Of a DNA stretch of 64,000 nt, positions 1 through 64,000 are shown piece by piece (position 1 is the stretch's first letter; the number at the start of each line of letters is the position of its first letter). This stretch comes from Geobacillus subterraneus (GTDB lineage: Bacteria > Bacillota > Bacilli > Bacillales > Anoxybacillaceae): the NCBI RefSeq assembly GCF_001618685.1, contig NZ_CP014342.1, positions 2,108,001 through 2,172,000 on the forward strand, written 5' to 3'. Made by a program: the position numbers and the translations under genes. The notes under the pieces are model-generated. The model was given only the letters and a program-made list of their open reading frames with translations. It was not told where the DNA came from and ran no database searches.

Positions 1-24
1 AACCGCCGGCGGTAAATCAAGCTG

Positions 25-621
25 TTATTCGTCTATTTCGTCCGCTTTTCGGTCAAATTTCAACAGCAGCTCCACTTCCGTTTTTCCTTTTTGCAGCTTT
101 TTGGCAATTTCCTCGACCGTTGCCCCTTCGGCATACAGGCGGCGGGCGGCGTCGGCAACGCTAGCGGATGGCAAAAGGTCAAGCACATCTTCGATCACTT
201 CGATGTCCGGGAAATAATCATGCGCCGCGTCGGGGCCATTCTGTCCCGTTTTTTCGCTTTCCTTCGTTTTTCCTTCCGCCGTGCTTTCATGGCTTTCCGC
301 GGGCGACATCGAACCGCTGTCGCCGCTGATCGCGCCCGGTGCAAATGCGGTTGGTTTCGGCTCTGTCGGCCGTTTGGCAGGCCCGGCGGTCATTTTCGTC
401 CGAAGCAGCGCATCAAGCTCGCCGAAAAAACGCTCGTTTTCCTCTTTCCAGAGGGCGAGATGAGCCGCCATCGCCTCTTCGAGCTCTTCAGCCCGCCTTG
501 CCGCGCGCTGTTCCGTCTCTCTAAGCCTTGACAGGCGCATGTAAAGCAAAATGATGAGCAAAAACGAAAATGCATGCAGCAGCAAACTGATGGTTAGCCA
601 AAATGCTCCCATGATGTTCAC
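25..621 (-). CDS. SwrB-like membrane-anchored protein (DUF6115-type), end of the fla/che operon
   Basis: 198 aa. The N-terminus (about residues 5-28) is one strongly hydrophobic helix. It is followed by an Arg/Glu-rich coiled-coil-like segment (30-75), a low-complexity linker (80-130) and a conserved C-terminal block ending in an HTH-like helix pair (VEEIAKKLQKGKTEVELLL). This layout and its place after sigD match B. subtilis SwrB (YlxL), which promotes flagellar assembly. The match is by architecture and position, because overall similarity is low. The GTG start overlaps the stop of the upstream gene (TAGTG); an ATG three codons later is an alternative. Function is inferred. Confidence 0.75.
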   Translation of the reverse strand: MNIMGAFWLTISLLLHAFSFLLIILLYMRLSRLRETEQRAARRAEELEEAMAAHLALWKEENERFFGELDALLRTKMTAGPAKRPTEPKPTAFAPGAISGDSGSMSPAESHESTAEGKTKESEKTGQNGPDAAHDYFPDIEVIEDVLDLLPSASVADAARRLYAEGATVEEIAKKLQKGKTEVELLLKFDRKADEIDE

Positions 622-866
622 TATCCTTTAATGTCGATCGTTTTTCCTTTATAAGGATGGCTTCCAAACCGCGACGCCTCCCACCGTGCGCGCTCGCCTG
701 TCCGCTTGTCCGTCACTTGGCGGCGCGCCCGCTCCGCCCGCTTTTCGCCGGCCGCCGCCATTTGCGCCTGCACGGCATAAGGGTGGTGCTGCGCGGCGGC
801 ATACATGCTTCCCGCTTCGGGCGCTTTAGGTATTACGCTTTGCAGCGCTGGCAGCTGAATATCCAC
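621..866 (-). CDS. Small hypothetical protein between sigD and the swrB-like gene
   Basis: 81 aa, GTG start with a GGGAG box seven bases upstream. The protein is soluble, rich in Ala/Arg/Lys, and ends in a GSHPYKGKTIDIKG tail. I see no membrane segment or known domain. It starts 21 bases after the sigD stop and its stop overlaps the next start, so it is co-transcribed with the chemotaxis/sigma-D genes. I do not recognise a B. subtilis counterpart. A motility link is inferred only from context. Confidence 0.6.
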   Translation of the reverse strand: MDIQLPALQSVIPKAPEAGSMYAAAQHHPYAVQAQMAAAGEKRAERARRQVTDKRTGERARWEASRFGSHPYKGKTIDIKG

Positions 867-887
867 CTTCCCACTCCCTTTCCCCTT

Positions 888-1643
888 TCACCGCTCCTCA
901 TCAAAAAAGCGGCGCAGTTTCCACAGCGCTTTGGCGTGAATTTGCGAAATTCTTGATGTGGACAGCTGCAAGAGGCTCCCAATTTCCGTAAACGTCAGTT
1001 CTTCTTTGTAAAACAAGCTGATGACAAGCTGCTCTTTTTCATTCAATTGCTCAATCCCCGCGGCCAGCTTTTCGATCATCTCTTGCTTGAGCACTTGTTC
1101 TTCCGGGAGGGCAACGCGGTCGTCGCGGATCGCGAGCGGCTCGTCATCCTCTTCACCAGCTGTCTGTCCAAGTGAAAGCCAATTGGAAAAAAACGTTTCA
1201 TTAACCGCCGCCTGCACTTCCTCTTCCGTCATGCCGAGCTCGGCGGCGATTTCTTTCGCTGTCACCGACCGCATGTACCGCTGTTCGAGCCGCTCGGCCG
1301 CCTCTTCAATTTTTTTGGCTTTGTCGCGCACGCTGCGCGGCAGCCAATCTTCTTTGCGCAAACCATCGAGGATGGCGCCGCGGATGCGAAACGATGCATA
1401 TGTGTCAAACTTCAAATCGCGCGATGGGTCAAACTTTTCAAGCGCATCGTACAAGCCGACGAGTCCGTAACTGACCAACTCTTCCCTTGGCACGGAGCTT
1501 GGCAGCGTGGCGGAAATCCGCTGCACATGGTAAGAAACGAGCGGCATATAGCGCTCTACAAGCTCCCCGGCCGCATGCCGATCGCGGCCGTTGACCCAGT
1601 CGTCCCAATATTTCCGCTCTTTTCCTTTTAGCGCGCTCCCCAT
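888..1643 (-). CDS. sigD: RNA polymerase sigma factor SigD (FliA family)
   Basis: 251 aa, the usual length for sigma-28. Region 2 (about 30-95) carries YGLVGLYDALEKFDPSR and FDTYASFRIRGAILDGLR. Region 3 includes DWLPRSVRDKAKKIEEA. Region 4 has the helix-turn-helix FTEIGSLLQLSTSRISQIHA near the C-terminus. In the family, this factor directs transcription of flagellin, motor, autolysin and chemoreceptor genes and is held by FlgM until the hook is finished (flgM is not in this window). It sits near the 3' end of the superoperon, as in B. subtilis, where this position limits its expression. Confidence 0.97.
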   Translation of the reverse strand: MGSALKGKERKYWDDWVNGRDRHAAGELVERYMPLVSYHVQRISATLPSSVPREELVSYGLVGLYDALEKFDPSRDLKFDTYASFRIRGAILDGLRKEDWLPRSVRDKAKKIEEAAERLEQRYMRSVTAKEIAAELGMTEEEVQAAVNETFFSNWLSLGQTAGEEDDEPLAIRDDRVALPEEQVLKQEMIEKLAAGIEQLNEKEQLVISLFYKEELTFTEIGSLLQLSTSRISQIHAKALWKLRRFFDEER

Positions 1644-1673
1644 CGTTCTCCCCCTCGCCTTGCGGAAACGACA

Positions 1674-2800
<1,127 letters not shown>

Positions 2801-2823
2801 CCGTCAACGCCCCTCTCTGCGAT

Positions 2824-3261
2824 TTATTGATCAAGCACCTTCGCTAAATCAAGCAAAATGAGGAGCCGCCTCTCCATTTTCGCCACCCCGTAAATGTAGG
2901 CCGCCTCCACAGCCCCAATTGCCTCCGGCGGCGGCTCGATGCTCGATGCCGGAATATCGAGAACATCATTCGCTGCATCGACGATCAGCCCGACTTCGAC
3001 ATCTCCCAGGGTGACAATAATCATGCGCGTCTGTTCTCCGTATGGTTCAGGCGCAAACCCAAACCGCTCGCGCAAATCGATAATCGGCGTCACAACGCCG
3101 CGCAAATTGATGACTCCTTTTACATAACGGGCCGTTCCCGGCACGCGCGTAATCGGCTGCATTTTTTCAATCGAGCGGACGTGCTGCACCGGTAAAGCGT
3201 ACTCTTCCCCTTTCAAGCGAAAAGCGATCACTTTCCAGTCAGTCTGAACGCTGGCGCTCAT
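2824..3261 (-). CDS. cheW: Chemotaxis coupling protein CheW
   Basis: 145 aa, a single CheW-like SH3 domain with the hallmarks LPVQHVRSIEKMQPITRVPG and VKGVINLRGVVTPIIDLR. It bridges chemoreceptors and CheA in the polar array. The ATG has a good upstream ribosome site (AGGGGAG). It is separated from cheA by an unusually long 196-base spacer, whereas its other neighbours are tightly packed. Confidence 0.97.
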   Translation of the reverse strand: MSASVQTDWKVIAFRLKGEEYALPVQHVRSIEKMQPITRVPGTARYVKGVINLRGVVTPIIDLRERFGFAPEPYGEQTRMIIVTLGDVEVGLIVDAANDVLDIPASSIEPPPEAIGAVEAAYIYGVAKMERRLLILLDLAKVLDQ

Positions 3262-3457
3262 CGGCCACTCCCCTTTTCCATTGAAAATGTAAACGGAACA
3301 AACTATCGTTAGGCGCCCCGCCTTTGTTCTTATGTTTCTGCTAACGATGGCGGTGCACCGGTATTTCCCAATAGGGCAACGTCGCCAACGAAGCTTTTTT
3401 AATTGGCTGTAAACTTGCTTTTCAGCCGGCCATAGCGATCGGTACGCTAGCCGCCGC
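3262..3457 (-). other. Structured cheA-cheW intergenic spacer (candidate RNA element)
   Basis: No open reading frame of note. On the transcript strand several inverted repeats can be read: TAGCG/CGCTA, GGCTG/CAGCC, a GGTGCACC palindrome, and ATCGTTAG/CTAACGAT (3305-3312 with 3341-3348), whose 28-base loop holds GGCG/CGCC. None is followed by a U-tract on the transcript strand, so it is not an ordinary terminator. I do not recognise it as a known riboswitch class. It is the longest spacer inside the superoperon. Confidence 0.45.
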
Positions 3458-5464
3458 TTATTTCACGAGCGCATTGCAATCGATGATCAGCGCCACCCGG
3501 CCGTCGCCTAAAATCGTCGCCCCGGAAATCGCGAAGACAGAAGATAAATAGTTTCCGAGCGATTTCAGTACTACTTCCTGCTGTCCGATAAATGAGTCGA
3601 CCGCCAACGCCGCCAGCTTTTCCCCTTTTCGGACGATGACAGCCGCCACCGTATCCCCCTCATCCGATGCATCCGGCACGGAAAACACGTCTTTCAGCCG
3701 GACGAGCGGCACGACTTTGCCGCGAAAATCGATGACCGGCTGGTTATGAGCGGAGAAAATCTCCTCTTTTCTCACTAACGCTGTCTCCATAATCGAGGAC
3801 AGCGGAATGGCATACGTCTCGGCGGCAATTTGCACGAGCAGCACGGAAATGATCGACAAAGTCAACGGCAGCTGGATGGAAAAGAGCGATCCTTTTCCCG
3901 GCTGTGAATCGACGGTCACCGCACCGCCGAGCGATTCGATCGTGCTTTTGACTACATCCAAACCGACACCGCGCCCGGAAATATCGGAAATGTGGTCGGC
4001 GGTGGAAAAACCAGGGGCGAAAATGAGCCCATACACTTGCTGATCGGTCAAATGAGCCGCCGCCTCCGGCGAAACGATGCCGCGGGCGATCGCCTTTTGC
4101 AGCACTTTCTCCCGGGAAATGCCGGCGCCGTCGTCCTCAATTTCAATAAAGACGTGGTTGCCGCTATGGTAAGCGCGCAGTTTGACCGTCCCTTCCTCCG
4201 GCTTTCCGCATGCCGCCCGGGCGTCCGGCGCTTCAATGCCATGGTCGAGCGCGTTGCGGATCAAATGGACGAGCGGGTCGCCGATTTCATCGATGACCGT
4301 CCGGTCAAGCTCCGTTTCCGCTCCGATAATATCAAGGCGCACTTTTTTGCCGAGTTCGCGGGCAAGCTGGCGGACCATGCGCGGAAAGCGGTTGAACACC
4401 GTTTCGACCGGCACCATGCGCATGTTTAAAATGATCGTTTGTAAGTCGCTCGAAATGCGCGACATCCGTTCCACTGTTTCCGTCAGTTCGGCATGGTTCA
4501 AATCACGGGAAATTTGTTCGAGCCGCCCGCGGTCGACAACTAGTTCCTCAAACAAGTTCATTAACATATCAAGCCGTTCAATATTGACGCGGATCGTCTT
4601 CCCTGCTTGTTTCGCCGCCTGCTTTTCCACCGTCTCCGCTTCAGCCTGCGCCGCCGCTGCTTGTTCAAAAGCGGTGGACGCCGGCAGTTCAGATGCGGCC
4701 TGCTCCCCGCTTTTGGCAGTCGGCTCGTTGACTGTCACCGCGGCGATCTCGACCCCGTCAATTTCGGAAATGCCCATCAGCCGCGTTCGCAGTTCATCCG
4801 CCGGCGTTTTTGATACAACGGTGACGAGAAACTCTTGGCCAAATTGCTCTTCTTCAAGCATGTCAGACGGCGGCGTCGATTTTACAATTTCCCCCGCCTC
4901 ACTGAGCAGTTCAAACACCATATACACGCGCGCGGCTTTCAACAGGCAGTCCTCACGAAGGCGGATGCGAATTTCATAGACGGAAAACCCTTGCTCTTTT
5001 GCCTGTTGCAACACATGGTATTCAAACTCCCCGTATGCATGCTCGAGGGGCGGCTTTTCGCCTGCTGTCTGTTTGTCCGGCATCCCGCCCTGCTCGATTC
5101 GTTTCAGCTGCTCGACTGTCTCGCTTACATCGCGCTTCCCGTCGCCGCCCGAGGCGATCGACATAATCATCGCCTCCAAATGGTCGACTGCTTGAAAAAC
5201 AACATCAAGCAGTTCCGGAGTGACGATCAGCTGCCGATTGCGGATGCCATCAAGCACATTCTCTAGTTGGTGCGTCAAATTGGCCAAATCTTCAAACCCC
5301 ATCGTGGCCGACATTCCTTTTAGCGTATGGGCCGAGCGGAAAATTTCATTAACAAGAGCCATATCGTCCGGAGTTTGTTCGAGTTCAAGCAGCCGCTCGT
5401 TGATTGTTTGTAAATGCTCCTTGCTTTCATCAATAAAGATGTCTAAGTATTGATTCATATCCAT
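3458..5464 (-). CDS. cheA: Chemotaxis histidine kinase CheA
   Basis: 668 aa starting at MDMNQYLDIF. The reading frame continues upstream, but the residues before this start are unlike the family and the GAGGGGG box fits here. Domains in order: P1 Hpt with phospho-acceptor His46 (RSAHTLKGMSATMGF); P2 CheY/CheB-binding region (about 165-270); P3 dimerisation; P4 HATPase with HLIRNALDHGIE, DDGAGI and GRGVGLDVV; P5 CheW-like regulatory domain. It autophosphorylates in the receptor array and passes phosphate to CheY and CheB, both encoded in this operon. Confidence 0.98.
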   Translation of the reverse strand: MDMNQYLDIFIDESKEHLQTINERLLELEQTPDDMALVNEIFRSAHTLKGMSATMGFEDLANLTHQLENVLDGIRNRQLIVTPELLDVVFQAVDHLEAMIMSIASGGDGKRDVSETVEQLKRIEQGGMPDKQTAGEKPPLEHAYGEFEYHVLQQAKEQGFSVYEIRIRLREDCLLKAARVYMVFELLSEAGEIVKSTPPSDMLEEEQFGQEFLVTVVSKTPADELRTRLMGISEIDGVEIAAVTVNEPTAKSGEQAASELPASTAFEQAAAAQAEAETVEKQAAKQAGKTIRVNIERLDMLMNLFEELVVDRGRLEQISRDLNHAELTETVERMSRISSDLQTIILNMRMVPVETVFNRFPRMVRQLARELGKKVRLDIIGAETELDRTVIDEIGDPLVHLIRNALDHGIEAPDARAACGKPEEGTVKLRAYHSGNHVFIEIEDDGAGISREKVLQKAIARGIVSPEAAAHLTDQQVYGLIFAPGFSTADHISDISGRGVGLDVVKSTIESLGGAVTVDSQPGKGSLFSIQLPLTLSIISVLLVQIAAETYAIPLSSIMETALVRKEEIFSAHNQPVIDFRGKVVPLVRLKDVFSVPDASDEGDTVAAVIVRKGEKLAALAVDSFIGQQEVVLKSLGNYLSSVFAISGATILGDGRVALIIDCNALVK

Positions 5465-5477
5465 CCCATGTTCCCCC

Positions 5478-6524
5478 TCATTCCCCGATCGATTGGACGA
5501 TGGCGGCGGCAATGCCGTCAAGCGGAGCGATGACATCGATGACGCCGGCCTCGATCGCCGCCCTTGGCATCCCATAAACGACCGCTGTCTCGCGCGCCTC
5601 GGCGATCGCTTCCACATCCCCGCCTTCTTTCAGCTTTTTCAACCCTGCCGTCCCATCTGATCCCATTCCGGTCATGATCACCGCCACGATCCGACAGCGG
5701 CGAATGGCAGCGAGCGATTCGAACAACACGTCAACGGCCGGGCGATGGCCGGCGCGCGGCAGCGATTCATCGAAACGGGCTTTCAGCACACCGTTTTCCT
5801 CGCCGACAACAAGATGAACGCCGCCCGGAGCGATATAAGCGGTGCCGTTTCGCAGCACCTCTCCGTCTTCCGCCTCTTTGACCGTTATGGCCGATAGTGC
5901 ATCAAGCCGGTTGGCAAGCGATTTCGTAAACCCTTTCGGCATATGTTGGACGATGACGACCGGGGCGGCCAAATGGGGCGGCAGCTGCGTCAGCACCGTT
6001 TCGAGAGCGCGCGGGCCGCCGGTTGAGGTGCCGATCGCGACGATCGCTTTTTCGGCGCGCACTGTTTTGGCAGGCGGACGCCAAAGCGCCGCTTTCGGGC
6101 GCCGAGCGGCGAGCGCCCTCATGTTCGCTTCGCTCGCGTGCAGCACTTTTCGGATGAGTTCATCCTTCACTTTATATAAATCAAGCGAAATCGGGCCGGA
6201 CGGTTTCGCCACAAAGTCAACCGCCCCATATTGCATGGCGGCTACCGTATTTTCCGCTCCTTCCTTCGTCGTGCTTGATACCATGACGACCGGCAGCGGA
6301 TGCTTCTCCATGATGCGCCGCAATGTTACGAGCCCGTCCATGACCGGCATTTCGACGTCGAGCGTCACAACATCGGGGCGACAAACAGCGATTTTCTCAA
6401 GCGCCTCTTGACCATTGCGGGCCGTCCCGATGACTTCAAGGCGCGGATGTTCGGACAAAAAGTCGCTGATCCATTTGCGCATAAACGCCGAGTCATCGAC
6501 GACAAGCACCTTGATCGTCTTCAT
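5478..6524 (-). CDS. cheB: Chemoreceptor methylesterase CheB
   Basis: 348 aa. An N-terminal receiver domain has phospho-acceptor Asp56 (DVVTLDVEMPVMDG). It is joined to a C-terminal methylesterase with the Ser-His-Asp triad visible as GTSTGGPRA, VQHMPKGF and MTGMGSDG. It removes methyl groups from chemoreceptors (and can deamidate) when phosphorylated by CheA. It lies 13 bases before cheA and nine after flhG, within the superoperon. Confidence 0.97.
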   Translation of the reverse strand: MKTIKVLVVDDSAFMRKWISDFLSEHPRLEVIGTARNGQEALEKIAVCRPDVVTLDVEMPVMDGLVTLRRIMEKHPLPVVMVSSTTKEGAENTVAAMQYGAVDFVAKPSGPISLDLYKVKDELIRKVLHASEANMRALAARRPKAALWRPPAKTVRAEKAIVAIGTSTGGPRALETVLTQLPPHLAAPVVIVQHMPKGFTKSLANRLDALSAITVKEAEDGEVLRNGTAYIAPGGVHLVVGEENGVLKARFDESLPRAGHRPAVDVLFESLAAIRRCRIVAVIMTGMGSDGTAGLKKLKEGGDVEAIAEARETAVVYGMPRAAIEAGVIDVIAPLDGIAAAIVQSIGE

Positions 6525-6533
6525 TTTCCGTCT

Positions 6534-7397
6534 CTACCTTTCTAGCAAAAGTTGGCGCAGCTTGGCAAAAAAGCGGTTCGCCCGCCCCGGCCCTTCCTGG
6601 CGCCCCGGCGCATAACGAAATGCCATTTGACGCACCGCCTGGCTCGCCTTCGCCGCAGGGTCAAGCAACACAAACGGCGTTTGGTTGACAACCGCGCGGG
6701 CGACCGCCCGATCTTCCGGAACGATGCCAAGCAACGCAATTTCTTTGTTTAAAAACCGGCCGGCGACATGCTTGAGCCGCTCAAAGACTTCATGCCCTTC
6801 CCGCTCCTTGCCGGCGCGGTTGACAATGACAGAAAACGGCGCCTCGCTGCCGGCGGCGTGCATGTATTTCATCATGGCATACGCATCGGTCATGGCGGTC
6901 GGCTCCGGCGTTGTCACGACAAACACGTCGTCAACCGACTTCAGAAAATACAACCGTTCCCCTGATGCCCCCGCCCCCATGTCAAAGACGAGATAATCAT
7001 ACCGTGACGCCACGGCCTGCATTTCGGTCAAAAAGTAGTCGATGCCAGCCGTATCAAGCGCCCGCCATTGTGCGGCGCCCGTCCCTCCGGCAATGTACGA
7101 CAGATGCTCCGGCCCGCTTTTCACCAGCTCTGAGAGCGGCAGCCGGGCCGAAAGCCAATCGGCCAATGTCAACGACGATGACTGGCCGAGCAAAATATCG
7201 ATGTTGCCCATGCCAATATCCATATCGAGCAGCAAGACGCGAAACCCGAGCTTAGAGAGCGACAGCGAAAAGTTGAGCGAAAGATTCGATTTGCCGACCC
7301 CGCCTTTTCCGCTCGTCACCGCGATGGTTCGCGGCGATGGCTGCTGCCGGAGGCGGCTCAGCTCGAGGCGAAGCCGTTCCGCTTGGTCTTTCACCAT
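6534..7397 (-). CDS. flhG: Flagellum number regulator, MinD-like ATPase FlhG
   Basis: 287 aa. The N-terminus carries the DQAERLR motif typical of FlhG, the segment that stimulates the FlhF GTPase. A deviant Walker A (GKGGVGKSNLS) and DMDIGMGNID follow. It belongs to the ParA/MinD family (YlxH in B. subtilis). It acts with FlhF on placement and number of flagella and helps load FliM/FliY onto the nascent C-ring. It overlaps the end of flhF by seven bases. Confidence 0.95.
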   Translation of the reverse strand: MVKDQAERLRLELSRLRQQPSPRTIAVTSGKGGVGKSNLSLNFSLSLSKLGFRVLLLDMDIGMGNIDILLGQSSSLTLADWLSARLPLSELVKSGPEHLSYIAGGTGAAQWRALDTAGIDYFLTEMQAVASRYDYLVFDMGAGASGERLYFLKSVDDVFVVTTPEPTAMTDAYAMMKYMHAAGSEAPFSVIVNRAGKEREGHEVFERLKHVAGRFLNKEIALLGIVPEDRAVARAVVNQTPFVLLDPAAKASQAVRQMAFRYAPGRQEGPGRANRFFAKLRQLLLER

Positions 7398-8503
7398 CGC
7401 TCCGCCCCAAACAACAGGTGAACGAGCCGGTCAGCCGACGCCTCCGCCATGTCGTCCGGCACGTTTTGCCCGTTCGTAAAATAGGCGGCGCCAAGCCGGC
7501 TGTCAATCAGCAAGCTGAACACGGCCCCGTACGAGTCGGTCTCGTCGAGTTTGGTAATGATCAGCCGATCGAGCGGCAGACGGGAAAAGCGGTCATAAAC
7601 GGCTTTCATGTCCTCGTACTTTCCGGTGGCGGCAAGCACGAGAAACGTTTCCGTCTCGCTGTCAAACTCAAGTGTTTGCTGCAATTCAGCCACATATTGC
7701 GGATTGCGGAAATTGCGGCCGGCTGTATCCACAAACACGAGGTCGCAATCGGCCAAGTTTCGCTTCGCTGTCCGGAAGTCATCGGCGTTGTAGCATACTG
7801 CAAACGGCGCCTGTAAAATATTCGCGTACGTCTTCAGCTGGTCGATGGCGGCAATCCGGTACGTATCTGTTGTAATGAATCCTACTTTTTTCCTTTGTTC
7901 AAGCACAGCGCGCCCCGCCATTTTGGCGAGCGTCGTCGTTTTTCCGACCCCCGTCGGACCGAGCAAAATCACATATTTTTTTTGCCTTGCGGCTTCGGCA
8001 AACGGAAGCGGCGACAACATGCCGCGCACCGCCTCCTTCGCCCAACCGGCGACGGCAGAAGCCGAGCGCCCCCCTTTGTCGGCGTACCACCGTTCAAGCA
8101 AGCGATCCATCACCTCACGAACGTAACGCTCTGCCATTCCCTGCCGCACAAGCCGCCGCTCCGCTTCAGCGAGCGGCGGGGGATATACTAACGAAGGCGG
8201 GCGGCTGGCCAACTGGCGGATGAGCGTTTTCACTTCCTGCAGCTCCCCCGCAAGCGAACCATTCGTCTCCTCCTGCCTGACGGCCGATGGCCAGTCAGCT
8301 GGCGCCGCCGCAGCTGGCGGACGCGGCAATGGATCGGGGTCAACGCCGGCTAACACTTCGATCTTTTTTTTCGCAAACAGGCCGAAAAATCCGCCGGTAT
8401 GGATCACTTTTGAATGTAAAATGACGGCATCGCGGCCGAGCTCGGCGCGAACCATCTTCATCGCTTCGTTCATGGACGGGGCGACAAACTTTTTCACTTT
8501 CAT
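7391..8503 (-). CDS. flhF: Flagellar SRP-type GTPase FlhF
   Basis: 370 aa. An N-terminal basic B domain (MKVKKFVAPSMNEAM) and helical N domain are followed by the G domain with P-loop [32 protein letters not shown] and TKLDET. It is the third SRP GTPase paralogue in this window beside ffh and ftsY. FlhF marks the membrane site for basal body assembly and is controlled by FlhG. The ATG overlaps the flhA stop (ATGA). Confidence 0.97.
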   Translation of the reverse strand: MKVKKFVAPSMNEAMKMVRAELGRDAVILHSKVIHTGGFFGLFAKKKIEVLAGVDPDPLPRPPAAAAPADWPSAVRQEETNGSLAGELQEVKTLIRQLASRPPSLVYPPPLAEAERRLVRQGMAERYVREVMDRLLERWYADKGGRSASAVAGWAKEAVRGMLSPLPFAEAARQKKYVILLGPTGVGKTTTLAKMAGRAVLEQRKKVGFITTDTYRIAAIDQLKTYANILQAPFAVCYNADDFRTAKRNLADCDLVFVDTAGRNFRNPQYVAELQQTLEFDSETETFLVLAATGKYEDMKAVYDRFSRLPLDRLIITKLDETDSYGAVFSLLIDSRLGAAYFTNGQNVPDDMAEASADRLVHLLFGAERW

Positions 8504-10545
8504 TCGATTTCCACCATCCCCACGCTTTGAACTTCGACGTCAGCTTCGAGCTCGTTGTATGACAGCACCGGGATCGTTGGGAAATGGCGCTCGATCAGCT
8601 GGCGGACGTACATGCGCACCGCCGGGGAACAGAGCAAAATCGGCGTTTGGCCGGCGAACGGATAGCGGTCAAGCGCCTGGGCCACCGCCTCAACGAACAT
8701 CTGCGCCCGCGTCGGGTCAAGCGCCAAATAGCGGCCATGCTCCGTTTGCTGCACGGCATCGGCGATGATTTTCTCCGCCCTGCCGGACAGCGTCATGACG
8801 CGCAGCGGCTCGCCTGGCACGGCGTATTGGCCGGTAATTTGCCGCGCCAGCGCTTGGCGGACATATTCGGTCAACAAGTCGGTGTCGCCGGTCAAGCGGC
8901 CAACGTCGGCGAGCGTCTCAAAAATAAGCGGCAAGTTGCGAATCGACACTTTCTCTTTCAGCAGTTTGGCAAGTACTTTTTGAACGTCGCCGATCGACAG
9001 CGGATTCGGCGTCACATCATCGACAAGCACCGGGTACGACTCTTTCAAATGATCGATCAGCTGCTTCGTTTCTTGGCGGCCGAGCAACTCATGAGCATGA
9101 GCTTTAAGCACTTCCGTCAAATGCGTCGAGACGACCGACGGCGGGTCAACAACCGTATAACCGAGCATTTCAGCGCGATCTTTCATCGCTTCGGAAATCC
9201 ATTTCGCCGGCAGGCCGAACGCCGGCTCGACCGTTTCAATGCCGTCGACTGAATGATCATCGACGCCGGGACTCATCGCCAAATAATGGTCAAGCAGCAG
9301 CTCGCCGCGCGCCACTTCCTCGCCTTTAATTTTTATCCGGTATTCGTTCGGCTGAAGCTGAATGTTATCGCGGATGCGCACGACCGGGACGACGATGCCG
9401 AGCTCAAGCGCGAGCTGGCGGCGGATCATGACGATCCGGTCAAGCAAATCGCCGCCCTGGGCCGCATCAGCGAGCGGAATGAGGGCATAACCAAACTCAA
9501 ACTCAATCGGGTCGACATGCAACAGTTGGATGACGCTTTCTGGGCTTTTCAATTCGTCCGCTGCCGCCGTTTCCTCTTCCGGCCCGGCGCCGGCCGCTTC
9601 CTCCTGTTGTTGGCGTCCGGCAAACCGGTAGCCGCCGAGCGCTAACAGCCCGGCAATCGGCATCGTCAACACGTCGCTAATCGGCGTAAACAAGCCGAGC
9701 AAGAAAATCGTTCCGGCAGTGACGTACAACATTTTCGGAAAAGCAAACAGCTGGCGCATAATATCGCCGCTTAAGTTGCTGTCGGACGCCGCACGCGTGA
9801 CGATGATGCCGGTCGCGGTCGAAATCAGCAGAGCCGGAATTTGGCTCACAATTCCATCACCGACCGTCAGCAGCGTATAGCGTTTCGCCGCCTCGGCCAT
9901 ATCCATCCCTTGCTCGACGACGCCGATGACCATGCCAAACAACATATTGATCACGACGATAATCATCCCGGCGATGGCGTCGCCCTTGACGAACTTGCTC
10001 GCCCCGTCCATGGCACCGTAAAAATCAGCCTCTTGCGCGATCTTTTCCCGCCGCTGCCGCGCTTCCTGCTCTGAGATCATACCGGCGTTTAAATCCGCGT
10101 CAATGCTCATTTGTTTTCCCGGCATCGCATCGAGCGTAAAGCGGGCCGCCACCTCAGAGACGCGCTCCGATCCTTTCGTAATGACGATGAACTGGATAAT
10201 GATTAAAATTAAAAACACAACAAATCCGACGACGACATCGCCGCCGACGACGAACGTCCCGAACGTTTCGACGACGCCGCCCGCCTCCCCTTTGCTTAAA
10301 ATCGAGCGGGTTGTCGAGACGTTCAACCCTAATCGGAACAAGGTCAGCACTAAAAGCAATGACGGAAAAATGGAAAACTCAAGCGGTTCTTTCGTATTCA
10401 TCGCTGTCAGCAAAACGAGCAAGGCGAGCGAAATATTGACGATGATCAAAACACTGAGCAGCCATGTCGGCAACGGGATGACGAGCATGGCGACGATGAG
10501 CACGACCAGTAACAGAACTGATAAATCTTTCCATTGTGCTTGCAT
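8500..10545 (-). CDS. flhA: Flagellar export gate protein FlhA
   Basis: 681 aa. The N-terminal half holds about eight transmembrane helices and the conserved FHIPEP loop region (MDGASKFVKGDAIAG). The C-terminal cytoplasmic half (from about residue 350) is the export-gate ring that docks chaperone-substrate complexes. FlhA is the proton-driven core of the flagellar type III export gate together with FlhB and FliPQR. It is translationally coupled to flhF downstream. Confidence 0.98.
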   Translation of the reverse strand: MQAQWKDLSVLLLVVLIVAMLVIPLPTWLLSVLIIVNISLALLVLLTAMNTKEPLEFSIFPSLLLVLTLFRLGLNVSTTRSILSKGEAGGVVETFGTFVVGGDVVVGFVVFLILIIIQFIVITKGSERVSEVAARFTLDAMPGKQMSIDADLNAGMISEQEARQRREKIAQEADFYGAMDGASKFVKGDAIAGMIIVVINMLFGMVIGVVEQGMDMAEAAKRYTLLTVGDGIVSQIPALLISTATGIIVTRAASDSNLSGDIMRQLFAFPKMLYVTAGTIFLLGLFTPISDVLTMPIAGLLALGGYRFAGRQQQEEAAGAGPEEETAAADELKSPESVIQLLHVDPIEFEFGYALIPLADAAQGGDLLDRIVMIRRQLALELGIVVPVVRIRDNIQLQPNEYRIKIKGEEVARGELLLDHYLAMSPGVDDHSVDGIETVEPAFGLPAKWISEAMKDRAEMLGYTVVDPPSVVSTHLTEVLKAHAHELLGRQETKQLIDHLKESYPVLVDDVTPNPLSIGDVQKVLAKLLKEKVSIRNLPLIFETLADVGRLTGDTDLLTEYVRQALARQITGQYAVPGEPLRVMTLSGRAEKIIADAVQQTEHGRYLALDPTRAQMFVEAVAQALDRYPFAGQTPILLCSPAVRMYVRQLIERHFPTIPVLSYNELEADVEVQSVGMVEIE

Positions 10546-10563
10546 GTTTTTCTCTCCTTGCTG

Positions 10564-11646
10564 CTACACATTTCGTTTGAGCCGATAAACGTACGCCAAA
10601 ACTTCCGCCACCGCTTTAAAAAACGCCTCCGGAATCATATCGCCGACCTCCGCCTGCCGATAAAGCGCCTGAGCGAGCAGACGGTTCTCAACGGTGACGA
10701 CACCGTTGGCTTTGGCGATTTCCTTAATTCTTAAGGCGACATAGTCCGCCCCTTTCGCCACAACGAGCGGCGCTTCCATTTTTCCGTCTTCATACTTGAG
10801 CGCGACCGCATAATGGGTCGGGTTCGTAATGACAACATCTGCGTTCGGCACTTCTTGCATCATCCGTTTCATCGCCATTTCCCGCTGTTTCTGTTTGATG
10901 CGCGACTTGATGAGCGGGTCGCCTTCCGTCTTTTTGTACTCATCTTTAATGTCCTGCTTCGACATGCGAATGTTTTTCTCAAATTCAAACCGCTGGTACA
11001 AATAATCAAACAACGCTAAAAATAAGAGCGCCGCCGCGGCATACAGCCCCATTTTCACCGTCAAACCGCCAATGACCGCGAGCATGGCACCCGGCGGTTT
11101 GGAGGCAAGCGCCATGAGTTCGTTTCGTCCGGAAAGCAGCAGCGCAAAGACAATTGCGCCGATGATGCCGGCTTTGAGCACTGATTTCAACAATTCGACA
11201 ATGGCGCGCAGCGAAAAAAGCCGCTTCATTCCTTGCACCGGATTGAGCCGGTTCCAGTCCATTTTCAGCGGTTCAACAGTAAAAAGAGCGCCGATTTGCA
11301 AAAAGTTGGCCAGCCCGGCCGCCAGCACGGCAGCGGCAAAAAACGGAGCCAAAAGGAGCGCCGCATGGCGGAGCCAGTCAAGAAACAGCAGGTGAAGCGA
11401 ATCGATCGTCAACGGAACGGACGCATAATCGGACAGCGCGCGGGCGAACAGGCGCAGCAAGCCATCGCGTTCGTACTCCCCCGCCAAAGACAAGGTGAGA
11501 AACGTTGCAAGCAAGACGGCGGCGGCAACTGCGTCACCGCTTTTCGCCACCTGCCCTTTTTCCCGTACTTCTTGCCGTTTGCGCGGCGTCGCCTTTTCCG
11601 TTTTTTCTCCCGCAAAAAATTGCAAATCAAGCCGCCAGCGGCCCAT
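10564..11646 (-). CDS. flhB: Flagellar export switch protein FlhB
   Basis: 360 aa, starting at MGRWRLDLQFF with GGGAGG upstream. LQFFAGEKTEKATPRKR is the classic FlhB N-terminus. Four membrane helices lie between about 38 and 215. The cytoplasmic domain contains the autocleavage motif NPTH at 275-278. Cleavage there and interaction with FliK switch export from rod/hook to filament substrates. Its C-terminal piece is closely mirrored by the separate small gene at 36231-36518. Confidence 0.98.
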   Translation of the reverse strand: MGRWRLDLQFFAGEKTEKATPRKRQEVREKGQVAKSGDAVAAAVLLATFLTLSLAGEYERDGLLRLFARALSDYASVPLTIDSLHLLFLDWLRHAALLLAPFFAAAVLAAGLANFLQIGALFTVEPLKMDWNRLNPVQGMKRLFSLRAIVELLKSVLKAGIIGAIVFALLLSGRNELMALASKPPGAMLAVIGGLTVKMGLYAAAALLFLALFDYLYQRFEFEKNIRMSKQDIKDEYKKTEGDPLIKSRIKQKQREMAMKRMMQEVPNADVVITNPTHYAVALKYEDGKMEAPLVVAKGADYVALRIKEIAKANGVVTVENRLLAQALYRQAEVGDMIPEAFFKAVAEVLAYVYRLKRNV

Positions 11647-11647
11647 C

Positions 11648-12421
11648 TTACGCGCCTCCCAACAACCGCATAAACTCGCGCAGCGACGCAAACATGAGCT
11701 GAAACAGTTCACGGGCGGAAAGCAAAATTCCGCCGATCGCTGCAAACAGGAGCAAAAACGCCGCCGCCGTCTTCAGGGAAAAACCGACGGCAAAAATGTT
11801 CATTTGCGGCACGGCGCGGGCGATGATGCCAAGCGCCACATCGACTAAAAAGAGCGCTCCGACAAGCGGGGCGGCCATTTGCACGGCGATGGCAAACATC
11901 GCAGCGAACGCGCGAACCGCATACTCGACCGCCCGCCCGTCGGCAATATGCGGCCATCCGTCGAGCGGCAGCCAGCGATAGCTGTAAAACATGCCATCCA
12001 GCAACAGATGGTGACCGTCAAGCGCCAGCAACAACAAAAGCGCCAGCGAGTGAAGGTATTGGCCTAAGAGCGGGCTTTGCGCCCCGGTTTGCGGATCAAT
12101 GACATTGGCGATGGCAAACCCGATTTGAAAGTCAATCAACCCGCCGGCCATTTGCACCGCCGCCATAACGGTCGCCGCGATCAGTCCAAGCGCCAGTCCG
12201 ACGAGCACCTCTTTAAAGATCAGCAGCATATACACATCATTTAATGGCAGCGTCGGTTTGGGCACCGCCAAAAACAACAGCCAGCTGAAAAAAAACGCCA
12301 ACCCGATTTTATACGAAGCCGGCACCGTCCGATACGAAAAGAGCGGCATCGCAGCAAAAAACGAAGCGGTGCGGGCGAAAATAAGCAAAAACGCCGGAAA
12401 GTGAGTCCATAATTGTTCCAT
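11648..12421 (-). CDS. fliR: Flagellar export channel protein FliR
   Basis: 257 aa, very hydrophobic, about six predicted membrane segments, with family features ARTASFFAAMPLFSYR near the start and the QMAGGLIDFQIGFAIANVIDP block. FliR joins FliP and FliQ in the helical export channel. It lies between fliQ and flhB in the conserved fliP-fliQ-fliR-flhB-flhA order. Confidence 0.97.
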   Translation of the reverse strand: MEQLWTHFPAFLLIFARTASFFAAMPLFSYRTVPASYKIGLAFFFSWLLFLAVPKPTLPLNDVYMLLIFKEVLVGLALGLIAATVMAAVQMAGGLIDFQIGFAIANVIDPQTGAQSPLLGQYLHSLALLLLLALDGHHLLLDGMFYSYRWLPLDGWPHIADGRAVEYAVRAFAAMFAIAVQMAAPLVGALFLVDVALGIIARAVPQMNIFAVGFSLKTAAAFLLLFAAIGGILLSARELFQLMFASLREFMRLLGGA

Positions 12422-12427
12422 GATCGA

Positions 12428-12697
12428 TCAGCCTATAAAGGAAGCCAAATTGTTGAAAATATCATGGGCGTACGACACCATTTTCGAGAGCATCCACGGC
12501 CCGAACAACACAAACCCGAGCAGGACAGCGACAATTTTCGGCACAAAGGCGAGCGTCTGCTCCTGAATTTGCGTCGCCGCCTGGAAAATGCTGACGACAA
12601 GCCCGACAACAAGCGACAGCAACAAGAGCGGGCCGCAGACAATCAACACGATATAAACACCTTGCTCAGCAAGGCGAATGACCAAATCGGCACTCAT
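12428..12697 (-). CDS. fliQ: Flagellar export channel protein FliQ
   Basis: 89 aa starting at MSADLVIRLAEQG with AGGTGG upstream, the same length as B. subtilis FliQ. Two membrane helices flank a polar loop (AATQIQEQTLAFVPK). It is a small subunit of the FliPQR export channel. The six-base spacing to fliR is tight. Confidence 0.97.
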   Translation of the reverse strand: MSADLVIRLAEQGVYIVLIVCGPLLLLSLVVGLVVSIFQAATQIQEQTLAFVPKIVAVLLGFVLFGPWMLSKMVSYAHDIFNNLASFIG

Positions 12698-12712
12698 GGA
12701 CGCCACCTATCT

Positions 12713-13381
12713 TTATTGAAAACTTTGCAGCAATGATTTGACGACTAAGTGCCAGCCGTCAACAAGAACAAACAACAAAATTTTAAACGGCAGCGAAATC
12801 ATCACCGGCGGCAGCATCATCATTCCCATCGACATTAAGACGCTGGCGACGATCATGTCGATGACTAAAAACGGAATAAAAATCATAAAGCCCATTTGAA
12901 ACGCCGTCTTCAGCTCGCTAATCGCAAACGCCGGAACGAGCGCGGTGAGCGGGATGTCGTCGACCGTTTTTGGCGGTTCGGCGCCGCTGTATGATAAAAA
13001 GAGCGCTAAATCCTGCTGCCTTGTATGCTTGCTCATAAACTGCTTGAGCGGAACAGCAGCGCGTTCGTATGCCTCATCCAAATCAATTTTTTCAGCGAAC
13101 AGCGGCTGCAGCGCCTGGTCATTGATGTCTTTCCATGTCGGCGCCATAATGAAAAACGTTAAAAACAATGCCAACCCAATCAACACTTGGTTTGGCGGCA
13201 TTTGCTGCGTGCCGAGCGACGTGCGCACGAACGACAAAACGATAACGATGCGCGTAAAACAAGTCATCATAATTAAAATGCCGGGAGCAATCGACAAAAC
13301 GGTGAGCAACAGCAGCAATTTCACCGATGTCGACACATGCTCGGGAGCCATGGAATTAAACATATGGACAAATTCATTCAT
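12713..13381 (-). CDS. fliP: Flagellar export channel protein FliP
   Basis: 222 aa with four membrane helices and the FliP signatures MMTCFTRIVIVLSFVR, LGTQQMPPNQVLIGLALFLT and FQMGFMIFIPFLVIDMI. It forms the pentameric core of the export channel. Its start overlaps the end of fliO by eight bases, which suggests coupled translation with its assembly partner. Confidence 0.98.
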   Translation of the reverse strand: MNEFVHMFNSMAPEHVSTSVKLLLLLTVLSIAPGILIMMTCFTRIVIVLSFVRTSLGTQQMPPNQVLIGLALFLTFFIMAPTWKDINDQALQPLFAEKIDLDEAYERAAVPLKQFMSKHTRQQDLALFLSYSGAEPPKTVDDIPLTALVPAFAISELKTAFQMGFMIFIPFLVIDMIVASVLMSMGMMMLPPVMISLPFKILLFVLVDGWHLVVKSLLQSFQ

Positions 13382-14030
13382 CGCCGGCCGTTCCTTCCTC
13401 TTTCAGCCGACTAAGCCATTCGTTTCGCTTTTCGGCCATTTGTTTCATTTCCTCGGCAAACAGCACCGAAAATGGAAGAGATGAGTTGCCTTTCGATCTT
13501 GATTTTGTCGCCCAATATTCGCGAAGCCGGGAGCCGAATCGGCTGAAATCAGCCATTCGTTCAAGCCGTTCATTATGCTGCGCGAGCAGTTCGTTCATTT
13601 CATTTTCGTCGCTAATTTCCCGCAATAGTTGAATCGAATCGCCGACGCCGATCACAAGCAACCGGTTGCCGACTTTAATGAGCTGGACGGAACGATTCGA
13701 TCCGACGCTCGTCCCACCAAGGTGTTCGATGACACCTTTTTGACCGGGGCCAAATGGCTGGCGGCGGGAAAGCCATTTCAGCAGCATATAAAGAAGAATA
13801 AGGACAAAGGCGGTCGCCCCGATGAGCCGGAGCACATCGGAAGCAGAAACGGCATCAACCGATTTGCCGGACGATTGCATCTGTTGCCCGGCCGGCGCCG
13901 ACGGCCCGCACGCATCCGGGTGCTGCAGGCAGTCGGCGACCGTCGGGCTTTGGGCGGCCGATGCCGGCGATGCGCTCAATACGATGGCTGCCATAAACAA
14001 CGCTGCCGCCCATCGCCATATTGACATCAA
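13374..14030 (-). CDS. fliO: Flagellar export assembly protein FliO/FliZ
   Basis: 218 aa. A signal-peptide-like N-terminus (hydrophobic 8-26, ending ASPASAA) is followed by an extracytoplasmic segment with two Cys. A second membrane helix lies near 72-88 and a cytoplasmic FliO-type beta domain (GGTSVGSNRSVQLIKVGNRLLVIGVG) follows. FliO/FliZ assists FliP assembly. It is called fliZ in B. subtilis and has the same position between cheY and fliP. Confidence 0.92.
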   Translation of the reverse strand: MMSIWRWAAALFMAAIVLSASPASAAQSPTVADCLQHPDACGPSAPAGQQMQSSGKSVDAVSASDVLRLIGATAFVLILLYMLLKWLSRRQPFGPGQKGVIEHLGGTSVGSNRSVQLIKVGNRLLVIGVGDSIQLLREISDENEMNELLAQHNERLERMADFSRFGSRLREYWATKSRSKGNSSLPFSVLFAEEMKQMAEKRNEWLSRLKEEGTAGDE

Positions 14031-14050
14031 TACGCTCCTCCTCTTATCGC

Positions 14051-14410
14051 TTATCCGATCGTTTTGTTAATCGCTTCAATGACGCGGTCCGCCTGAAACG
14101 GCTTGACAACGAAATCTTTCGCCCCCGCTTGGATGGCGTCAATCACCATCGCCTGCTGCCCCATCGCTGAGCACATAATGACTTTGGCGTTGCTGTCGAT
14201 TTTTTTGATTTCTTTCAACGCTGTAATCCCGTCCATCTCCGGCATCGTAATGTCCATCGTCACAATGTCAGGGCGCGTCTCTTTATATTTTTCGATCGCC
14301 TGCCGACCGTCGGCCGCTTCGGCAACGACCTCATGCCCATTTTTGGTCAAAATGTCTTTAATCATCATCCGCATAAACGCAGCATCATCGACTACCAGTA
14401 TTCTAGCCAT
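14051..14410 (-). CDS. cheY: Chemotaxis response regulator CheY
   Basis: 119 aa, a single receiver domain. The acidic pocket (VVDDAAFMR), phospho-acceptor Asp53 (TMDITMPEMDG), the Thr/Ser position (CSAMGQ) and Lys (FVVKPF) are all present. CheY-P binds the flagellar switch; in B. subtilis it promotes counter-clockwise rotation. It is encoded right after fliY, whose product dephosphorylates it. Confidence 0.97.
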   Translation of the reverse strand: MARILVVDDAAFMRMMIKDILTKNGHEVVAEAADGRQAIEKYKETRPDIVTMDITMPEMDGITALKEIKKIDSNAKVIMCSAMGQQAMVIDAIQAGAKDFVVKPFQADRVIEAINKTIG

Positions 14411-14435
14411 GTCCCCCTACCTCCTGTATTGCCTA

Positions 14436-15623
14436 TTATTTTAGCCGTTTTAGCCGATCGCTTTGGCTGACAATGTCGGTGATTCGGACGCCGAAGTTTT
14501 CGTCGATCACGACGACTTCGCCTTTCGCGATCAGCTTGTTGTTGACAAAAATATCGACTGGTTCACCGGCCAGCTTGTCGAGCTCAATGATCGATCCGGC
14601 CGACAGCTGCAAAATTTCCTGCACCGAGCGCCTCGTCCGTCCAAGTTCGACCGTCACTTGCAGCGGCACATCAAACAACAGCTCTAAATTGCGCGCCTCC
14701 GTCGCGGCAAGCGGCGGATCGTCGAGCTCCGCAAAATCAGCCGCTTGAATATGCCGCTCAGCCATCCTTGTTTCTTCCTTAGAACGTCCGACCGGTTCAT
14801 TTGTGAAGCGGCCCGCCGCCGGGGAGGAAGGCATGCCGCCCCCCACGCGGGCGTAAGCAGGCGCCGGTTGTGGCTCTTCGAGCGGCACCGCGCCCGCGGG
14901 CGATGGTTCAAGTTTATTCTCCTGGATTTCCGCCGCTCCGGCCGCCTCAGCCGGCGAACCGAGCAAATGGGAGACGAGCTCTTTGGCGAAATCAATCGGC
15001 AACAGCTGCATAATGTTCGAGTCAATTAAAGCCCCGATTTTCAGCCGGAATGACACTTTAATGAACAAGTCCTCGTCCGGTAAATATTCCAATCCTTTTC
15101 CTTCAGCCAAATCGAGAAGATGGAGCGTCGGTGGAGAAATATCCACCCGTTTCCCAAAAACAGTTGACATCGACGTCGCTGCTGAGCCCATCATTTGATT
15201 CATGGCCTCCTGGACTGCGCTCAGCTGAATCTCGCCCAGCGAACTGTCGGCTGTCGTTCCGTCGCCTCCAAGCATTAAATCCGCAATAATGGCCGCATCT
15301 TGCTGCTTTATAACAAGCAAGTTCGTCCCGAGAAACCCTTCCGTATAATTGACTTGGATGGCAACGTACGGCTGCGGAAACTCATCGGCAACGCTTGTCC
15401 GCTCAATGATAGACACGCTCGGTGTCGTAATTTCCACTTTTTGATTCAACAACATTGACAGCGCCGTCGCTGAACTGCCGAATGAAATATTGCCAATTTC
15501 CCCAAGGGCATCTTGCTCGAGCGGGGTGAAAATATCGTGGAGCGCCGGAACGTGATCGCTATTGTCCATTCCGCGCAATAAAGCATCGATTTCATCTTGC
15601 GACAACATTCCATCATTCATCAT
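14436..15623 (-). CDS. fliY: Flagellar switch protein and CheY-P phosphatase FliY
   Basis: 395 aa. Order: N-terminal CheY-binding motif (LSQDEIDALLRGM); CheC-like phosphatase domain with two E-x2-N sites (EIGNISFGSSATALS and EAMNQMMGSAATSMS); a variable linker (about 210-290); and a FliN-type C-terminal domain (VPLQVTVELGRTRRSVQEIL). It forms the C-ring with FliM and FliG and removes phosphate from CheY-P. It overlaps fliM by 11 bases. Confidence 0.98.
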   Translation of the reverse strand: MMNDGMLSQDEIDALLRGMDNSDHVPALHDIFTPLEQDALGEIGNISFGSSATALSMLLNQKVEITTPSVSIIERTSVADEFPQPYVAIQVNYTEGFLGTNLLVIKQQDAAIIADLMLGGDGTTADSSLGEIQLSAVQEAMNQMMGSAATSMSTVFGKRVDISPPTLHLLDLAEGKGLEYLPDEDLFIKVSFRLKIGALIDSNIMQLLPIDFAKELVSHLLGSPAEAAGAAEIQENKLEPSPAGAVPLEEPQPAPAYARVGGGMPSSPAAGRFTNEPVGRSKEETRMAERHIQAADFAELDDPPLAATEARNLELLFDVPLQVTVELGRTRRSVQEILQLSAGSIIELDKLAGEPVDIFVNNKLIAKGEVVVIDENFGVRITDIVSQSDRLKRLK

Positions 15624-16617
15624 GGCTTTCTTCTCCCCCCTCGATCATCGCTAAAATTTGCACCGCCAGCTTTTTGTTCCGCTTCCCCGGCTGGCCGATA
15701 AATTTTGGGATATGGCCGATTTTGACGACAAGCGGCTCATGAATCGACTGCTCGAGTTCGATGACGTCCCCCACCTCGAGCTGAAGAAATTCACCGACGG
15801 TGACGACCGCTGTGCCAAGCTCGGCGACAATCGGCAATTGGGCCGTGCGGATGCGCCGTTCGATTCGTCCCGCCTCCTCGGGAGAACGCTCTTTTTTTTG
15901 CGCCTGCATCCAGTAATGCACCGACAGCCGCGGCATAATCGGCTCTAAGACGACGTGCGGGATGCAAACGTTCATCATGCCGCGCGCTTCGCCAATCTGC
16001 GTGTTGAGCGAAATGACAACAACTGTGTCGTTCGGTGCGATCATGCGCAAAAATTGCGGATTGACCTCAAAATCAACAAACAACGGATCGATCTCAGCCA
16101 CCGACTCCCATGCATCGCGCCAATGGGCAAACGCTTTGTCAAACAGGCTGGACATGATGCGCGTTTCAATTTCGGTTAGATGATCCACTTTGTCCATGCT
16201 GGCGCCGCGGCCGCCCATCACCCGATCAAGCATGGCATAAGCGATGTTCGGGTTCACCTCAAGCAGCACATGCCCGTCTAGCGGCGGCACTTCAAAAACG
16301 TTAATGATCGTCATCTTTGGAATGGAACGGACGAACTCCTCGTAAGGAATTTGATCAGCCGATGCGACCGAGATTTGCACGTATGTGCGCAACTGAGCGG
16401 AAAAAAATGTTGTCAACAAGCGGGCAAAGTTTTCGTGAATGCGCGTCAAGCTGCGAATTTGGTCTTTGGAAAACCGAAGCGCCCGCCGGAAATCGTATGT
16501 TTTGACGCGCCGCCCTTCCTCTTCCTTTTTAAGTTCTTCCGCGCTCATTTCCCCAGCGGAAAGCGCGGCAAGCAGCGCGTCAATTTCACTTTGCGACAGT
16601 ACTTCCCCGGCTGTCAT
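15613..16617 (-). CDS. fliM: Flagellar switch protein FliM
   Basis: 334 aa. It has an N-terminal CheY-P-binding peptide (LSQSEIDALLAAL), a central CheC-like fold including the GGRGASM region, and a C-terminal FliN-like domain (LEVGDVIELEQSIHEPL). It links FliG to FliY in the C-ring and senses CheY-P. It is immediately downstream of fliL and overlaps fliY. Confidence 0.98.
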   Translation of the reverse strand: MTAGEVLSQSEIDALLAALSAGEMSAEELKKEEEGRRVKTYDFRRALRFSKDQIRSLTRIHENFARLLTTFFSAQLRTYVQISVASADQIPYEEFVRSIPKMTIINVFEVPPLDGHVLLEVNPNIAYAMLDRVMGGRGASMDKVDHLTEIETRIMSSLFDKAFAHWRDAWESVAEIDPLFVDFEVNPQFLRMIAPNDTVVVISLNTQIGEARGMMNVCIPHVVLEPIMPRLSVHYWMQAQKKERSPEEAGRIERRIRTAQLPIVAELGTAVVTVGEFLQLEVGDVIELEQSIHEPLVVKIGHIPKFIGQPGKRNKKLAVQILAMIEGGEESHDE

Positions 16618-16644
16618 GTCACCTTCCCCCCTTTAGATGGCAGG

Positions 16645-17073
16645 CTACTGGAGGATAAAGGAGGTAATGTAGACGTTCTCCACTTTTCCTTCCTGCATCA
16701 ATGCGTTAATGTCTTGCTTGAGCCGCTCTTTCAGCGCCGCCATTCCTTCCTTTCCTTTAAAGTCGGCCGCCTTCATTTCCGAAAGCTGCTCGATGATCGC
16801 ATCTTTAATTTGAAAATCGCGTTTCTCCGCCTCTTCTTTTCCTTTATCGCTGTCGGTCTGGATTTTAAATGATATTTTAATATAGCGACCGTCCGCTAAA
16901 TTCGTCGTCATTTCCGGGATGTCGATCGAGCTTTCAGCAAGTTCATCGGCGCTCGGCGCCTCCTGTTTCCCTGCGTTGGCCATTTTCATCACCGCCACGA
17001 GCGCCGCTGTGCCGGCTAAGGCGATGATCGCCAGCATAATGGCCATCGTTTTGATCACTTTATTCCCTTTCAC
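16645..17073 (-). CDS. fliL: Flagellar basal-body-associated protein FliL
   Basis: 142 aa from a GTG ([10 protein letters not shown]) with GGGGG eight bases upstream; this start lies inside the end of swrD. One N-terminal membrane helix (about 9-29) is followed by an extracytoplasmic FliL domain ([17 protein letters not shown] to the C-terminal [10 protein letters not shown]). It associates with stator units and supports torque. The coding frame extends further upstream, but that part overlaps swrD and looks non-native. Confidence 0.93.
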
Positions 17074-17284
17074 GATCCAATCCCCCTGCCTCCGGTAAGC
17101 GAAACGCGCCGATTTGCCGGTAAAATTCGCTTGTGAGCGCCACGACTTGTTCGACCGTTTCACGAACGACAAATTTTTTCCCGTTCGTCAGCGTCACGGT
17201 CGTGTCGGGAAACGCCTCAATTTGCTCGATGTAAAGCGCGTTAAGCATAAACCGTTTACCGTTGAGCTTCGTTAACGAAATCAT
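17060..17284 (-). CDS. swrD: Swarming motility protein SwrD (FlbD family)
   Basis: 74 aa, FlbD/YlzI family: [23 protein letters not shown] and the central [19 protein letters not shown] block are typical. In B. subtilis, SwrD increases flagellar motor power, probably by stabilising stators. It lies between flgE and fliL and overlaps the fliL start by 14 bases, in keeping with a stator-related role. Confidence 0.92.
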
Positions 17285-17328
17285 CGGTGAACGGGCGTTA
17301 GGAGTCTGCTAACGCCCTTCCTCCTATT

Positions 17329-18327
17329 CTATTTTTTCAAGTTGACCAACTCTTGCAAAATTTCATCCGACGTTGTAATGATGCGCGTATTCGCCTGGAA
17401 CCCGCGCTGGGCGACAATCATTTCGGTAAATTCTTCAGCAAGGTCGACGTTGGACATTTCTAGCGTGCCGGATCGAACAGAACCAATGCCGGCAACATTG
17501 GCAAAATTCAATATTGGAGCGCCGGAGTTCATTGTCTCTGTATATACACTTCCTCCTGCTTTTTCCAATCCGTCATTATTCGAAAACTTGGCCAACACAA
17601 GCTGCCCGGCCCATCGGAGTGTCCCAAACTGGTCAACATAAGTAATTGAACCATCTTGACCGATATTTATACTTTTTGCCTCTTTCGGTATTTTGATCGG
17701 CTTATATTGAACAGCAACAGATCCGGTTCCTGTTCCACTGCCGGATGGAACAGAAACGTTAATTGTTCCTCCATTGTAAACCGGTGGGTCAGCAGTAAAA
17801 TTAAACTGTGATTGAGCGATATCCTCCGGCGTCGGACTCAGCGTAATGGTCATACTAGTACCTCCTGTCGGAGTGTACGTTACATCTCCGTACGCCGCAA
17901 ATCCAACGACATAATAACCATCGCTGGTCACTAAATAGCCTTCATCATCCAAATAAAAATTCCCTGCTCTCGTATACCGGACATTAGTAAAGCCGGACTG
18001 ATTCACCGATTCCGCCACTTGGAAAAACCCATCTCCCGAAATCGCTAAGTCAAGCACGCGTCCTGTTGTTTGTAAACTCCCCGATGTATGGATAGTGTCG
18101 ATCGCAGCGAGCTGCGAGCCTAAACCGACTTGTTTCGGGTTCGTGCCGCCAAGGCCGCCGCTTGGCCCACTCGCACCAGAGATCGTTTGACTCATTAAAT
18201 CTTTAAAAATGGTTCTTCCTTTTTTAAATCCATACGTGTTGACATTGGCAATGTTGTTGCCGATCACATCCAGCTTCGTTTGGAAATTGCGCATGGCGCC
18301 AATACCGGAATACATGGAACGAAGCAC
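17329..18327 (-). CDS. flgE: Flagellar hook protein FlgE
   Basis: 332 aa, from a GTG (read MLRSMYSGIGAM) with GGGGAGGGG upstream. The N-terminal rod/hook motif NIANVNTYGFKKGRTIFKD and C-terminal NVDLAEEFTEMIVAQRGFQAN are conserved. The middle (about residues 100-260) is variable and visibly more AT-rich than the neighbouring genes. It is longer than the 264-aa B. subtilis hook protein (formerly called FlgG), so the surface domain is expanded. It polymerises under the FlgD cap and its length is set by FliK. Confidence 0.95.
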   Translation of the reverse strand: MLRSMYSGIGAMRNFQTKLDVIGNNIANVNTYGFKKGRTIFKDLMSQTISGASGPSGGLGGTNPKQVGLGSQLAAIDTIHTSGSLQTTGRVLDLAISGDGFFQVAESVNQSGFTNVRYTRAGNFYLDDEGYLVTSDGYYVVGFAAYGDVTYTPTGGTSMTITLSPTPEDIAQSQFNFTADPPVYNGGTINVSVPSGSGTGTGSVAVQYKPIKIPKEAKSINIGQDGSITYVDQFGTLRWAGQLVLAKFSNNDGLEKAGGSVYTETMNSGAPILNFANVAGIGSVRSGTLEMSNVDLAEEFTEMIVAQRGFQANTRIITTSDEILQELVNLKK

Positions 18328-18343
18328 CGGTTTCCCCTCCCCT

Positions 18344-18772
18344 TCATCCTTTTTGTTCGACTCTTGTGACTGCATCAGCAGCGATCGTCGTTCCGTTATT
18401 CAGCTCGAGGACAATTTGTCCATCTTGTTGCACGACTGATTGAACGACCGCGCTCATTGTTGAATCATCCTCTTGCCAATATACCGTTTTACCGATCCAC
18501 TCGCTGTAGCGCAAAAGCGCGTCGCGTCCGCTTGTCTGCATCCATTGTTGCATGAGATCGGCGATGTTCATCATTTGCTCGAGAGACGAAAAACTCGCCA
18601 TTTGTGCGATAAAGTCTTTATCTTCCAACGGATTGAGCGGATCTTGATTTTGTAGCTGGGCGAGCAAAATCTTTAGAAAGTCATCTTTCCCTAAAATGCG
18701 ATCGCCCGTTTTCCGTTCCGGCTGGGCAGCGTTGGCCAGCCATAAATTTGAATCAATTGTGTTTGTTGCCAT
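18344..18772 (-). CDS. flgD: Hook-capping protein FlgD
   Basis: 142 aa starting [11 protein letters not shown] with AGGGGG six bases upstream. It carries the FlgD N-terminal signature [22 protein letters not shown] followed by [14 protein letters not shown], plus a short C-terminal Tudor-like part. It caps the growing hook so that FlgE subunits can polymerise. It sits between fliK and flgE, all hook genes. Confidence 0.95.
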
Positions 18773-18783
18773 CCTCAATCCCC

Positions 18784-19935
18784 CTATGCATCCGCCTCAA
18801 TCCCGTCTAACGCAAACGGGGAAGAAGGCGATGATTCCTGCTTTTGTTCCTGCTGTGACTCGCCATGTTGACGGCCGCCTTGGCGCTTCTCGGAATGCGG
18901 CGGCATGGCAGGACCTTCAAAATCGGTCCAAACCGTCCATTTTTCGACGGTAATGTGGCTCGCATCGAGCAACTGGGCGAGCTGCGGCAGATGGGCATGA
19001 AGCAACTCTTTTACGGCGTCATTTGACACAAGCAGTTTGGCGGCGAGCTTCCCGCCTTCGTGCACCATTTTCACGGTAACCGTCCCGAGATGTTCCGGGT
19101 GGAGGCGGATGACGAGCTGCGTTGCACCATTTGGCAGCTTCATCCACCGCCCCAACCGCAAGGCGCGGGCGACTTGGTTAATCAGAGAACTGCCGTTATC
19201 GGCTTCTGTTCTGCTTGTCTGACTGTCCAAACTAGCGTCAACAGACAACAGTGAGGCCATATTTGCTGAAAAAGCCGTATGGCCATCTGGCTGGAAACGA
19301 TTCTCTCTATGCCACCCATGACGAACCTCATATTCCGCCGGCTGAACCCGCAACGAAAAGAAAGATTCGACCGATGCGTTTTTGCCGTTTAACTTTCTCC
19401 CCTCTTCACGGATATTCCCATCTGGCCACCTGTTTCCCAGTCCGGCACCAGTCAATTCGCTCTGACTATGAGCGGCTTGGAACAAACGTTGAGTCGTAGA
19501 AACTTGTGTGTTTTCAACTCTCTCACCAGCCAATTGGGTTTCTCTATGATCAAACGGCAGCAGCGGGTTTCTTATGTTCCTGCCGTTTGCGTCCGCGGCG
19601 ACGAAAGAAGCATGATTTCCGCTTTCCCCATCGACTGCTGCCGGCAGCTGATCATGGCTCCCTTGCGCCACGCTTTGAGCGGAAAAGCTTCCTTCCGCCT
19701 GCATGGCTATAACAGGTAGCCAAGCTAGTTCCGCCTGCTCATCCGTTTTTCTCGTTTTATTTTCTGACAAAGATGGCGGTTGAGCCGCCTCTGTTTCAAC
19801 TGAATCTGTCTCGGTCTGCCTGCGCGCAAGCAGCGCCGCGAACGCGCCGGTTGTCCCTGTTTCCTTTTTTGACATCGCCGGTGTCATTTCAACGCCTGTA
19901 GAGCGCAACAAGCTTGCTGCGATCACCGCTTTCAT
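18784..19935 (-). CDS. fliK: Hook-length control protein FliK
   Basis: 383 aa, starting [12 protein letters not shown] with AGGAGG upstream. The long N-terminal and central region is low in conservation and polar, as expected for a molecular ruler. The C-terminal Flg_hook domain (about 252-336) contains [18 protein letters not shown] and is followed by a Gln/Ser-rich tail. It measures the hook and triggers the FlhB specificity switch. The start overlaps the stop of the preceding gene (ATGA). Confidence 0.92.
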
Positions 19936-20543
19936 TCGGCCGCCTCCTCTCCCATCGCCCATTTGCGCAACGACGAAAGCAAGTTCGCCGCTTGTTCAAT
20001 CGGCATTTGTTCCAAAATGGCTGCTGCCTTGTCTCCATCGATACGGCTCAACACAGCGAGCGCTTCGTCATCCGACAGCTCGGCTAAAATGGCAGCCGCC
20101 TGTTTTTCTGACATCGCCCCGTACATCGCGGCCACATCGTCCGTCGTCACGGCGGGCTTGGCAGCGTGATCGGCTTGTTCGGTCGAGTCCTCATCTGGCG
20201 CCGATAAGCGGGCGATTTCATGCTCTTTTACAGTTAATTCGTTCTGGAGCTGCTGAATTTGTTTTTTCTGGTTCTCAATCATCTCTTTTTGCTGTTTGAT
20301 CGTCTGTTGCTGCGCCGCGATCGTTTTTGCCAGCGCTTTCTCCTTCTTTTTCCAGTCGATCCATTCGGACACAAACGGCACGTTCGCTGTCCATTGTTTT
20401 GTTTTTGCCGCCACATCGATGTCGGCTACTTTGACGATTAACAAGAGGAAGAAGGCGGCAAATAAACTTGGGATCACAATGACGAACAAGATCCATTGCC
20501 ACCAGCTTGCCCTTTCTTCCTGTTGGACTTTGCTGCTTGCCAT
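19932..20543 (-). CDS. ylxF: YlxF-like membrane/coiled-coil protein with MgtE_N-type domain
   Basis: 203 aa. One membrane helix lies at about 17-40, a long coiled coil (65-112, rich in Gln/Lys/Glu) follows, and a C-terminal MgtE intracellular-type helical domain (about 130-195, MSEKQAAAILAELSDDEALAVLS) completes it. The same order fliJ-ylxF-fliK occurs in B. subtilis. The precise role is unknown; related proteins (MotE type) help stator function in other bacteria, which is suggestive only. Confidence 0.85.
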   Translation of the reverse strand: MASSKVQQEERASWWQWILFVIVIPSLFAAFFLLLIVKVADIDVAAKTKQWTANVPFVSEWIDWKKKEKALAKTIAAQQQTIKQQKEMIENQKKQIQQLQNELTVKEHEIARLSAPDEDSTEQADHAAKPAVTTDDVAAMYGAMSEKQAAAILAELSDDEALAVLSRIDGDKAAAILEQMPIEQAANLLSSLRKWAMGEEAAE

Positions 20544-20990
20544 CTACGACTCCCCTTGCCGTGCAAAACGCTGAACAGCCATTTCGTCAAGAAAGCGGCT
20601 TTCTGCCTCTTTCTCGCGTTGCTCCGTCCATCGCCGCACACGTTCGCGCATTTTTTCATATTTTTTTACTTCTATATTCAATTCGATCAGGCGTTGCTGC
20701 CGGCGCTGCATCTGCTCGCGCGCTTGCATGACGATGAGCTGATAATGATCAATGGACCGCTGTACATTGCTGATATATTGCAGCATATGGCGAATCGCGC
20801 CGATCGATAAGCCGGTCCGCAGCTGTTCATCTCTCGCCGCTTCGCATTTTTCTTTTTCCTTGAGCAAGTGATACAGCGCTTCGGCCGCTTGTTCAAACCG
20901 GCGAACCGCCTCTTCGTACTCGCCAAGCGCCTTCTCTTTTTCTTTTTCTTTCATCGTCAATACTTTTTGCAGTCGGAATGTTGGCGCCAC
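20544..20990 (-). CDS. fliJ: Flagellar export chaperone FliJ
   Basis: 148 aa, almost entirely alpha-helical coiled coil and rich in charged residues (MKEKEKEKALGEYEEAVRRF), as expected for FliJ. It forms the stalk inside the FliI hexamer ring and contacts FlhA. It lies directly after fliI and one base before ylxF. Confidence 0.92.
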   Translation of the reverse strand: MAPTFRLQKVLTMKEKEKEKALGEYEEAVRRFEQAAEALYHLLKEKEKCEAARDEQLRTGLSIGAIRHMLQYISNVQRSIDHYQLIVMQAREQMQRRQQRLIELNIEVKKYEKMRERVRRWTEQREKEAESRFLDEMAVQRFARQGES

Positions 20991-21030
20991 GCCTGCTCAC
21001 CCTTTCAGCGTCCGAAAGTTTCGCCTCAAC

Positions 21031-22344
21031 TCATCCCTCTGACGCCATTAGGCGAAAGAGGGCATCCATGCTTTCAGCACGCGTCGTTGTTTCGTCGATC
21101 TCCTGACGGCAAAACGCCATAATTTGCGGATAAAATTGAATCGCCTCATCAATTTCTCGAGAAGATCCGCGTTTGTACGCCCCTATTTGAATTAAGTCCT
21201 CCGAATCGATATAAGTAGAGAGAAGGCGGCGAAGCCGATTGGCCGCTTCGCGATGCTCTGCGCTAATGATATGGGGCATGACGCGGCTCACGCTTTTGAG
21301 CACGTTAATGGCTGGGTATTGCCCTTTATTGGCCAGTTGACGATCAAGCACAAAATGGCCGTCTAAAATACCGCGCACCGCATCGGCAATCGGCTCATTC
21401 ATATCGTCGCCGTCGACAAGCACCGTATAAAAAGCGGTGATCGTGCCTGAGGCGTTTGCCCCCGCCCGCTCAAGCAGCTTTGGCAGCAAGGCGAACACCG
21501 ACGGTGTATATCCTTTCGTTGTCGGGGGTTCGCCGACAGCGAGACCGATCTCCCGCTGCGCCATCGCAACGCGGGTGACCGAGTCCATCATCAACATGAC
21601 ATCCGCTCCTTGGTCGCGGAAATATTCAGCGATCGCCGTCGCGGTGTACGCTCCTTTGACACGCATGAGCGCCGGCTGGTCCGAGGTGGCGACGACGACA
21701 ACCGAACGGGCCAAGCCCTCCGGGCCGAGGTCGCGCTCCAAAAATTCACGCACTTCGCGGCCGCGCTCGCCGATTAAGGCAATGACGTTCACATCGGCCG
21801 ACGTGCGGCGGGCGACCATTCCCATGAGCGTGCTCTTGCCGACGCCGGAGCCGGCAAAAATACCGACACGCTGACCTTTGCCGACCGCGAGCAAGCTGTC
21901 GATGACGCGCACGCCGACTTCAAGCGGTTCGGCAATCGGCGGCCGGGTGAGCGGGTTCGGCGGATCGCGTTCGACCGATACCGGCTTCAGCCCAGGCGGC
22001 AGCGCACTTCCGTCAAGCGGTCGACCGAGCGGGTCAAGGACCGCGCCAATGAGCGCATCGCCGACGTATACTTCAAGCGGCTTGCCGGTCGCCTCAACGA
22101 GGCAGCCGGGAGCGATATGCGCCATAGAAGAAAAAGGCATAAGCAAGACGTGCTGCTCATGAAAGCCGACGACTTCCGCAGGAATTTTTCGGCCGCCGCC
22201 CGCTTCGTGAATGTAACAAAGGTCGCCGATCGAGCTTTCCGGCCCTTTCGATTCGGTCATTAATCCGATGACACGCGATACTTTGCCGAACCGTTTATAC
22301 AAATCAGCGGCGACGATTTCATCAAGAAGCGCCTGCCAGTTCAG
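21031..22344 (-). CDS. fliI: Flagellum-specific ATPase FliI
   Basis: 437 aa if translation begins at a CTG at 22342-22344; a shorter form would begin at TTG 22302. The CTG has GGAGGG eight bases upstream (22353-22358) and restores the N-terminal helix (NWQALLDEIVAADLYKRFGK) found in relatives, whereas the TTG has no ribosome site. Walker A is GSGVGKSTLMG, Walker B LMMDSVTR; GERGREVREFLE is also conserved. It energises type III export with FliH and FliJ. Confidence 0.95.
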   Translation of the reverse strand: MNWQALLDEIVAADLYKRFGKVSRVIGLMTESKGPESSIGDLCYIHEAGGGRKIPAEVVGFHEQHVLLMPFSSMAHIAPGCLVEATGKPLEVYVGDALIGAVLDPLGRPLDGSALPPGLKPVSVERDPPNPLTRPPIAEPLEVGVRVIDSLLAVGKGQRVGIFAGSGVGKSTLMGMVARRTSADVNVIALIGERGREVREFLERDLGPEGLARSVVVVATSDQPALMRVKGAYTATAIAEYFRDQGADVMLMMDSVTRVAMAQREIGLAVGEPPTTKGYTPSVFALLPKLLERAGANASGTITAFYTVLVDGDDMNEPIADAVRGILDGHFVLDRQLANKGQYPAINVLKSVSRVMPHIISAEHREAANRLRRLLSTYIDSEDLIQIGAYKRGSSREIDEAIQFYPQIMAFCRQEIDETTTRAESMDALFRLMASEG

Positions 22345-23101
22345 CGGACATTCCCTCCTTCAGCCGCCTGTAGAGCGCCTCGCGCAGCCGTTCAAGCTGC
22401 GTATCTACGCTGGCATCGACGCGTCCGAACGGCGTTTCTACAAGGCAGCCGTATTCCGGCAGTGTATCGTCCGGGTAAATAAATAAATCGACATGGTGCG
22501 GAAAAACGGATCGCAGTATCTCTTGCTGGCTGGCTACCGTTTCATAGCAATGCGGGTGCACATAAACGGCGACCTCCGTCTGCCGGCGCACTTCGTGCAG
22601 CACTTGGCGCACGAGCGGCAAAAACGCGCCTCGGTCGTTCTCGAGCGTAACACCGATGATGCGTTCAGCCGCTTTTACTGCCACTTCAAGTATCGTTTCT
22701 GCCGCCGATTCGAGCCGGGCATAAAACTCGTCATTGGCCCGTTCTGCTAAGCGGCGGGCTTGTTCGACCCATTCGCGATGCTCGCTCAGCGCTTCGTCGC
22801 GCCCAGCGGCATAGCCGTCTTCATACCCTTGAGCGCGCGCCTCCCGCATGAGCCGCTCTTTCTCGTGCCGCCATTGCTCCTGTTCGCGGGCCAGCTGTTC
22901 GTGCACTGTCGCATAATATTGTTCGGCTTGGCGGCGAAGCTCGGCCGCCTCCTCTTTGGCCGCAGCGATCGCTTCCAGTTCCCGTTGCCGATCATCCGCA
23001 GATGGCGGGACATTCGGAACATAACGCTGCACGGCGATCGTCTTTTTGCCGGTGCGGGCCGTCACTGCCGGCGCTTTAATGACGTTAGACAATAATATCA
23101 T
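22322..23101 (-). CDS. fliH: Flagellar export ATPase regulator FliH
   Basis: 259 aa. The N-terminus resembles other FliH proteins (LSNVIKAPAV). The central part is an Ala/Glu/Arg-rich coiled coil with a helical segment EGYDEGYAAG-like (YEDGYAAGRDEAL). The C-terminal domain ends in FGRVDASVDTQLERLREAL. It inhibits and localises FliI. The annotated ATG abuts the GGAGGAG box; the TTG nine bases downstream of that box (23092) is a plausible alternative start. It overlaps fliG and fliI. Confidence 0.92.
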   Translation of the reverse strand: MILLSNVIKAPAVTARTGKKTIAVQRYVPNVPPSADDRQRELEAIAAAKEEAAELRRQAEQYYATVHEQLAREQEQWRHEKERLMREARAQGYEDGYAAGRDEALSEHREWVEQARRLAERANDEFYARLESAAETILEVAVKAAERIIGVTLENDRGAFLPLVRQVLHEVRRQTEVAVYVHPHCYETVASQQEILRSVFPHHVDLFIYPDDTLPEYGCLVETPFGRVDASVDTQLERLREALYRRLKEGMSAELAGAS

Positions 23102-24104
23102 CTCCTCCCCCGCGGGCGATGACGATTTCCCCTGTCTCCTCGAGTCGGCGGATCACCGCGACGATGCGCGACTGCGCTTCTTCCACATCGCGCAGTCGGA
23201 CCGGACCCATATATTCCATCTCTTCTTTAAACGTCTCGGCCATTCTTGTTGACATGTTGCGGAAGACGATGTCTTTCACTTCATCGCTCGCCACTTTCAG
23301 CGCCAGCATGAGGTCGTTGTTGTCCACTTCGCGGATGACCCGCTGAATGGCGCGGTTATCAAGCGTTACGATGTCTTCAAAGACGAACATCCGCTTTTTG
23401 ATTTCTTCGGCCAGTTCCGGGTCTTGAATTTCCAAAGCGTCTAGTATCGTCCGCTCCGTGCTCCGATCAACTTGGTTTAACACTTCAACGACCGACTCAA
23501 TGCCGCCGGCTTGCGTATAATCTTGCACAACGGTCGCCGACAGCCGCCGCTCGAGAATTTGCTCGACCTCGCTAATAATTTCCGGCGACGTGCTGTCCAT
23601 CAGCGCAATGCGCCGAGCGACGTCAGCCTGCATCTCCTGCGGCAGCGCCGATAAAATTTGCCCCGCCTGCGCCGGCTCCAAATACGAGAGAATAAGCGCG
23701 ATCGTTTGCGGATGTTCGTTTTGAATAAAGTTTAGCAGCTGCATCGGATCGGCTTTGCGGGCGAAATCAAACGGCCGCACCATGAGCGCCGATGTCAAGC
23801 GGTTAATAATGTTCATCGCCTTGTCTGGGCCAAGCGCCTTTTCAAGCACTTCTTTCGCGTAGGCGATGCCGCCTTGGGCGATGTAGTCCTGCGCCAAAGC
23901 AAGCTGGCGAAACTCCTCGAGCACCTCTTCTTTTTGTTCGGACGTCACTTGGCGGACGTTGGAAATTTCGAGCGTCAGCTTTTCGATCTCTTCTTCCGAC
24001 AAATGTTTATAGACGGAGGCCGACACGTCTGGGCCGAGGGAAATGAGCAGGATGGCCGCTTTTTGCCTGCCCGACAGCCCGCCTTTCCGTTCGCGCTTTG
24101 CCAT
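23085..24104 (-). CDS. fliG: Flagellar switch protein FliG
   Basis: 339 aa, three FliG domains. Visible are the middle EHPQTIALILSYLEP (EHPQ) motif and the C-terminal torque region with EIQDPELAEEIKKRMF and DIVTLDNRAIQRVI. It connects the FliF MS-ring to FliM and meets the stators. The last 17 bases overlap fliH. Confidence 0.98.
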   Translation of the reverse strand: MAKRERKGGLSGRQKAAILLISLGPDVSASVYKHLSEEEIEKLTLEISNVRQVTSEQKEEVLEEFRQLALAQDYIAQGGIAYAKEVLEKALGPDKAMNIINRLTSALMVRPFDFARKADPMQLLNFIQNEHPQTIALILSYLEPAQAGQILSALPQEMQADVARRIALMDSTSPEIISEVEQILERRLSATVVQDYTQAGGIESVVEVLNQVDRSTERTILDALEIQDPELAEEIKKRMFVFEDIVTLDNRAIQRVIREVDNNDLMLALKVASDEVKDIVFRNMSTRMAETFKEEMEYMGPVRLRDVEEAQSRIVAVIRRLEETGEIVIARGGGDDIIV

Positions 24105-24116
24105 ACGCCGTTCCTC

Positions 24117-25703
24117 CTACTCCTCTGATAGCCACGTTTTTAATAGTTTGGCAAACTCATCCGGCTTTTCTTTCGCCAGTCGTTCAAGCTGCCGGCGGCG
24201 CAGTTTCTCCTCCGTCTCCGGCGGTTCCGGCAGCTCCGGCTCTGCCGAAAGCGGCGGGGCGAATACGAGTTCGTCTTCCTCTTCCTCGTCTTCGCGGCGG
24301 CGACGCAGCCAGAAGAACAACAGCAGGGCGATCAGCAACAGCGCCCCCGCTCCCGCCGCATACCACCACCATGCCGGACGAACCGGCGCCGATTCGGTGA
24401 ATGATGGCTTGCCGTTAAACTTTTGCACTGAGACGACGATGCGGCTGTTGATCTCTTCGTCAGTCAATGGTTGTGCTTCGCTTTTATCAATCGATGTTCG
24501 GACGATCGTTCCTAATATTTTCTGAATATCATTGACCGCCTCCGGCGGCAGTGAATTCGGGTCGTCCGGATCGGGCGGCTCGACCATCACTTGAATGCCT
24601 AAGTCGCGAATTTTATATGGACTTTCCACGATTTGTTTTTTAATTTTGTTCACTTCATTGTTGACTGTTTCCTCGGTCCGCTCATAATCGCCGTTCGTCG
24701 CACCGTTTGCCCCCTGATAGCCCGGCGTTTCGTTCGTGCCCGTTCCGGCGATGCCGCCCGGCGGCGCCCCGCTTCCCGAATACGTTTCTTTAATGCGCTG
24801 GACGCTGACGGCAATTCCTTCATTGTTCTCCTCGTCAACAGGAGCGACTAAGTTTTCTTCCCGCTTTTCTTGCGTAAAGTCGACGTCAGCCGTTACAGAA
24901 ACGACGACTTTGTCCTGTCCCATCATCGCGCCAAGCATTTGCTGCACTTGACGTTGGATGTCGCGTTCGATTTGTTTTTTAATTTGCTGTTGCGAAGCGA
25001 ATGTCGTCCCTGTCGAATTTTCGTCGTCATTTTTTAAATCAAAATACTCAAAAAACTGGTTCATAATGACGATATTATCGGTAGAGAGGTTCGGAACACT
25101 TTTGGCGACGAGGTGATACAGCGCCCGAATTTGCTCGTCGCTGAACTGATAGCCCGGCTTCGTCTTCAGCACAATCGAAGCCGAGGCGTCTCCTTTTTCA
25201 TCGGAAACAAATACGCTCGGCTGCGGAAGGTTGATCATCACTTTCGCATCCTCGACGCCGTCGATCGTTTTCATTAAGTTGGCGAGCTCGGTTTGCATCG
25301 CCTTCAGCTTCACCATATTAAACTCGTTGTCGGTCATGCCGAAGCTCGCGTTTTGGCCAAAAAACGAATAATCGATGACCCCGCTGTTCGGGATGCCTTC
25401 AGCGGCCAGCTCCACTTTCAACGCATCGACTTGCTCTTTCGGCACTTTGATCGTCGTGCCGCCATCGGCCACTTCCGCCGGAACGCCGCGCCCATCGAGC
25501 GTCGCTTTAATTTGCCCGGCTTCTTGCGGTGTTAGATTGCTATATAGCGGCGCCATTTCCGTCCTCATGGCAAAAAACATTCCAATGCCGATGGCGAAAA
25601 GCGCGACCGCCGTCCCGCCTATGGCGAGCTGTTTCTGTTTTTTCGTCCGTTCTTGCCAAAACGCACGAGCGCGGCCCCACCACTCTTTCCATTTGCTGTC
25701 CAT
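24117..25703 (-). CDS. fliF: Flagellar MS-ring protein FliF
   Basis: 528 aa. Two membrane helices (about 25-45 and 440-460) bracket a large periplasm-side region with a YscJ/FliF ring domain (NSGVIDYSFFGQNASFGMTDNEF). The Arg/Glu-rich cytoplasmic tail is the FliG-binding end. It is the first structure assembled in the basal body. Lies between fliE and fliG. Confidence 0.98.
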   Translation of the reverse strand: MDSKWKEWWGRARAFWQERTKKQKQLAIGGTAVALFAIGIGMFFAMRTEMAPLYSNLTPQEAGQIKATLDGRGVPAEVADGGTTIKVPKEQVDALKVELAAEGIPNSGVIDYSFFGQNASFGMTDNEFNMVKLKAMQTELANLMKTIDGVEDAKVMINLPQPSVFVSDEKGDASASIVLKTKPGYQFSDEQIRALYHLVAKSVPNLSTDNIVIMNQFFEYFDLKNDDENSTGTTFASQQQIKKQIERDIQRQVQQMLGAMMGQDKVVVSVTADVDFTQEKREENLVAPVDEENNEGIAVSVQRIKETYSGSGAPPGGIAGTGTNETPGYQGANGATNGDYERTEETVNNEVNKIKKQIVESPYKIRDLGIQVMVEPPDPDDPNSLPPEAVNDIQKILGTIVRTSIDKSEAQPLTDEEINSRIVVSVQKFNGKPSFTESAPVRPAWWWYAAGAGALLLIALLLFFWLRRRREDEEEEDELVFAPPLSAEPELPEPPETEEKLRRRQLERLAKEKPDEFAKLLKTWLSEE

Positions 25704-25738
25704 ACGATTCCTCCGATCATCCAGCCATACAGCCGTTT

Positions 25739-25763
25739 GCCGCCATCGCCCGTCAATGGCGGC
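25739..25763. repeat. Perfect hairpin between fliE and fliF
   Basis: GCCGCCAT (25739-25746) and ATGGCGGC (25756-25763) form an 8-bp stem with a nine-base loop in the 90-base gap between fliE and fliF. It is not followed by a U-tract on the transcript strand, so it does not look like a terminator. It could be an mRNA processing or stability element. Confidence 0.5.
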
Positions 25764-25793
25764 AGCCCCTATATGTATTTCAGCTTATGGCCG

Positions 25794-26090
25794 CTACAAC
25801 GGCATGCGCATCATTTCTTGATACGCCTCGATCGCCTTGTTGCGGATCTCAAGTGTCAGCTGCAGGGTAATGCTCGCCTTTTGTGCGGCGATCATCACAT
25901 CATGCAATTGGACGTTCTCTCCGCGGACGAGTTTTTCCGTCAGCGCGTCCGCTTGAATTTGTGCGTCGTTTACATTGTTGAGCGCCTCTTTCAAAAAAGC
26001 GGCAAACTGTTTTTGCACCGCGGCCGGCTTTACCGGGCTCGGGGCGGCGGCGGCCGGCGTCAGTCCGACGCGGCTTGCTCCGTCGATCAT
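25794..26090 (-). CDS. fliE: Flagellar hook-basal body protein FliE
   Basis: 98 aa. The C-terminal half carries the FliE signature (LVRGENVQLHDVMIAAQKAS and TLEIRNKAIEAYQEMMRM). FliE is the adaptor between the MS-ring and rod and is among the first exported rod-type subunits. It follows flgC by 19 bases. Confidence 0.96.
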   Translation of the reverse strand: MIDGASRVGLTPAAAAPSPVKPAAVQKQFAAFLKEALNNVNDAQIQADALTEKLVRGENVQLHDVMIAAQKASITLQLTLEIRNKAIEAYQEMMRMPL

Positions 26091-26109
26091 GGCATATCCT
26101 CCTTACGCG

Positions 26110-26562
26110 CTATTTCCCAATCTCAAGCGCCTTCATCAACATCCCTTTTGAGGCGTTCAGCGCAGTAACGTTCGCCTCGTAGGAGCGTGTGGCGCCAATC
26201 AAGTCGACCATTTCTTTGAGCGGGTCAACATTCGGCAGGCGGACGTAGCCGTCAGCGCCCGCATCCGGGTGGTCCGGATCATATACGAGTTTAAACGGCG
26301 CCGGATCGTCAGTGATTTCGCGCACCCGCACCCCGTTGCCGACCGCGCCGGTGCGGCCGAGGGCAGCCTGCAAATAACTCGAAAACTGTTCACCGCGCGG
26401 TTCGATAACGACGACTTTGCGGCGGTACGGCTCCCATTCCCCGTTGACAAAACGGGCCCGCGTCGTATCCACGTTGGCGATGTTGGACGAGATCACATCC
26501 ATGCGCAGCCGCTCGGCTGTCAAGGCCGAGGCCGAGATGTGCAGGCTTTGAAACATGGGCAT
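26110..26562 (-). CDS. flgC: Flagellar rod protein FlgC
   Basis: 150 aa with the rod-family N-terminus (LHISASALTAERLRMDVISS then NIANVDTTRA) and the C-terminal DLIGATRSYEANVTALNASK motif. Proximal rod component that assembles on FliE with FlgB. Only three bases separate it from flgB. Confidence 0.97.
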   Translation of the reverse strand: MPMFQSLHISASALTAERLRMDVISSNIANVDTTRARFVNGEWEPYRRKVVVIEPRGEQFSSYLQAALGRTGAVGNGVRVREITDDPAPFKLVYDPDHPDAGADGYVRLPNVDPLKEMVDLIGATRSYEANVTALNASKGMLMKALEIGK

Positions 26563-26565
26563 TGT

Positions 26566-26955
26566 CTATTTCCCTCCTTTAATGACCGTTTTTAACGTAT
26601 TGAATTTGCCGTTTATCCGCTCAATGAGCGCATTGTAATAAATTTGGTTTTCTGCTAATTTTGACATTTCTTGATCAATATCGACACTGTTGCCATTATG
26701 ATTGTAACTGATATTTGCGTTCGTCGTCACGATAATTTTCCCATTTTGCTCGTTTCGAAACGGAAAATGACTCGGATCCGTCCGTTTCGCCTCGAGCTGG
26801 AGCGCCCGGTCGAGCTCGGCTTGAAAGCGCACGTCTTTCGCCTTATAGCCCGGTGTATCGGCGTTGGCGATGTTGTCGGCAATCGCCTGCTGGCGGAGCG
26901 AGGCATAACGGAGTCCTTGTTCAAGCCAGTGGATCGTCGATGAAAACAGCGACAA
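26566..26955 (-). CDS. flgB: Flagellar rod protein FlgB
   Basis: 129 aa from a TTG start (read MSLFSSTIHWLEQG), chosen because GAGGGGA lies five bases upstream and the residues match the family N-terminus from here. An upstream in-frame ATG (26988) would place the ribosome site inside the gene. NIANADTPGYKAKDVRF is the rod motif. It is the first gene of the fla/che superoperon. Confidence 0.95.
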   Translation of the reverse strand: MSLFSSTIHWLEQGLRYASLRQQAIADNIANADTPGYKAKDVRFQAELDRALQLEAKRTDPSHFPFRNEQNGKIIVTTNANISYNHNGNSVDIDQEMSKLAENQIYYNALIERINGKFNTLKTVIKGGK

Positions 26956-27026
26956 TGGAATCCCCTCTTTTAGCCTATTTTTCGACAATTTCTGCTAGCT
27001 TTCATTTTACGGGAAGGAAAACCTAA

Positions 27027-27057
27027 TGTATAGCCGGAACTTGGTACTATTTTTCAC
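27027..27057 (-). promoter_or_regulatory. Candidate promoter for the fla/che superoperon
   Basis: Between the codY terminator and flgB the transcript strand shows GTGAAA/TGAAAA followed, 18-19 bases later, by TATACA. The same stretch can be read as a poor sigma-D site (AAAA, 15 bases, GGCTATAC). Neither is strong. Placement is right, but the assignment is tentative. Confidence 0.3.
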
Positions 27058-27111
27058 CCCGTCGATGCGACGATAGAAGGAGTGAGCATGAACAAGCGCC
27101 GACCAAAACAG

Positions 27112-27144
27112 AAAAAGCCCGCCAGGCGAAGATGCCTAGCAGGC
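27112..27144 (-). terminator. Intrinsic terminator of the xerC-hslVU-codY operon
   Basis: On the minus strand, GCCTGCTAGGC and GCCTGGCGGGC form an 11-bp stem with two G-U pairs and a six-base loop, directly followed by TTTTT. It lies just after the codY stop and before the fla/che promoter region. Confidence 0.8.
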
Positions 27145-27161
27145 GCCAACGGCTGATTGCA

Positions 27162-27941
27162 TCAGCTCGATTTCAGTTTTTCAAGCTCAGTCAAAAACTT
27201 GTCGTTCAACACTTTAATGTACGTTCCTTTCATGCCGAGCGAACGCGATTCAATCACTCCGGCGCTCTCAAGCTTGCGCAGGGCGTTGACAATCACCGAG
27301 CGGGTGATGCCGACGCGGTCGGCGATTTTGCTGGCGACAAGCAGCCCTTCCGTCCCGTCAAGCTCTTCAAAAATATGTTCAATCGCCTCAAGTTCGCTGT
27401 AGGAAAGCGAGCTGATCGCCATTTGCACGACCGCCTTGCTGCGTGCTTCCTCTTCGATTTCCTCTGTTTTTTCGCGCAAAATCTCCATGCCGACAACCGT
27501 CGCCCCGTATTCGGCCAAAATAAGGTCGTCGTTATCAAACTCCCGGTCAAGGCGCGACAAAATGAGCGTGCCGAGCCGTTCGCCCCCGCCGTTGATCGGG
27601 ACGATCGTCGTCAAGCCGGTTTTAAATAAGTCACGATTTTCCACTGGAAACGCCGTATATTCGCTATTAATATCGATGTTAGGGGACGTTTCCGTGATGT
27701 TGAACAAGTTTCTCGTATATTCTTCTGGAAACTGCCGCTCTTCAAGCATCCGTTTCATCCGCTCGTTTTCAATCGATTGTTTAATGGCAAATCCAAGCAG
27801 TTTGCCGCGGCGGCTGACAACGAACACGTTTGCTTCGATGACATCGCAAAGCGTTTCCGCCATTTCTTTGAAATTGACCGGCCGCCCGGCTGCTTTTTGC
27901 AGCATGGCGTTAATTTTTCGCGTTTTCTCTAGCAAATTCAT
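27162..27941 (-). CDS. codY: GTP-sensing transcriptional regulator CodY
   Basis: 259 aa, same length as B. subtilis CodY. The start [14 protein letters not shown] was chosen over an ATG nine bases upstream because of GAGGAGGAG spacing. It has an N-terminal GAF domain that senses branched-chain amino acids, and a C-terminal winged HTH ([20 protein letters not shown]). GTP-bound CodY represses nutrient-limitation genes. It is the last gene of the operon; its ribosome site overlaps the hslU stop. Confidence 0.98.
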
Positions 27942-27957
27942 TGGTTCCATCTCCTCC

Positions 27958-29355
27958 TCATAAAATAAACTCGCTTAAATCTTTGTTTTTGACGATGCTG
28001 CCGAGTTTTTGTTCGACGTATTGCGGCGTGATGACGATCCGGTCAAGCCCAATATCCGGCGCCTCAAACAGCAAATCTTCGAGCAGCTTTTCCAAAATCG
28101 TATGGAGCCGGCGCGCGCCGATATTGTCGGTCGTCTGGTTCACTTCAAACGCCACTTCGGCAATCTTACGAATAGCATCGTCAGAAAATTCAAGATTTAT
28201 ACCTTCCGTCGCCAAAAGCGCCTGATATTGTTTAATGAGCGCGTTATTCGGCTCGACTAATATACTTACGAAATCGTCGACCGAAAGTTTCGCCAGTTCG
28301 ACGCGAATCGGGAAGCGACCTTGCAGCTCAGGGATCAAATCCGACGGCTTCGCCATATGGAACGCGCCGGCGGCAATAAATAAAATATGGTCGGTTTTGA
28401 CCGGCCCGTATTTTGTCATGATGGTCGATCCTTCGACGATCGGCAAAATGTCGCGCTGAACCCCTTCGCGCGAGACGTCGGCCGAACCGGACACCGCTCC
28501 GCTGCGGGCGATTTTGTCAATTTCGTCGATAAAAATGATGCCGGACTGCTCGGCAAGGCGGACCGCCTCTTGCGTTACTTCATCCATGTCGATCAGTTTT
28601 TGCGCTTCTTCATTGATGAGCACCTTGCGCGCCTCGCTCACCTTCAGACGCCGCTTTTTGCGCCGCTTCGGCATGAGGCTGCTTAACGCATCTTGCATGT
28701 TAACACCCATTTGCTCAATGCCCGCCCCTTGCAAAAAGTCAAACAGCATGGGCGGCTGCTCCTCGATTTCAATCGTCACCATCTCGTTTTCCAGTTGGCC
28801 GTTGGCGAGCTGCCAGGCGACTTGGCGCCGCTTTTGCTCCACCTGCTCATCGTCATGGCTATGGCCGTTGTCCGGTTGGCTCGCTTGACCGCCAAATAGC
28901 AGCTCGAGCGGGTTTTTGATCGTTTGCTTTTGTTTGCCGGGAACGAGCAATTCGACAAGCCGTTTATTCGCCTGCCGCTCAGCTCGGTCTTTCACCTCGC
29001 TCATTTTCCGTTCCTTCACGAGCCTGACCGACGTTTCCACTAAATCGCGCACCATCGATTCGACGTCGCGCCCAACGTAGCCGACCTCGGTAAATTTCGT
29101 CGCCTCGACTTTAATAAACGGCGCGCCGACGAGTTTGGCGAGCCGGCGGGCGATTTCTGTCTTCCCGACTCCGGTCGGGCCGATCATTAAAATGTTTTTC
29201 GGCATCACTTCATCGCGCAATTTTTCATCGAGCAAACTGCGGCGATACCGGTTGCGAAGCGCAATCGCCACCGCTTTTTTCGCCTCTTTTTGCCCGACGA
29301 TAAACTGATCGAGCTTCTCGACAATTTGTCGTGGAGTCAAAGTTTCCGCCATCAT
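27958..29355 (-). CDS. hslU: ATP-dependent protease ATPase subunit HslU (ClpY)
   Basis: 465 aa starting [14 protein letters not shown] with AAGGAGG upstream; residues further upstream in the frame are not family-like. Walker A is GPTGVGKTE, followed by the intermediate I domain (about 105-245, charged), Walker B FIDEIDKI and the C-terminal sensor region ending in DLSEFIL, the tail that inserts into HslV. It unfolds substrates and feeds them into HslV. Confidence 0.97.
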
Positions 29356-29371
29356 CGGCCTCCTCCTTTTT

Positions 29372-29914
29372 TTACAGCTCTTCAACAATAATATGGCCGT
29401 TCGTATAGACGCAAATGTCAGCGGCAATCTCGAGCGCAGCTTTCGCAATCTCTTTGGCGGTCATCGAAGCGCCGGCATACTGTTTTAAGGCGCGCCCGGC
29501 AGCGAGCGCGTAATGGCCGCCCGAACCGATTGCGAGCATGCCGTCATCCGGCTCGATGACTTCACCGGTGCCGGAAATCAGCAATAAATGATGCCCGTCC
29601 ATGACAATCAACATCGCCTCAAGGCGGCGCAGCACTTTGTCGCTCCGCCACTCTTTCGCCAGCTCGACGGCCGCACGAGGCAAGTTGCCGTTGAACTGTT
29701 CAAGCTTGCCTTCAAACATCTCAAACAGCGTAAACGCATCGGCGACCGAGCCGGCAAAACCGGCGAGCACTTTGCCATGAAACAGACGCCGTACTTTCTT
29801 CGCCGTATGCTTCATGACAACCGCGTTGCCAAATGTCACTTGGCCGTCGCCCGCCATCGCCGCCCTGCCGTTATGACGGATGGCGAAAATCGTCGTCGCA
29901 TGAAAACGGTCCAT
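29372..29914 (-). CDS. hslV: ATP-dependent protease peptidase subunit HslV (ClpQ)
   Basis: 180 aa. It begins [13 protein letters not shown] with AAGGAGGGA upstream, so the start is firm. [18 protein letters not shown] and [14 protein letters not shown] are HslV motifs. The canonical catalytic Thr aligns with T7/T8 here, preceded by a six-residue extension. The B. subtilis protein has a similar extension but starts with Met-Ser and uses that Ser; here residue 2 is Asp. How the mature N-terminus forms is therefore unclear. Confidence 0.97.
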
Positions 29915-29937
29915 TGTTCTCCCTCCTTGCCTGCAGG

Positions 29938-30840
29938 CTACGCCCGCGGATGGGCCTGCAAATAAATATGCCGCAACCGATCCTTCGTCACATGCGTATA
30001 CACTTGCGTTGATGATAAATGCGCGTGGCCGAGCAGTTCTTGCACGGAGCGAAGGTCAGCTCCTTCGTTTAGCAAATGGGTCGCAAACGTATGCCGCAGC
30101 ACGTGCGGGCTGATGTTTTGCGTCAGCGCCGCCGCCTCAACGATGCGGTCCAAAATGTAGCGCACTCCCCGGGGCGTGAGCGGGTTGCCGCGGGCATTGA
30201 CAAACAAATAGCGGTGGTCTGCCGGCAGCCTGCTTACGAGCTCGCGCCGTCCGCCGCCGATGTACCGTTCAAGCGCCTCCCTAGCCGGGCGGCCAAACGG
30301 AACGTAGCGCTGCTTGTTTCCTTTTCCGTGAATGAGCACGGCACCCGCAGCAAAATCGAGGTCAGACAGACGAATGTGACAACATTCACTAACCCGGGCG
30401 CCAGTCGCGTAAAGCAGCTCAAGCAGCGCTGCATTGCGCTGGCCGATGGCGGTATTTCCATCATTGACGCGAAACAGCGCTTCTAACTCTTCATGATATA
30501 AAAAGTTAGGAATTTTTTGCTCTTTTTTCGGCAGCGCCGCAAGGGCAAATGGATTTTCGGCCGCCCATCCTTCGCGCAGCAAAAACTTGTAAAAGCTGCG
30601 CAGGCTGGAAATTTTACGGGCGACCGAACGGCTGGAGAGATGCTGCCTGTACAGTTTCGTCAAATATAAGCGAACGTCGCTGTAGGCCACTTCATCGAGC
30701 CCGCCGATTCCTTCTTCGTTCATGAACTGAAGAAACTGCTCAATGTCGCGCCGGTAGCACGCAATAGTATATTGTGAATAATTTTTCTCGATTTGTAAAT
30801 ATTCTACGAACGATTGTAACGCAAATTTCGTATTTTTCAT
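29938..30840 (-). CDS. xerC: Tyrosine recombinase XerC (CodV)
   Basis: 300 aa from [11 protein letters not shown] with GGGGTGAGG upstream. An N-terminal SAM-like DNA-binding domain is followed by the catalytic domain with ATGARVSE (Arg), KQRYVPF (Lys region), [11 protein letters not shown] (His-x-x-Arg), [10 protein letters not shown] (His) and YTHV (Tyr). It acts with XerD (RipX) at dif to resolve chromosome dimers. It is the first gene of the operon with hslVU and codY. Confidence 0.96.
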
Positions 30841-30865
30841 CGCCTCACCCCGCAACGGCTACTAC

Positions 30866-30895
30866 ATCGTACCATACAATTCCACATTGGCGCAA
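30866..30895 (-). promoter_or_regulatory. Sigma-A-type promoter of xerC-hslV-hslU-codY
   Basis: TTGCGC, an 18-base spacer and TACGAT on the minus strand, 26 bases before the xerC start. It is flanked by a perfect 9-bp inverted repeat (30874-30882 with 30915-30923). Confidence 0.55.
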
Positions 30896-30906
30896 CTATT
30901 TTTTAT

Positions 30907-30921
30907 AAAATTCTGAATTGT
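30907..30921. promoter_or_regulatory. CodY-box-like sequence upstream of xerC
   Basis: AAAATTCTGAATTGT on the plus strand matches 10 of 15 positions of the CodY consensus AATTTTCWGAAAATT, including the central TTCTGAA core. It lies just upstream of the -35 of the operon that ends in codY, so weak autoregulation is conceivable. Confidence 0.3.
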
Positions 30922-30934
30922 ATCCGATACCTGG

Positions 30935-33010
30935 TCAAGCTTCTGGCTGTTCTTCATAGTCGCACGCCGTGCATTGCACTTGCACGCCCTTTTTCAGCTT
31001 TTTCTCGATAAGCAGTCCCCCGCACTTTGGGCACGGGCGGGCAAGCGGTTTATCCCATGAAACAAAGTCGCATTCCGGGAAGCGGTCGCAGCCGTAAAAC
31101 AATCGCTTGCGCTTGCTGCTGCGCTCGACGATATTGCCTTCATGGCATTTTGGGCATTTGACGCCGATTTCTTTCACAATCGGCTTCGTATGGCGGCACT
31201 CCGGGAAGTTCGAGCAGGCGATAAACTTGCCGAAGCGGCCCATTTTGTACACCATCGGGCTGCCGCACACGTCGCAGTCGATGCCGGCCGGCTCATCTTT
31301 AATTTCCACTTCGCGCATTTCTTCTTCAGCCACTTTCAGCCGCTTCTCAAACTCGCGGTAAAATTCATCGACGACTTTGATCCACTCTACTTTTCCTTCT
31401 TCAATTTCATCAAGCTCTTTTTCCATTTTCGCCGTAAACTCGACGTCGATAATCTCCGGAAAAAATTCTAACATCAACTCGACGACAATTTCACCGAGCT
31501 CCGTCGGAACGAACCGCTTGTTCTCCAGAACGACATAATTGCGCTTCTGGATCGTGTCAAGCGTCGGCGCGTAAGTGGACGGACGGCCGATGCCGAGCTC
31601 TTCTAACGTTTTCACTAGGCGCGCTTCCGTATAGCGCGGCGGCGGCTGAGTAAAATGCTGCTTCGGCTCGATCGTTTCGCTTTCAACCGTCTCTCCTTCC
31701 TCGAGATCAGGAAGCAGCCGATCTTGTTCCTCCGTCTGATCGTCCGTTCCCTCGATGTATACTTTCATAAATCCCGGAAATTTCACCTTCGAGCCGCTGG
31801 CGCGGAACAGCACTCCGTTGCTTTCGAGTTCGACGCTCATCGTGTCGAGCACGGCCGCGGCCATTTGGCTGGCGATAAACCGTTCCCAAATGAGCTTATA
31901 CAGCCGGAATTGGTCGCGCGTCAAATACGGCTTCACTTTATCTGGATCGCGAAATGCCGATGTCGGGCGAATGGCTTCGTGGGCATCTTGGGCGTTCGTG
32001 CTTTTCTTTTCCTTTCGCTTTTCTTGATTGACATAGGAAGCGCCGAACGTCGCTTCGATATATGCCGACGCCTCTTGTTGGGCTGTTTCGGCAACGCGCG
32101 TCGAGTCGGTGCGCATATACGTGATCAGCCCGACCGTCCCTTCGCCGCCGAGGTCGATCCCTTCATACAGCTGCTGGGCGACCATCATCGTCTTTTTTGT
32201 GCGGAAATTCAGCTTGCGCGCGGCTTCCTGCTGAAGCGACGACGTTGTAAACGGCGGCACCGGGCTGCGCCGGCGCTCACGTTTTGTCACCGTTTTCACC
32301 GTAAACGCCCGCCCGTTTAAACGGGCGAGCACTCCTTTTACGTCCGCTTCCGTTTTTAACTCGAGCTTTTCCCCATCAACGCCGTAAAACGAGGCGGCAA
32401 ATATCTCCGTCCCTTTTTGAAACTTCGCTTGGATCATCCAATATTCTTCCGGTTGAAATTGGCGGATTTCGTTTTCCCGGTCGGTGATGAGGCGCAGCGC
32501 GACCGACTGGACGCGGCCGGCGCTCAGCCCTTTTTTCACTTTTTTCCACAGGAGAGGGCTGATGTTATAGCCGACGAGGCGATCGAGCACGCGCCGCGCC
32601 TGCTGGGCGTCGACGAGATTCATATTGATTGACCGCGGTTGCTGAAACGATTGTTGAATCGCGTCTTTTGTAATTTCATGAAAGACGACGCGGCAATCGG
32701 AGTGAATATCGAGATCGAGCATGTTGGCCAAATGCCAGGCGATCGCCTCCCCTTCTCGGTCCGGGTCGGCGGCGAGAAACACTTTTTTCGCCTTTTTGGC
32801 CGCCGTTTTCAGCTCTTTAATCACCTGGCCTTTGCCGCGGATGGTAATGTATTTCGGCGCATAGCCGTGATCTATATCAACGCCCATTTGGCTTTTTGGC
32901 AAATCGCGAACGTGGCCCATCGAAGCTTTGACCGTATATTTTTTTCCTAAGTACCGTTCAATCGTCTTCGCTTTCGTTGGCGATTCGACGATAACCAAGT
33001 AGTCTGACAT
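30935..33010 (-). CDS. topA: DNA topoisomerase I
   Basis: 691 aa, identical in length to B. subtilis TopA. It starts [18 protein letters not shown] with GGGGTGG upstream. The Toprim motif [14 protein letters not shown] and active-site tyrosine region [14 protein letters not shown] are present. Three C-terminal Cys4 zinc ribbons are visible (CDVCGSP..., CPKCHEG..., CPKCGGL...). It relaxes negative supercoils. Directly downstream is xerC; the trmFO gene expected there from B. subtilis is missing. Confidence 0.98.
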
Positions 33011-33050
33011 CCATCTTCCACCCCTAGGAAGTAAATTGAAATCCTCATTA

Positions 33051-33079
33051 TTATTAATGATTATTGCCGGGTTTGTCAA
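33051..33079 (-). promoter_or_regulatory. Sigma-A promoter of topA
   Basis: A perfect TTGACA, a 17-base spacer and TAATAA on the minus strand, about 40 bases upstream of the topA start and just after the dprA stop. Confidence 0.7.
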
Positions 33080-33085
33080 ACATGA

Positions 33086-33970
33086 TCATTGCACATACGG
33101 GAATTCGATGGTTATGTCCGCTGCCTCCTGCACTAGTTTTGCCCCGTGCTGAATGAGCATATTCGGTCCGGCAGCCTCCGCTACGTTGATCGGACCAGGG
33201 ACGGCGAACACTTCCCGCCCTTGCTCGAGCGCGTACGACGCTGTGATGAGCGACCCGCTTTTCACTTTCGCCTGCACGACGAGCGTGCCGAGCGACAGCC
33301 CGCTAATGATGCGGTTGCGCGCCGGAAACTGCCACGTTTGCGGTTTCGTTGCCGGCGGATGTTCGGCGATGATGAGCTGCTCGTTCATGAGCCGCCGGGC
33401 GAAGGAGCGGTGCTCTTTCGGGTAAATATGGTTAAGACCGCCGGCGATGACCGCGATCGTCGTTCCGCCGTGCCGTACGGCGAGCTGATGGGCGCAAACA
33501 TCAATGCCAAAGGCAAGACCGCTCACGATCGTCCAACCGGCGGCGGCAAGCGGCGGCACCAGTTTTTCGAGCGCTTCGATTCCTTCTTTTGTTGGACGTC
33601 TCGTGCCGACGATGCTAATCAGCTTAGTTTCTCGAAGCAACCGTATATTTCCTTTCGCATACAGCACCCAAGGCGGATCGTATATATGCTTGAGCAGGGG
33701 GGGATAGTCAAGATCGAACACAGTGATGATGCGAATGCCTTGATCGCTATATGTTTTTACTACACTTTGCATGTCAATGGAATGCAAATCATGGAAAAAA
33801 GCAGCCCATTGGGCGCCAGAGAGTGGAACGAGCGGACGTAGAACAGCGGGGGGCAAAGAAAACGGTGCAGACAAGGTCGGGTCAGCCTCCATCAAATAGC
33901 GGATCGTCTTCCATCCTGCTCCGCGGCAATGATGGAGATGGATGAGCCGGTCGCGGACCGTATCGTACAT
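33086..33970 (-). CDS. dprA: DNA processing protein DprA (Smf)
   Basis: 294 aa starting MYDTVRDRLIHLHH with AAAGGAG upstream. The Rossmann-like core shows SIVGTRRPTKEG, VSGLAFGIDVCAHQLA, VIAGGLNHIYPKEH and FPARNRIISGLS, all DprA signatures. It loads RecA on incoming single-stranded DNA during transformation. It lies between sucD and topA as in B. subtilis. Confidence 0.97.
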   Translation of the reverse strand: MYDTVRDRLIHLHHCRGAGWKTIRYLMEADPTLSAPFSLPPAVLRPLVPLSGAQWAAFFHDLHSIDMQSVVKTYSDQGIRIITVFDLDYPPLLKHIYDPPWVLYAKGNIRLLRETKLISIVGTRRPTKEGIEALEKLVPPLAAAGWTIVSGLAFGIDVCAHQLAVRHGGTTIAVIAGGLNHIYPKEHRSFARRLMNEQLIIAEHPPATKPQTWQFPARNRIISGLSLGTLVVQAKVKSGSLITASYALEQGREVFAVPGPINVAEAAGPNMLIQHGAKLVQEAADITIEFPYVQ

Positions 33971-34004
33971 CGTATTCTCCTTTCTCGCAAAATGATAAAC
34001 AGCA

Positions 34005-34026
34005 CCCCGCACGTGATCGTGCGGGG
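34005..34026 (-). terminator. Hairpin after sucD, probable weak terminator
   Basis: A perfect 9-bp GC-rich stem (CCCCGCACG/CGTGCGGGG) with a four-base loop directly after the sucD stop. The following transcript sequence is only moderately U-rich (TGCTGTTTATCATTTTG), so read-through into dprA is likely. Confidence 0.5.
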
Positions 34027-34034
34027 CAGGAACA

Positions 34035-34937
34035 TTAATGCGTTTTGCATTTTTCGTACAATCCGCGCTCTTTCAGGACGGAAATGAGCGTTTCGCCGAT
34101 GACGGCCGGCGTTTCCGCCACTTTGATGCCGCACTCGGCCATTTTTTTGATTTTTTCCGCGGCTGTACCTTTGCCGCCGGAAATGATCGCGCCAGCATGG
34201 CCCATCCGTTTGCCCGGAGGCGCCGTTTGCCCGCCGATAAAGCCGACGACCGGTTTCGTCATGTTCGCTTTCACCCATTCGGCCGCTTCTTCTTCCGCCG
34301 TGCCGCCGATTTCGCCGATCATAATGACCGCGTATGTCTCTTCGTCCTCGTTAAACGCCTTCAGCACATCGATGAAGTTCGTGCCGTTGACCGGGTCGCC
34401 GCCAATGCCGACCGCCGTCGACTGGCCGATGCCGGCTTGCGTCAGTTGATGGACCGCCTCGTACGTCAGTGTGCCGGAGCGAGAGACGATGCCGACATGC
34501 CCTTTTTTGTGGATGTAGCCCGGCATAATGCCGATTTTGCACTCTTCCGGCGTAATGACGCCCGGGCAGTTCGGGCCGATGAGGCGTGTCTTTTTGCCTT
34601 CCATGTACCGTTTCACTTTCACCATATCAAGCACCGGAATGCCCTCGGTGATGCAGACGACGAGATCAAGCCCGGCATCGACCGCTTCCATAATGGCATC
34701 AGCTGCAAACGCCGGCGGAACGTAAATGACCGAGGCGTTCGCCCCCGTTTTTTCGACCGCTTCCGAAACGGTGTCAAACACCGGCACGCCTTCGACTTCC
34801 GTGCCGCCTTTGCTCGGCGTGACCCCGCCGACAATGTTCGTTCCGTATTCAATCATCTGTTTTGTATGAAACAGCCCTTGCGAACCGGTAATCCCTTGTA
34901 CGATCACTTTCGTGTCTTTATTGACAAAAACGCTCAC
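34035..34937 (-). CDS. sucD: Succinate-CoA ligase alpha subunit
   Basis: 300 aa from a GTG (read [15 protein letters not shown]) with GAGGGAG upstream. The frame runs open further upstream, but into sucC and without family similarity. CoA-binding Rossmann domain ([18 protein letters not shown]) and the phospho-His region [14 protein letters not shown] are present. With SucC it converts succinyl-CoA and ADP/GDP to succinate and ATP/GTP in the TCA cycle. Confidence 0.98.
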
Positions 34938-34954
34938 GTGTCTCCCTCGCTTTC

Positions 34955-36115
<1,161 letters not shown>

Positions 36116-36147
36116 GCGCCAACCTCCTATGTATAAAATCAAAAAAG

Positions 36148-36161
36148 TCTTAGCGCTTTCA
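36148..36161 (-). promoter_or_regulatory. CcpA cre-like site in the sucCD promoter
   Basis: TGAAAGCGCTAAGA on the minus strand agrees with the cre consensus (WTGNAANCGNWNNCW) at every defined position except one (G for C near the end). It sits right after the -10 box, over the expected transcription start, a placement that would block initiation when CcpA/HPr-Ser-P is bound. Confidence 0.6.
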
Positions 36162-36162
36162 T

Positions 36163-36190
36163 TTTATACCTAACATTTCGCGCTTGTCCA
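36163..36190 (-). promoter_or_regulatory. Sigma-A promoter of sucCD
   Basis: TGGACA, a 16-base spacer and TATAAA on the minus strand, about 50 bases upstream of the sucC start. Confidence 0.65.
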
Positions 36191-36230
36191 CCGTTTCGCC
36201 GCAAAATTAAGAAATTGGGGAATAGGAAAA

Positions 36231-36518
36231 TTATCCCTCCCCCAACGTCTCTTCTTTCACCGCCCGGTCGAGCTGATAAAGAAAGGCAAACAACTCCGCT
36301 ACGAGGGCATACAGCCCTTCCGGAATCGCTTCGTTGATCTCCACTTCGCTTAACAGCTCAACAAGCGACGGGTCTTTTCGCACCGGCACGCCGTACTGCT
36401 CAGCCGCGGCGATGATCGCCTCGGCGATCTCCCCGCTTCCTTTTGCCTTGACGACCGGCGCCTCATCGACCGCCGCATCGTACGACAAAGCGACCGCTTT
36501 TTTCCGCTCTTCATTCAT
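36231..36518 (-). CDS. ylqH: YlqH: free-standing FlhB cytoplasmic-domain-like protein
   Basis: 95 aa from MNEERKKAVALSYD; AGGTGG lies ten bases upstream and the start overlaps the ylqG stop (ATG within the last codons). The whole protein aligns with the part of FlhB that follows its NPTH cleavage site: AVALSYD against AVALKYEDG, EAPVVKAKGSGEIA against EAPLVVAKGADYVA, and NEAIPEGLYALVAELFAFLY against GDMIPEAFFKAVAEVLAYVY. It has no membrane segment and no NPTH. The function is not established. Confidence 0.85.
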   Translation of the reverse strand: MNEERKKAVALSYDAAVDEAPVVKAKGSGEIAEAIIAAAEQYGVPVRKDPSLVELLSEVEINEAIPEGLYALVAELFAFLYQLDRAVKEETLGEG

Positions 36519-38068
36519 ATGCGCCAATCCACCTCACTATATGTGCCGGAAAACGGGAAACGAGACGGGGGCGGCGGTGCGGCATCCGTTGCTTTCACAT
36601 CGACGCCCGAGAGCGTATAGCCGTGCGCCTGCAATCGCTCTTTCACAAGCGGGGCGAAACGGGCGGTGAGCGCCGGCAGCCGCGGGTCGCTGTGAAATAT
36701 CGAAATGTGGACAATCCGCCGCTGGATGCGCACATCGACAACGATCTCCTGCAGCGCCTCGAGCGTTAAGCAACAAACCATGCGGCTATAATCGTCATCA
36801 AGCCGTCCGTTAGGTGTCCGCTTCCCTTGCCAGCAGACGGCAAAATCGCTCAAACGCGCGCCAAGCGGCAGTGGAAACGCAAGCCATACATGTTCGAGCA
36901 GCCCATCGCCGCCAGCGGTAATGGCCATTCCGTCCATCTGGGTGAGGAGCGCTTCGGCTGCCTGTTTCGCCTCCCTGTCCCCCGGCGCGCGGAGAAAGTG
37001 AAGAAGCAGCCTTTTCAACGATGGGGACCCTTCCGGCAAAGCCCCCGCTTTCACGGCACGAGCGAGCGCCGCCTCGTCTTCAAGGCCGAGGCGTCCGGCG
37101 ATCCGGCGCAGCCAGTGAAACAACGACAACGCCGGGTCGCTCGCAGCTCTGGCGGCTGCCCACAACGCCGCTTCCGCTTCAGTGAGCGCCCCGCTTGTGC
37201 AGGCGGCATCCACAGCGGCAACCCGTGCCAAAAACGTTTCCTCATCAGCTAAGCCAAGCTGTCTGTACACCTCGGCAAACTGCCGCTGCCGCACCGCCTC
37301 TTGAAGCGCTGAATGCCGATCCTCCGGCAGCGGGGCCAATCCGAGGCGGGCGAGAAGCGCACGCGCCGGCCCCGCTTCTTCTCCCTCGGTCGAAAGAAGC
37401 AAGTGCACAACCGTCTCATAGACGAACAACGGCGGGGAAAGAAGCCGCTCGATCGCCCGGCCGAGCTCGGGCGCCGCCGGATGGGCGGAAAGGGCGGCAA
37501 TGGCCGCTTTCAGTTTCCCCAACCCCTCAGCGAGCGGCACCCCGGTTTTTGCCGCCCACAATGCCCGAAACACGGCGGCAGACGGCGGCAGGCGGCGGCG
37601 GAACAAGTATGCGAGCACCTCTTCGGCATCGGCCGGCCGCTCTGTTTCCCTCACCGCCTCGGTCAGTTCCGCAATCTCCCCCTTCGTCACGGCCGCGCCT
37701 GCTTTGAACGCCTGGCGGAGCACCGGCAAGGCGGCGTCCGGCAGCTTCCACGTCTGCTGCCATCGGCGCGCGGTGTCCTCGTCAGACAAAGCGGACGAAC
37801 GCCCGGGGAAAGAGGCGGCTTTCCAATAAATCGTTCCCTCCTGTTGTTTGATTTCAAACAAGTACGTGCGCCCGAGGAGAAGCGGTGCCTCGAGGCGGGC
37901 GCGTACGAGCTGGCTGCCAACGCGGACGAACGCCACCTGTTCTCCGTTTTTCGTTTCCTCCACCTGCTCGACCCGGCCGACGACCGCCTGTCCGGGCTGA
38001 AACCGTTGGCTGAATGTTGCATCACGGACAGCGGTCACCGGAATGGTTCGTTCCATCCGCTCTACCAT
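36515..38068 (-). CDS. ylqG: YlqG-like protein with a FliK/Flg_hook-type C-terminal region
   Basis: 517 aa, uncharacterised. The N-terminus (about 15-75) looks like a small beta domain (GQAVVGRVEQVEE...LLGRTYLFEIKQQEG). The middle (90-390) is Ala/Leu-rich and helical. The last 120 residues contain alternating beta-strand/helix segments (LTLEALQEIVVDVRIQRR, then TARFAPLVKERLQAHGY) that resemble the FliK hook-length domain encoded at 18784-19935. It overlaps ylqH by four bases. Similarity to FliK is my reading of the pattern, not a search result. Confidence 0.75.
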   Translation of the reverse strand: MVERMERTIPVTAVRDATFSQRFQPGQAVVGRVEQVEETKNGEQVAFVRVGSQLVRARLEAPLLLGRTYLFEIKQQEGTIYWKAASFPGRSSALSDEDTARRWQQTWKLPDAALPVLRQAFKAGAAVTKGEIAELTEAVRETERPADAEEVLAYLFRRRLPPSAAVFRALWAAKTGVPLAEGLGKLKAAIAALSAHPAAPELGRAIERLLSPPLFVYETVVHLLLSTEGEEAGPARALLARLGLAPLPEDRHSALQEAVRQRQFAEVYRQLGLADEETFLARVAAVDAACTSGALTEAEAALWAAARAASDPALSLFHWLRRIAGRLGLEDEAALARAVKAGALPEGSPSLKRLLLHFLRAPGDREAKQAAEALLTQMDGMAITAGGDGLLEHVWLAFPLPLGARLSDFAVCWQGKRTPNGRLDDDYSRMVCCLTLEALQEIVVDVRIQRRIVHISIFHSDPRLPALTARFAPLVKERLQAHGYTLSGVDVKATDAAPPPPSRFPFSGTYSEVDWRI

Positions 38069-38130
38069 TCGCTTCTCATCCTTTCATTCCGGCCTAACTT
38101 AGGCGGGGCATCCCTCTTCCATCCGCACCG

Positions 38131-38928
38131 TCAAAACGCGCCTTGGCCGCTATGTCGAACATCGAGCGCTTCCCTTACTGGGGCGAATGAGCGGCGGTGC
38201 TCCTCTGTCACGCCATAGCGGCGAATCGCCGCAAGATGTTCCGGCGTCCCATAGCCCATATGGCGGGCAAAACCATATTGCGGATAGCGGCGATCGAGCT
38301 CATGCATCCATCGGTCGCGCGTCACTTTGGCGATGATGGACGCGGCAGCGATCGAGGCGCTATTGGCATCGCCTTTTACGAGGCGCTGCTGCGGCAGCGC
38401 ACACGGCACGGCCATCGCATCGACAAGCAAATGCTCCGGCGGCGGCGAGAGCGCAGCGACCGCTTTGGCCATCGCTTGTCTTGTCGCCTCGTAAATGTTC
38501 CACTCATCAATTTCAGCCGCGCTAACAATGCTGACGCCAATCGCAACGGCGCACGCCTCGATTTGCGCAAACAGCGCCTCGCGCTTGGCTGGCGTCAACC
38601 GCTTCGAGTCGTCAAGCCCCGGCAAATAAGCATCTTTCGGCAAAATGACGGCCGCGGCGACAATCGGGCCGGCCAGCGGTCCGCGTCCGGCTTCGTCAAT
38701 GCCGGCAATTCGTTCAATGCCGGCGGCATATAGTTCACGCTCATGGCGCATCAGCTCTTCCCAGCGCTGCCGCGCCGCTTTCTCCCGCTCCTTTTGCCTA
38801 ATAAAGCGGGCCAGAAGCGCCTGCACGCTTTTTCGTTCATCGCGCCGCAGCATCTCCCAGCGCGGGTCGCTTTCTCCCCCGAGTTCTGGAAGCAGCGCTT
38901 CAATTTCTTTCACCGTATACTGTTTCAT
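38131..38928 (-). CDS. rnhB: Ribonuclease HII
   Basis: 265 aa. An N-terminal extension of about 70 charged residues (substrate-binding TBP-like region) precedes the catalytic domain with [12 protein letters not shown] (Asp-Glu), [12 protein letters not shown] and LLVDAMAVP (Asp), plus [14 protein letters not shown]. It removes RNA from RNA-DNA hybrids, including single misincorporated ribonucleotides. First gene of the unit rnhB-ylqG-ylqH. Confidence 0.97.
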
Positions 38929-39002
38929 AATCCTCTCCCTTTTCTACTTATACTATCGGCTGCATTCCGACCGTTGTGAAGCGAAAAGTTCTTCAGCCAA
39001 TG

Positions 39003-39045
39003 AAAAACGCCCGCCGGACGCATTACGTCCATAAAGCGGGCGTTT
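39003..39045 (-). terminator. Intrinsic terminator overlapping the 3' end of rbgA
   Basis: The arms AAACGCCCGC and GCGGGCGTTT (minus-strand order) enclose a second stem GGACG/CGTCC, and a run of T follows. The 5' arm and the rbgA stop codon (39023-39025) are inside the structure, so termination and the end of translation are superimposed. Confidence 0.7.
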
Positions 39046-39883
39046 CAAAGCTGAGCCGTCCTAACTTTTCTGTGCGAATGTCATACAAAACGATATCGGC
39101 CACTTTATCGTAATCGATGCCGCCGCCCGCCGTCAGGCAGCCGCGCCGCCGGCCGATGGCGTCAAACAAGGCGACCATGTCATCGGGAATGCTGTCGAGG
39201 CCATATCGCTCCATAAGCCGCTCCGGATAATGGTCAGATAAAAAGCGGAGCGCATACACCGCAACGTCTTGCAAATTTAAAATTTCATCCTTAATCGCGC
39301 CGGTGACCGCCAGCCTGTAGCCGACATCCTCATCCTCAAACTTCGGCCATAAAATGCCGGGTGTATCAAGAAGCTCCATCTCTTTGCCGACTTTAATCCA
39401 TTGCTGCGCTTTCGTCACCCCCGGCTTATCGCCGGTTTTGGCGATATGGCGGCCGGCAAGCCGATTGATGAGCGTCGATTTGCCGACGTTCGGAATGCCG
39501 ACGATGAGCGCTCGCACCGGACGCGGGTTTTTAATTCCTTTCGCCCGCATTTTGTCGAACTTGTCTTTCACCATCTCTTTCGCTGCCGCCGCGATTTGCC
39601 GGACTCCTGTTCCGCTTTGAGCATCGATGGGCAAAGCCAGCCGCCCTTGATCGTGGAAATAGCGGATCCACTGTTCGGTCACCGCCTCATCGGCCATATC
39701 AGCCTTATTGAGCAAAATGAGGCGCGGCTTTTGTCCGAGAATCTCGTCGATCATCGGGTTGCGCGAGGACATCGGCACACGGGCGTCAAGCAGCTCAAAC
39801 GCTACGTCGATCAACTTTAATTTTTCTTGCACTTCCCGCTTGGCCTTCGCCATATGGCCGGGGAACCATTGAATCACTGTCAT
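39023..39883 (-). CDS. rbgA: Ribosome biogenesis GTPase RbgA (YlqF)
   Basis: 286 aa, starting [17 protein letters not shown] with AGGTG six bases upstream. It is a circularly permuted GTPase: NKAD (G4) comes first, then GIPNVGKST (G1) and DTPG (G3). A C-terminal helical domain contacts the ribosome. It is needed for late 50S assembly. It is downstream of lepB by 18 bases. Confidence 0.97.
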
Positions 39884-39901
39884 TGGCATCACCTGCCTCG
39901 T

Positions 39902-40456
39902 TTATTTCACAATCCGGGCGTCAGCCAACGGCCAATACACAAGATTCGCCTTGCCAACGACTTTGGACATCGGAATGAAGCCGATATGGCGGCTGTCTTT
40001 GCTGAAACGGCGATTGTCGCCCATGACAAACAAATGCCCCGGCGGCACCGTGCTTCGCCCGGTCAGTTCCTCCAAAGTGAACGATTCCGTCAGTGGACCG
40101 CCGTCGGACAACTGCTTTTTATACTCGTCCAAATACGGCTCTTCATACGGCTTGCCATTGATATAGAGCGTATCATTTTTGTATTCAATTCGGTCGCCCG
40201 GCAGGCCGATGACTCGCTTAATATAGTCTCTCCCTTCTTCAGCTTGAAAAACAATGATATCGAAACGGTGCGGCATGCCGATTTTATACGCCAGTTTATT
40301 GACGATCATCCGCTCATGGTTATGTAATGTCGGCATCATCGAATAACCGTCGACGATGATCGGAGCGAAAATAAAGTAGCGGATGCCCCCGGCGAGCAAG
40401 ACGGCAACGACGATCGCTTTCATCCATTCACGCCATTCGCTTTTTTTCTGTTCCAT
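39902..40456 (-). CDS. lepB: Type I signal peptidase
   Basis: 184 aa, short Gram-positive (Sip) type. One N-terminal membrane anchor (about 11-28), catalytic Ser in DGYSMMPTL, catalytic Lys in YIKRVIGLPGD and the conserved VMGDNRRFSKDSR box. It removes signal peptides from secreted proteins at the outer face of the membrane. No clear promoter is visible upstream, so it may depend on read-through from rplS. Confidence 0.95.
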   Translation of the reverse strand: MEQKKSEWREWMKAIVVAVLLAGGIRYFIFAPIIVDGYSMMPTLHNHERMIVNKLAYKIGMPHRFDIIVFQAEEGRDYIKRVIGLPGDRIEYKNDTLYINGKPYEEPYLDEYKKQLSDGGPLTESFTLEELTGRSTVPPGHLFVMGDNRRFSKDSRHIGFIPMSKVVGKANLVYWPLADARIVK

Positions 40457-40487
40457 TGTCCACCCACCTAAATCAAAGTTTGCAGTC

Positions 40488-40565
40488 GTGGATCACTACC
40501 GTAATCATCATTGGCGGTAGTGAAAAAAGGAGCTTGAAAGCAAGCTCCTTTTCCGCTGTGATCCA
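40488..40565. repeat. Nested inverted-repeat element between rplS and lepB
   Basis: The 78-base segment is bounded by the perfect inverted pair GTGGATCAC (40488-40496) and GTGATCCAC (40557-40565). Inside are two further perfect hairpins: CACTACCG/CGGTAGTG (40494-40501 with 40515-40522) and the rplS terminator stem. The outer and one inner stem share three bases, so the RNA could form a three-way junction or alternate between folds. Confidence 0.6.
40523..40554 (-). terminator. Intrinsic terminator of rplS
   Basis: AAGGAGCTTG and CAAGCTCCTT form a perfect 10-bp stem with a four-base loop, followed on the minus strand by TTTT. It is symmetric enough to work on either strand. Confidence 0.75.
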
Positions 40566-40575
40566 CCGTTGTCCA

Positions 40576-40935
40576 TTATTGCGCTGCGTTCGTATTTTCC
40601 TTGATGCGCGCCGCTTTGCCGCGAAGTTCGCGCAAGTAGTACAATTTCGCGCGGCGGACTTTCCCGCGGCGGACAATTTCGAGCTTGGCGATTTTCGGCG
40701 TATGCACCGGGAATGTGCGCTCAACGCCGACGCCATAGGACACTTTGCGGACCGTGAACGTTTCGCTGATGCCCGCTCCGCGCCGTTTAATGACGACACC
40801 TTCAAACACTTGGATGCGTTCGCGGTTGCCTTCGACGACTTTCACATGAACGCGCACCGTGTCGCCCGGGCGGAAATCCGGCAAATCGGTCCGCAATTGT
40901 TCTTTCGTAATTTCTTGGATTAAATGATGCATCAT
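40576..40935 (-). CDS. rplS: 50S ribosomal protein L19
   Basis: 119 aa. [20 protein letters not shown] and [14 protein letters not shown] are strongly conserved L19 sequences. The first ATG has AAGGAG five bases upstream; a second ATG follows immediately. It has its own promoter and a structured leader, separate from trmD, and its own terminator. Confidence 0.98.
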
Positions 40936-41028
40936 TTTCCACTCCTTCCACAGATGTTCATGCCAATGATCTCTTCATTGCAGCGGAACATCGTTTTCCG
41001 TCCTTAAGCATGCCGCTTAAGTCACACA
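40936..41028 (-). promoter_or_regulatory. Structured 5' leader of rplS (L19-leader type)
   Basis: The transcribed leader of about 90 bases contains a perfect CTTAAGC/GCTTAAG hairpin and CGGAA/TTCCG within an enclosing AGCGG/CCGCT pair. Putative L19 autoregulatory leaders are known upstream of rplS in low-GC Gram-positives. I could not test a covariance model, so the class assignment is an inference from position and folding. Confidence 0.5.
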
Positions 41029-41034
41029 AAGAAT

Positions 41035-41063
41035 ATGATAGCATAAACACCGGCTGCAGGCAA
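41035..41063 (-). promoter_or_regulatory. Sigma-A promoter of rplS
   Basis: TTGCCT, a 17-base spacer and TATCAT on the minus strand, just downstream of the trmD stop. Confidence 0.65.
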
Positions 41064-41066
41064 TAG

Positions 41067-41804
41067 CTATTCGCGCTCTCGCTCCCATTCTTTCAGCCAT
41101 TGCTTTTGCCTGTCGGTAAGCGGGTAATCGGCAAGCAAATCCGGACGGCGCAAAAACGTGCGCCGGAGCGATTCCTTCTCGCGCCACTCGGCGATGAGCT
41201 GATGGTTTCCTGACAGCAACACCTCCGGCACTTTCATGCCGCGGAAATCGGCCGGTCTTGTGTATTGCGGATACTCAAGCAGCCCGGAGCTGAACGAGTC
41301 ATCGACCGGCGACGCCTCATTGCCGAGCACCCCGGGGAGAAGACGGACGACGCTGTCGACAATGACCATGGCGCCGAGTTCCCCGCCGGTCAAAATATAA
41401 TCGCCGATCGAAATTTCGTCGGTCGCTAAATGTTGGCGAATGCGCTCATCATAGCCTTCATAATGGCCGCAAATGAGCACCAAATGCGTTTCTTTCGCCA
41501 GCTCTTCCGCCTTTTTTTGCGTGTAGCGCTCGCCTTGCGGGCAAAGCAAAATGATGCGGGCGCCAGGCGATCCAGCCGTCACGTGTTCCACCGCGTCAAA
41601 AATCGGCTGCGGCTTGAGCACCATGCCGGCGCCGCCGCCGTACGGATAATCGTCGACCGTTTTATGCTTATTGTCGGCAAACTCGCGGAAATCAACGAGG
41701 CGGATAGTCACCGCTCCCTTTTCTTGCGCCTTCTTTAAAATCGACTCATTCAGCACGCCGGAAAACATGCCGGGAAACAGCGTTAAAATATCGATCCGCA
41801 TCAT
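41067..41804 (-). CDS. trmD: tRNA (guanine-N1-)-methyltransferase TrmD
   Basis: 245 aa. The trefoil-knot SPOUT motifs [25 protein letters not shown] and [15 protein letters not shown] are present. It makes m1G37 in tRNAs reading codons that start with C or, for proline, CCN, preventing frameshifts. The start overlaps the rimM stop (ATGA). Confidence 0.98.
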
Positions 41805-42319
41805 TCAAGCAGCCCTTCCATCGGCCGGATGATGATCGTTTTCCGCTCCGTGTCGACGCGCAAAACGACGTCATCAATATACGGAATGAGCGCGTCGGTG
41901 CCATCTTGGCGCCGAACGACCCAAACGTCGTTCGCCCCCGGCGTTAAAATTTCCCGCACCGTGCCGATCGTCTCCCCATTTTCTGTCACGACCGTGCAGC
42001 CGATAATCTCATGGAAATAATACTCGCCTTCATCGAGTTGGCCAAGCTGGCTCTCCGGCACTTTCAGCATCGCCCCTTTAAACGGCTCGACGTCGTTAAT
42101 GCTGTCATACCCTTCAAACGACAGCAAATCAAACGATTTATGGACGCGGTGGCTTTTTACGGTCACCTCGACCGGTTCGGCGTCGCGTTCACGGAAAATG
42201 TACAGCTTGTTTCCTTTTTTGTACCGCTCTTCGGGAAAATCGGTCCGCGAAATGACGCGCACCTCGCCGCGAATGCCGTGCGTGTTGACGATCTTGCCGA
42301 CGTTAAACCATCGTTCCAT
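41801..42319 (-). CDS. rimM: Ribosome maturation factor RimM
   Basis: 172 aa from [15 protein letters not shown]; an ATG three codons upstream sits directly on the ribosome site and is less likely. It has an N-terminal RimM beta-barrel ([10 protein letters not shown]) and a C-terminal PRC-barrel ([28 protein letters not shown]). It assists 30S head assembly with S19. Coupled to trmD. Confidence 0.97.
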
Positions 42320-42334
42320 CACCTTCATCCCTTC

Positions 42335-42721
42335 TTAACGAATCTCTTTGACGACGCCATCTTCAACGATGATGGCGCGCGCCTTTGTCACCTCTTCCCA
42401 GCGGTCGCCGACGTTCACCTCAATGAGCGCCTCGACTTCCCGCTCCTTCAGTTCGCTGCCTAACGGTAGCATATGTAATTGCTCAAGTTGAAACTCAAGC
42501 AGCTTTATTTTCTGTATGCGGTCATCAATTTCTTTCGCAAAATATTGTTTCACTAAAGCGGGCGAATATTTTCCGCTTTTCTCCATTTTCTTTTGTTCGA
42601 AACGAAGCTGGTCGCACTCGCGCTCGAGCTGCTGCTTGCGCGCCGCAAACGCCGCGGCGAGCGTCTGTTTGCTTCGCTCGGTGACAACTTGCCGCACCTC
42701 GACCGTTTGAATGAGCTTCAT
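42335..42721 (-). CDS. ylqD: YlqD family protein
   Basis: 128 aa from MKLIQTVEVRQVV with AAAGGGGG six bases upstream. A long charged coiled coil (about 18-85) is followed by a small beta-rich C-terminal domain (EALIEVNVGDRWEEVTKARAI). The order khpA-ylqD-rimM is conserved in bacilli. Function unknown; context suggests translation or ribosome assembly. Confidence 0.85.
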   Translation of the reverse strand: MKLIQTVEVRQVVTERSKQTLAAAFAARKQQLERECDQLRFEQKKMEKSGKYSPALVKQYFAKEIDDRIQKIKLLEFQLEQLHMLPLGSELKEREVEALIEVNVGDRWEEVTKARAIIVEDGVVKEIR

Positions 42722-42767
42722 CCTCATCCCCCTTTACGGCGATATCAAAAAAGGGAGAGGAACATCC

Positions 42768-43004
42768 TCACCCTTTTTCTTTCACTTGCACGATGATCCG
42801 CTTTGGCGACCCGGCCGCGGCAGCATAGACGACCGTACGAATGGCATGGATCGTTCGTCCTTGCTTGCCGATCACTTTGCCGACATCCTCATCATGCACC
42901 GACAGCTCATAGACGACCGCCGTCTCTTCTTCACGGCTGTCGACCGCCACCGCTTCCGGATGATCAACAAGCGCCTTAACGATCGTTTCAATGAGCGGTT
43001 TCAT
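42768..43004 (-). CDS. khpA: KH-domain RNA-binding protein KhpA (YlqC)
   Basis: 78 aa, one KH domain with the GxxG loop IGKQGRTIHAIR. In the family, KhpA binds RNA and works with KhpB (Jag/EloR) in post-transcriptional control and cell elongation. Located between rpsP and ylqD, 11 bases after rpsP. Confidence 0.93.
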   Translation of the reverse strand: MKPLIETIVKALVDHPEAVAVDSREEETAVVYELSVHDEDVGKVIGKQGRTIHAIRTVVYAAAAGSPKRIIVQVKEKG

Positions 43005-43015
43005 GCCTGTCTCGC

Positions 43016-43288
43016 TTATTTGCCGTATTTTAAGTTATGGAACTTCTCTAAAATGCCTTGTTTCGACAGCAAGCTGCGCACCGTATCCGACGGTTTGGCG
43101 CCGTTTTGCAGCCATTTGAGCGCCAGCTCTTCATTGATTTTAATTTCCGCCGGCTCGGCGACCGGGTTGTACGTGCCGATCGTTTCAATGAAACGGCCGT
43201 CGCGCGGCGAGCGCGAGTCTGCCACAACGATGCGGTAGAACGGGTTTTTCTTTGCACCCATGCGTTTTAAACGAATTTTTACTGCCAT
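43016..43288 (-). CDS. rpsP: 30S ribosomal protein S16
   Basis: 90 aa, starting [19 protein letters not shown] with GGAGGTG eleven bases upstream. [20 protein letters not shown] is the S16 signature. First gene of the rpsP-khpA-ylqD-rimM-trmD unit. Confidence 0.98.
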
Positions 43289-43328
43289 AGTTTGTACGCA
43301 CCTCCGTATATAGTTCACACAAGATAGT

Positions 43329-43357
43329 ATATTAACAATTCTTTTTCCGTTTGTAAA
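43329..43357 (-). promoter_or_regulatory. Sigma-A promoter of the rpsP-trmD unit
   Basis: TTTACA, a 17-base spacer and TAATAT on the minus strand, about 40 bases before rpsP and just after the ffh stop. Confidence 0.55.
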
Positions 43358-43382
43358 GGTTTTTCGCTTAACAGAACATCAT

Positions 43383-44723
43383 TTACATAAATGGGAAGCG
43401 AAATCCTTTTTTCTTCCCTTTGGGCATATTCGTCATCATTTTCATCATTTTTTTCATGTCGTCAAACTGCTTCAAAAGCCGATTTACTTCCTGCACGGTC
43501 GTGCCGCTTCCTTTGGCGATCCGCTTTTTCCGGCTGCCGTTAATGATTTCCGGATGCATTTTTTCTTCTTTCGTCATCGAGCGGATGATCGCTTCAACGC
43601 GGGCGATTTGCTTTTCGTCGACTTGGATGCTATCGAGCCCTTTGATTTTATTGGCCCCCGGCAGCATTTTTAAAATTTCGTCGAGCGGGCCGAGCTTGCG
43701 CACTTGGCCGAGCTGGTCCAAAAAATCGTCGAGCGTGAACGTTGCCGTGCGCATTTTTTGCTCAAGCTCCTTCGCCTTCTCCTCGTCAACGGCGGCCTGC
43801 GCTTTTTCAATGAGCGTCAGGACATCACCCATTCCTAAAATGCGGGACGCCATCCGCTCTGGATGGAACGGCTCTAAAGCGTCGAGCTTTTCGCCCAACC
43901 CGGCAAACTTGATCGGCGCCCCGGTGACGGCGCGGATCGACAGCGCCGCTCCGCCGCGCGTATCGCCGTCGAGCTTCGTTAAAATGACGCCGGTAATGCC
44001 GAGCTGCTCATGAAAGCTTTGTGCGACATTGACGGCATCTTGCCCGGTCATGGCGTCAACGACAAGGAAAATTTCATCCGGCTTGACCGCTTCTTTCATT
44101 TGCTTCAGCTCATCCATAAGCGCCTCGTCGACGTGAAGGCGGCCGGCCGTATCGATGAGCACGTAGTCGTAATGCTCCTCTTTCGCCCGCTCGAGCGCCT
44201 GTTTGGCGATCTCCACCGGGTTAGCGTGCTCGCCTAGCGAAAAAACGGGCACGTTCAGCTGCTTGCCGAGCGTCTCGAGCTGCTTGATCGCCGCCGGACG
44301 GTAGACGTCAGCGGCTACAAGCAGCGGCTTGCGGTTATGCCGCTTGCGCAGCAAGTTGGCGAGCTTCCCGGTCGTCGTCGTTTTCCCGGCCCCTTGCAGC
44401 CCGACCATCATGACGACCGTCGGCGGCTTCTTCGCGACGGCGATTTTGCTTTGCTCGCCGCCCATGAGCGCTGTCAGCTCTTCTTTGACGACCTTAATGA
44501 CTTGCTGGCCGGGCGTTAAGCTTTTCATCACTTCCTGCCCGACGGCCCGCTCGCTCACCCGTTTAATAAAGTCTTTCACGACTTTAAAGTTGACGTCGGC
44601 CTCTAGCAAGGCAAGGCGCACTTCGCGCATCATCTCTTTTACGTCGGCCTCGGTCACTTTCCCTTTGCCGCGGATTCGATTCATGACATGTTGCAAGCGT
44701 TCGGACAACCCTTCAAACGCCAT
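43383..44723 (-). CDS. ffh: Signal recognition particle protein Ffh
   Basis: 446 aa. The N and G domains (1 to about 295) contain GLQGAGKTTTTGKLA, DTAGRLHVD, TKLDGDTRGG and the closing loop. The Met-rich M domain (about 325-446) ends in MKMMTNMPKGKKKGFRFPFM and binds 4.5S/scRNA and signal peptides. It targets nascent membrane and secreted proteins with FtsY. Confidence 0.98.
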   Translation of the reverse strand: MAFEGLSERLQHVMNRIRGKGKVTEADVKEMMREVRLALLEADVNFKVVKDFIKRVSERAVGQEVMKSLTPGQQVIKVVKEELTALMGGEQSKIAVAKKPPTVVMMVGLQGAGKTTTTGKLANLLRKRHNRKPLLVAADVYRPAAIKQLETLGKQLNVPVFSLGEHANPVEIAKQALERAKEEHYDYVLIDTAGRLHVDEALMDELKQMKEAVKPDEIFLVVDAMTGQDAVNVAQSFHEQLGITGVILTKLDGDTRGGAALSIRAVTGAPIKFAGLGEKLDALEPFHPERMASRILGMGDVLTLIEKAQAAVDEEKAKELEQKMRTATFTLDDFLDQLGQVRKLGPLDEILKMLPGANKIKGLDSIQVDEKQIARVEAIIRSMTKEEKMHPEIINGSRKKRIAKGSGTTVQEVNRLLKQFDDMKKMMKMMTNMPKGKKKGFRFPFM

Positions 44724-44735
44724 AGCGGTCCCCCC

Positions 44736-45068
44736 TTAATCGAGCTCATCAAGCTCGTTGACTAGCGCCGCCAATTCAGCATCAGCGCTATAATGTTGGC
44801 GAACGTAGTCTTTTAGTCGCCCAATGAGCCGCTGTCGCCGTTCATATTTTTGCAGCAGTCCGAGCTTTTCCTCATATTGCTCCAGCATCGCTTCCGTGCG
44901 CCGGATGTTATCGTACACCGCCTGGCGGCTCACCTCATATTGTTCAGCAATTTCCCCGAGGGAGTAGTCGTCCAAGTAGTACAGCGCCATGTAATTGCGC
45001 TGTTTCGGCGTCAGCAGCGCGTGATAAAAATCATACAAATAGTTCATGCGCATCGTTTTTTCGAGCAC
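44736..45068 (-). CDS. ylxM: YlxM, UPF0122 HTH protein of the SRP operon
   Basis: 110 aa from a GTG with GAGGAGGG upstream. A sigma-70 region 4-like helix-turn-helix is visible: [21 protein letters not shown]. It is consistently found before ffh in bacilli and is thought to modulate the SRP pathway. Twelve bases separate it from ffh. Confidence 0.94.
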
Positions 45069-45115
45069 CGAACGCTCCCTCCCTCGTTGTTAAGTGAAAA
45101 TCCTTTACAAGAGTG

Positions 45116-45144
45116 AGTGTACTTTGTTTCTCGCCAATTGTCAA
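45116..45144 (-). promoter_or_regulatory. Sigma-A promoter of ylxM-ffh
   Basis: A perfect TTGACA, a 17-base spacer and TACACT on the minus strand, about 50 bases before ylxM. The 120 bases between the ftsY stop and its terminator hold nothing else recognisable. Confidence 0.7.
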
Positions 45145-45180
45145 GATAACGGCCATTCGTTTTGTTTCACTTCCTTGTCG

Positions 45181-45217
45181 CAACAAAAGCAGGGCTGGCG
45201 GCGATGGCCGCCAGCCC
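45181..45217 (-). terminator. Intrinsic terminator of smc-ftsY
   Basis: A perfect 11-bp stem GGGCTGGCGGC/GCCGCCAGCCC with a four-base loop, followed by TGCTTTTG on the minus strand. It lies 120 bases after the ftsY stop. Confidence 0.7.
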
Positions 45218-45338
45218 CGACGAGAAGCGGATGCCGTTTCAGTGCGGGCCGCCCCGCTGCCGAAAAACGAGATGATCCGGCAATCAGCATCTTGCTTTGA
45301 ACTGGCTGCTTGCACGATGGCTTGCGGACAAGGCGGCG

Positions 45339-46328
45339 TTATTGTTCATCAAACAACCCGGCAAACAGCCCGTAAACGTATTTTTCCGGATCAAACGGCT
45401 GCAAGTCGTCCATTTTTTCGCCGAGGCCGACAAATTTCACCGGGATGGCAAGCTCGTTGCGAATGGCAAGCACGATGCCGCCTTTCGCCGTGCCGTCGAG
45501 CTTCGTCAACACAATGCCAGTGACATCGGTCGCTTCCTTAAACAGCTTCGCCTGGCTCATGGCGTTTTGTCCGGTCGTCGCATCGAGCACAAGCAGCACT
45601 TCATGCGGCGCGCCCGGAATTTCGCGGCTGATGACGCGCTTCACTTTTTCAAGTTCTTTCATTAAATTCACTTTGTTTTGCAGCCGCCCAGCTGTATCGC
45701 ATAACAATACATCGACGCCGCGCGCCCTTGCCGCTTGAATCGCGTCGTACATGACCGCCGCCGGGTCAGAGCCGGCCGCTTGCTTAATGACGTCGACACC
45801 GACGCGCTCGCCCCACACCTCGAGCTGCTCGATCGCCCCGGCGCGGAACGTGTCACCGGCGGCCAACAGCACCGATTTTCCTTCCGATTTCAGCTTATGG
45901 GCAAGTTTTCCGATCGTCGTCGTTTTGCCGACGCCGTTGACGCCGACGAACAAAATGACGGTCAACCCGCCTTCTTGCATATTTAAGGCGGCCAGTTCCT
46001 CATCGCCGGCGCCGGCGCGATAAATGTCGATGAGCTTCTCGGCGATGACGTCGCGCATTTGCGCTGAGTCTTGAATGTTGCGGCGCTTCACTTCCATTTT
46101 CAGCTCGTCGACCAACTCCATGACGGTCGCGACGCCGACATCGGCGGCGATTAAAATTTCCTCGAGCTCTTCAAAAAACTCTTCATCCACTTTCCGGTAG
46201 CGGGCGATCAGATCATTCACCTTTCCGGCAAGCGAATCGCGCGTTTTTGACAGCCCTTCTTTAAACTTTTCGGTGACGGCATCGGCTTGTTTCGTCCATT
46301 TTTCTTTCAACTTTTGAAAAAAGCCCAT
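45339..46328 (-). CDS. ftsY: Signal recognition particle receptor FtsY
   Basis: 329 aa. A short basic N-terminus without a long acidic A domain is followed by the NG domain: GVNGVGKTTTIGKLAHKL, DTFRAGAIEQL, DTAGRLQNK, TKLDGTAKGG and GLGEKMDDLQPFD. It docks Ffh-ribosome complexes at the membrane. It follows smc by 18 bases, as in other bacilli. Confidence 0.98.
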   Translation of the reverse strand: MGFFQKLKEKWTKQADAVTEKFKEGLSKTRDSLAGKVNDLIARYRKVDEEFFEELEEILIAADVGVATVMELVDELKMEVKRRNIQDSAQMRDVIAEKLIDIYRAGAGDEELAALNMQEGGLTVILFVGVNGVGKTTTIGKLAHKLKSEGKSVLLAAGDTFRAGAIEQLEVWGERVGVDVIKQAAGSDPAAVMYDAIQAARARGVDVLLCDTAGRLQNKVNLMKELEKVKRVISREIPGAPHEVLLVLDATTGQNAMSQAKLFKEATDVTGIVLTKLDGTAKGGIVLAIRNELAIPVKFVGLGEKMDDLQPFDPEKYVYGLFAGLFDEQ

Positions 46329-46346
46329 GAAGGGTCCTCCTTTCCA

Positions 46347-49300
46347 CTATGACTGCACAAGCTGCTTCGAATCTTCAAGGCGAACGGAAACGAGCTTCGA
46401 GACGCCCGATTCCTGCATCGTGACGCCATAAAGCACATCGGCCTCTTCCATCGTCCCTTTTCGATGGGTGATGACGATAAACTGCGTTTGCCTGCTAAAC
46501 TGTTTTAAATATTGCGCGTACCGCTGCACGTTCGCCTCGTCGAGCGCTGCCTCGACTTCGTCAAGAACGCAAAACGGCACCGGGCGCACTTTTAAAATGG
46601 AAAACAAAAGGGCGATCGCCGTCAGCGCCCGCTCGCCGCCAGAGAGCAAGCTTAAATGCTGCAGCTTTTTCCCCGGCGGCTGAGCGACAATGTCGACTCC
46701 GGTTTCTAGCAGGTCGCTCGGATCGGTCAGCCGCAAATCGGCGCGGCCGCCGCCAAACAGCTCGCGGAACACCTCGCCAAACTGAGCGCGGATTTGTTCG
46801 AACGTCGAGAAAAACCGTTTTTTCATTTCCTCATCCATTTCGTCAATCACTTGGTGAAGCGTCGCTTTCGCTTCTTCGAGGTCGGTTTTTTGCTCGCTTA
46901 AAAAGCGGTGCCGCTCGGAAACGCGCTCATATTCGTCGATCGCCCCTAAATTGACAGTGCCAAGCTCATCAATGGCGCGCTTGATGAGCTTCACCCGCTT
47001 GCGCGCCTCCTCGACCTCGATATGAAGCGGGTACGCGGAACGGGCCGCATCAAACGACAGCCCGTACTCTTCACGGAGGCGGGCAAGCAAGTTGTCGAGT
47101 TCCACATCCAGCCGGTTCAGCTTCACTTCCTCGTCTTTCACCGCCTCGGCGAGCTGTTTATGCTGCCGCTTCGCTTCTTTCCATTCCCGCTCCAAATGCT
47201 CGAGCCGCCCTTGGCAGTCAAGCCGCTGCTCGCGGCGGCTGGCGATCAGTTCAATCGTTTTTTGCTTGTCTTCCAGTTTTTGCTGACGCTGCGCTTCGAG
47301 TTCGTCTTCGTTCCACGCCGGTGCGTTCATTTCCGCGACCAAAGCGGCCCGCTCCTGTTCGGCTGCCCGAAGCTCGCCGTCGGTTTCCGCCAGCTCGGCT
47401 TCCAACTCCTCGGCTTTCCGGCGCGCGTGCTTCACCCGCTCCCTCGTTTCCGCCAAGGCGATTTTTTCCTCGGTGATCGCTGCCTGAAGCGCCTCTTTTG
47501 TCGTTTGTTCCGTCTGTTTTTGCGCCTGCAGCCGGCCGATGTCCCTGTCGATCGCCTGCAGCTTCTCGGCCAGCTGCTGAAGCTGCCCGTCAATGGCGTG
47601 CAGACGGTTGTTCAGCTCCGCGATTTCACGCTCATCGTTTGCTTTTTCTTCGTCATATAAGGCGAGCCGCTCATCGATTCGCTTTTTTTGCCATTCGATT
47701 TCGCGCTGTTCATCTTTTTGTGCCTGCATTGCCTGCTGCAACCCCGAGAGCTCTTGCTCGAGCGCGGCCGCCTCTGCTTCCCGTTCCGCCCGTTCGCGCT
47801 GTTTCGCCGCGATGTCGCGCTCAAGCTGCGCGATTTTTTCATCCATTTCCTGTAGTTTCACCGCAAGCGTTTCGAGCTCGCGGTTTCGGCTTAATAGGGA
47901 GGCCGCCTTTTTCGTCGCCCCGCCGCCCGTCATGGCCCCGCCCGGGCTGACGACATCGCCGTCGAGCGTCACGAGCCGGTAGCGATAATGAAGAAGCTTT
48001 GCCAGCTCGTTCGCCCCTTTTAAGTCAACCGTCACGATGACGTGGCCGAGCAAATGGGCGATCGCCGCCGCATACGCGCGCTCACACTCGACGAGCTCGC
48101 TCGCAACGCCGACAAACGCCGGGTGGCCGCTAACCGCCGCCCGCTCTCGTTCGGAAAGGAAGCGCGCCTGGATGACGTCAAGCGGCAAAAACGTCGCCCG
48201 TCCGTAGCCGTTCGCCTTCAAATAATGAATGGCTTGCCGCGCCGCCGATTCGCTGTCGACGACAATATGCTGCATCGCCCCACCGAGCGCCGTTTCGATC
48301 GCGGTTTCGTAGCGGTCCGGAACGCGGATGAGCTCAACGACCGCACCGTGAATGCCAGGCAGCCGGCCGCGCGCTTTTAATACTTCTTTCACCCCTTGAA
48401 AAAAGCCGGCGTAATCGTGCTGCATCTCTTCAAGCCATTGCTGGCGCGCCTTTGCCTGTTGCCGATATTGGCGCGCCTGATGGAGCAGCGTTTCTTTCTG
48501 TTCAAGCTCCGTGTTTTGCGCCTTAAGCGCGGCAGCGAGGACGGCTTGTTTGTCGCGCGCTTCGGCCATGGCCCGTTCGAGGCGGGATTGCTCGGCGGAT
48601 AAAGCCATCCGCTTTCGCTCGAGCTGTTCGCGTTCGGCGAGATGATGGCCGTTCGCTTCCGCCAGCGACGCCTGCTTGGCGCGCAGCCTGCTGATCGCTT
48701 GCTCTACATGCATACGCTCGTTTTTCAACGCCGCCTGTTCGTGGACAAGGTCAATGTAGTCACTCTTTCGCTGTTCAATTTCTTCGTCAATATTCATCTC
48801 ATACGCCGAAAGCGACGCCTGCTTCTCTTTCAACGCTTTCTCAAGCGCCGCGGCGGCTGCCTCGAGCTCGGCGAGCGCTGCCTGCTCCGAATGGAGCTGT
48901 TCCGTGAGGCGGCGCCGTTTCGCCGCTAGGGCAGCGGTCGCTTCATCGAGCTGCGCGATTCGTTTGGCGGCATGGTTTTTCCGCTCTTTCAGCACTTCTT
49001 TCCGCCCTTCCAGCTTTTCAAGCTCCTCGCTCGCTAAGAGGAGCACTTGCTGCAAGCCGTCGACGGATTCGTCAATGGCGGTGATTTGGTCGCGCAACTG
49101 CTCAATGTCCGCTTCCATTTTTTGCAACACTGCCGCCAGCGCCCCTTCATCTTGCTGGTGCTGATCAAACGCTGCCTTCAGCCCGTTCCATTGCTCATAC
49201 AGCTGCTCGATGTCATGCACCATGAGCGCCACTTCAAACCGCTCGAGCTCCTCCCGTTTCTCCAAATATTCTTTGGCGGCCGACGCCTGCATCCGGAGCG

Positions 49301-49910
49301 GCTCAAGCTGCTGCTCAAGCTCGTGCAAAATGTCGTTCACGCGGTGCAAGTTATCTTGCGTTTCCGCCAGTTTCGTCTCCGCCTTTTTTTTGCGCAGCTT
49401 ATATTTCAAGACACCGGCCGCTTCTTCAAAAATCGTGCGCCGCTCTTCCGGCTTGCTGCTTAAAATTTCTTCGACCCGGCCTTGACCGATGATCGAAAAC
49501 GCCTCCTTGCCGAGCCCGGAGTCGAGAAACAGGTCGACAATATCTTTAAGACGGCACGGCTGACGGTTGATGAAAAATTCGCTTTCCCCGGAGCGATAGA
49601 CGCGCCGGGTTACGCTGACTTCCTGGTACTCTAACGGCAAAAAGCCGTCCTCGTTATCAAGCGTGATCGTCACTTCGGCCACGTTGAGCGGCTTGCGCGA
49701 ATCGCTGCCGGCGAAAATGACGTCTTCCATTTTCGCGCCGCGCAGCGACTTCGCGGACTGTTCCCCGAGCACCCAACGGATCGCATCCGTAATGTTGCTT
49801 TTGCCGCTTCCGTTCGGGCCGACGACTGCCGTCACGCCGGGAACGAAGTCAATCGATACGCGATCGGCGAACGATTTGAAGCCGATCACATCCAACCGTT
49901 TGAGGAACAT
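46347..49910 (-). CDS. smc: Chromosome partition protein Smc
   Basis: 1187 aa, starting MFLKRLDVIGFKSFA. Order: Walker A head GPNGSGKSNITDAIRW; first coiled coil (about 170-500); hinge (about 510-680, LPGIHGAVVELIRVP...GGAMTGGGATKK); second coiled coil; C-terminal head with signature LSGGERALTAIALLFS and Walker B PFCVLDEVEAALDE. It organises and segregates the chromosome with ScpA/ScpB. Confidence 0.98.
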   Translation of the reverse strand: MFLKRLDVIGFKSFADRVSIDFVPGVTAVVGPNGSGKSNITDAIRWVLGEQSAKSLRGAKMEDVIFAGSDSRKPLNVAEVTITLDNEDGFLPLEYQEVSVTRRVYRSGESEFFINRQPCRLKDIVDLFLDSGLGKEAFSIIGQGRVEEILSSKPEERRTIFEEAAGVLKYKLRKKKAETKLAETQDNLHRVNDILHELEQQLEPLRMQASAAKEYLEKREELERFEVALMVHDIEQLYEQWNGLKAAFDQHQQDEGALAAVLQKMEADIEQLRDQITAIDESVDGLQQVLLLASEELEKLEGRKEVLKERKNHAAKRIAQLDEATAALAAKRRRLTEQLHSEQAALAELEAAAAALEKALKEKQASLSAYEMNIDEEIEQRKSDYIDLVHEQAALKNERMHVEQAISRLRAKQASLAEANGHHLAEREQLERKRMALSAEQSRLERAMAEARDKQAVLAAALKAQNTELEQKETLLHQARQYRQQAKARQQWLEEMQHDYAGFFQGVKEVLKARGRLPGIHGAVVELIRVPDRYETAIETALGGAMQHIVVDSESAARQAIHYLKANGYGRATFLPLDVIQARFLSERERAAVSGHPAFVGVASELVECERAYAAAIAHLLGHVIVTVDLKGANELAKLLHYRYRLVTLDGDVVSPGGAMTGGGATKKAASLLSRNRELETLAVKLQEMDEKIAQLERDIAAKQRERAEREAEAAALEQELSGLQQAMQAQKDEQREIEWQKKRIDERLALYDEEKANDEREIAELNNRLHAIDGQLQQLAEKLQAIDRDIGRLQAQKQTEQTTKEALQAAITEEKIALAETRERVKHARRKAEELEAELAETDGELRAAEQERAALVAEMNAPAWNEDELEAQRQQKLEDKQKTIELIASRREQRLDCQGRLEHLEREWKEAKRQHKQLAEAVKDEEVKLNRLDVELDNLLARLREEYGLSFDAARSAYPLHIEVEEARKRVKLIKRAIDELGTVNLGAIDEYERVSERHRFLSEQKTDLEEAKATLHQVIDEMDEEMKKRFFSTFEQIRAQFGEVFRELFGGGRADLRLTDPSDLLETGVDIVAQPPGKKLQHLSLLSGGERALTAIALLFSILKVRPVPFCVLDEVEAALDEANVQRYAQYLKQFSRQTQFIVITHRKGTMEEADVLYGVTMQESGVSKLVSVRLEDSKQLVQS

Positions 49911-49988
49911 GGTCTGGTGCCTCACCATCTTTCCGCTGTAATCCGTTATGAACATCCCCTCCCGCCGGACAGGACGGCGGACGAGAAG

Positions 49989-50017
49989 ATTGTATCTTTT
50001 ATCAATATACCATACAA
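49989..50017 (-). promoter_or_regulatory. Sigma-A promoter of smc-ftsY
   Basis: TTGTAT, a 17-base spacer and TACAAT on the minus strand, about 80 bases before the smc start and after the rnc terminator. Confidence 0.7.
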
Positions 50018-50054
50018 AGACAGAAAAAAACGCTAATAGGAAAAATGTTCATAG

Positions 50055-50080
50055 AAAAAGACTGACGTCAAGCGCCAGCC
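50055..50080 (-). terminator. Intrinsic terminator of rnc
   Basis: GGCTGGCG pairs with CGTCAGTC (two G-U pairs) around a five-base loop, followed by TTTTTC on the minus strand, immediately after the rnc stop. Confidence 0.65.
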
Positions 50081-50082
50081 TT

Positions 50083-50823
50083 CTATTGCCTGTCGGCGGC
50101 CCGCAACGTTTCGAGCGCCATTTGCGCCGCATGCTGCTCCGCCTCTTTTTTCGAGCGGCCGACGCCGATGCCAAGTTCTTGGCCGTTCAGCGCCACCCGG
50201 GCGACAAATTCTTTATTGTGGGCCGGTCCTTTTTCTTCCAAAATGGCGTATTCAAGCGTTCCGCTCCCGTCGCGTTGCACCAATTCCTGCAATTGGCTTT
50301 TAAAATCCATCACATGAGAAAAAGCACCTTCGTCGATCTTCGGGAACATCGTTTGGCCTAAAAAACGAATGACCGCGTCCATTCCTTGGTCCAAATAAAG
50401 AGCGCCGATAAACGCCTCGAACACATCAGCGAGCAGCGCCGGCCGCGTCCGCCCGCCGGTCAGCTCTTCGCCTTTGCCGAGCAAAACAAGCTCGCCGAAC
50501 GACAAAGCGTTGGCAAATTTCACAAGCGACGGCTCGCAGACGATGGCCGCCCTTAGCTTCGTCAATTGCCCTTCGCTCATATGCGGAAACTTTTGAAATA
50601 AATATTGAGAAACGGTCAGCTCCAGCACGGCATCGCCTAAAAACTCGAGCCGCTCGTTGTCCTCATGGAGCCGCCGCCGATGCTCATTCACATACGATGA
50701 ATGGGTGAACGCCTGCATCAACAGCCTTTCATTTTGGAAGGTGATGCCGATCTTCTTCTGCAGTTCTTGAAACTTCGCCCGCCTTTTTTCATAAATGCGC
50801 TCTTTATCTTTTTGTTTTGACAT
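50083..50823 (-). CDS. rnc: Ribonuclease III
   Basis: 246 aa from [13 protein letters not shown] with GGAGGG upstream. The catalytic domain has [14 protein letters not shown] and the second acidic site [13 protein letters not shown]; a C-terminal dsRNA-binding domain ends [18 protein letters not shown]. It cleaves double-stranded RNA in rRNA, scRNA and mRNA processing. Confidence 0.98.
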
Positions 50824-50873
50824 AAAAATGCCCTCCGACTTCGTTCCAGACAAACTGGCCGTATGCTATTTTT

Positions 50874-50904
50874 ATTATATCCGTTCGCCGCCCCGCTACG
50901 CCAA
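50874..50904 (-). promoter_or_regulatory. Candidate promoter of rnc
   Basis: A perfect TATAAT at 50874-50879 on the minus strand, with TTGGCG at a long 19-base spacing. Positioned between the acpP terminator and rnc. Confidence 0.4.
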
Positions 50905-50945
50905 CGGGGACGGTTCGCTTTCCCCCAGGAACCGCCAGGCATTCT

Positions 50946-50986
50946 TAAAAAAGCAGAGAAAGCCCCGTTCGGAGCAACGGGACTTT
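50946..50986 (-). terminator. Intrinsic terminator of the fapR-acpP operon
   Basis: AAAGTCCCGTT and AACGGGGCTTT form a stem with a six-base loop after the acpP stop, followed by a T-run (50946-50952 read on the minus strand). Confidence 0.7.
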
Positions 50987-51000
50987 GCAAAAAAGCGGCA

Positions 51001-51234
51001 TTACAGATGGCTTTTTATGTAGTTCACAGCATCTCCGACTGTGACGATTTTTTCCGCTTCTTCATCGGAAATTTCCATGTTGAATTCATCTTCGAGCTCC
51101 ATGACCAGTTCGACGATGTCGAGCGAGTCGGCGCCCAAATCATCTTTGAACGACGCCTCAAGCGTCACTTGTGATTCGTCAACCCCTAAGCGGTCGACAA
51201 TAATTTTCGTTACACGCTCCAATACGTCTGCCAT
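51001..51234 (-). CDS. acpP: Acyl carrier protein
   Basis: 77 aa from [15 protein letters not shown] with GGAGGTG upstream. The phosphopantetheine Ser lies in [17 protein letters not shown]. Acidic, all-helical carrier for fatty acid synthesis. Last gene of the FapR-regulated operon. Confidence 0.98.
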
Positions 51235-51294
51235 TGCGTTCACCTCCCTTCATGATTATAGTCCATTCGCCAAAAAAATACTAGAGGCGTTTGA

Positions 51295-52038
51295 TTATGG
51301 CATCACCATGCCGCCATCGACATGAAGCGTCTGGCCGGTCATATAGCCGGCCGCGTCCGAAGCGAGAAACGCGGCGACGCGGGCGACGTCATCCGGCTCG
51401 CCGAAGCGGGCGAGCGGAATTTGCTTTAACATTTCTTCTTTCAGCTCCGCGTTGAGCGCTTCCGTCATGTCGGTCGTAATAAATCCCGGCGCGATGGCGT
51501 TGACCGTAATGTTGCGGCTGGCGAGTTCGCGCGCCGCCGTTTTCGTCAATCCGATGACGCCGGCTTTGGCGGCAACGTAATTCGCCTGCCCGGGGTTGCC
51601 GATCACGCCGACGACCGAAGCGACGTTGATGATCCGCCCATAGCGCTGTTTCATCATCGGTCGTGTAACGGCCTTCGTACAAAGAAATACCCCTTTTAAG
51701 TTCGTGTTAATCACGGCATCCCATTCTTCTTCTTTCATCCGCATCAATAAATTGTCGCGCGTAATGCCGGCGTTGTTCACCAAAATGTCGAGGCGGCCGA
51801 ATTGGTCGAGCACCGTTTTTACCATGCGCTCCACATCCTCGGCGCGGGCGACATCCGCCTGCACGGCGAACGCCTCGCGGCCAAGCGAACGGATCGTTTC
51901 AACAACTTCGTTCGCCTTTGCTTCGCTGCCGGCATAGTTGACGGCAACGTTCGCCCCTTGCCGGGCGAGCTCAAGAGCGACTGCCCGGCCGATGCCGCGC
52001 GACGCTCCGGTGACGAGGGCGATTTTTCCTTCGAGCAT
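51295..52038 (-). CDS. fabG: 3-oxoacyl-ACP reductase FabG
   Basis: 247 aa, classical short-chain dehydrogenase. NADPH motif [18 protein letters not shown], catalytic Ser (NVASVVG) and YVAAK (Tyr-Lys) are present. It reduces 3-oxoacyl-ACP in fatty acid elongation. Two bases after fabD. Confidence 0.98.
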
Positions 52039-52040
52039 CG

Positions 52041-52982
52041 TTATTCTCCTTTCAGCGCCGCAACGGTCGCTTCTAGGGAAGCAAGATCGTTTACCGCATA
52101 AACGCGGGCGTTGCGGTCGATTTTTTTCACGAGGCCGGCCAGCACTTTCCCCGGCCCAATTTCCACAAACGTGTCGACACCAAGCGCCAAAAGCGTGCGC
52201 ACCGACTGCTCCCAGCGCACCGGCGAATACAGCTGCTCAATGAGCAGGCGGGCGATGTCTTCTTTCTTCGTCATCGGCTCGGCAGTCACATTGGCGACGA
52301 CCGGAATGTCGGCATCCCGGATGCTCAAGCCGGCAAGGACTTGTTGCAGCTGCTCCGCCGCCGGTTTCATGAGCACGGAATGAAACGGCCCGCTCACTTC
52401 AAGCGGAATGACGCGCTTAGCGCCGCGCTCTTTTGCCAGCTGCCCCGCTTTTTCCACTCCCGCTTTCGAGCCGGAGATGACAATTTGCCCCGGGCAGTTG
52501 AAGTTGGCCGGCTCGACCGGATCACCTTGGGCAGCAATTTCGTTCGTCACCGCCTCGAGCGCCTCCGCTTCCATTCCTAACACCGCAGCCATCGTACCTT
52601 CGCCGGCCGGCACCGCTTCGTCCATCAGTTCGCCGCGGCGGCGCACCGCGTAGACGGCGTCGGCAAACGACATGGCGCCGGCGGCGACGAGCGCTGTATA
52701 TTCGCCTAAACTATGGCCGGCGACATAATCAGCCTTGAAACCGGCGGCTTTGACGAGCTCCAGCAAAGCGATGCTCGCGGTCAAGAGCGCCGGCTGGGCG
52801 TTGTACGTGAGTGTCAACTCCTCTTGCGGCCCGTTGAACATGAGCGCTGAAAGCGGAAATCCGAGCCGTTCGTCGGCCGCTTCGATGACCGCTCGGGCGC
52901 GGGCGTCATGGTCGGCGGCGTCTTTCGCCATGCCGACCGTTTGTGATCCTTGGCCTGGAAATAAAAAGGCGATTTTCCCCAT
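52041..52982 (-). CDS. fabD: Malonyl-CoA:ACP transacylase FabD
   Basis: 313 aa. [14 protein letters not shown] at the start, nucleophile Ser in [10 protein letters not shown], and His in SGPFHSVLM. It loads malonyl groups onto ACP. Between plsX and fabG. Confidence 0.98.
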
Positions 52983-52999
52983 TCCCGTTCCTCCTTGAT

Positions 53000-53986
53000 T
53001 TATGATGTCCGTTCCAGCTCCGCTTTGATCGTGCCGATCACGTCATTCGCCACCATTTCGCGCGCCTGGCGGACGGCGTGGAAAATGGCGTTCGCATCGG
53101 ATGAGCCGTGCGCTTTAATGACCGGGGCGTTCAAGCCAAACAGCGCGGCACCGCCGTATTCAGAGTAGTCCATCATCTTTTTCAGCCCGGAAAGCTTCGG
53201 CTTGAGCACAGCGGCGGCGAGTTTGGCCGCCACGCTGCTTGTCAGCGTCTGCTTGAGCAAAGAAAAGAGCGCCATCGCCGTCCCTTCGATCGTTTTTAAA
53301 GCAACATTGCCGGAAAAGCCGTCGGCGACGACGACATCGGCCACTCCTTGCAGCAAGTCGCGCGCTTCGACGTTGCCGATGAAATGAAGGTTCGTTTCTT
53401 TCAGCAGGACAAACGCCCGCTTCATCGTTTCATTCCCTTTTTGATCTTCTGTGCCGACATTGAGCAAACCGATGCGCGGATTCGCGATGCCCCGCACTTG
53501 CTTGGCGTACACATGCCCCATCAGCGCATATTGCTGCAAGTGTTCGGGGCGGGCGTCCACGTTGGCGCCGACGTCTAAAAAGACAAACCCTTTTCCGTCC
53601 ACCGTCGGCAGCGTCGGCGCGAGCGCCGGCCGGTCGATGCCGGCGATCCGTCCGACGACAAACAGCCCGGCGGCCATGAGCGCCCCGGTATTGCCGGCGG
53701 AAATGCAGGCGTCCGCGCGCCCTTCTTTCACCTCTTCGGCCATGCGCACCAGCGACGAATGTTTTTTGCGCCGCACCGCCCGCACCGGCTCATCGGTCGC
53801 TTCAATCACTTCATCGGCGTGGATGACCGAAATGCGCTCCTCACTCGGCAAGTACGGGCGAATTTTCGCTTCATCGCCAATTAAGGTAATGCGGATATCG
53901 GAAAAATGCGCGGCGGCTCTTGCCGCCCCGCGCACGATTTCTTGCGGGGCATGGTCTCCCCCCATAGCGTCAATCGCGATGTTCAT
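53000..53986 (-). CDS. plsX: Phosphate acyltransferase PlsX
   Basis: 328 aa, starting [20 protein letters not shown]. The open frame extends upstream into fapR, but AAGGATGG and family similarity support this start. [12 protein letters not shown] and [14 protein letters not shown] are PlsX motifs. It converts acyl-ACP to acyl-phosphate, the donor for PlsY in phospholipid synthesis. The start overlaps the end of fapR by 17 bases. Confidence 0.97.
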
Positions 53987-54566
53987 TGCTGTCGCCATCC
54001 TTTTTTTCCATGTTTGAGCGATACATTTCGAACGTTCCCGAAAACACGAGCTCTTGGCCGACATAGCTGTTCACGTCAACGACCGTGCGCCCGCTCTTCG
54101 TTTTGCCGGTCACTTTCGCTTTTGCCACGACCCGCTCGCCTTCTTTCACTTGACGCACGAAGCGGATCGTCGCTTTCGCCGTCAGCGCCAATTCGTCGTG
54201 GATGACGGCAACAGCAAGCGAATTCGCCTGGGCGAACAAATGGTGGCCGCGGGCGATACGGGTGCGCCGAAAGACGTGTTCCTCTTTGACATCGAAAATC
54301 GAAATGGCGCTCGCGTCCGGCTCGATGTCAATGATGTCGCCAATCACTTCCTCAAGCGGCAGCGCCCGCACTTTATCGGCGAACGATTGGCGGGCGACGT
54401 GCTTGATGCGCTCGCGCAACTCGGGAATGGACAGCTCAAGCCGGTCGAGGCGGATCGTCTGCACGCTGACGGAAAATTTCTCCGCCAGCTCTTCGTCAGT
54501 CACAAACGGGTTTTCCCGGATCGTCTCCTGCAGCAGCCGTTGCCGTTCGCGTTTGCTTTTTCTCAT
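53970..54566 (-). CDS. fapR: Fatty acid and phospholipid biosynthesis regulator FapR
   Basis: 198 aa. N-terminal HTH ([20 protein letters not shown]) and C-terminal hot-dog effector domain that binds malonyl-CoA ([34 protein letters not shown]). It represses fab and pls genes until malonyl-CoA accumulates. Its own promoter carries a FapR operator. Confidence 0.97.
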
Positions 54567-54588
54567 CGATTTGTTACACCGTCCGATT

Positions 54589-54605
54589 TTATGACTAGGT
54601 ACTAA
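54589..54605 (-). promoter_or_regulatory. FapR operator
   Basis: TTAGTACCTAGTCATAA on the minus strand is nearly identical to the known Bacillus FapR site (TTAGTACCTAGTC core). It covers the expected transcription start region downstream of the -10, so FapR would autorepress the operon. Confidence 0.85.
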
Positions 54606-54609
54606 AAGT

Positions 54610-54638
54610 AATATATAATATCAAAAAACGGAATGCAA
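54610..54638 (-). promoter_or_regulatory. Sigma-A promoter of fapR-plsX-fabD-fabG-acpP
   Basis: TTGCAT, a 17-base spacer and TATATT on the minus strand, directly upstream of the FapR operator. The 160 bases from here to the IS1182-family element contain nothing I recognise. Confidence 0.65.
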
Positions 54639-54802
54639 GCGAAAAAAGTGAAAAGCGTCCACATGTTGCCGAAAACCGTTTGTCAGCAAAAATATGATTC
54701 GGACTCAACCTGCCATGCCGATGAAAAGCCATCGGTTCCTTCCAGCGATGATGTGTGATCGCCCAAAAATCAAGTTTTTACAGAAATCCATTCATCCAAC
54801 CT

Positions 54803-56272
54803 TTAGAAGGCCGGTGAATTAATGGGGCATAGACTTCCCACATGTCGAATTTTGGAGGCCATTCTCCCCGCCGTTTGGCGCCAAAGGATGGGAAGACGAG
54901 CAGGACTTCCTGCTCCCAATTCCGGTTTTGCGCACGCCAAAGAGCCGGTCCCCCCTCGTTTTTTTCGAAACCGGCACAATCGCTTCAGATTTTGCACGAC
55001 GGCGGTCAACAGCGCCTGTTCTTCCATGGCGTAAAGGCCCCGGCTTCGGGCCCGGTCCAGCCCGTGACATTCCTTCCCTTCGGCGAACACATGCTCACAA
55101 CGCGTGCGAAGGGCTTGAATGGATCGATAGCCGCCCTGTTGCTGAATGAGCCTCGCTTGATTGCGAATCTGAACGTCTCGGACTTTCGCCTGACGCTTTG
55201 CTTCCTGAGCGGGATCCTTCGCCCGGCGCTTCCAGGTTGGAATCTCCTCCATCTCCTTGCGGCGCAGCGACACGAGCGGTGTGATGCCTTGAACGAAGAG
55301 CGCTTCCAGATACTCGGTGGTGCCATACGCTTTGTCCGCAGACAAGGTCCGAATCGTAATCGACGGGTGGCGAAACTGAATCGAAGCCAGCTGCTCCAAA
55401 CTCGTCTCCCGTTCCGCCGTTCCAGTGGCGAGGCTGGCCCGTCTGGATAAAATCACGCGCGACTGGACATCGATGACGTCGTGCACCAGATACCGAGGAT
55501 ACGCTTCCTGCCCTTTGCCTTTCTTGTACAACCGGGCATCCGGATCCGTCACGCTTCGATGGGTCCGGTTGGAAAACGTGGCTCCACGGAAGTTTCCCCG
55601 TTCTTCGGCATGGACGCGTTCCCCTGATTTTGGAGACGGAGAGGGTGGGTCGTCATCCGGATCCCGGGCCTCGGTCTGTTCATCTTCCCGGGCAGTGCGG
55701 GCCAGATAGTCTTCCAACGTCTCCACCGGAGCGAGCTTGACCTCCCGCAAGCTGTGGATCGAGGCATTCGCCCGCACTTGGGTGCCGTCAGCCGCCGCAT
55801 GGACATCCGGCGAGACCAACCCCGCCGCGATGCATTGATCCACCACATAGGTCATCAGCCGGTCAAAGATTCCATGTTGGCGCCAGCGTTTCCGTGTTTT
55901 GACGAGCGTCGTTCGATCCGGCAGTGTGGGGTGATGAGGATCCGGATGGAGCACGGATTCAAAGTCGAGACCGCAAAACCACAAGTATCCGGCATGCATG
56001 GGGAGGATCTCATACAACTCCCGCTCAGAGTGGTCGAACAAATACGAGAGCAGCATTAGGCGAAGCAGCCGTTCCGGATCCGCCGCCGGGCGACCCGTTT
56101 TTTCCGTGTACAGGGGAGCCACCCAATCGTGAATGACGGAAAAGTCAACCGCTTCGTTGATTTGGCGCAAGATATGATGTGGAGGAACGAGTTCTTCCAT
56201 GTCGATGACTTGAAACAGACGAGGCTGAGTCGAAGGGTTTTTGGGGGCTTTCATGATCCGCTCACGCTCCAT
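54803..56272 (-). CDS. IS1182-family DDE transposase
   Basis: 489 aa. The N-terminal domain (VDFSVIHDWVAPLY, TGRPAADPERLLRLMLLSYL) is typical of the family. The catalytic triad is probably Asp162 (ADGTQVRANAS), Asp313 (SADKAYGTTE) and Glu398 (EHVFAEGKE). It appears intact. The start is either this ATG or one six codons downstream (MKAPKNP). The stop codon lies next to the perfect part of the terminal inverted repeat. Confidence 0.9.
   Translation of the reverse strand: MERERIMKAPKNPSTQPRLFQVIDMEELVPPHHILRQINEAVDFSVIHDWVAPLYTEKTGRPAADPERLLRLMLLSYLFDHSERELYEILPMHAGYLWFCGLDFESVLHPDPHHPTLPDRTTLVKTRKRWRQHGIFDRLMTYVVDQCIAAGLVSPDVHAAADGTQVRANASIHSLREVKLAPVETLEDYLARTAREDEQTEARDPDDDPPSPSPKSGERVHAEERGNFRGATFSNRTHRSVTDPDARLYKKGKGQEAYPRYLVHDVIDVQSRVILSRRASLATGTAERETSLEQLASIQFRHPSITIRTLSADKAYGTTEYLEALFVQGITPLVSLRRKEMEEIPTWKRRAKDPAQEAKRQAKVRDVQIRNQARLIQQQGGYRSIQALRTRCEHVFAEGKECHGLDRARSRGLYAMEEQALLTAVVQNLKRLCRFRKKRGGTGSLACAKPELGAGSPARLPILWRQTAGRMASKIRHVGSLCPINSPAF
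54807..54818. repeat. IS1182 terminal inverted repeat, transposase-stop side
   Basis: AAGGCCGGTGAA, matching the copy at 56337-56348 in inverted orientation. The transposase stop codon (54803-54805) lies just outside the perfect match. Confidence 0.8.
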
Positions 56273-56336
56273 TCCAACGATTTTTCTTCCTTTTTCGACA
56301 TAAGCCCCCTAAATCCCTGCCTCAGGGTGTACTTTT

Positions 56337-56348
56337 TTCACCGGCCTT
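56337..56348. repeat. IS1182 terminal inverted repeat, transposase-start side
   Basis: TTCACCGGCCTT, reverse complement of the copy at 54807-54818. An adjoining GGCC-TTTTA-GGCC hairpin overlaps it. Confidence 0.8.
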
Positions 56349-56371
56349 TTAGGCCCTGAAAGAAAACAGCC

Positions 56372-56560
56372 GTGAACTACCCCCACTTAATTTTCTAGCG
56401 AAAATTTGAAGTGGGGGCTTCCAAAGAAGTTTGACTGCTTCAAGCAATCCTTATTCTTTGAGGCGTGTCCACTTCGCCGCTAGAGCATAAGACACTCAGG
56501 TCTACAGCTTTACTTTTCTTTAAGATGTTTAATGCGCCATTGACATCAGCATTAATTAGT
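56372..56560 (-). ncRNA. Probable omega-RNA (reRNA) scaffold of TnpB
   Basis: For TnpB elements, the guide RNA scaffold spans the 3' end of tnpB plus the right end, on the same strand, with the guide lying just outside the element. Here that region holds the strong right-end hairpin and ends GTAGTTCAC at 56372. The 20 bases that follow on the minus strand (56371-56352) would be the guide. The 5' limit is only an estimate. Confidence 0.5.
56380..56417. repeat. Right-end hairpin of the tnpB element
   Basis: CCCCCACTTAATTTTC pairs with GAAAATT plus AAGTGGGGG, a stem of 16 bp with a two-base bulge and a short loop. It starts 23 bases after the tnpB stop. It probably serves both as the transposase-recognised end and as part of the guide RNA scaffold. 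Confidence 0.8.
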
Positions 56561-57687
56561 TTGCCAGACTTTGTTCGATACAAGCCGCGCTTAATACGTT
56601 TGCCGCTGAACTTATATTCTTTTGGATTGTCGGCATTATATTCAGGAATCTCATCGCCGTCAAAAAAGCTGGCTTGAGACGTATATGATTCTTCCTGTTT
56701 CAAGAATTCAATGCCGTAAAATTCACAAAGATATTCTAATTTTTCTTTTATGTTACCGAGAGGAATATTGACAAAGTTTTGATTTGTCTTTTTTCCTAGA
56801 TTAATATTGCGTTGTAATGTTTCCGCATAGCCAATGACAAGTTTGCCAATTTGATTTTCAATACAGTAGTTAATGATGTAACGGCAAGTCTTGTTGATAT
56901 AATCATTCACTTTATTATTGCGATTCATAGCAAGCAAAGCCTGTTTACGAGTGGTGCCTTTGATTTTTTGCTTATCTTTTATGCTTTGAAGTCTGGCATT
57001 TTCTTTGTTAAACCATTGATTTATACTTTTTAATCTCCGCCCATCAATGATGAATGATCTGCCGTCTGATGTGACACAAGTGGCAAGATTGTTTAATCCT
57101 AAATCAATGGCCAGTGCTTTTTGGTCATTTAATTCTCTTTGATCTTCAGGCATTTCATATTTGTACTGAATCTCAAAGAACCTGGCATGATGCTTAGGAA
57201 TGATTTCAATCTGCTTAATCTTTTTGTCCAGCAACACAGGCGGAATCGTTATCGTGATAGGCTTGTGAGTCTTTTTAAATAGGCGAGAATACGGTATCGT
57301 GAATTTGTTGCCGTCTATACGAATCTGGCCAATGATCAGTGAATGAAAGCCATCTTTTTTAAGATATTTTGGAATACTGATAGCCTTGTGGTCATATTTT
57401 CCTTGTTTGGCAAGACTGATCAAACCAAAGAAAGATTTAAAGGCTTCATTGACCTTTTTTAAAATTTGCTGTGCCATGTTGCTGTTTAACAGCTTATAGT
57501 TTTCGTTAGTTTTTGCAAGATGATCGTTTTTCTCATAATTAAGAAATTCCTTGTGTTCAAAATAGTATTGTCTGACATTGTACAATCCGACGTTGTACAT
57601 GTTCTTGGCAATATGGCACAGTTCTCGAAGAGTCAAGTATTCTTCTTTGGTCAAACCATTTAGCTGTTGTTTGATACAAAAATACAT
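56440..57687 (-). CDS. tnpB: TnpB RNA-guided endonuclease, IS200/IS605 group
   Basis: 415 aa, starting [11 protein letters not shown] with GGAGGTG five bases upstream. An N-terminal helical/wedge region (1-190) is followed by RuvC-I with Asp195 ([14 protein letters not shown]), an RuvC-II segment ([13 protein letters not shown], 282-294), the conserved [11 protein letters not shown] (331-341) and RuvC-III Asp381 ([13 protein letters not shown]). The position where RuvC-II normally has Glu appears to be Gly286; Glu289, Glu332 or Glu333 may substitute. No CxxC zinc-finger pairs are present. In related elements TnpB cuts the empty donor site and so keeps the transposon. Confidence 0.88.
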
Positions 57688-57771
57688 GTTTTCACCTCCC
57701 ATCTAACTATATGATACTATATTTTACTGAATCTATCCTATTTTCAGCAAAATATAGTTAAGGCGATTCAT

Positions 57772-57808
57772 CTCCCACTTACTCCGCTTCGCTTCGTTGA
57801 AGTGGGAG
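57772..57808. repeat. Left-end hairpin of the tnpB element
   Basis: CTCCCACTT (57772-57780) and AAGTGGGAG (57800-57808), perfect 9-bp arms around a 19-base spacer, closely similar in sequence to the right-end hairpin. Confidence 0.75.
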
Positions 57809-57828
57809 TCTTCTCGCCTAATTAAGAT

Positions 57829-57863
57829 AAAAAACAGCGGGGCGCGCATGCGCGCCGGCCGCT
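57829..57863 (-). terminator. Intrinsic terminator of recG
   Basis: AGCGG/CCGCT and GGCGCGC/GCGCGCC stack into a 12-bp GC-rich stem with a two-base bulge, followed by GTTTTTT on the minus strand. It lies right after the recG stop and just outside the tnpB element. Confidence 0.8.
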
Positions 57864-57874
57864 TCGCTCGCCTA

Positions 57875-59914
57875 TTAATCTAACTTTTCCCCGTCGAGCA
57901 CGCCGGACGCTTCCAGCTCGGCGCGCAACCCGGCGTACATCTCGTCGCGCCAAAACGCGGCGGATGAAACGAGCTTGGCCGCATCGCGGCGAGCGACTTC
58001 TAAAATGCGGTAATCATGCACTGGGTCGCCGAACCGGAATTCCGGAAGCCCGCTTTGCTTCGTGCCGAAAAAATCGCCCGGTCCGCGCAGCTCTAGGTCT
58101 TTTTCCGCAAGCACGAACCCGTCCGCCGTTTCCGTCATAATATGCATTCGTTCTTTGCCGATTTCCGACTTCGGGTCAGCGATTAAAATGCAGTACGACT
58201 GGGCGTCGCCGCGTCCGACCCGGCCGCGCAACTGGTGAAGCTGGGCAAGCCCGAACCGCTCGGCATCATAAATGACCATCACCGTGGCGTTCGGCACGTT
58301 CACCCCGACTTCGACGACCGTCGTTGAAACAAGGATGTGAATGCGGTTTTCGCTGAACGCCCGCATGACCGCTTCTTTTTCATCGGCCGACAGCCGGCCG
58401 TGCATGAGACCGACTTCGTATTTCCCGCGATAGTAGTGGACGAGCTGGCTATGGACATCAATGGCGTTTTGCACATCCAATTTTTCCGACTCTTCAATGA
58501 GCGGGCAAATGACGTACGCTTGATGGCCGCGGCGCAGTTCGTTTTCCATAAAATCGAGCACGCGGGCAAACTGATTATGCTTCACCCAATATGTCTCCAC
58601 TTTTTTCCGTCCGGCTGGCATTTCATCAAGCACCGAGACATCCATATCGCCAAACGCTGTGATAGCGAGCGTCCGCGGAATTGGCGTCGCCGTCATCATC
58701 AACACATCCGGTGCGTGCCCTTTCTCGCGCAGGATGCGGCGCTGCTCGACGCCGAACCGGTGCTGTTCATCGGTGATGACGAGACCGAGCCGGCGGAACT
58801 GCACCCCTTCTTGAATTAAGGCGTGCGTGCCGATGACAATATCCACCATCCCGTTCTCTAACTCCGCAAGCAACTCTTTGCGCCGTTTTCCTTTCACCGA
58901 GCTTGTGAGGAGCGCGGCGGTCACGCCCGTATGAGCAAGCAGTGCAGCGAGCGAGCGGGCGTGCTGTTCAGCTAAAATTTCCGTCGGCACCATCAACGCT
59001 CCTTGGAACCCGGACAGCACGGCGGCATAAAGCGCAACCGCGGCGACGACCGTCTTGCCAGAGCCGACGTCGCCTTGCAAGAGCCGGTTCATTTGCCTTG
59101 GCGCCCGCATGTCGGCCAAAATTTCTCCGATGACGCGCCGCTGGGCGTTCGTTAATGAAAACGGCAACCCGGAAACAAACGAGGCGACCTGCTCTTCCGA
59201 AAACGAATGGATGATGCCGCGCCGTTCGTCGCGCATAATCTTCCTTAATGCCTGCATTTTCAATTGATAAAGCAAAAACTCTTCATAGACGAGCCGGCGC
59301 CGCGCCTGATGCAGCTCTTCGCGCGAACGCGGAAAATGAAGGGCCCGAACCGCCTCTTGTTTGTCAACGAGGCGGTAGGCCCGGCGCAAGGCGGTCGGCA
59401 GCAAGTCAGGAATATGCGCGCCGAACTGGGCGAACGCTGACTTGATCAGCCGGCGCATCGATTTGACCGTCAGCGGGCTGCGCACCGAATAGACCGGCTC
59501 AATGCCGGCCGCCTCCGGAGCCGCCCCGAACCGGAGCTCATATGCGTTGATCGTCTGCCGATGCCGATCCCATTTGCCGATGACCGTCACTGTTTCGTTT
59601 AAAGCGATTTTTTCCTTCAAATACGGGCGGTTAAAGCAAACGACGGTGACCAAATAGCGGCCGGCCAACAGCCGAAAGGAAAGGCGCGACTTTTTTTTTC
59701 CGTAATACGTCAAAAGCGGAGCGCTATGCACTTTCCCTTCCACCGTCACCTTTTCTTCATGACGGACGGCGGCCAAATCTTTTTGTTCGTAATCATCGTA
59801 TCGGTACGGCGCGTAGCTAAGCAGCTCGCCGACCGTCGCGATGCCGAGGTCGGCGAGCGCGGCCGCCGTTTCTTCGCCGATGCCTTTGACCGCTGTCACC
59901 GGTTGTTGCATCAT
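57875..59914 (-). CDS. recG: ATP-dependent DNA helicase RecG
   Basis: 679 aa, starting MMQQPVTAVKGIGEE; the frame extends upstream across sdaAA without family similarity. An N-terminal wedge domain (about 50-150) is followed by helicase motifs LLQGDVGSGKTVVAAVAL, DEQHRFGVEQR, MTATPIPRT and QLRGRVGRGDAQSY. It remodels stalled forks and branched DNA. It begins five bases after the sdaAA stop. Confidence 0.97.
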   Translation of the reverse strand: MMQQPVTAVKGIGEETAAALADLGIATVGELLSYAPYRYDDYEQKDLAAVRHEEKVTVEGKVHSAPLLTYYGKKKSRLSFRLLAGRYLVTVVCFNRPYLKEKIALNETVTVIGKWDRHRQTINAYELRFGAAPEAAGIEPVYSVRSPLTVKSMRRLIKSAFAQFGAHIPDLLPTALRRAYRLVDKQEAVRALHFPRSREELHQARRRLVYEEFLLYQLKMQALRKIMRDERRGIIHSFSEEQVASFVSGLPFSLTNAQRRVIGEILADMRAPRQMNRLLQGDVGSGKTVVAAVALYAAVLSGFQGALMVPTEILAEQHARSLAALLAHTGVTAALLTSSVKGKRRKELLAELENGMVDIVIGTHALIQEGVQFRRLGLVITDEQHRFGVEQRRILREKGHAPDVLMMTATPIPRTLAITAFGDMDVSVLDEMPAGRKKVETYWVKHNQFARVLDFMENELRRGHQAYVICPLIEESEKLDVQNAIDVHSQLVHYYRGKYEVGLMHGRLSADEKEAVMRAFSENRIHILVSTTVVEVGVNVPNATVMVIYDAERFGLAQLHQLRGRVGRGDAQSYCILIADPKSEIGKERMHIMTETADGFVLAEKDLELRGPGDFFGTKQSGLPEFRFGDPVHDYRILEVARRDAAKLVSSAAFWRDEMYAGLRAELEASGVLDGEKLD

Positions 59915-59919
59915 TTCAT

Positions 59920-60804
59920 TCACTTTGTTGCCGCAGCAGCGCCGAAAATGCGGGCCGCAATGGCGCGGCCTGTCGGCGTGGCGGCCAGCCCCCCTTGCGC
60001 AGTTTCTTTGAGCGCTACCGGCATGGCCGCACCGATGCGATACATCGCTTCGATCACTTCGTCGCATGGAATGCGGCTTTTGATGCCGGCTAGCGCCATA
60101 TCGGCGGCAATCATGGCGTTGGCCGCCCCCATGGCGTTCCGCTTCACACATGGCACTTCAACAAGGCCAGCGACAGGATCACAAACCAATCCAAGCATAT
60201 TTTTTAACGCGATCGCCATCGCTTCCGCCGCTTGGCTTGGCGTCCCACCAGCCAGCTCGACAAGCGCGGCGGCAGCCATGCCGGCCGCTGAGCCGACCTC
60301 GGCCTGGCAGCCGCCGGCAGCGCCGGAAATGGACGCGTTATTGGCGACGACATACCCAAACGCTCCGGCCGTAAACAAAAATTCGATCATTTCCTTTCTT
60401 GACGGCTGCAATTTTTCTTTTACCGCAAACAGCGTCCCCGGGACGACGCCGGCCGAGCCCGCTGTCGGTGTAGCGCAAATGACGCCCATTGCCGCGTTCA
60501 CTTCGTTTGTCGCCATCGCTTTGCTGACGGCATCCAAAATCGTTTCCCCTGACAAAAACCGGCCCGCCTCAATATAGCGTTGCATCCGCATCGCATCGCC
60601 GCCGGTCAACCCGGAGCGGGACACGACCCCTTGCAGCCCTCTCTCGACCGCCCGCTCCATCACCTCAAGATGCCGATCCATTTGCGCGACAATCTCTTCC
60701 CGGCTGCGCCCGCTCACCTCTACTTCTTGGCGGATCATCACTTCAGCAATTTTGATTTGCTCTTTTTCGGCTAGCTCGACAAGCTCAGCGACATTGCGAA
60801 ACAT
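59920..60804 (-). CDS. sdaAA: L-serine dehydratase, iron-sulfur-dependent, alpha subunit
   Basis: 294 aa. TPTAGSAGVVPG, GCQAEVGSAAGMAAAAL and GLVCDPVAGLVEVPCVKRN include the conserved Cys residues that hold the 4Fe-4S cluster. With the beta subunit it converts L-serine to pyruvate and ammonia. Encoded just downstream of sdaAB. Confidence 0.97.
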   Translation of the reverse strand: MFRNVAELVELAEKEQIKIAEVMIRQEVEVSGRSREEIVAQMDRHLEVMERAVERGLQGVVSRSGLTGGDAMRMQRYIEAGRFLSGETILDAVSKAMATNEVNAAMGVICATPTAGSAGVVPGTLFAVKEKLQPSRKEMIEFLFTAGAFGYVVANNASISGAAGGCQAEVGSAAGMAAAALVELAGGTPSQAAEAMAIALKNMLGLVCDPVAGLVEVPCVKRNAMGAANAMIAADMALAGIKSRIPCDEVIEAMYRIGAAMPVALKETAQGGLAATPTGRAIAARIFGAAAATK

Positions 60805-60877
60805 TCGTTATCCCATCCTTTCCTAGCAAAGCCACGCTGTTGTTTAACCTTGCTCCCACTCGCAACCGCTTTCTTGA

Positions 60878-61540
60878 TTAGTCGACAAGCTTTGTGACTT
60901 GAATGATGTTCGGCAGCTGTTCCAATTCCTGAATAAGGTCATCTGTCAGCGGCTGATCGACCTCGATCGTCATCAACGCCTCTTTCCCCTTTTCCTTGCG
61001 CGACACTTCCATATGGCCGATGTTAATCGCATGCCTCGCCAACGCGCTGGCCACTGCCCCAATCGTCCCGTAGCGGTCATTATGCATGATTAATAGCGCC
61101 GGATGGTGGCCGGACAACTTCAAGTCAAAGCCGTTCAACTCGACGATTTCGATTTTCCCCCCGCCGATGGAAACACCGACAAGCTCGAGTTTTCCCCTGT
61201 CATCGCCAATCCGCAGACGCGCCGTATTCGGATGATGCGGAATCGCCTCCTCGGTGAAAAAGGATACATCGAGCCCTTCGATGCGGGCGATCTCAAGCGC
61301 GTTCGGCAGGCGGTCATCAAACGTGTCAAAACCGAGCAGCCCGGCGACGATGGCGACATCGGTGCCGTGACCGCGGTACGTTTCAGCAAACGAGCCGTAA
61401 AACGAAATGCGCGCCCACGCCGGTTTTCTGCCGAACAGCTTGCGCGCGACAAGGCCGATGCGCGCCGCCCCCGCCGTATGCGAGCTCGAAGGCCCCACCA
61501 TCACCGGACCGATAATATCAAAGACGCTTTTGTATTTCAT
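60878..61540 (-). CDS. sdaAB: L-serine dehydratase, iron-sulfur-dependent, beta subunit
   Basis: 220 aa. The N-terminus DIIGPVMVGPSSSHTAGAAR is the beta-subunit signature; a C-terminal ACT domain (about 145-220, PALLIMHNDRYGTIGAVASA) may sense serine. Its start lies only about 20 bases after a terminator-like hairpin that follows fakA. Confidence 0.97.
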   Translation of the reverse strand: MKYKSVFDIIGPVMVGPSSSHTAGAARIGLVARKLFGRKPAWARISFYGSFAETYRGHGTDVAIVAGLLGFDTFDDRLPNALEIARIEGLDVSFFTEEAIPHHPNTARLRIGDDRGKLELVGVSIGGGKIEIVELNGFDLKLSGHHPALLIMHNDRYGTIGAVASALARHAINIGHMEVSRKEKGKEALMTIEVDQPLTDDLIQELEQLPNIIQVTKLVD

Positions 61541-61561
61541 CGCTGCGACCCCCGTTCGTGT

Positions 61562-61593
61562 AGAAAAATATAGAAGGGAATTCTCCCTTCTAT
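61562..61593 (-). terminator. Terminator hairpin between fakA and sdaAB
   Basis: ATAGAAGGGA/TCCCTTCTAT, a perfect 10-bp stem with a four-base loop, followed by ATTTTTC on the minus strand. No clear promoter fits between it and the sdaAB start, so it may be a partial terminator or attenuator. Confidence 0.7.
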
Positions 61594-61605
61594 TATCTTA
61601 CCATA

Positions 61606-63276
61606 TTACTCAACAGAAATGACAAACGGGTATAGCGGCTGTTGGCCGTTATGCACTTCGACTTCCACTTCGTCATGTTCCTTTTCAAGATAGGCAACGA
61701 TCGTTTCCACTTCCACTTCGGTCGCATCTTCACCGTATAGGATGGTGACGATTTCGCTTTCCTCGTCGATCAGCGCGTCAAGCAGCTGCTTCGTGACCGC
61801 GATCTTGTCCTTGTCGGCGACGATAATGCGGTCGTCAAACAGTCCCATGTAATCGCCTTTTTGAATCTCGATGCCATCGATCGTTGTATCGCGCACGGAA
61901 ACCGTCACTTGCCCTGTTTTCACCTTTGAAAGCGCCGCCATCATCGCCCGTTCATTTTGCTCAGCCGATTGCGCCGGACTGAAGGCTAAAAGCGCCGCCA
62001 TACCTTGCGGAACGGTTTTCGACGGGATGACAATCACGCGCCGTTCCGAAAGTTCCGCCGCCTGCTTGGCCGCCATCACAACGTTTTTGTTGTTCGGCAA
62101 CACAAACACCGTTTCCGCGTTGGCGCGGCGGATGGCGTCGGCGATTTCTTCCGTGCTTGGATTCATCGTCTGCCCGCCTTCAATGACCGCGTGCGCACCG
62201 AGGCCTCGAAACAGTTCGGCCACGCCGGCGCCCATCGCCACCGTGACGATGCCGTATGGCTTCGCTTCCTCCGCAGCGGCGCGGGACGGCGTTTCCGCCT
62301 CTTTGCCGACGATGCGGGCATGCTGCTCGCGCATGTTTTCAATTTTAATGTTGATTAAGCTTCCATAGCGCTGGCCGTAAGTCAATACGTCACCCGGCGT
62401 TTCCGAATGAATGTGCACTTTGACAAGCTCGTCGTCAGCGACCACAAGCAGCGAGTCGCCAAACTGGCTCAGCTCGCGGCGAAACGTTTCTTCGGAAAAC
62501 GGATGCCGCGCCAGCTTGTCCGCCTCAAAGCGAACCATAAATTCCGTGCAATAGCCAAATTCGATGTCATCGGTGTGAATATGGCTTTGCGCGCTTTGAT
62601 GGTGCGCCATTTTCACCAAATCGTCCATCGACACTTCGGCGCGCGCCGTTGAGATCGTCTCCCCTTTCAAGGCGGCGAGAAACCCTTCGTACACATATAC
62701 GAGCCCTTGGCCGCCACTGTCGACAACCCCGACTTCCTTTAGGACGGGCAGCAGCTCCGGCGTGCGCTGCAATGCTGCCTTGGCCTCGATAAGCGCCGCT
62801 TCCATCACCGCGGCGACGTCGCGCTCTTTTTTCGCCACTTCAATCGCTTTGCGCGCCGCTTCTTTGGCAACGGTGAGAATCGTCCCTTCGACCGGCTTCA
62901 TGACCGCCTTGTAAGCCGTATCGACCCCCGCTTGCAAAGCAGCGGCAAATTCGAAGCCGTCCACTTGTTGTTTGCCTTCGACCGCCTTGGCAAACCCGCG
63001 GAACAGCTGCGACAAAATGACGCCGGAATTGCCGCGCGCCCCCATCAACAATCCTTTCGCCAGCGCCGCGGCGACGTTGCCGATATGGTCGGAGACGTTC
63101 GCCTTCACTTCTTTCGCCCCGGACGTCATCGACAAGTTCATGTTTGTTCCCGTATCACCATCTGGAACCGGAAAGACGTTCAGCGCATCGACCGCTTTGG
63201 CGTTGTCCGCTAAGTGGGCAGCCCCTTGCTGCACCATATCGGCAAACCGTCTTCCGTCAAGCGTCCTCATTGTCAC
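61606..63276 (-). CDS. fakA: Fatty acid kinase subunit FakA (YloV, DAK2 domain)
   Basis: 556 aa. The N-terminal DhaL/DAK2 domain carries NVFPVPDGDTGTNMN and GARGNSGVILSQLFRGF for ATP/Mg binding. A middle domain (about 215-330) and a C-terminal domain (ending VEVEVHNGQQPLYPFVISVE) follow. FakA phosphorylates fatty acids presented by FakB so that they enter phospholipid synthesis through PlsX products. Start could also be two codons downstream (MRTLDG). Confidence 0.93.
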   Translation of the reverse strand: MTMRTLDGRRFADMVQQGAAHLADNAKAVDALNVFPVPDGDTGTNMNLSMTSGAKEVKANVSDHIGNVAAALAKGLLMGARGNSGVILSQLFRGFAKAVEGKQQVDGFEFAAALQAGVDTAYKAVMKPVEGTILTVAKEAARKAIEVAKKERDVAAVMEAALIEAKAALQRTPELLPVLKEVGVVDSGGQGLVYVYEGFLAALKGETISTARAEVSMDDLVKMAHHQSAQSHIHTDDIEFGYCTEFMVRFEADKLARHPFSEETFRRELSQFGDSLLVVADDELVKVHIHSETPGDVLTYGQRYGSLINIKIENMREQHARIVGKEAETPSRAAAEEAKPYGIVTVAMGAGVAELFRGLGAHAVIEGGQTMNPSTEEIADAIRRANAETVFVLPNNKNVVMAAKQAAELSERRVIVIPSKTVPQGMAALLAFSPAQSAEQNERAMMAALSKVKTGQVTVSVRDTTIDGIEIQKGDYMGLFDDRIIVADKDKIAVTKQLLDALIDEESEIVTILYGEDATEVEVETIVAYLEKEHDEVEVEVHNGQQPLYPFVISVE

Positions 63277-63293
63277 CGACTAATTCCTCCTTA

Positions 63294-63656
63294 CTACGGA
63301 TTCGTCACCCGAACCCCTTGAACGTAAATGTTGATCGACTGAACCGCCAACCCGAGCGTTTGGTCGAGCGTATACTTCACTTTTGACTGCACGTTATGGG
63401 CGACTTCGGAAATTTTCGTCCCGTAGCTGACGATGATGTACATATCGATATGTACTTCGCCGTTTTCCTCCCGGACGATGACCCCTTTGGAGAAGTTTTC
63501 GCGGCGCAAAATTTCCGACAACCCGTCGCGAATTTGGTTTTTGGACGCCATCCCAACAATGCCGTAGCAATCGACGGCTGCTCCCCCCGCAATCATGGCA
63601 ATGACTTCATTGGCGATTTCAATGCGCCCGTATTTTGTTTGCCATTCGATCGACAT
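63294..63656 (-). CDS. yloU: Asp23/Gls24 family protein YloU
   Basis: 120 aa, a single Asp23/Gls24 domain (GRIEIANEVIAMIAGGAAVDCYGIVGMA, then VHIDMYIIVSYGTKISEVA). Family members are envelope-associated; this one is always found before fakA/yloV in bacilli. AAGGGGGA precedes the ATG. Confidence 0.93.
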   Translation of the reverse strand: MSIEWQTKYGRIEIANEVIAMIAGGAAVDCYGIVGMASKNQIRDGLSEILRRENFSKGVIVREENGEVHIDMYIIVSYGTKISEVAHNVQSKVKYTLDQTLGLAVQSINIYVQGVRVTNP

Positions 63657-63696
63657 GCTCGTTCCCCCTTTTTCGTATCATCGCACAGCTACCTTT

Positions 63697-63724
63697 ATTG
63701 TACTATAATGCTTACCGTTTTCAA
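63697..63724 (-). promoter_or_regulatory. Sigma-A promoter of yloU-fakA
   Basis: TTGAAA, a 16-base spacer and TACAAT on the minus strand, about 40 bases before yloU, in the divergent region with rpmB. Confidence 0.5.
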
Positions 63725-63811
63725 AGCGCTCCGGCCGCCCACTAGTATTATTTAGCCGAAAACGTGAATAGATGTCAAGGCCATTTTCTTGAAAGGGAAA
63801 AGGCGTGTCTA

Positions 63812-63845
63812 TTGCAATCCCTTCGGTTGTATGATAAATTATAAT
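63812..63845 (+). promoter_or_regulatory. Candidate promoter of rpmB
   Basis: TTGCAA (63812-63817) with TAAATT at 17 bases, or the perfect TATAAT at 63840-63845 that lacks a well-spaced -35. A promoter must lie here, since rpmB is divergent from yloU, but the exact boxes are uncertain. Confidence 0.35.
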
Positions 63846-63885
63846 AGTGTTTTTAGAGGGATGTTAAAGCAAGGAGGGAAAACAA

Positions 63886-64000
63886 ATGGCGAAATGCTTT
63901 GTCACCGGCAAGAAAAAATCGTTCGGCAACACGCGTTCACACGCTATGAATGCCAACCGCCGCACGTGGAAAGCCAACTTGCAGAAAGTGCGCATTTTAG
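63886..64000 (+). CDS. rpmB: 50S ribosomal protein L28 (partial, cut by window end)
   Basis: The first 38 codons are present, starting [15 protein letters not shown] and including [17 protein letters not shown], clear L28. The family has about 62 residues, so roughly 24 lie beyond the edge. AAGGAGGG lies nine bases upstream. The only plus-strand gene in the window. Confidence 0.97.

Follow-up and report, generated by a model that had tools for sequence, protein, structure and literature searches.

The window, i.e. the whole stretch of 64,000 nucleotides of Geobacillus subterraneus DNA analysed here, carries two adjoining genes, ylqG and ylqH, whose products correspond to the two partners of the flagellar export switch. 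YlqH is the domain of FlhB that lies downstream of the autocleavage site, with neither membrane part nor NPTH, and YlqG ends in a FliK-type export-switch domain. The role of the pair is very probably a flagellar one, exerted on flagellar export, because the pair occurs almost only together with flhB and a second copy lies near a flagellin gene. As best explanation we propose a soluble complex of a FliK-like protein with an FlhX protein, which would belong to the flagellar export machinery and serve its specificity switch; we give this reading as a whole about even chances.

Table 1. Features of the ylqGH locus and the two genes used as comparison partners, in positions of the window.
Feature	Position	Strand	Description
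ylqG	36515..38068	(-)	ORF, 517 aa: OB-like N-domain, helical middle, FliK-type C-domain, free C-terminal tail
ylqH (FlhX family, by names and profiles)	36231..36518	(-)	95 aa from ATG; FlhB post-cleavage domain, without membrane part and NPTH
ATGA overlap of ylqG stop and ylqH start	36515..36518	(-)	4 bases
YlqG residues 24-88, five-stranded OB-like barrel	37805..37999	(-)	predicted; model strands between 28 and 84; VIA matches
YlqG residues 96-385, helical middle	36914..37783	(-)	predicted by the model; region enlarged in YlqG2
YlqG residues 425-495, Flg_hook (FliK export-switch) domain	36584..36796	(-)	PF02120, profile-profile comparison, 2rrl
YlqG C-terminal pentapeptide VDWRI, Asp at -4 (D514)	36518..36532	(-)	FliK-type switch tail by motif
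flhB, full length, comparison partner	10564..11745	(-)	PF01312 436 bits; NPTH at about 10813-10824
fliK, hook-length protein proper, comparison partner	18784..19962	(-)	PF02120 E 1.5e-18

The gene names are those of the earlier note, which had been made from the sequence alone, and both open reading frames lie where that note had placed them, including the four-base overlap, the minus strand reading ATGA from 36518 to 36515. An alternative TTG start of ylqH at 36527 would give a protein of 98 aa. The pair is flanked by the genes for RNase HII (rnhB, 38131-38928) and for a succinyl-CoA ligase of beta type (sucC, 34955-36142). The distance to the fla/che operon, counted from the first rod gene (26566-26988, PF00460; flgB by position) to 36231, is about 9 kb, slightly less than the 10 kb or so claimed before.

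YlqH reaches 64.1 bits against PF01312 (cut-off 24.4, E 1.8e-17) and the match covers positions 262-334 only of the 335 in the profile. With the FlhB of the window it shares 31 identities in 81 positions (38%, E 4e-12), the alignment running from 'AVAL' just after NPTHY, and the RKKAVAL of YlqH stands where FlhB has NPTHYAVAL. The earlier description of an end-to-end alignment with the post-NPTH part of FlhB is correct as to the starting point; as to extent it holds nearly, since residues 8-87 of the 95 are aligned. The absence of a transmembrane part and of NPTH, also claimed before, agrees with our reading of the sequence by eye and with the restricted profile match. In a profile search of the PDB the top match was 3b1s_B (E 8.8e-19), which together with the PF01312 score bears out the proposed FlhB_C assignment. 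Furthermore, Foldseek aligned the AlphaFold2 model of YlqH (pLDDT 75.4) with FlhB 3b1s_B (E 5.7e-6, rmsd 1.4), followed by the C-domains of EscU, SpaS, YscU and PscU. Across an alignment of 69 rows, from which L163, L190, L197, L215 and L231 were excluded in addition to seven excluded loci, the mean column identity of YlqH is 52%. The FlhB frame of the window, as listed, begins at a TTG with 33 extra residues and its true start is likely the ATG of MGRWRLDLQFFAGEKTEKATPRK.

Against TIGR00789 (flhB_rel) YlqH scores 99.2 bits, under the curated cut-off of 117.35. That cut-off is stricter than the family, because it is passed in only two of the 76 genomes of the order Bacillales (among the matches listed) and in none of the 76 genomes of the phylum sample. 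Judged by names and profiles, HP1575, FlhX, TIGR00789 and YlqH are one family, which makes YlqH a member of the already named FlhX family; the earlier note was silent on this membership, as it was on the second pair in the same genome. A tree of 79 short sequences sets FlhB apart as a group (99/90) and joins the YlqH copies of second pairs (YlqH2) with the copy of G037 (100/99); few forks are resolved and the YlqH of the first kind do not form one group.

That YlqG ends in the C-terminal domain of FliK, as had been suggested, is weakly indicated by the window copy alone and decisively by the family evidence. With HMMER the window YlqG matches PF02120 (Flg_hook) at 15.7 bits (E 0.013), under the cut-off of 29.8. 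The reading frame adjoining ylqH exceeds this cut-off in 3 of 76 Bacillales genomes (G310, G311 and G302, best score 32.3 bits), and elsewhere in the phylum it scores up to 40.4 bits (47 genomes). When the profile of the YlqG C-part, built from 57 loci, was aligned with that of the FliK C-part using hhalign, a probability of 98 was obtained (E 2e-13, 73 columns); the controls stayed at 1.7 (reversed FliK alignment), 0.1-0.2 (five column shuffles) and 0.2 (YlqH). Both domain assignments and the membrane-free pair envisaged earlier are supported.

The AlphaFold2 model of YlqG (pLDDT 83.3) is of low confidence at residues 1-19 and 509-517 and folded over most of the rest, with strands between 28 and 84, helices over 96-385 and strands over 391-493 together with a helix at 464-481. 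For the N-part Foldseek finds OB folds, and VIA-align the OB-type chains LEF-3 and RecO (Z 6.6 and 5.6). The C-part is matched by Foldseek to the FliK C-domain 2rrl (probability 1.00, rmsd 1.8 over 66 columns, E 0.61) and to the PscP SS domain 5cuk (probability 1.00, rmsd 2.8), the E-values of all YlqG Foldseek matches, OB, 5cuk and 2rrl alike, being above 0.001. VIA-align places 2rrl on residues 411-496 with a middling Z of 5.7, and no PscP chain is among the best 50 chains that it listed for YlqG. In the fold searches with whole YlqG by either program the top rows are other folds (RecO, a designed protein), and a PDB profile search with full YlqG returned no meaningful relative. The length of YlqG ranges from 388 to 694 aa in 73 loci. 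FliK proper exceeds the Flg_hook cut-off in 71 of the 76 genomes of the order and, among those bearing YlqH, fails to reach it in G348 and G359 only; a FliK frame of 799 aa, matched twice by Flg_hook (28.5 and 45 bits), is present at G304:C1:1752313-1753173.

The last five residues of YlqG, VDWRI in the window, are often VDIRI in its relatives, and only three columns, D514 among them, are invariant across 74 full-length YlqG. At position -4, 56 of 57 loci have Asp and one has Asn, in a set from which L016, L019, L029 and L035 were first set aside and L022 was dropped as a copy of L003. With these four loci added the count of Asp or Asn becomes 60 of 61: L019, L029 and L035 end in GVNYQV, YVNLQI and GVNFKV, with Asn for Asp, and L016, where the upstream YlqG ends without tail in ERRFM, is a real miss. 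No tail Asp or Asn is found in L199 (VLHIVI) and L218 (GLSVSA), which are outside the YlqG alignments, as these left out seven of the 80 named loci (L167, L178, L180, L184, L199, L210 and L218). A strict motif, defined as hydrophobic, Asp/Asn, hydrophobic, any and hydrophobic residue at the very end, occurs in 72 of 73 YlqG from named genomes versus 1 of 446 background frames drawn from those loci, in two other YlqG sets (31/31 and 21/24) and in all 19 YlqG2.

This is the type of tail known from FliK. The C-terminus of E. coli FliK is GVDIFA; in the available text on Caulobacter, FliK ends in LDIRI and switching depends on the five C-terminal residues of FliK (PMC8545394), and the accessible part of a Salmonella study likewise makes switching a matter of the last five residues (PMC10965912). 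The portion at hand of a further Salmonella article reports that the cleaved FlhB domain is kept in early assembly and lost in a FliK-dependent manner at hook completion, and its authors propose that the last five FliK residues act on that domain (PMC13344023). The FliK of the window has the tail ...GIEADA, without the switch pentapeptide, and the strict motif is present in 34 of 44 FliK of Bacillota outside Bacillales as compared to 7 of 32 in Bacillales. By motif, YlqG carries a canonical switch-type tail and the FliK of Bacillales mostly a degenerate one. A strict complementarity, in which YlqGH would occur where the FliK tail is lost, was considered and rejected: the motif is found in 5 of 27 Bacillales FliK with YlqH versus 2 of 5 without, and in the rest of the phylum in 21 of 29 versus 13 of 15, which gives the idea no support. 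In this comparison L127 was left out, its FliK running off the contig. With a looser motif the counts are 27 of 56 FliK with YlqH and 16 of 20 without, orders mixed.

The two genes are tightly paired. Among the named loci, 78 have an upstream partner that could be read, and in 76 of them the ylqG stop overlaps the ylqH start by ATGA, the misses being L184 and L199, with L167 and L178 uncounted. At three loci outside the order (L019, L029, L035) ylqG stands downstream of ylqH, still adjoining, and L035 has a flagellin-like frame directly upstream. Beyond Bacillota, a FliK-like partner precedes YlqH in contigs titled Desulfotignum (L199), Nitrospinaceae (L210), Hydrogenedentota (L218) and Campylobacteraceae (L178), with the upstream proteins scoring 52, 53 and 34 bits with the YlqG-C profile in L199, L210 and L218 respectively. 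At the second Campylobacterota locus, L184, the partner does not match this profile (-1 bits); therefore the Campylobacterota case rests on L178 (E 9e-6). A natural fusion of YlqG and YlqH was looked for in G008 and G047 and not found, the frames being FlhB (L098) and YlqH with extra ends (L096, L097).

Over 63 genomes, the distances of YlqH correlate with those of the YlqG C-part at a Spearman coefficient of 0.45, with RnhB at 0.14 and with SucC at 0.20. Controlling for RnhB and SucC leaves YlqH with partial correlations of 0.41 (C-part), 0.34 (rest of YlqG) and 0.35 (whole YlqG), so that the signal is not confined to the C-part, and none of 200 permutations was as high for any of them. The partial correlations of the control pairs are about 0 for YlqG-RnhB and YlqH-RnhB, 0.04 for YlqH-SucC and 0.27 for YlqG-SucC; uncorrected, whole YlqG gives 0.40 with SucC and 0.39 with YlqH. 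This apparent coevolution supports a contact between YlqG and YlqH, short of proof.

With FlhB as genomic stand-in for flagella, YlqH is present in 115 of 137 FlhB-bearing genomes versus 1 of 15 without FlhB, the Bacillales part being counted among the matches listed (Fisher p 2e-9, relatedness uncorrected). In the TIGR00789 search of 76 Bacillota genomes, where YlqH and FlhB were assigned from frame lengths, 49 have a free YlqH together with FlhB, 16 have FlhB only and 11 neither. Among the matches listed for the 76 Bacillales genomes, both occur in 66, FlhB alone in 5 and neither in 3, G348 has YlqH only, and G367, in which YlqH is uncertain, was counted as without it. YlqH hence accompanies FlhB in 49 of 65 FlhB genomes of the phylum sample and, among the matches listed, in 66 of 72 of the order sample, and the 22 of 137 FlhB genomes without it are 16 Bacillota, 5 Bacillales and the uncertain G367. 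The genome of the window (G000) is present in both samples. The single match of G360 was counted as FlhB because this genome has FlhA, and G023, with a weak PF01312 match (5.5e-4), no TIGR00789 match and no FlhA, was counted as without FlhB; in G022 FlhB is partial and FlhA gave no match. The exception to the expected co-occurrence is G348, with a listed contamination of 7%, where ylqG and ylqH are intact (L099, G348:C28:38000-42679) and neither FlhA nor FlhB was matched. This genome counts against a strict dependence of the pair on flagella; it may have lost its flagella recently, or the pair may have a role beyond them.

The genome of the window has a second pair, ylqG2 (G000:C1:126469-129528, 1019 aa) and ylqH2 (129525-129821), and downstream of ylqH2 follow fliS, the gene of an 800-aa flagellin, a DUF327 gene, a further small gene, flgM, flgN and flgK. 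YlqG2 is a true relative of YlqG (E down to 6e-56) with an enlarged middle. The YlqG2 frames of L235, L237 and the other second-pair loci measure 740-1989 aa, the growth being in the middle, an unusual size for a FliK-like protein. Three or more TIGR00789 matches were found in 21 of 76 Bacillales genomes, among the matches listed. The cassette ylqG2-ylqH2-fliS-flagellin is present in 18 of the 19 second-pair genomes examined in the order (the own genome and 17 loci), G352, G330 and the fourth match of G339 being outside these 19, and it is also found outside the class in G037, which gives 19 loci in total. In G310, of the same genus, a divergent second pair lies in a comF-flgN-flgK-flgL-hag island (gene names by reading), with no fliS and flagellin directly behind. 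Its second YlqH (L245, G310:C168) is highly divergent (E 7e-11) and its YlqG2 ends in WEWTI, a state that looks like decay following loss of the second flagellin. The earlier note had left the choice between a modulation of the flagellar switch and an unrelated role. The flagellar option is now strongly favoured, because of the co-occurrence with FlhB, the second pair by fliS and flagellin and the FliK switch pentapeptide in YlqG; the modulation itself is a proposal.

In the proposed explanation YlqH would be a separately encoded version of the domain that in FlhB arises by autocleavage. YlqG would be a FliK paralogue that grips YlqH with its C-domain and terminal pentapeptide as FliK grips the cleaved FlhB domain, and it may keep the isolated YlqH folded in the cytoplasm. 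Because the pair consists of free versions of FliK and of the cleaved FlhB domain, we infer a soluble complex with the tail of YlqG on YlqH; a physical complex of the two is quite likely, and an action of both on the specificity switch somewhat likely. Around the hook-to-filament switch, once FliK has displaced the FlhB C-domain of the gate, YlqG could pass YlqH to the export gate, which would thereby be held or re-set for filament substrates. This hand-over and exchange at the gate is a conjecture that we consider doubtful. The position of ylqGH between rnhB and sucC, outside the fla/che operon, speaks against the explanation, as do the intact pair of G348, the 22 of 137 FlhB genomes without YlqH and a coevolution signal that extends beyond the C-part and is shared in part by SucC. 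According to the accessible text on Salmonella, moreover, late secretion is permanent in a strain that has neither Fluke nor the FlhB C-domain, so that the FlhB C-domain site needs no refilling there. A bolder extension, which we hold to be unlikely, would treat FlhB C-domains as exchangeable cartridges: YlqG would load YlqH after FliK removes the gate's own domain, and each flagellin would have its own cartridge, YlqGH for the main filament and YlqG2-YlqH2 with their own FliS for the second flagellin. The pentapeptide would in this order have largely shifted from FliK to YlqG, and the switch would be split over two proteins.

YlqH could instead be a pure spare part that replaces a lost or damaged FlhB C-domain, with YlqG as its chaperone and no normal regulatory role. 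The title of the paper on H. pylori HP1575, which also offers a precedent for replacement, and the match of YlqH to the post-cleavage chain in PDB entries of cleaved FlhB (3b1s_B, 3b0z_B) are in line with this. However, a rarely used backup would hardly keep the ATGA overlap in 76 of 78 loci, and neither an invariant tail residue nor a second copy beside fliS and flagellin is expected of one, and we consider this reading improbable. A decoy or brake, with YlqH binding FliK or YlqG tails in the cytoplasm so as to block premature switching, agrees with an FlhB C-domain fold lacking its anchor. It seems unlikely all the same, since the FliK tail of the order is mostly degenerate (strict motif 5/27 with YlqH), so that FliK may not be the ligand, and a brake would need no FliK-like partner of its own; moreover, in the available part of their article, mBio authors argue that Gram-positives do without a Fluke-like brake.

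The wide range of lengths, 388-694 aa for YlqG (73 loci) and 740-1989 aa for YlqG2, would suit a second ruler, YlqG being exported to measure a structure with YlqH as cytoplasmic anchor and YlqG2 serving the second filament. As stated in the accessible portion of the source, C. jejuni Cj0849c, which may be a counterpart of YlqG and is next to flhX (Cj0848c) by locus number, has 36 N-terminal residues that direct export in a Yersinia flagellar reporter. The predicted structure has folded helices in the middle of YlqG and a barrel in its N-domain, in place of an unfolded ruler, and we consider this reading quite unlikely. Finally, the pair might be non-flagellar and merely flagellar-looking, or a relic, as the housekeeping neighbours rnhB and sucC and the retention of the pair in G348 without FlhA and FlhB matches would suggest. 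The co-occurrence with FlhB (Fisher p 2e-9, relatedness uncorrected), the fliS-flagellin cassette in 19 loci and the conservation of YlqH (mean column identity 52%) argue against it and make it very improbable.

It has long been asked how the export gate passes from hook to filament substrates, and Salmonella work of 2026 points to FliK removing the FlhB C-domain. A pair that mimics both switch partners in free form is a natural and easily deleted test object, and the cassette raises the question whether different flagellins need their own gate parts.

Among the sources available, in part only and with few subscription papers covered, none was found on the function of YlqG-YlqH, the YlqG tail or the flagellin cassette, nor was a ylqGH deletion phenotype. 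The substitution ylqG P457Q is reported in the accessible text on evolved B. subtilis swarm clones, where it may be a hitchhiker. As far as the available parts of the articles go, a genome paper on Aliarcobacter lists ylqH as a type III gene (PMC9235176), a study of Actinobacteria employs FlhX as flagellar query (PMC10746217), and a Campylobacterota study names 'flhX-fliK' in passing (PMC9321776). Apart from these last words, no partner gene or tail was found in the accessible portions of the printed FlhX accounts. In the Nitratiruptor 'flhX-fliK' of that study, FlhX and FliK genes are paired outside the main flagellar cluster like ylqGH; the part of the text at hand does not mention tail motif, overlap or flagellin cassette.

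The FlhX family itself, with H. pylori HP1575, the 'spare part' in the title of Wand 2006, C. jejuni Cj0848c, named flhX in the available text, and TIGR00789, consists like YlqH of the FlhB post-cleavage domain alone, about 95 aa long. YlqH differs in scoring under the TIGR00789 cut-off, and the functional test of FlhX is represented here by the HP1575 title. Full-length FlhB has a C-domain that is 38% identical to YlqH and has the same fold, but also a membrane part, a linker and the autocleaving NPTH, all of which YlqH lacks. With FliK (Flg_hook, PF02120; the substrate-specificity domain, also found in PscP) YlqG has in common the fold and profile of the C-domain and the terminal pentapeptide, and it is set apart from FliK by a predicted OB-like N-domain and a folded helical middle.
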